This document shows, in pieces, positions 1 through 11,954 of a stretch of DNA of 11,954 bases. The DNA comes from Candidatus Tayloriibacteriota bacterium (GTDB taxonomy: Bacteria > Patescibacteriota > Minisyncoccia > Phycocordibacterales > JAKAEA01). The DNA lies in assembly GCA_029288535.1 (NCBI GenBank), contig JARIGY010000014.1, forward strand, positions 1 through 11,954. The letters are read 5' to 3'. Under the pieces are notes generated by a model. That model had not been told where the DNA came from, did no database searches, and saw only the letters and a list, made by a program, of their open reading frames with translations. Numbering within the stretch: the stretch's first letter is position 1; every line of letters begins with the position of its first letter. Made by a program: the position numbers and the translations under genes.

Positions 1-923
1 AATCTATATATGGCCTGCTTTTCATCTCCTACAATAAAAATATTGGGTGTATCGAAGAATTCCGCAATGATGCCTACTATGAAGTTCTGAGCATCATTGG
101 TATCCTGATGCTCATCGACATGAAGATATAAAAATTTTTCCTGCACCAATCGCAACAGCAATTCATCGCGCTTTAAAGCGACAAGCACTTCAATGATCAG
201 GTCGTCGAAGTCGATCTTCTTGTTGGTTCGTTTGAGTTCTTCATACTCATGGTAGACATCGGCAAAGACAAACGTGCGCTCGCACTTCTCAATCCGCTTC
301 AAGCCTTCCGCCTTGAGTTTGCCTTTTGTCGCGCCGCGCGTTGAAATGTAGGCTTCATCATGCTTGATGCGCTCGATTTCTTCCTTGGCATGAGCGCGGA
401 TGATATCGGGCGTCCAGGCTTCGCGTTTTGCATCGCTTATGGCGCCGATAATTTTAGGCACATAATAATCAGGCTCGCCGAGCGGGCGCAGATCGTTATA
501 TTCAGGCTTTTTCAAAATCGTCCTGACCATATCTTCGACTTCGATATCGGTGATCTGCTCCGAATCTGCGAGATGGGGAAAGTGATCATCGTATTCGGCA
601 AGCACCGACGAAGCGAATCCGTGGAAAGTGTGGATCCGGACTTCATCTGCCCGCGCGCCGATGATCTGCCGCAGCTTCATGCGCATGGCTTTGACTCCCG
701 CTTCGGTAAACGTGATAGCCAGAATTCCCGACGGCGGCGTGTCGGTTGTTTTTAAAATATTCGCAATGCGCAATGTCAAAACAGTCGTCTTTCCGGTGCC
801 CGGGCCGGCAATAACCATGACAGGTCCTTCTATGGTGTCTACCGCACGTTTCTGCTCAGGATTGAGGTTTTTATAGGCCTTTTCGAAGGCTTCTAGGCCT
901 GTTTTGACCGGAGCGGTGTTCAT
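1..923 (-). CDS. UvrD/Rep-type superfamily 1 DNA helicase, N-terminal part (cut by window edge)
   Basis: An ATP-driven 3'-5' DNA helicase of the UvrD/Rep/PcrA/AddA superfamily, acting in DNA repair or recombination. Only 307 residues are in the window; the C-terminal half lies beyond base 1. Visible motifs in order: Q motif LNPEQ (20-24), Walker A AGPGTGKT (39-46), motif Ia TFTEAGVKAM (71-80), motif Ib HTFHGFAS (98-105), motif II VDEHQD (269-274) and motif III VGDEKQAIYR (298-307). Motif II has His where UvrD/PcrA usually have Phe or Tyr. Motif III GDEKQ resembles RecB/AddA more than the GDDDQ of UvrD. The missing C-terminus may therefore carry a PD-(D/E)XK nuclease, which cannot be checked here. 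The ATG at 921-923 is chosen because it directly precedes the Q motif and lies just below a clear promoter. There is no Shine-Dalgarno sequence. The gene runs in the same direction as rpoD but is separated from it by the DUF559 module. Superfamily is certain; subfamily is not. Confidence 0.93.
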   Translation of the reverse strand, partial: MNTAPVKTGLEAFEKAYKNLNPEQKRAVDTIEGPVMVIAGPGTGKTTVLTLRIANILKTTDTPPSGILAITFTEAGVKAMRMKLRQIIGARADEVRIHTFHGFASSVLAEYDDHFPHLADSEQITDIEVEDMVRTILKKPEYNDLRPLGEPDYYVPKIIGAISDAKREAWTPDIIRAHAKEEIERIKHDEAYISTRGATKGKLKAEGLKRIEKCERTFVFADVYHEYEELKRTNKKIDFDDLIIEVLVALKRDELLLRLVQEKFLYLHVDEHQDTNDAQNFIVGIIAEFFDTPNIFIVGDEKQAIYR

Positions 924-931
924 TGAAGAGC

Positions 932-961
932 ATTATAGCATGAGCTTAAGATGCTGTTTGA
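932..961 (-). promoter_or_regulatory. Sigma70-type promoter of the helicase gene, predicted leaderless
   Basis: On the minus strand there is a perfect TATAAT (932-937) preceded by TGC, an extended -10. A weak -35-like TCAAAC (956-961) lies 18 bases upstream. Only 8 bases separate the -10 box from the helicase ATG at 923. Transcription should therefore start at or within one or two bases of the start codon, giving a leaderless message. This agrees with the lack of a Shine-Dalgarno sequence. Confidence 0.6.
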
Positions 962-993
962 GGCTATTTTTTATTTATATTTTATCTCAAACA
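955..993. repeat. 8-bp inverted repeat with AT-rich loop between divergent genes
   Basis: TGTTTGAG (955-962) and CTCAAACA (986-993) form a perfect 8-bp inverted repeat around 23 bases that are almost all A and T. It lies between the divergently read helicase and DUF559 genes and overlaps the -35 region of the helicase promoter. It could be an operator, a hairpin in the 5' end of the DUF559 message, or the outer edge of the DUF559 insertion. No second strong promoter for DUF559 is evident; the plus strand here has only weak TTGAGG/TTTATC-like boxes. Confidence 0.5.
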
Positions 994-1007
994 ATTATTA
1001 TTAGTAG

Positions 1008-1358
1008 ATGGAAATAATCCCCTACAACAAAAACCTAAAGTCTCGGTCAAGATCTCTAAGAAATAATAGTACTCTTGCAGAAGTAATCTTGTGGAACAGT
1101 TTGAAAAGAAAGCAGACAGGCCTCCAATTCCTGCGGCAAAAACCGATCAATAATTACATTGTCGACTTTTATTGCAAAAAATTAAAGCTTGCGATTGAAT
1201 TAGATGGTTCTAGCCACGACTCTAAATTAGAAGAAGATATTTTCAGGCAAGGCCAGCTCGAATCTTTCGGTATAACTTTTTTACGATTTTCTAATGACAG
1301 GATACTAAATGATCTAGATGAGGTTATACATGAAATTAGGGCAAAGTCGGGATTATAA
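1008..1358 (+). CDS. DUF559 (Vsr-like) endonuclease-domain protein
   Basis: A 116-aa protein of the DUF559 family (Pfam PF04480), related to very-short-patch-repair endonucleases of the PD-(D/E)XK fold. Family hallmarks: a basic N-terminal helix with T22, E25 and L28-W29; FLRQKPINNYIVDFYC (41-56) with D53; LAIELDG (61-67) with E64 and D66; then LESFGITFLRF (84-94), the usual C-terminal strand. D53 and the E64/D66 pair are the likely metal ligands. Length is normal for the stand-alone family, so the gene looks intact. The ATG at 1008 directly follows an in-frame TAG at 1005-1007, so the frame cannot extend upstream. No Shine-Dalgarno sequence is visible. GC is about 36% (hand count over 1021-1320) against roughly 53-57% in two sampled rpoB stretches, and the gene runs opposite to its neighbours; both suggest an acquired gene. 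Its stop codon is formed by the end of the palindromic element that follows. The family is poorly understood, and a role as a selfish or mobile endonuclease is inference. Confidence 0.9.
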   Translation: MEIIPYNKNLKSRSRSLRNNSTLAEVILWNSLKRKQTGLQFLRQKPINNYIVDFYCKKLKLAIELDGSSHDSKLEEDIFRQGQLESFGITFLRFSNDRILNDLDEVIHEIRAKSGL

Positions 1359-1480
1359 AAACATCCCCCGCCTTTCAGGCGCCCCCTTCAAAGGGGGATT
1401 CCCTTCGTTCGAGTTACCCGAAAGATTATTAGCAGAAATCTCCCCTTGAGGGGAGTGGCCGCAGGCCGAGGGATGTTTTA
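1356..1480. repeat. Nested palindromic element (about 125 bp) with terminal inverted repeats
   Basis: The ends are near-perfect inverted copies: AAAACATCCC (1358-1367) and GGGATGTTTT (1470-1479). The similarity continues inward for about 40 bases per arm as an imperfect match. Each arm also folds on itself into two small hairpins: CGCCT/AGGCG (1369-1381) and CCCCCTT/AAGGGGG (1382-1397) on the left, CTCCCCT/AGGGGAG (1440-1455) and GGCC/GGCC (1457-1467) on the right. A centre of about 40 bases (1398-1439) is less structured. The whole could be drawn as one long stem or as four hairpins, a cruciform-like layout. It lies exactly between the convergent DUF559 and rpoD genes and forms the last stop codon of both. 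It resembles a REP/MITE-type repeat. A link with the adjacent endonuclease gene is inferred from adjacency, and copies elsewhere in the genome cannot be seen here. Confidence 0.8.
1356..1480. terminator. Possible bidirectional terminator formed by the palindromic element
   Basis: The plus-strand DUF559 transcript and the minus-strand rpoD operon transcript meet here. Paired arms would end in GGGATGTTTT on the plus strand and GGGATGTTTTT on the minus strand, which are GC-rich stems running into short T tracts. No other terminator-like hairpin is seen after either gene. The T tracts form part of the stem, so termination efficiency is uncertain. Confidence 0.4.
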
Positions 1481-2692
1481 ATAATTCCTCAATCTATTCA
1501 CCTTCTCGTGCTGACGGATCTTCTCGTGAGCTTTGGCTTCGATCTGGCGGATGCGTTCGCGGGTGACGCCGAATTTCTTGCCCACTTCTTCAAGTGTATG
1601 CTGGACGCCGTCGAGCAAGCCATGTCGGAGCTCAAGGATTTTTCGTTCTTTTTCCGGAAGATCGTTCAGGATCTCACGGACTTGGTCGCCAATAATTCTT
1701 CGGGACGATTCCTGATCGGGTGAAAGAATTTTATCATCGGAAATAAAGTCGCCGAGCACTGACTTTTCTTCACCTTCATCGCCAACAGGGCTTTCAAGTG
1801 AAACGGTAGACTGGTCGATCTTTTCTATTTGATAGACTTTATCAACATCGAGTCCCATCTCGGTTGCGATTTCTTCCGGCAACGGGTCGCGGCCCAAGTC
1901 TTGCGCCAAGCGGCGGACAACCTGTTTGTACTTTGCGATTGTTTCTACCATATGCACCGGAACGCGAATAGTTCGTGACTGGTCGGCAAGAGCACGAGTA
2001 ATAGCCTGGCGGATCCACCAGGTAGCGTACGTTGAAAACTTGTAGCCTTTGGTCCAATCGAATTTATCTACGGCTTTAAACAAACCAAGATTTCCTTCTT
2101 GAATAAGATCGAGAAGAGTAAGGTCTGGGCTGCGGCCGACATATTTCTTGGCGATAGAAACCACGAGGCGCAAGTTGGCGCGGGCAAGCAGGTTTTTTGC
2201 CTCCAAATCCCCTTTCTCGATTCTTCGGGCAAGGTCTTTTTCGTTGCCGGCGTTGAGCAGCGGGTATTGGCCGATCTCTTTCAAGTAGATCTGGATTGAA
2301 TCGTATGAGGAATCGCTTCCGCCGTAATAGCTTTTCTTAGGCACGACATCGTCGATAGGCACATCGAGCAAGCCTCCGCCTTCAAGCACATCGACTCCTG
2401 CCGAATTGAATTTTTCGTACAGCTCTTCGAGGAACATGATATCGTCCTCGATGGTCGGAAACTCTTTCAGGATTTCATCGTAGGTGACGAAACCGCGTTC
2501 CTTGCCTTTTGAGATGAGCTTCTCTGCTTTGACATCCATGTCGACGCGCTTGACTGCTTTTGCCGGAGCCTTTTCCTTGGGCTTGGCAGCGGTGCGGGCT
2601 TGCGCTTTTTTGGGCGCAGCTTTGGATGCCGGCGCTTTTGCCGGTGCTTTCTTTTTTGCGATATGCTTTTTTTCTGGTTGCTTCTTCATCAT
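1478..2692 (-). CDS. rpoD: RNA polymerase primary sigma factor (sigma70/RpoD)
   Basis: Housekeeping sigma factor that directs core RNA polymerase to -10/-35 promoters. At 404 aa it resembles the short SigA of Gram-positives rather than the 613-aa E. coli protein. Domains in order: a Lys/Ala/Pro-rich tail (1-50); region 1.1 (about 54-108); region 1.2 (about 129-160, [15 protein letters not shown]); region 2 with core-binding [11 protein letters not shown] (194-204) and the 2.3-2.4 melting and -10-recognition helix [20 protein letters not shown] (222-241); region 3 (about 249-325); and region 4 with the 4.2 helix-turn-helix (366-393, [20 protein letters not shown]), which binds the -35. It is the last gene of the operon, 9 bases after dnaG, with no Shine-Dalgarno sequence, so translation is probably coupled. 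The start is ATG-ATG; either Met would serve. The stop codon (1478-1480) belongs to the palindromic element. The basic tail is low-complexity and is not part of the conserved sigma core. Confidence 0.97.
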
Positions 2693-2701
2693 ATATGAAA
2701 A

Positions 2702-4420
2702 TTATTGGCGCTTAGTGATGTTGCGCAATTCGAGTGACAATTCTTGGCAGCGCTTGAGCAGTTCAAGCGTGGCCGCCGTATCTTTTGCACGCTCCGCGAT
2801 CTGAAGTTTGCGCATCGTTTCAGCGAAATCTTCCCGCAGGAGCTGCTCTTTGAAATTGCGGACGAGTTCGTCTATATGAGCAGCGAAGTCCTGGCTTTCC
2901 GCGTAGGAAGCCTCGGCTTCAAATATGAGATCGTCTTGAATAGGTTCAAATGACCGATCAAACGCTGCGACTGTCTCCGCATCTAGTATTGTACATACTT
3001 TTTGGCGAATGTCGAGCGAGATGCCGGACGGGCCTGCTGCCTTTTCCTGCCGGTACATGAGACCGAACAGCATCCGCGCGATCCCGTCTTTGCGCTCTAT
3101 TTTGGGACGCGCCATGCTCGAGCCCGCTGCCTGCCTAGACTGATATAGACTGTTGACGGGCGCTTTTCTTACAATGTCCCAAAGGATATCCTCCTTGAGG
3201 CCCGACGCGTAGCTGATCTGCGAAATGAAGTGCGATTTTTCGGCAACGCTTTCGAGCCCGGCGACATACGGCATGAGCTCCTTCTCGACTTTCAGTTTGC
3301 GCTGGCGGTCGTCGAGTTTGGAATGAACTATTTTCTCAAGCTCGACGTCGATGATGTGGCGGGCATTTTTTATCGCTTCCGCGAAAAGCTCGGGCTTGTC
3401 GAGGATCACGTCGGCCGGGTCTTTGCCCGAGGGCAGACTCGCGATCTTGACCTCGATGCCGAGTCCGAGCGCCAGTTGCCAGCCGCGCGTAGCGGCAGCT
3501 CCGCCAGCATCGTCGCCATCGTAGGCAATGACGATTTTGTTCGAAAGCCTTTTGAGGATTTCCAAGTGCTCGGACGTGAGCGCCGTGCCGGAAGACGCGA
3601 CAGCGTTGCTGAAGCCGGCTTGATGGCTTAAAACCAGATCCATCTGGCCTTCAACCAGAAGCGCGAAATCATTCTTTCTGATATTGAGCTTTGCCCGATC
3701 GAAGCCGTACAGGATTTTCGATTTCTCAAAGAGCGGCGTTTCCGGACTGTTGATGTACTTGGCCTCCGTGCCGTCGCTTTCAAACTGCCGGCCTGAAAAT
3801 GCCACTACCCTCCCAGACGAATCGAAAAGCGGAAACATAATACGGCCGCGGAACCTGTCGTAATAGTCGCCGCTCCCCTTTTCGCTTTTCTTGATGAGCC
3901 CGACCTTCTCGGCATCCGCGACAGAAACTTTTCTGGCAGCAAGATAGCCCGCCAATGTGCGCCACTCCACGCTCGAGTAGCCGATGCGCCATTCCTTTAT
4001 CGTCTCGTCCGTCAGTCCGCGCTTTTTGAGATGCTCTACGGCTTTCGGGTTGTTCTGAAGCTGGCGCTGATAGAACAGCGCGGCATGCTCCATCGCAAGG
4101 TAAAGCCGTTCGCGCTCGGAGCGGACCGCCGGGTTTTCGCGCGTCAGTTCGACACCGGCGCGCTTTGCCAAAACGCGAAGAGCCCCGATAAAATCGAGAC
4201 CTTCGAATTCCTGGACAAAGGTGAAGATGTCGCCCTTCGCCGCGCAGCCGAAACAGTAGTAGCTATTGCGGGCCGGAGAGATGAAGAACGATGGCGATTT
4301 CTCATTATGGAACGGGCACTTCGCCTTGAAGTTCGCACCCGACTTTTCGATCTCTATATATGAGCCGACAACATCGACAATATCCAGTTTAGATTTAATT
4401 AGTTCGACGTGGGATGACAC
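2702..4420 (-). CDS. dnaG: DNA primase DnaG
   Basis: Makes the short RNA primers for DNA replication and acts at the fork with the DnaB helicase. At 572 aa it is close to the usual 580-600. An N-terminal CHC2 zinc-binding domain shows C35, H38, C56 and C59 (CPFH ... YCFGC). The catalytic core contains RGRIMFPLFD (191-200) and the Toprim fold with acidic residues E257 (in VEGQMDL), D301 and D303 (in YDGDDAG), followed by SGKDPAD (331-337). Residue 259 is Gln where most bacterial primases have Tyr in EGYMD. The region from about 440 to 572 is a helical C-terminal domain, presumably for DnaB binding. The start is GTG at 4420: it gives the usual opening (MSSHVELIKSKLDIVDVVGSY) and lies 16 bases after the rpoC stop. 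No Shine-Dalgarno sequence is visible. The pair dnaG-rpoD recalls the classical macromolecular synthesis operon, but rpsU is absent and rpoBC precedes it. Confidence 0.97.
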   Translation of the reverse strand: MSSHVELIKSKLDIVDVVGSYIEIEKSGANFKAKCPFHNEKSPSFFISPARNSYYCFGCAAKGDIFTFVQEFEGLDFIGALRVLAKRAGVELTRENPAVRSERERLYLAMEHAALFYQRQLQNNPKAVEHLKKRGLTDETIKEWRIGYSSVEWRTLAGYLAARKVSVADAEKVGLIKKSEKGSGDYYDRFRGRIMFPLFDSSGRVVAFSGRQFESDGTEAKYINSPETPLFEKSKILYGFDRAKLNIRKNDFALLVEGQMDLVLSHQAGFSNAVASSGTALTSEHLEILKRLSNKIVIAYDGDDAGGAAATRGWQLALGLGIEVKIASLPSGKDPADVILDKPELFAEAIKNARHIIDVELEKIVHSKLDDRQRKLKVEKELMPYVAGLESVAEKSHFISQISYASGLKEDILWDIVRKAPVNSLYQSRQAAGSSMARPKIERKDGIARMLFGLMYRQEKAAGPSGISLDIRQKVCTILDAETVAAFDRSFEPIQDDLIFEAEASYAESQDFAAHIDELVRNFKEQLLREDFAETMRKLQIAERAKDTAATLELLKRCQELSLELRNITKRQ

Positions 4421-4436
4421 AATAAAGTAAGAGCCG

Positions 4437-7400
4437 TTACTCCTCCGAGCTTCGTCCGCTTGCGTTTGCGCGCTGCATTTTCTCGATCATAGCCGCCTTC
4501 GGACTTCCCTTGAAGCCGGTACCGGCTGGAATGAGGCGTCCGAGAATGACGTTTTCCATGAGGCCGGCGAGATCGTCTTCAGTGCCACGGACCGCTGCGT
4601 TGATGAGAACGCGGGTGGTGTGCTGGAAGGACGCCGCCGAGAGGAAGCTCTTTCGAGAAAGGGAGACTTCGGTGATACCCATGACCACGGAGTCGCCTTC
4701 CGCTTCTTTGCCTTTGCGCGCCTTGACCGCTTCGTTTTCCTTGAGGAAGTGCGGATTCTCGACAACGTCGCCGACTGAGAAAATGGTATCGCCCGGGTCG
4801 GTGATGATGCGTCGTCCGAACATCTGCCTGACGATGACTTCGATATGCTTGCGCGAAACGGATTCGCCCTGCAATTCGTAGAGCTTTGAAACTTCGCTGA
4901 TGATATATTCCTGAGCCTGTTCGCGGCCGCCGTACTTGAAGACTTCGTCGATATCGGCAGAACCGTCGGTAATGATCTCGCCTTTCTTTACGGTGTCGCC
5001 TACCTTGACGAACACGACGCGATTGTAGCTCACTGAATATTCGGTGTCGGCTTTCTTCTTCGACTTGGTTGGAGTTTCAGGGATAATGACAATGACTTTT
5101 TCCTTGCCGTTGTCTGTGATGGCGCTAACCATGCCGTCGATGCGGATGACAACTGCCGGGTTCTTTGGAGAACGCTTTTCGAACACTTCTTCAACGCGTG
5201 GCAAACCCTGGGTGATGTCTCCTCCGATCTGAGCAGTACCTCCGGTATGGAACGTACGCATCGTGAGCTGGGTTCCCGGTTCGCCGATAGCCTGGCCGGC
5301 CACGGTTCCGACAGCTTCTCCGACTTCGATAAGCTTGTTCTTGCCGAGATCGAAACCGTAACACTGTGAACAGATGCCGCTGATTGCGCGACATGTCATC
5401 GGTGAGCGGACGTATACTTCGACAATGCCGGCGTCTTCTATCTTGACGGCTTCGTCTTTGGTCAGAAGATGGTTGCGCTTGAAGAGCAGGTTGCCGTCCT
5501 TGTCCGAAACATCGGCAGCAAGAACGCGGCCTTTGATGTTTTTGGAAATAGGGATTTCAAGGCCGTTGCCTGCGTCTTTCTTGATCCAGATGCCATCTTT
5601 GGTAGCACAATCCTCTTCCGAGATCATCGTGTCCTGAGCGACCACGAAGAGCTTGCGGGTAAGGTAACCGGCCTTTGCGGTGTTAAGCGCGGTGTCGGTC
5701 AGACCTTTTCGAGAACCGTGAGTCGTAATGAAGTATTCGATCGGAGTCAGGCCTTCTTTCGAACATGAGAGGATCGGAAATTCGATCGTTTCGCCCTGCG
5801 TGTTGGTGATCAAGCCTTTCATACCGGCCATCTGGACGATCTGGGCGAGCGAACCTCGGGCGCCGGACATGACCATGTCATGCACCGAGCCGTTCTTGTC
5901 GAGAGTTGCGGGAATGAGCTTTTCGATCTGCGCCTTTGCGTCCTGCCAGATCTCGATCATCTTGCGCTTGCGTTCATCGGCAGAAAGAAGACCGTCGTTG
6001 TACTGGTCGAGCGCGGCGTCTGCCATCTTGTGGGATTCGGCAAGGACAGCTGCACGGCCGGCTGGGATCTGCACATCGTCGATACCCCATGTTACGCCGG
6101 AATAAGTAGCGTACTTGAATCCGAATTCCTTGATGCGGTCCATGATCTGAGGAATATTTTCGATGCCATAGCGGTCGATGAGGTCGTTCACGATCTGACC
6201 CATTTTCTTTCGGTTGATTTCAGTGTTTATGTAGGGATAATCCTTTGGAAGAACGCCGTTGAAGAGGAGGCGGCCGATCGAAGTCTCGAAAGGCTTGCCG
6301 TCAAACTCCGCATACTTTGGCGTATTCTTTGGAAGGATCTTGATTTTTGCGCGAAGGGTTACTTCGCCGAAGTCGTGGGCTGTGATAGCGCTGTTGGAAC
6401 CGGGGAAGATTTTGCCTTCACCCTTGTCGCCGTCGACGATCTTCGTCATCCAATAACATCCGAGCACGATGTCGAGCATTTTGTTCGAGACAGTCGGCTC
6501 GCCGTTACCCGGCTTCAGGATATTCTTGTCGGAAGCCATGATTTCCTTTGCTTCAAGCTGCGCCTCTTTTGAAAGCGGCACGTGGACTGCCATCTGGTCT
6601 CCGTCGAAGTCGGCGTTGAACGCGGTACAAACGAGCGGGTGAACCTGGATAGCCGAACCTTCGATAAGCTTAGGCTTGAAGGCCTGGATGCCGAGTCGGT
6701 GCAAAGTAGGAGCGCGGTTAAGAAGGACGTGCTTGTCTTTGATCACTTCTTCGAGGATAGCCCAAACTTCCGGGATACCGTCGTCGATAAGCCGGCCTGC
6801 GCCGCGGATGTTGTAGGCGAGCTCTTTCTTGAGAAGTTCTGAAATGACAAATGGACGGAAGAGTTCGAGCGCCATGAATTTTGGAAGTCCGCACTCATTG
6901 AGAGCGAGAGACGGACCGACCACGATAACGGATCGTCCCGAGTAGTCGACGCGCTTTCCGAGCAAGTTTGCACGGAAGAGTCCTCGCTTGCCTTTCAGGT
7001 TGTCGGCAAGAGATTTCAAAGCTCGGCGCTGCGACTGGTTGACCGCAGACTGCGACACGTTGCCATGGCGGATAGAGTTGTCGATCAAAGAGTCGACGGC
7101 TTCCTGCAGGATACGCTTCTCGTTTCGGAGAATAACGTCCGGAGCCATGATCTCCTTAAGCTTCTTGAGTCGGTTGTTGCGGTTGATGACGCGGCGGTAC
7201 AGGTCGTTGACGTCCGAAGTCGCGTAGCGGCCTCCATCAAGCGGCACCATTGGGCGAAGGCCTGGCGGAATAACCGGAATGCGGGTCAGGAACATCCACT
7301 CTGGTCGGATGCCGGTTTTGACCATCGAGCGCAGGAGCGAGAGCCGCTTCTGGAGCCGTTCGCTTTCTGCAGCGCCGGCTTTCTCAAGCTGCTCTTCGAG

Positions 7401-8111
7401 TTTCGCGACAAGCTTCTTGAGGTCGGTGTTCTTGAAAATATTGAAGATCGCTTCGGCGCCGATGCCCGCTTCGAAAAGCGTGCCGTACTTCAGGCTGAAG
7501 TTGTGGTATTCGATCTCGTCGAGCACGCGGCCTTCCTGGATGCTTTCAATGTCTTTCTTGGTATTGGTAAATAATTCTTTGACTGCGTCCTTTGACTTAT
7601 CGTCCTGAAGGTTTTTTACTTTTGTCTTGTATTCGGCTTCGAGGTCCTTGATGATCGCGGCGCGGGCGTCTTCGCTCACGTTGATCACGATATAGCCGGC
7701 GAAGTAGATGACTTTCTCAAGGTCGGGAGTATTGAGGCCGAGGATCATGCCGATGCGCGATGGCATGGATCGGAGAAACCAGATATGCGAAACAGGAGTC
7801 GCGAGGTCGATATGGCCCATGCGCTCCCGGCGGACTATTGAGCGGGTGATTTCCACTCCGCACTTCTCGCAGATGATTCCCTTGTAGCGGATGCCGCGGT
7901 ATTTTCCGCAGTAGCATTCGTAGTCCTTGTCGGGTCCGAAGATCTTCTCGTCGAACAGGCCGCTCTTTTCCGAGCGCTGGGTCCGGTAGTTGATGGTTTC
8001 CGGCTTGGTCACTTCGCCATGGGACCATTCCTTGATCTTTTCCGGCGAGGCGACTTTGAGTGCGATGACATCGAAGTCATTCTGATCACTTGTGCGTTGT
8101 TTTGAGTTCAT
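4437..8111 (-). CDS. rpoC: DNA-directed RNA polymerase subunit beta'
   Basis: Largest catalytic subunit of RNA polymerase. At 1224 aa it lacks the large lineage-specific insertions of some phyla. The N-terminal zinc site has C66, C68, C81 and C84. The sequence [14 protein letters not shown] lies at 387-400. The Mg2+-binding active-site loop NADFDGDQM is at 499-507, with D501, D503 and D505. The bridge helix region is about 793-828 ([17 protein letters not shown]). A second zinc site has C835, C907, C914 and C917. The trigger-loop segment follows at about 936-960 ([20 protein letters not shown]). All catalytic and zinc residues are present. The ATG at 8111 lies 18 bases after the rpoB stop. 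The intervening bases contain no Shine-Dalgarno sequence, so re-initiation or coupling after rpoB is likely. It is second in the operon and its product pairs with RpoB in core enzyme. Confidence 0.98.
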   Translation of the reverse strand: [1224 protein letters not shown]

Positions 8112-8129
8112 AATGATGGAGATTTAATA

Positions 8130-11100
8130 TTATGCTTGTTCAGATTCATCTTCGAACTCGACCTTTCTTTTCTTGAGTTCTACATCAAGTCCCAAGCCTT
8201 TCAGGTTGGACATGAGGACGTTGAACGATGCCGGAACATTTGGCGTGCTGATATCGAGTCCTTTGACGATGGAATCGAATGCTGCGGAGCGGCCCTGGAT
8301 ATCGTCGGATTTGATCGTCAGGACTTCGCGGAGGTTGTATGCCGCACCGTGGCCGAGAAGCGCCCAGACTTCCATTTCTCCGAATCGCTGGCCTCCTTGC
8401 TGCGCCTTTCCGCCGAGAGGCTGCTGCGTGATGAGAGAGTAAGGTCCGATTGATCGCATATGGATCTTGTCTTCAACCATGTGGTGGAGTTTCAAGATGT
8501 ACATGTAACCAACGGCGGTTTTCTGCTGGAATGGATCGCCCGTGCGTCCGTCGAAGAGCTGCATTTTGCCGTCTCGGGCAAAGCCTGCCCGTTCGAGTTC
8601 ATCTTTGATTTCAACATCGGTTGCACCGGTAAATGGCGGCACGACAGCCTGGTAGTTGAGTGTCTTTGCCGCAAGTCCCAAGTGCAATTCGAGGATCTGG
8701 CCGAGGTTCATGCGTGAAGGCACGCCAAGCGGTGTGAGGATCATGTCGATCGGAGTTCCGTCTGTCATGTACGGCATGTCTTCGACAGGAAGAATGCGGG
8801 AAATAACACCCTTGTTGCCGTGGCGTCCTGCGAGCTTGTCGCCGACAGAGACGTTTCGCAGCTGCGCGATCTCGATGTGGATGCGCTTGATGATGCCGGA
8901 TTCGAGCTTGTCGCCTTTCTCGCGCGAAAATACTTTCACTGAGATGACGCGGCCGCGTTTGCCGTTTTCAAGCCGCTTCGAGGTATCTTTCACGTCGCGG
9001 GCTTTTTCGCCGAAGAGCGATCGGAGCAATCGTTCTTCCGGAGTAAGCTGTGTCTCGCCTTTTGGCGTGATTTTGCCGACGAGAATATCGCCAGGGCGGA
9101 CTTCCGCACCAATGCGGATCACGCCTTCTTCATCGAGGTTCTTGAGTTTTGATTCGCCGACGTTTGGAATATCATGCGTGGTGACTTCGGGTCCGAGCTT
9201 TGTATCGCGCACGTTCACGACAAATTCTTCGAGGTGGATGGAAGTGAACTTGCTTTCCTTGACGAGTTTTTCGGAAAGGATGATGGCGTCTTCGTAGTTG
9301 TTACCGGACCAGCTCATGAATGCGATAAGCATGTTCTGACCGAGTGCCATCTGGCCCATGTCGGAAGAAGATGTGTCGGCAAGCAGATCGCCTTTGCCAA
9401 CCTTGTCGCCGAGGTTAATAACCGGCCGCTGATGGAATGCGGTAAAGCCGTTGGTTCGCGAGTAGCTCACGAGCCTGTGCTCATGGTCTTTGCCTTTTGA
9501 ATCTTTAACGACGATGTGTCGGGAGTCGACTTCGGAGACGACGCCGGCTGCTGCTGCCAGGATGAGGCGGCCTGTGTCATGCGCAGCTTTCTCTTCGATG
9601 CCTGTTGAAACGAGCGGAGCTTCGGGAATAATGCATGGTGTCGCCTGCTTCTGCATGTTCGAACCCATGAGCGCTCGGGCTGCATCGTCGTGGTTCAAAA
9701 ATGGGATCATGGAAGTCGCAACGGAGAATGCCTGGTTGGTTGCAACGTCAATGTAATCCACTTTGTCGATGGAAACGACTTCAGGGTTGCCGTCTTTTCG
9801 GACTTCGACTTCTTCTTCGATGATCATGCCGTTGTCGTCGTATCGGGTAGCGGCGTGAGCGATGTTGTACGACTCTTCTTCAAGCGCGTTCATGTAGACG
9901 ATCTCGCCGGTGACTTTGCCGTTCTTTACTTTGGCGTACGGAGTTTCGATCATGCCGAATTCATTGAGCTTGGCATAGGTTGAAAGTCGCAAAATGAGAC
10001 CGATGTTCGGACCTTCCGGCGTGTGGATAGGACAGAGTCGGCCGTAGTGGGAAGGATGCACGTCGCGGACTTCGAAGCCGGCGCGGAGTCGGTCGAGACC
10101 TCCGGGACCGAGAGCGGACAATGTTCGAAGATGCTCCAATTCAGACAGGATATTTTCCTGCTGCATGAACTGCGAAAGCTGGTTGGTCGTGAAAAATTCC
10201 TTGATGCGGGCCTGAAGCGGCTTTGGAGAGATGAACTGGACAGGCATCGTGACGTCGGACTCGATGGTCGACATGCGGTCCTGGATATTGCGCTTCATCT
10301 GGCTCATGCCGACGCGGATCTTCTGCTGGAGAAGTTCTCCGACATATCGGACGCGACGGGAACCGAGGTGGTCGATATCGTCTTCATGCGCACCCTCGGT
10401 ATTATTGAGGAGCACGACATTGTTGATGATCGTAGCGACATCATCGAGGTTGATCGTCTTTCGCTCGAGGGATTTCTCATCCATCGGCTTTTCAAAGCGC
10501 TTGTTGAAGCGGAATCGGCCGACGCGGGAAACGTCGTAGCGGTCCTTGTTGAAAATGGTATTGATGAATTCGCGGGCGTTCTCGGCAGTGGCCAGGTCGC
10601 CGTCGCGGAGGCGCTTGTGGATTTCGATGAACGCATCGTCGGCAGTCTTGGCATGATCCTTGGCCAGACTGTTTTCGATCATGGCTTTTGTCAGCGGGTT
10701 GCCCTTGAAAAGGTCGATGATCTGGGCATCTGTTTCCGCTCCCAAGATCCGCAACAGCGAACTTATCGGGAACTTGCGCTTGCGGTCGATGCGGACAAAA
10801 AGAGAGCCGTCGGCTTCTGATTCAAGCTCGATCCATGCGCCTCGGGAAGGAATGATCTTTGCGCCGAAATAGGTCTTACCCTTGATCTCGCTTGAGGTGA
10901 AGAATACGCCGAACGATCGCGCCAACTGCGGCACGATAACCCGTTCGATACCAGTGATGATGAACGTTCCGTGATTGGTCATGAGGGGGAGGTCCGCCAT
11001 GAAAATCTCCTGCTCCTTGGTGCCGCCAAGTGTTTTATTCTTGAGCTTTACGATCACTTTAAGAGGCGCTTCATATGAAAGCTTATTGTCCTTGGCATAG

Positions 11101-11336
11101 AACTCGTCGAACTGAGGGGCACCGAGCTTGAAGCCGACGAAGTCGAGCTCGAACTTCTTGCCTGAATAATCCTGAATAGACGAAAATTCCTTGAAGACTT
11201 CTTCAAGGCCTTTGTCGATCAGCCACTGGAAGCTGTCGATCTGGGCTTCAACCAGATTCGGCATTTCGGTCAACGGCTGCTTGAACCGTCCGAAATACTT
11301 TTGCTCGCGCTTGGCGGGCTTAACATGAGTACTCAT
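8130..11336 (-). CDS. rpoB: DNA-directed RNA polymerase subunit beta
   Basis: Beta subunit of core RNA polymerase and first gene of the operon. At 1068 aa it is a compact form without the large beta insertions of E. coli (1342 aa). Recognisable blocks: LMTNHGTFIITGIERVIVPQ (118-137), the rifampicin-pocket fork loop (386-413, QLSQFMQQ ... SALGPGG), RAGFEVRDVHPSHYGRLCP (418-436) with TPEGPNIGLI (439-448), GRHGNKGVISRILPVEDMP (about 837-855), and the C-terminal GGKAQQGGQRFGEMEVWALL near 975-993. Several rifampicin-contact positions differ from sensitive enzymes, notably Q392 for E. coli D516 and T405 for R529. The ATG at 11336 is fixed by an in-frame TAA six bases upstream and by the normal N-terminus. 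A GGGGAG lies 16 bases upstream, too far for a standard Shine-Dalgarno; a full AAGGAGG lies 35 bases upstream. No ribosomal protein genes precede it in the window, unlike the common rplJL-rpoBC order. Confidence 0.98.
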   Translation of the reverse strand: MSTHVKPAKREQKYFGRFKQPLTEMPNLVEAQIDSFQWLIDKGLEEVFKEFSSIQDYSGKKFELDFVGFKLGAPQFDEFYAKDNKLSYEAPLKVIVKLKNKTLGGTKEQEIFMADLPLMTNHGTFIITGIERVIVPQLARSFGVFFTSSEIKGKTYFGAKIIPSRGAWIELESEADGSLFVRIDRKRKFPISSLLRILGAETDAQIIDLFKGNPLTKAMIENSLAKDHAKTADDAFIEIHKRLRDGDLATAENAREFINTIFNKDRYDVSRVGRFRFNKRFEKPMDEKSLERKTINLDDVATIINNVVLLNNTEGAHEDDIDHLGSRRVRYVGELLQQKIRVGMSQMKRNIQDRMSTIESDVTMPVQFISPKPLQARIKEFFTTNQLSQFMQQENILSELEHLRTLSALGPGGLDRLRAGFEVRDVHPSHYGRLCPIHTPEGPNIGLILRLSTYAKLNEFGMIETPYAKVKNGKVTGEIVYMNALEEESYNIAHAATRYDDNGMIIEEEVEVRKDGNPEVVSIDKVDYIDVATNQAFSVATSMIPFLNHDDAARALMGSNMQKQATPCIIPEAPLVSTGIEEKAAHDTGRLILAAAAGVVSEVDSRHIVVKDSKGKDHEHRLVSYSRTNGFTAFHQRPVINLGDKVGKGDLLADTSSSDMGQMALGQNMLIAFMSWSGNNYEDAIILSEKLVKESKFTSIHLEEFVVNVRDTKLGPEVTTHDIPNVGESKLKNLDEEGVIRIGAEVRPGDILVGKITPKGETQLTPEERLLRSLFGEKARDVKDTSKRLENGKRGRVISVKVFSREKGDKLESGIIKRIHIEIAQLRNVSVGDKLAGRHGNKGVISRILPVEDMPYMTDGTPIDMILTPLGVPSRMNLGQILELHLGLAAKTLNYQAVVPPFTGATDVEIKDELERAGFARDGKMQLFDGRTGDPFQQKTAVGYMYILKLHHMVEDKIHMRSIGPYSLITQQPLGGKAQQGGQRFGEMEVWALLGHGAAYNLREVLTIKSDDIQGRSAAFDSIVKGLDISTPNVPASFNVLMSNLKGLGLDVELKKRKVEFEDESEQA

Positions 11337-11409
11337 ACGCGTTTATTATTAACTCCCCTTAATAAAAGTCGCCTCCTTGAGACTCGAAAAACGCAAAAGC
11401 AACAATGCG

Positions 11410-11429
11410 CATCAATGTCTCCATTGATG
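11410..11429 (-). promoter_or_regulatory. Perfect stem-loop with GNRA tetraloop in rpoB leader
   Basis: In the minus-strand RNA, CATCAATG pairs with CATTGATG across a GAGA loop: eight perfect base pairs closed by a GNRA-type tetraloop. It is not followed by a direct T tract, so it is not a simple terminator. The downstream CGCATTG could compete for the CAATG of the first strand, giving an alternative fold. Confidence 0.55.
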
Positions 11430-11449
11430 GCTTAAAGTCGCTTTAAAGT

Positions 11450-11479
11450 TTATTGAGTTGTCTGCAAGATACTGGGCAA
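11450..11479 (-). CDS. Possible 9-aa leader peptide upstream of rpoB
   Basis: On the leader RNA a consensus AGGAGG (11486-11491) is followed after exactly 6 bases by TTG and eight more codons before TAA, reading MPSILQTTQ. The spacing is ideal for translation. The start is TTG and the ribosome-binding site sits in a hairpin loop, so this may instead be chance. There is no run of a single regulatory amino acid as in classical attenuator peptides. It is listed because Shine-Dalgarno sequences are otherwise rare in this window. Confidence 0.25.
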   Translation of the reverse strand: MPSILQTTQ

Positions 11480-11498
11480 ATTATACCTCCTTATAATT
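11479..11498 (-). promoter_or_regulatory. Hairpin presenting AGGAGG in its loop (rpoB leader)
   Basis: AATTATA and TATAATT form a perfect 7-bp inverted repeat with exactly AGGAGG as the six-base loop. The stem is wholly A-U and therefore weak, so it might melt on ribosome or protein binding. The inverted repeat also contains a TATAAT (11480-11485), which could be mistaken for a -10 box, but no good -35 lies 16-18 bases upstream. Confidence 0.5.
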
Positions 11499-11542
11499 GT
11501 CCAAACGTTCAGCCATTACACAATCTTGCGTTTGATTTGAGT

Positions 11543-11571
11543 ATCCTATCATGCCCTATCAAGCCTGTCAA
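11543..11571 (-). promoter_or_regulatory. Main promoter of the rpoB operon
   Basis: Minus strand: perfect -35 TTGACA (11566-11571), a 17-base spacer, and -10 TAGGAT (11543-11548; 4 of 6 matches) preceded by TGA, an extended -10. Transcription would start near 11536, about 200 bases before the rpoB ATG. The -35 box begins only three bases after the T tract of the upstream gene's terminator, so the two units are packed tightly but insulated. Confidence 0.8.
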
Positions 11572-11573
11572 AC

Positions 11574-11604
11574 AAAAACCCTGGCCATAAATATGGCCAG
11601 GGTT
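11574..11604 (-). terminator. Intrinsic terminator after the small membrane-protein gene
   Basis: A perfect 13-bp inverted repeat (11577-11589 with 11592-11604; core CCCTGGCCATA/TATGGCCAGGG) is followed on the minus strand by TTTTTGTTTG. This is a textbook rho-independent terminator for the gene ending at 11626. In the plus direction it lacks a T tract. It separates that gene from the rpoB promoter immediately downstream. Confidence 0.92.
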
Positions 11605-11625
11605 AAGGGTTTCCTTCCTGTCGGG

Positions 11626-11799
11626 TCAGCTGGAGTGAATGTCGATCGGCGGAGCTCCGCGGCGCTTTCCTTTCATCATTAGAACAATGAACGTCACCGC
11701 CAAAATGATGACCAGAGGAATCCAGAGTTTCATGTACCCGACATATGCCAAAAAGCCGAGAAACAACAATCGCAAACCGTATTTTACCCACGCAGGCAT
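11626..11799 (-). CDS. Small hydrophobic membrane protein, 57 aa, function unknown
   Basis: A short protein with two hydrophobic stretches (about 9-22 and 26-42) joined by GYMK, followed by a basic KGKRRG (43-48) and a short polar tail. This suggests a membrane hairpin with both ends in the cytoplasm, or a single helix with a preceding amphipathic segment. The ATG at 11797-11799 is chosen because AAAGGAG lies 6 bases upstream, the clearest ribosome-binding site in the window. A TTG at 11814 in the same frame would place that site inside the gene and is unlikely. The gene has its own promoter (11836-11864) and a strong terminator (11574-11604), so it is a complete single-gene unit between a surface-protein gene and the rpoB operon. 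I do not recognise the family. The well-formed expression signals argue that it is a real gene. Confidence 0.75.
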   Translation of the reverse strand: MPAWVKYGLRLLFLGFLAYVGYMKLWIPLVIILAVTFIVLMMKGKRRGAPPIDIHSS

Positions 11800-11835
11800 G
11801 GCATCTCCTTTCAAAAAACAGAAGAGTCCTCTTGC

Positions 11836-11864
11836 ACTATCCCCCTTTAGTACAAATATGTCAA
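11836..11864 (-). promoter_or_regulatory. Promoter of the small membrane-protein gene
   Basis: Minus strand: perfect -35 TTGACA (11859-11864), a 17-base spacer, and -10 GATAGT (11836-11841; 4 of 6 matches). Transcription would start near 11829, giving a leader of about 30 bases that holds the AAAGGAG ribosome-binding site. The -35 box lies five bases beyond the stop codon of the upstream partial gene. Confidence 0.75.
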
Positions 11865-11869
11865 GAGTT

Positions 11870-11954
11870 TTATTGCGTTATCGTGAACGAGACCGCATTA
11901 CTCTGGCCGTAACTATTTGCAATATAGAAACGGTATGTGTCGGGCAGGATCTTA
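11870..11954 (-). CDS. C-terminal end of a probable extracellular Ig-like/IPT-domain protein (partial)
   Basis: The last 27 codons before TAA (11870-11872) read PDTYRFYIANSYGQSNAVSFTI near the end. This fits the final two beta strands of Ig-like, IPT/TIG or similar surface domains, in which a G-x-Y-x-x-x-V/A-x-N pattern is followed by SN-A-V-S-F-T-I-T. The rest of the gene lies past the window end, so domain count, signal peptide and anchoring cannot be seen. No terminator separates it from the next promoter. Identification rests on a short segment and is tentative. Confidence 0.5.
   Translation of the reverse strand, partial: KILPDTYRFYIANSYGQSNAVSFTITQ

Follow-up and report, generated by a model that had tools for sequence, protein, structure and literature searches.

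Stand-alone DUF559 nuclease genes and the C-run/G-run palindromes surrounding them probably constitute one selfish repeat system, functionally similar to a REPtron but built around an unrelated enzyme. We observed linkage of the hairpins to the genes, matching of hairpin dialects to the nuclease tree, an association with copy number across genomes, presence and absence at orthologous sites, and repeat units inside open frames. The pairing of nuclease and palindrome is a statistical result, from which we infer cleavage and mobilisation.

A nuclease gene beside two inverted palindromic units

The window (the whole 11,954-nucleotide stretch analysed here) belongs to a bacterial genome, probably of the CPR/Patescibacteria type, assembled in 107 contigs totaling 0.79 Mb. 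Its DUF559 gene (1008..1358, forward strand) was identified by its open reading frame and by a match of the 116-residue product to the PF04480 profile (E=1.3e-32, 112.3 bits), passing the Pfam gathering cut-off of 20.6. Invariant residues in an alignment of 26 DUF559 sequences were R18, E25, W29, F41, Q44, D53, F54, E64, D66, G67, and H70. The nearest solved folds were those of NGO0050, the homing endonuclease I-Bth0305I, and Vsr. The window's protein shares the Vsr/PD-(D/E)XK fold and its conserved acidic residues, in agreement with the initial annotation, which had placed DUF559 among the PD-(D/E)XK nucleases. The sole PADLOC match in the window was to a methyl-directed type II REase (8e-5).

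To the left of the insertion lies a partial UvrD/PcrA-like helicase gene (1..923, reverse strand), and to the right an rpoD-type sigma factor gene (1478..2692, reverse strand) whose stop codon abuts the palindrome, both names being judged from protein sequence. The DUF559 gene therefore does run opposite to two codirectional neighbors, as originally described. It is also as AT-rich as had been reported (about 36% GC): its GC content is 0.36, and the 350-bp bin at 1051-1400 has the lowest value among 34 bins (0.383, with the remaining bins at 0.429-0.580). Some DUF559 reading frames in the wider sample, such as L006, L028, L061, and L067, read into the right-hand repeat and acquire proline/glycine/lysine-rich tails.

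In the element that follows the DUF559 stop codon, inverted arms at 1349-1400 and 1437-1488 are 75% complementary. The element's single-strand fold had a z-score of -4.23, and none of 200 shuffled sequences was equally stable. It is best read as two inverted units of ~40 nt, each combining a main C-run/G-run (polypyrimidine/polypurine) hairpin, a small hairpin, and an ACATCCC/GGGATGT end. Unit 1 (1361..1400, reverse strand) consists of the ACATCCC end, a small hairpin at 1369-1381, and the main hairpin at 1382-1397. After a spacer (1401..1436), unit 2 (1437..1476, forward strand) repeats this arrangement in inverted order, with its main hairpin at 1440-1455, its small hairpin at 1457-1467, and the GAGGGATGT end. 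The palindromic element with four hairpins that had first been noticed directly behind the gene is thus real, and its four hairpins resolve into two per unit. No Rfam family matched at the gathering threshold in the six loci scanned, ruling out a known RNA family.

Hairpins accompany DUF559 genes in the window's class

We assembled 74 DUF559 genes from relatives and from the class, with 69 coming from the class search and five more from relatives. Three of the genes have internal stops. Of the 17 PF04480 rows from relatives, ten were left out as weaker or partial (E > 1e-15). A strict hairpin was defined as having perfect arms of at least 7 nt, a loop of 2-8 nt, CCC, and a 5' arm with no more than one purine, and as lying within 150 bp of the gene. 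Such pyrimidine-first hairpins accompanied 57 of the 74 genes (47 upstream, 36 downstream, and 26 on both sides), as compared to 15 of 176 control ORFs away from DUF559 genes (two on both sides), although relatedness among the sampled genes and genomes means that these counts are not fully independent. Controls came only from the longer fetched loci (L051-L090). A further 60 ORFs close to DUF559 genes were set apart from the controls, and 30 of them carry the hairpin. Hairpin density was 8.3 per kb within 50 bp of a DUF559 gene as compared to 0.04-0.14 per kb at distances of 500 to 4000 bp, while the bin beyond 4000 bp held one hairpin on 1.1 kb. Inverted similarity across the gene reached a score of at least 18 for 32 of the 74 genes versus 12 of 1328 mismatched pairs.

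Chance adjacency combined with base composition is barely conceivable as an explanation for this linkage, and nothing outside the single locus spoke in its favor. It is refuted by mono-shuffled flank sets, in which the hairpin appeared in 0 of 1480, and by the fold of the window's element relative to its shuffles. Moreover, hairpins of the purine-first orientation were found in no upstream flank and one downstream flank of the 74 genes. Attraction to small genes in general was likewise rejected using two control families: hairpins were found beside 0 of 15 PIN genes (all rows found) and 2 of 30 GIY-YIG genes (30 among the matches listed).

The strict hairpin was missing from 17 of the 74 DUF559 genes. 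In some of these cases (e.g., L038, L040, and L067) the gene sits within a palindrome whose arms lie on both sides of the ORF, and in others (e.g., L043, L061, and L081) nothing clear surrounds the gene. The polarity of the units relative to the DUF559 gene is variable, in contrast to that of a transposon, whose ends are fixed.

The pairing extends across named bacteria and plasmids

For named genomes, we examined the best 80 of 571 confirmed stretches and called a gene stand-alone if its open frame spanned at most 200 codons. Within these 80, the hairpin accompanied 51 of 60 stand-alone DUF559 genes versus 14 of 248 control ORFs, and 6 of 20 DUF559 domains in longer frames. The stand-alone genes with a hairpin comprised 20 of 21 in CPR records, 8 of 8 in bacterial records without a finer label, and 23 of 31 in all others. 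The last group was made up of Pseudomonadota (8/9), Desulfuromonad/Delta-type bacteria (4/4), Chloroflexi (4/4), Bacteroidota (6/10, leaving 4/10 without a hairpin), Ignavibacteria (1/2), Zixibacteria (0/1), and cyanobacteria (0/1).

A YcjD query matched 43 of 72,556 plasmid records and 3 of 50,697 phage records, and on these counts we rejected DUF559 as phage cargo. Six plasmid-collection examples were chosen from the 43 records. Four of these (from Synechocystis, Deinococcus, Sphingomonas, and Pseudanabaena) had strict hairpins at the gene ends or within 150 bp, and imperfect hairpins could be recognized by eye in the examples from Neisseria gonorrhoeae and Picosynechococcus.

Separately, DUF559 domains occurred in frames of up to ~1600 codons, mostly without palindromes (L229, L230, L236, L237, L243, L261, L263, L269, and others). 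These are perhaps inteins or multidomain enzymes. No intron or intein was seen at the stand-alone genes.

Repeat number follows DUF559 presence

We counted the pattern CCCCTN{3,13}AGGGG in 286 genomes that were also searched for DUF559, using the reversed pattern as a control and calling a genome DUF559-negative if it had no match at E ≤ 1e-15. The median count was 20 in the 44 positive genomes and 4 in the 242 negative genomes (MWU p 4e-18), whereas the control pattern had medians of 3 and 4, respectively (MWU p 0.77). At least 15 matches were present in 31 of 44 positive genomes versus 8 of 242 negative ones. Nine genera contained genomes of both kinds, and the positive mean was higher in all nine (sign test p 0.004). 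For example, one genus (g61) had counts of 36, 23, 27, and 48 in positive genomes versus 3, 5, and 4 in negative genomes. The initial annotation had asked whether copies of the palindrome lie next to DUF559 genes more often than chance; hairpins of this kind do accompany DUF559 genes, in position as well as in number per genome.

There were counter-cases of both kinds. Seven of the 44 positive genomes had fewer than 10 matches, and 14 negative genomes had at least 12 matches and twice their own control count. Three of those 14 had any DUF559 match at E ≤ 0.01 (one above the cut-off). In another observation on the 14, the four matches that we read in one genome (G132) resembled ordinary terminators.

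Copies of the palindrome were also sought in the window's own genome, where the element proved not to be unique. The 161-bp element region has three partial copies elsewhere, and the broad hairpin pattern matched 20 times versus twice for the control pattern. Three units lie in a gene judged from its sequence to be tsaD-like, whose frame stays open across all of them. They belong to three dialects: that of the window, that of the genome's second DUF559 gene (L008), and a third. A large ATPase-like gene contains a fourth unit within its open frame. The gene tsaD is essential in bacteria. When aligned with ten orthologues (11 of 24 fetched loci in total), the extra segments of the tsaD-like protein fell in loops that are variable elsewhere too. 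If the proposed repeat system is correct, it would offer a possible explanation of how essential proteins, such as the product of this gene, acquire short in-frame insertions. The third dialect (L088:6234-6256) matches neither of the two DUF559 genes in the assembly and is perhaps the relic of a lost nuclease or a consequence of an assembly gap.

Hairpins are frequent at gene ends, and the palindrome could accordingly serve either the DUF559 gene or rpoD as a terminator or operator. Its position against the rpoD stop codon fits this explanation, as do the terminator-like matches in the DUF559-negative genome described above. Nevertheless, we consider it very improbable. An ordinary terminator can be rejected because units occur within open frames, and it would not account for hairpins on both sides of 26 of 74 DUF559 genes or for tens of pattern matches per genome. 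Additionally, the related TM motifs of E. coli, which are introduced below, had neither promoter nor terminator activity in earlier work cited by Holder (PMC4666352).

Repeat dialects track the nuclease

When placed on the DUF559 tree, hairpin cores tended to group by nuclease clade rather than by host. A group of dialects with GATA/TATC/GACA loops spans five host families, and the CTCA..TGAG and TTT..AAA groups each span several. Among the 57 of 74 genes with a strict hairpin, a Mantel-type comparison of dialect with nuclease distance gave rho = -0.26 across all pairs and -0.21 between host families, with 0 of 2000 permutations as strong in each case. When permuted within families, 12 of 2000 were as strong. 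The repeat dialect therefore follows the nuclease tree, with an effect that is modest and consistent.

Dialect matching bears on whether DUF559 genes are only passengers, that is, whether the palindromes are made by other enzymes (e.g., an HUH/RAYT transposase) and form hotspots in which the genes happen to land. HUH enzymes do process REP palindromes (PMC8266576), but dialect matching speaks against a passenger role. The lack of enrichment at PIN and GIY-YIG genes and the lower enrichment at DUF559 domains in long frames (6/20 among the best 80 of 571) also argue against landing at hotspots, which we regard as distinctly unlikely.

Occupied and empty sites

The initial annotation suggested comparing orthologous rpoD-helicase junctions for empty sites. 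We considered the best 30 of 45 matches, including the window's own locus, and found rpoD and helicase genes to be neighbors in 13 of the 29 other rpoD loci. None of these 29 had a DUF559 gene or strict hairpin at the locus, whereas the window's locus has both. Hence, these relatives lack the gene beside rpoD, including the 13 that have kept synteny. Considering that copies of the palindrome also exist elsewhere in the genome and associate with DUF559 genes, these results support the original proposal that nuclease and repeat form one mobile unit.

Pedobacter provided a second set of comparisons. One genome (G340) has, at a single site, three copies of the DUF559 gene interspersed with palindrome pairs. 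We searched 119 Pedobacter genomes and found both flanks in 48 among the matches listed. In 21 of these 48, the left match stops short of the cassette, and no more than 100 bp separate the flanks. Six loci (G479, G442, G456, G515, G549, and G460) had neither a DUF559 gene nor a strict hairpin; another (G550) had neither by rule and a different palindrome by eye; and four (G476, G447, G556, and G535) had both gene and strict hairpin. No target duplication could be fixed at the Pedobacter junctions, which at ~80% identity are too diverged. The tandem array itself (L248:3203-5135) precedes a response-regulator-like gene, and its three DUF559 proteins are 96% identical.

In Cedecea (L224), the cassette is part of a 520-bp stretch that corresponds to 48 bp in a relative whose flanks are 96% identical, which is a replacement and not a clean empty site. 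The E. coli TM sites at argE-ppc and zntA-tusA were replaced intergenic alleles with no clean insertions. Neither a target sequence common to the empty sites nor a target-site duplication was identified among the rpoD, Pedobacter, and Cedecea sites.

Partial occupancy of orthologous sites also matters for a different explanation, namely that DUF559 is a host-serving, Vsr-like repair nuclease that deals with hairpin or triplex obstacles and is kept where repeats are common, while the repeats spread by other means. The DUF559 fold is indeed close to that of Vsr, the Caulobacter DUF559 protein VsrA has a functional link with a cytosine methyltransferase (PMC12907096), and ycjD, the DUF559 gene of E. 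coli, is conserved throughout whole phylogroups (PMC12817139). A repair role nonetheless leaves unexplained why the gene is positioned between or beside repeats, why orthologous sites are only partially occupied, and why dialect matches nuclease across host families. We judge this explanation to be unlikely.

A proposed mechanism and its relation to known systems

In the selfish repeat system that we favor, the EDxHD/Vsr-like nuclease would recognize its own hairpin dialect, probably in extruded or single-stranded form and perhaps with a triplex-forming third strand. It would cut at or beside the hairpin, and repair of the break could then copy units to new places. The autonomous form would be a nuclease gene with flanking units, and non-autonomous forms would be single units and inverted pairs. 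The window would represent a DUF559 gene plus an inverted pair. Variable unit polarity and the existence of single units suggest that the nuclease's targets are units, not the fixed ends of a cassette.

The closest analogy is the REPtron (TnpA-REP/RAYT with REP), in which HUH enzymes act on single-stranded REP, and enzyme and repeat co-evolve (PMC8266576). Like a REPtron, the DUF559 pair features a small palindrome-bordered gene, many dispersed copies, inverted pairs, and covariation between enzyme and repeat, making the comparison to REP/RAYT in the initial annotation an apt one. However, RAYT is an HUH/Y1 tyrosine transposase, whereas the DUF559 enzyme has a Vsr/EDxHD-like fold. REP has a conserved preceding motif, while the DUF559-side repeats have C-runs and G-runs, often with a mirror tail. 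Vsr-like nucleases hydrolyze DNA without covalent strand transfer, and the chemistry should therefore differ from that of a REPtron. Because the defining enzyme differs, the system works in a REPtron-like manner yet is not a REPtron.

Other known systems differ as well. I-Bth0305I carries a long DNA-binding extension (PMC3943268), unlike the stand-alone DUF559 proteins of ~116 residues, which are also distinguished from I-Bth0305I and Vsr by their pairing with palindromes. MITEs and insertion sequences with terminal inverted repeats resemble the DUF559 pair in having a gene between inverted repeats alongside gene-less copies, but they depend on a DDE transposase rather than a Vsr-like enzyme, and the DUF559 units are variable in polarity. 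If our explanation is true, a nuclease family unrelated to HUH transposases would join the movers of palindromic repeats, and the pair would deserve a class of its own if mobilisation were proven.

Resemblance to BoxC/PIT/TM repeats and E. coli ycjD

The BoxC/PIT/TM intrastrand-triplex motif consists of a pyrimidine arm, a loop, a purine arm, and a mirror third strand (PMC4666352). DUF559-side units resemble it in their pyrimidine arm, short loop, purine arm, and occurrence as inverted pairs, and some of them have a mirror purine strand, often after a 3-nt linker. The units in the window differ in that the linker is itself a hairpin and the mirror strand is only partial. A mirror of the purine arm, often after 3 nt, followed 52 of 113 DUF559-side hairpins versus 3.4% of shuffled tails and 11 of 67 other hairpins. 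Triplex formation by the E. coli motif has reportedly been studied by others with CD and NMR.

Holder 2015 described 23 TM copies in MG1655 and neither transposase nor integrase activity around TM sites, and its main text has no occurrence of ycjD (PMC4666352). We found that ycjD of E. coli K-12 encodes a DUF559 protein (1.4e-49). Inspection by eye shows a decayed element at the gene's stop codon and an intact one ~170 bp downstream, before fabI. Of 5,426 E. coli genomes, 5,375 contain this ycjD-side element, at 87,528 places in all and with a median of 18. We take it for Holder's TM from its architecture, TTA linker, and copy number.

We next consider copy number among strains, for which we used 60 rows spread over the 5,399 matching records and dropped one 231-kb record. 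The 37 strains with ycjD had 14-30 element places (median 22), and the 22 without had 1-20 (median 4), with 8 of the 22 having 12-20. This difference (p 1e-9) is confounded by phylogroup, and the contrast reflects few independent events because of phylogroup structure (PMC12817139).

The same pairing in very different bacteria, including E. coli, suggests that DUF559 is the hitherto missing partner responsible for spreading the repeats. It is quite possible, though we lean slightly toward doubt, that BoxC/PIT/TM intrastrand-triplex repeats are disseminated by stand-alone DUF559 proteins and that together they form a separate, widespread class of mobile palindromes. As part of this same tentative reading, a hydrolytic Vsr/EDxHD nuclease would read hairpin or triplex DNA in dialect-specific nuclease-repeat pairs. 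The class would include autonomous cassettes, tandem arrays, and in-frame 'peptide-donating' insertions, and would range across CPR, Bacteroidota, Pseudomonadota, Chloroflexota, cyanobacteria, and Deinococcota.

The pairing links a common domain whose function is unknown, DUF559, to a common kind of repeat whose origin is unknown, the triplex-forming repeats. It provides the uncharacterized ycjD gene of E. coli K-12 with a concrete candidate substrate and turns the spread of BoxC/PIT into a testable question. Among the papers found on either partner, none described the pairing, as judged mostly from titles and abstracts. The nuclease and the repeat were each known before; what appears to be new is their pairing, how widely it occurs, and the matching of dialects.

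Hairpins at GIY-YIG genes

Another hairpin lies beside or around the gene at 5 of the 30 GIY-YIG loci (L168, L171, L176, L183, and L188), in some cases on both sides. These hairpins are of the ATCCTGAA..TTCAGGAT type or the CCCGC type, and GIY-YIG genes with hairpins of their own possibly represent another nuclease-palindrome pair. Counting a lax motif gave 6 of 30 GIY-YIG genes versus 20 of 208 control ORFs, which was not significant. GIY-YIG domains are numerous in some reduced genomes, with at least 10 matches in 7 of 56 and a maximum of 17 (G132).
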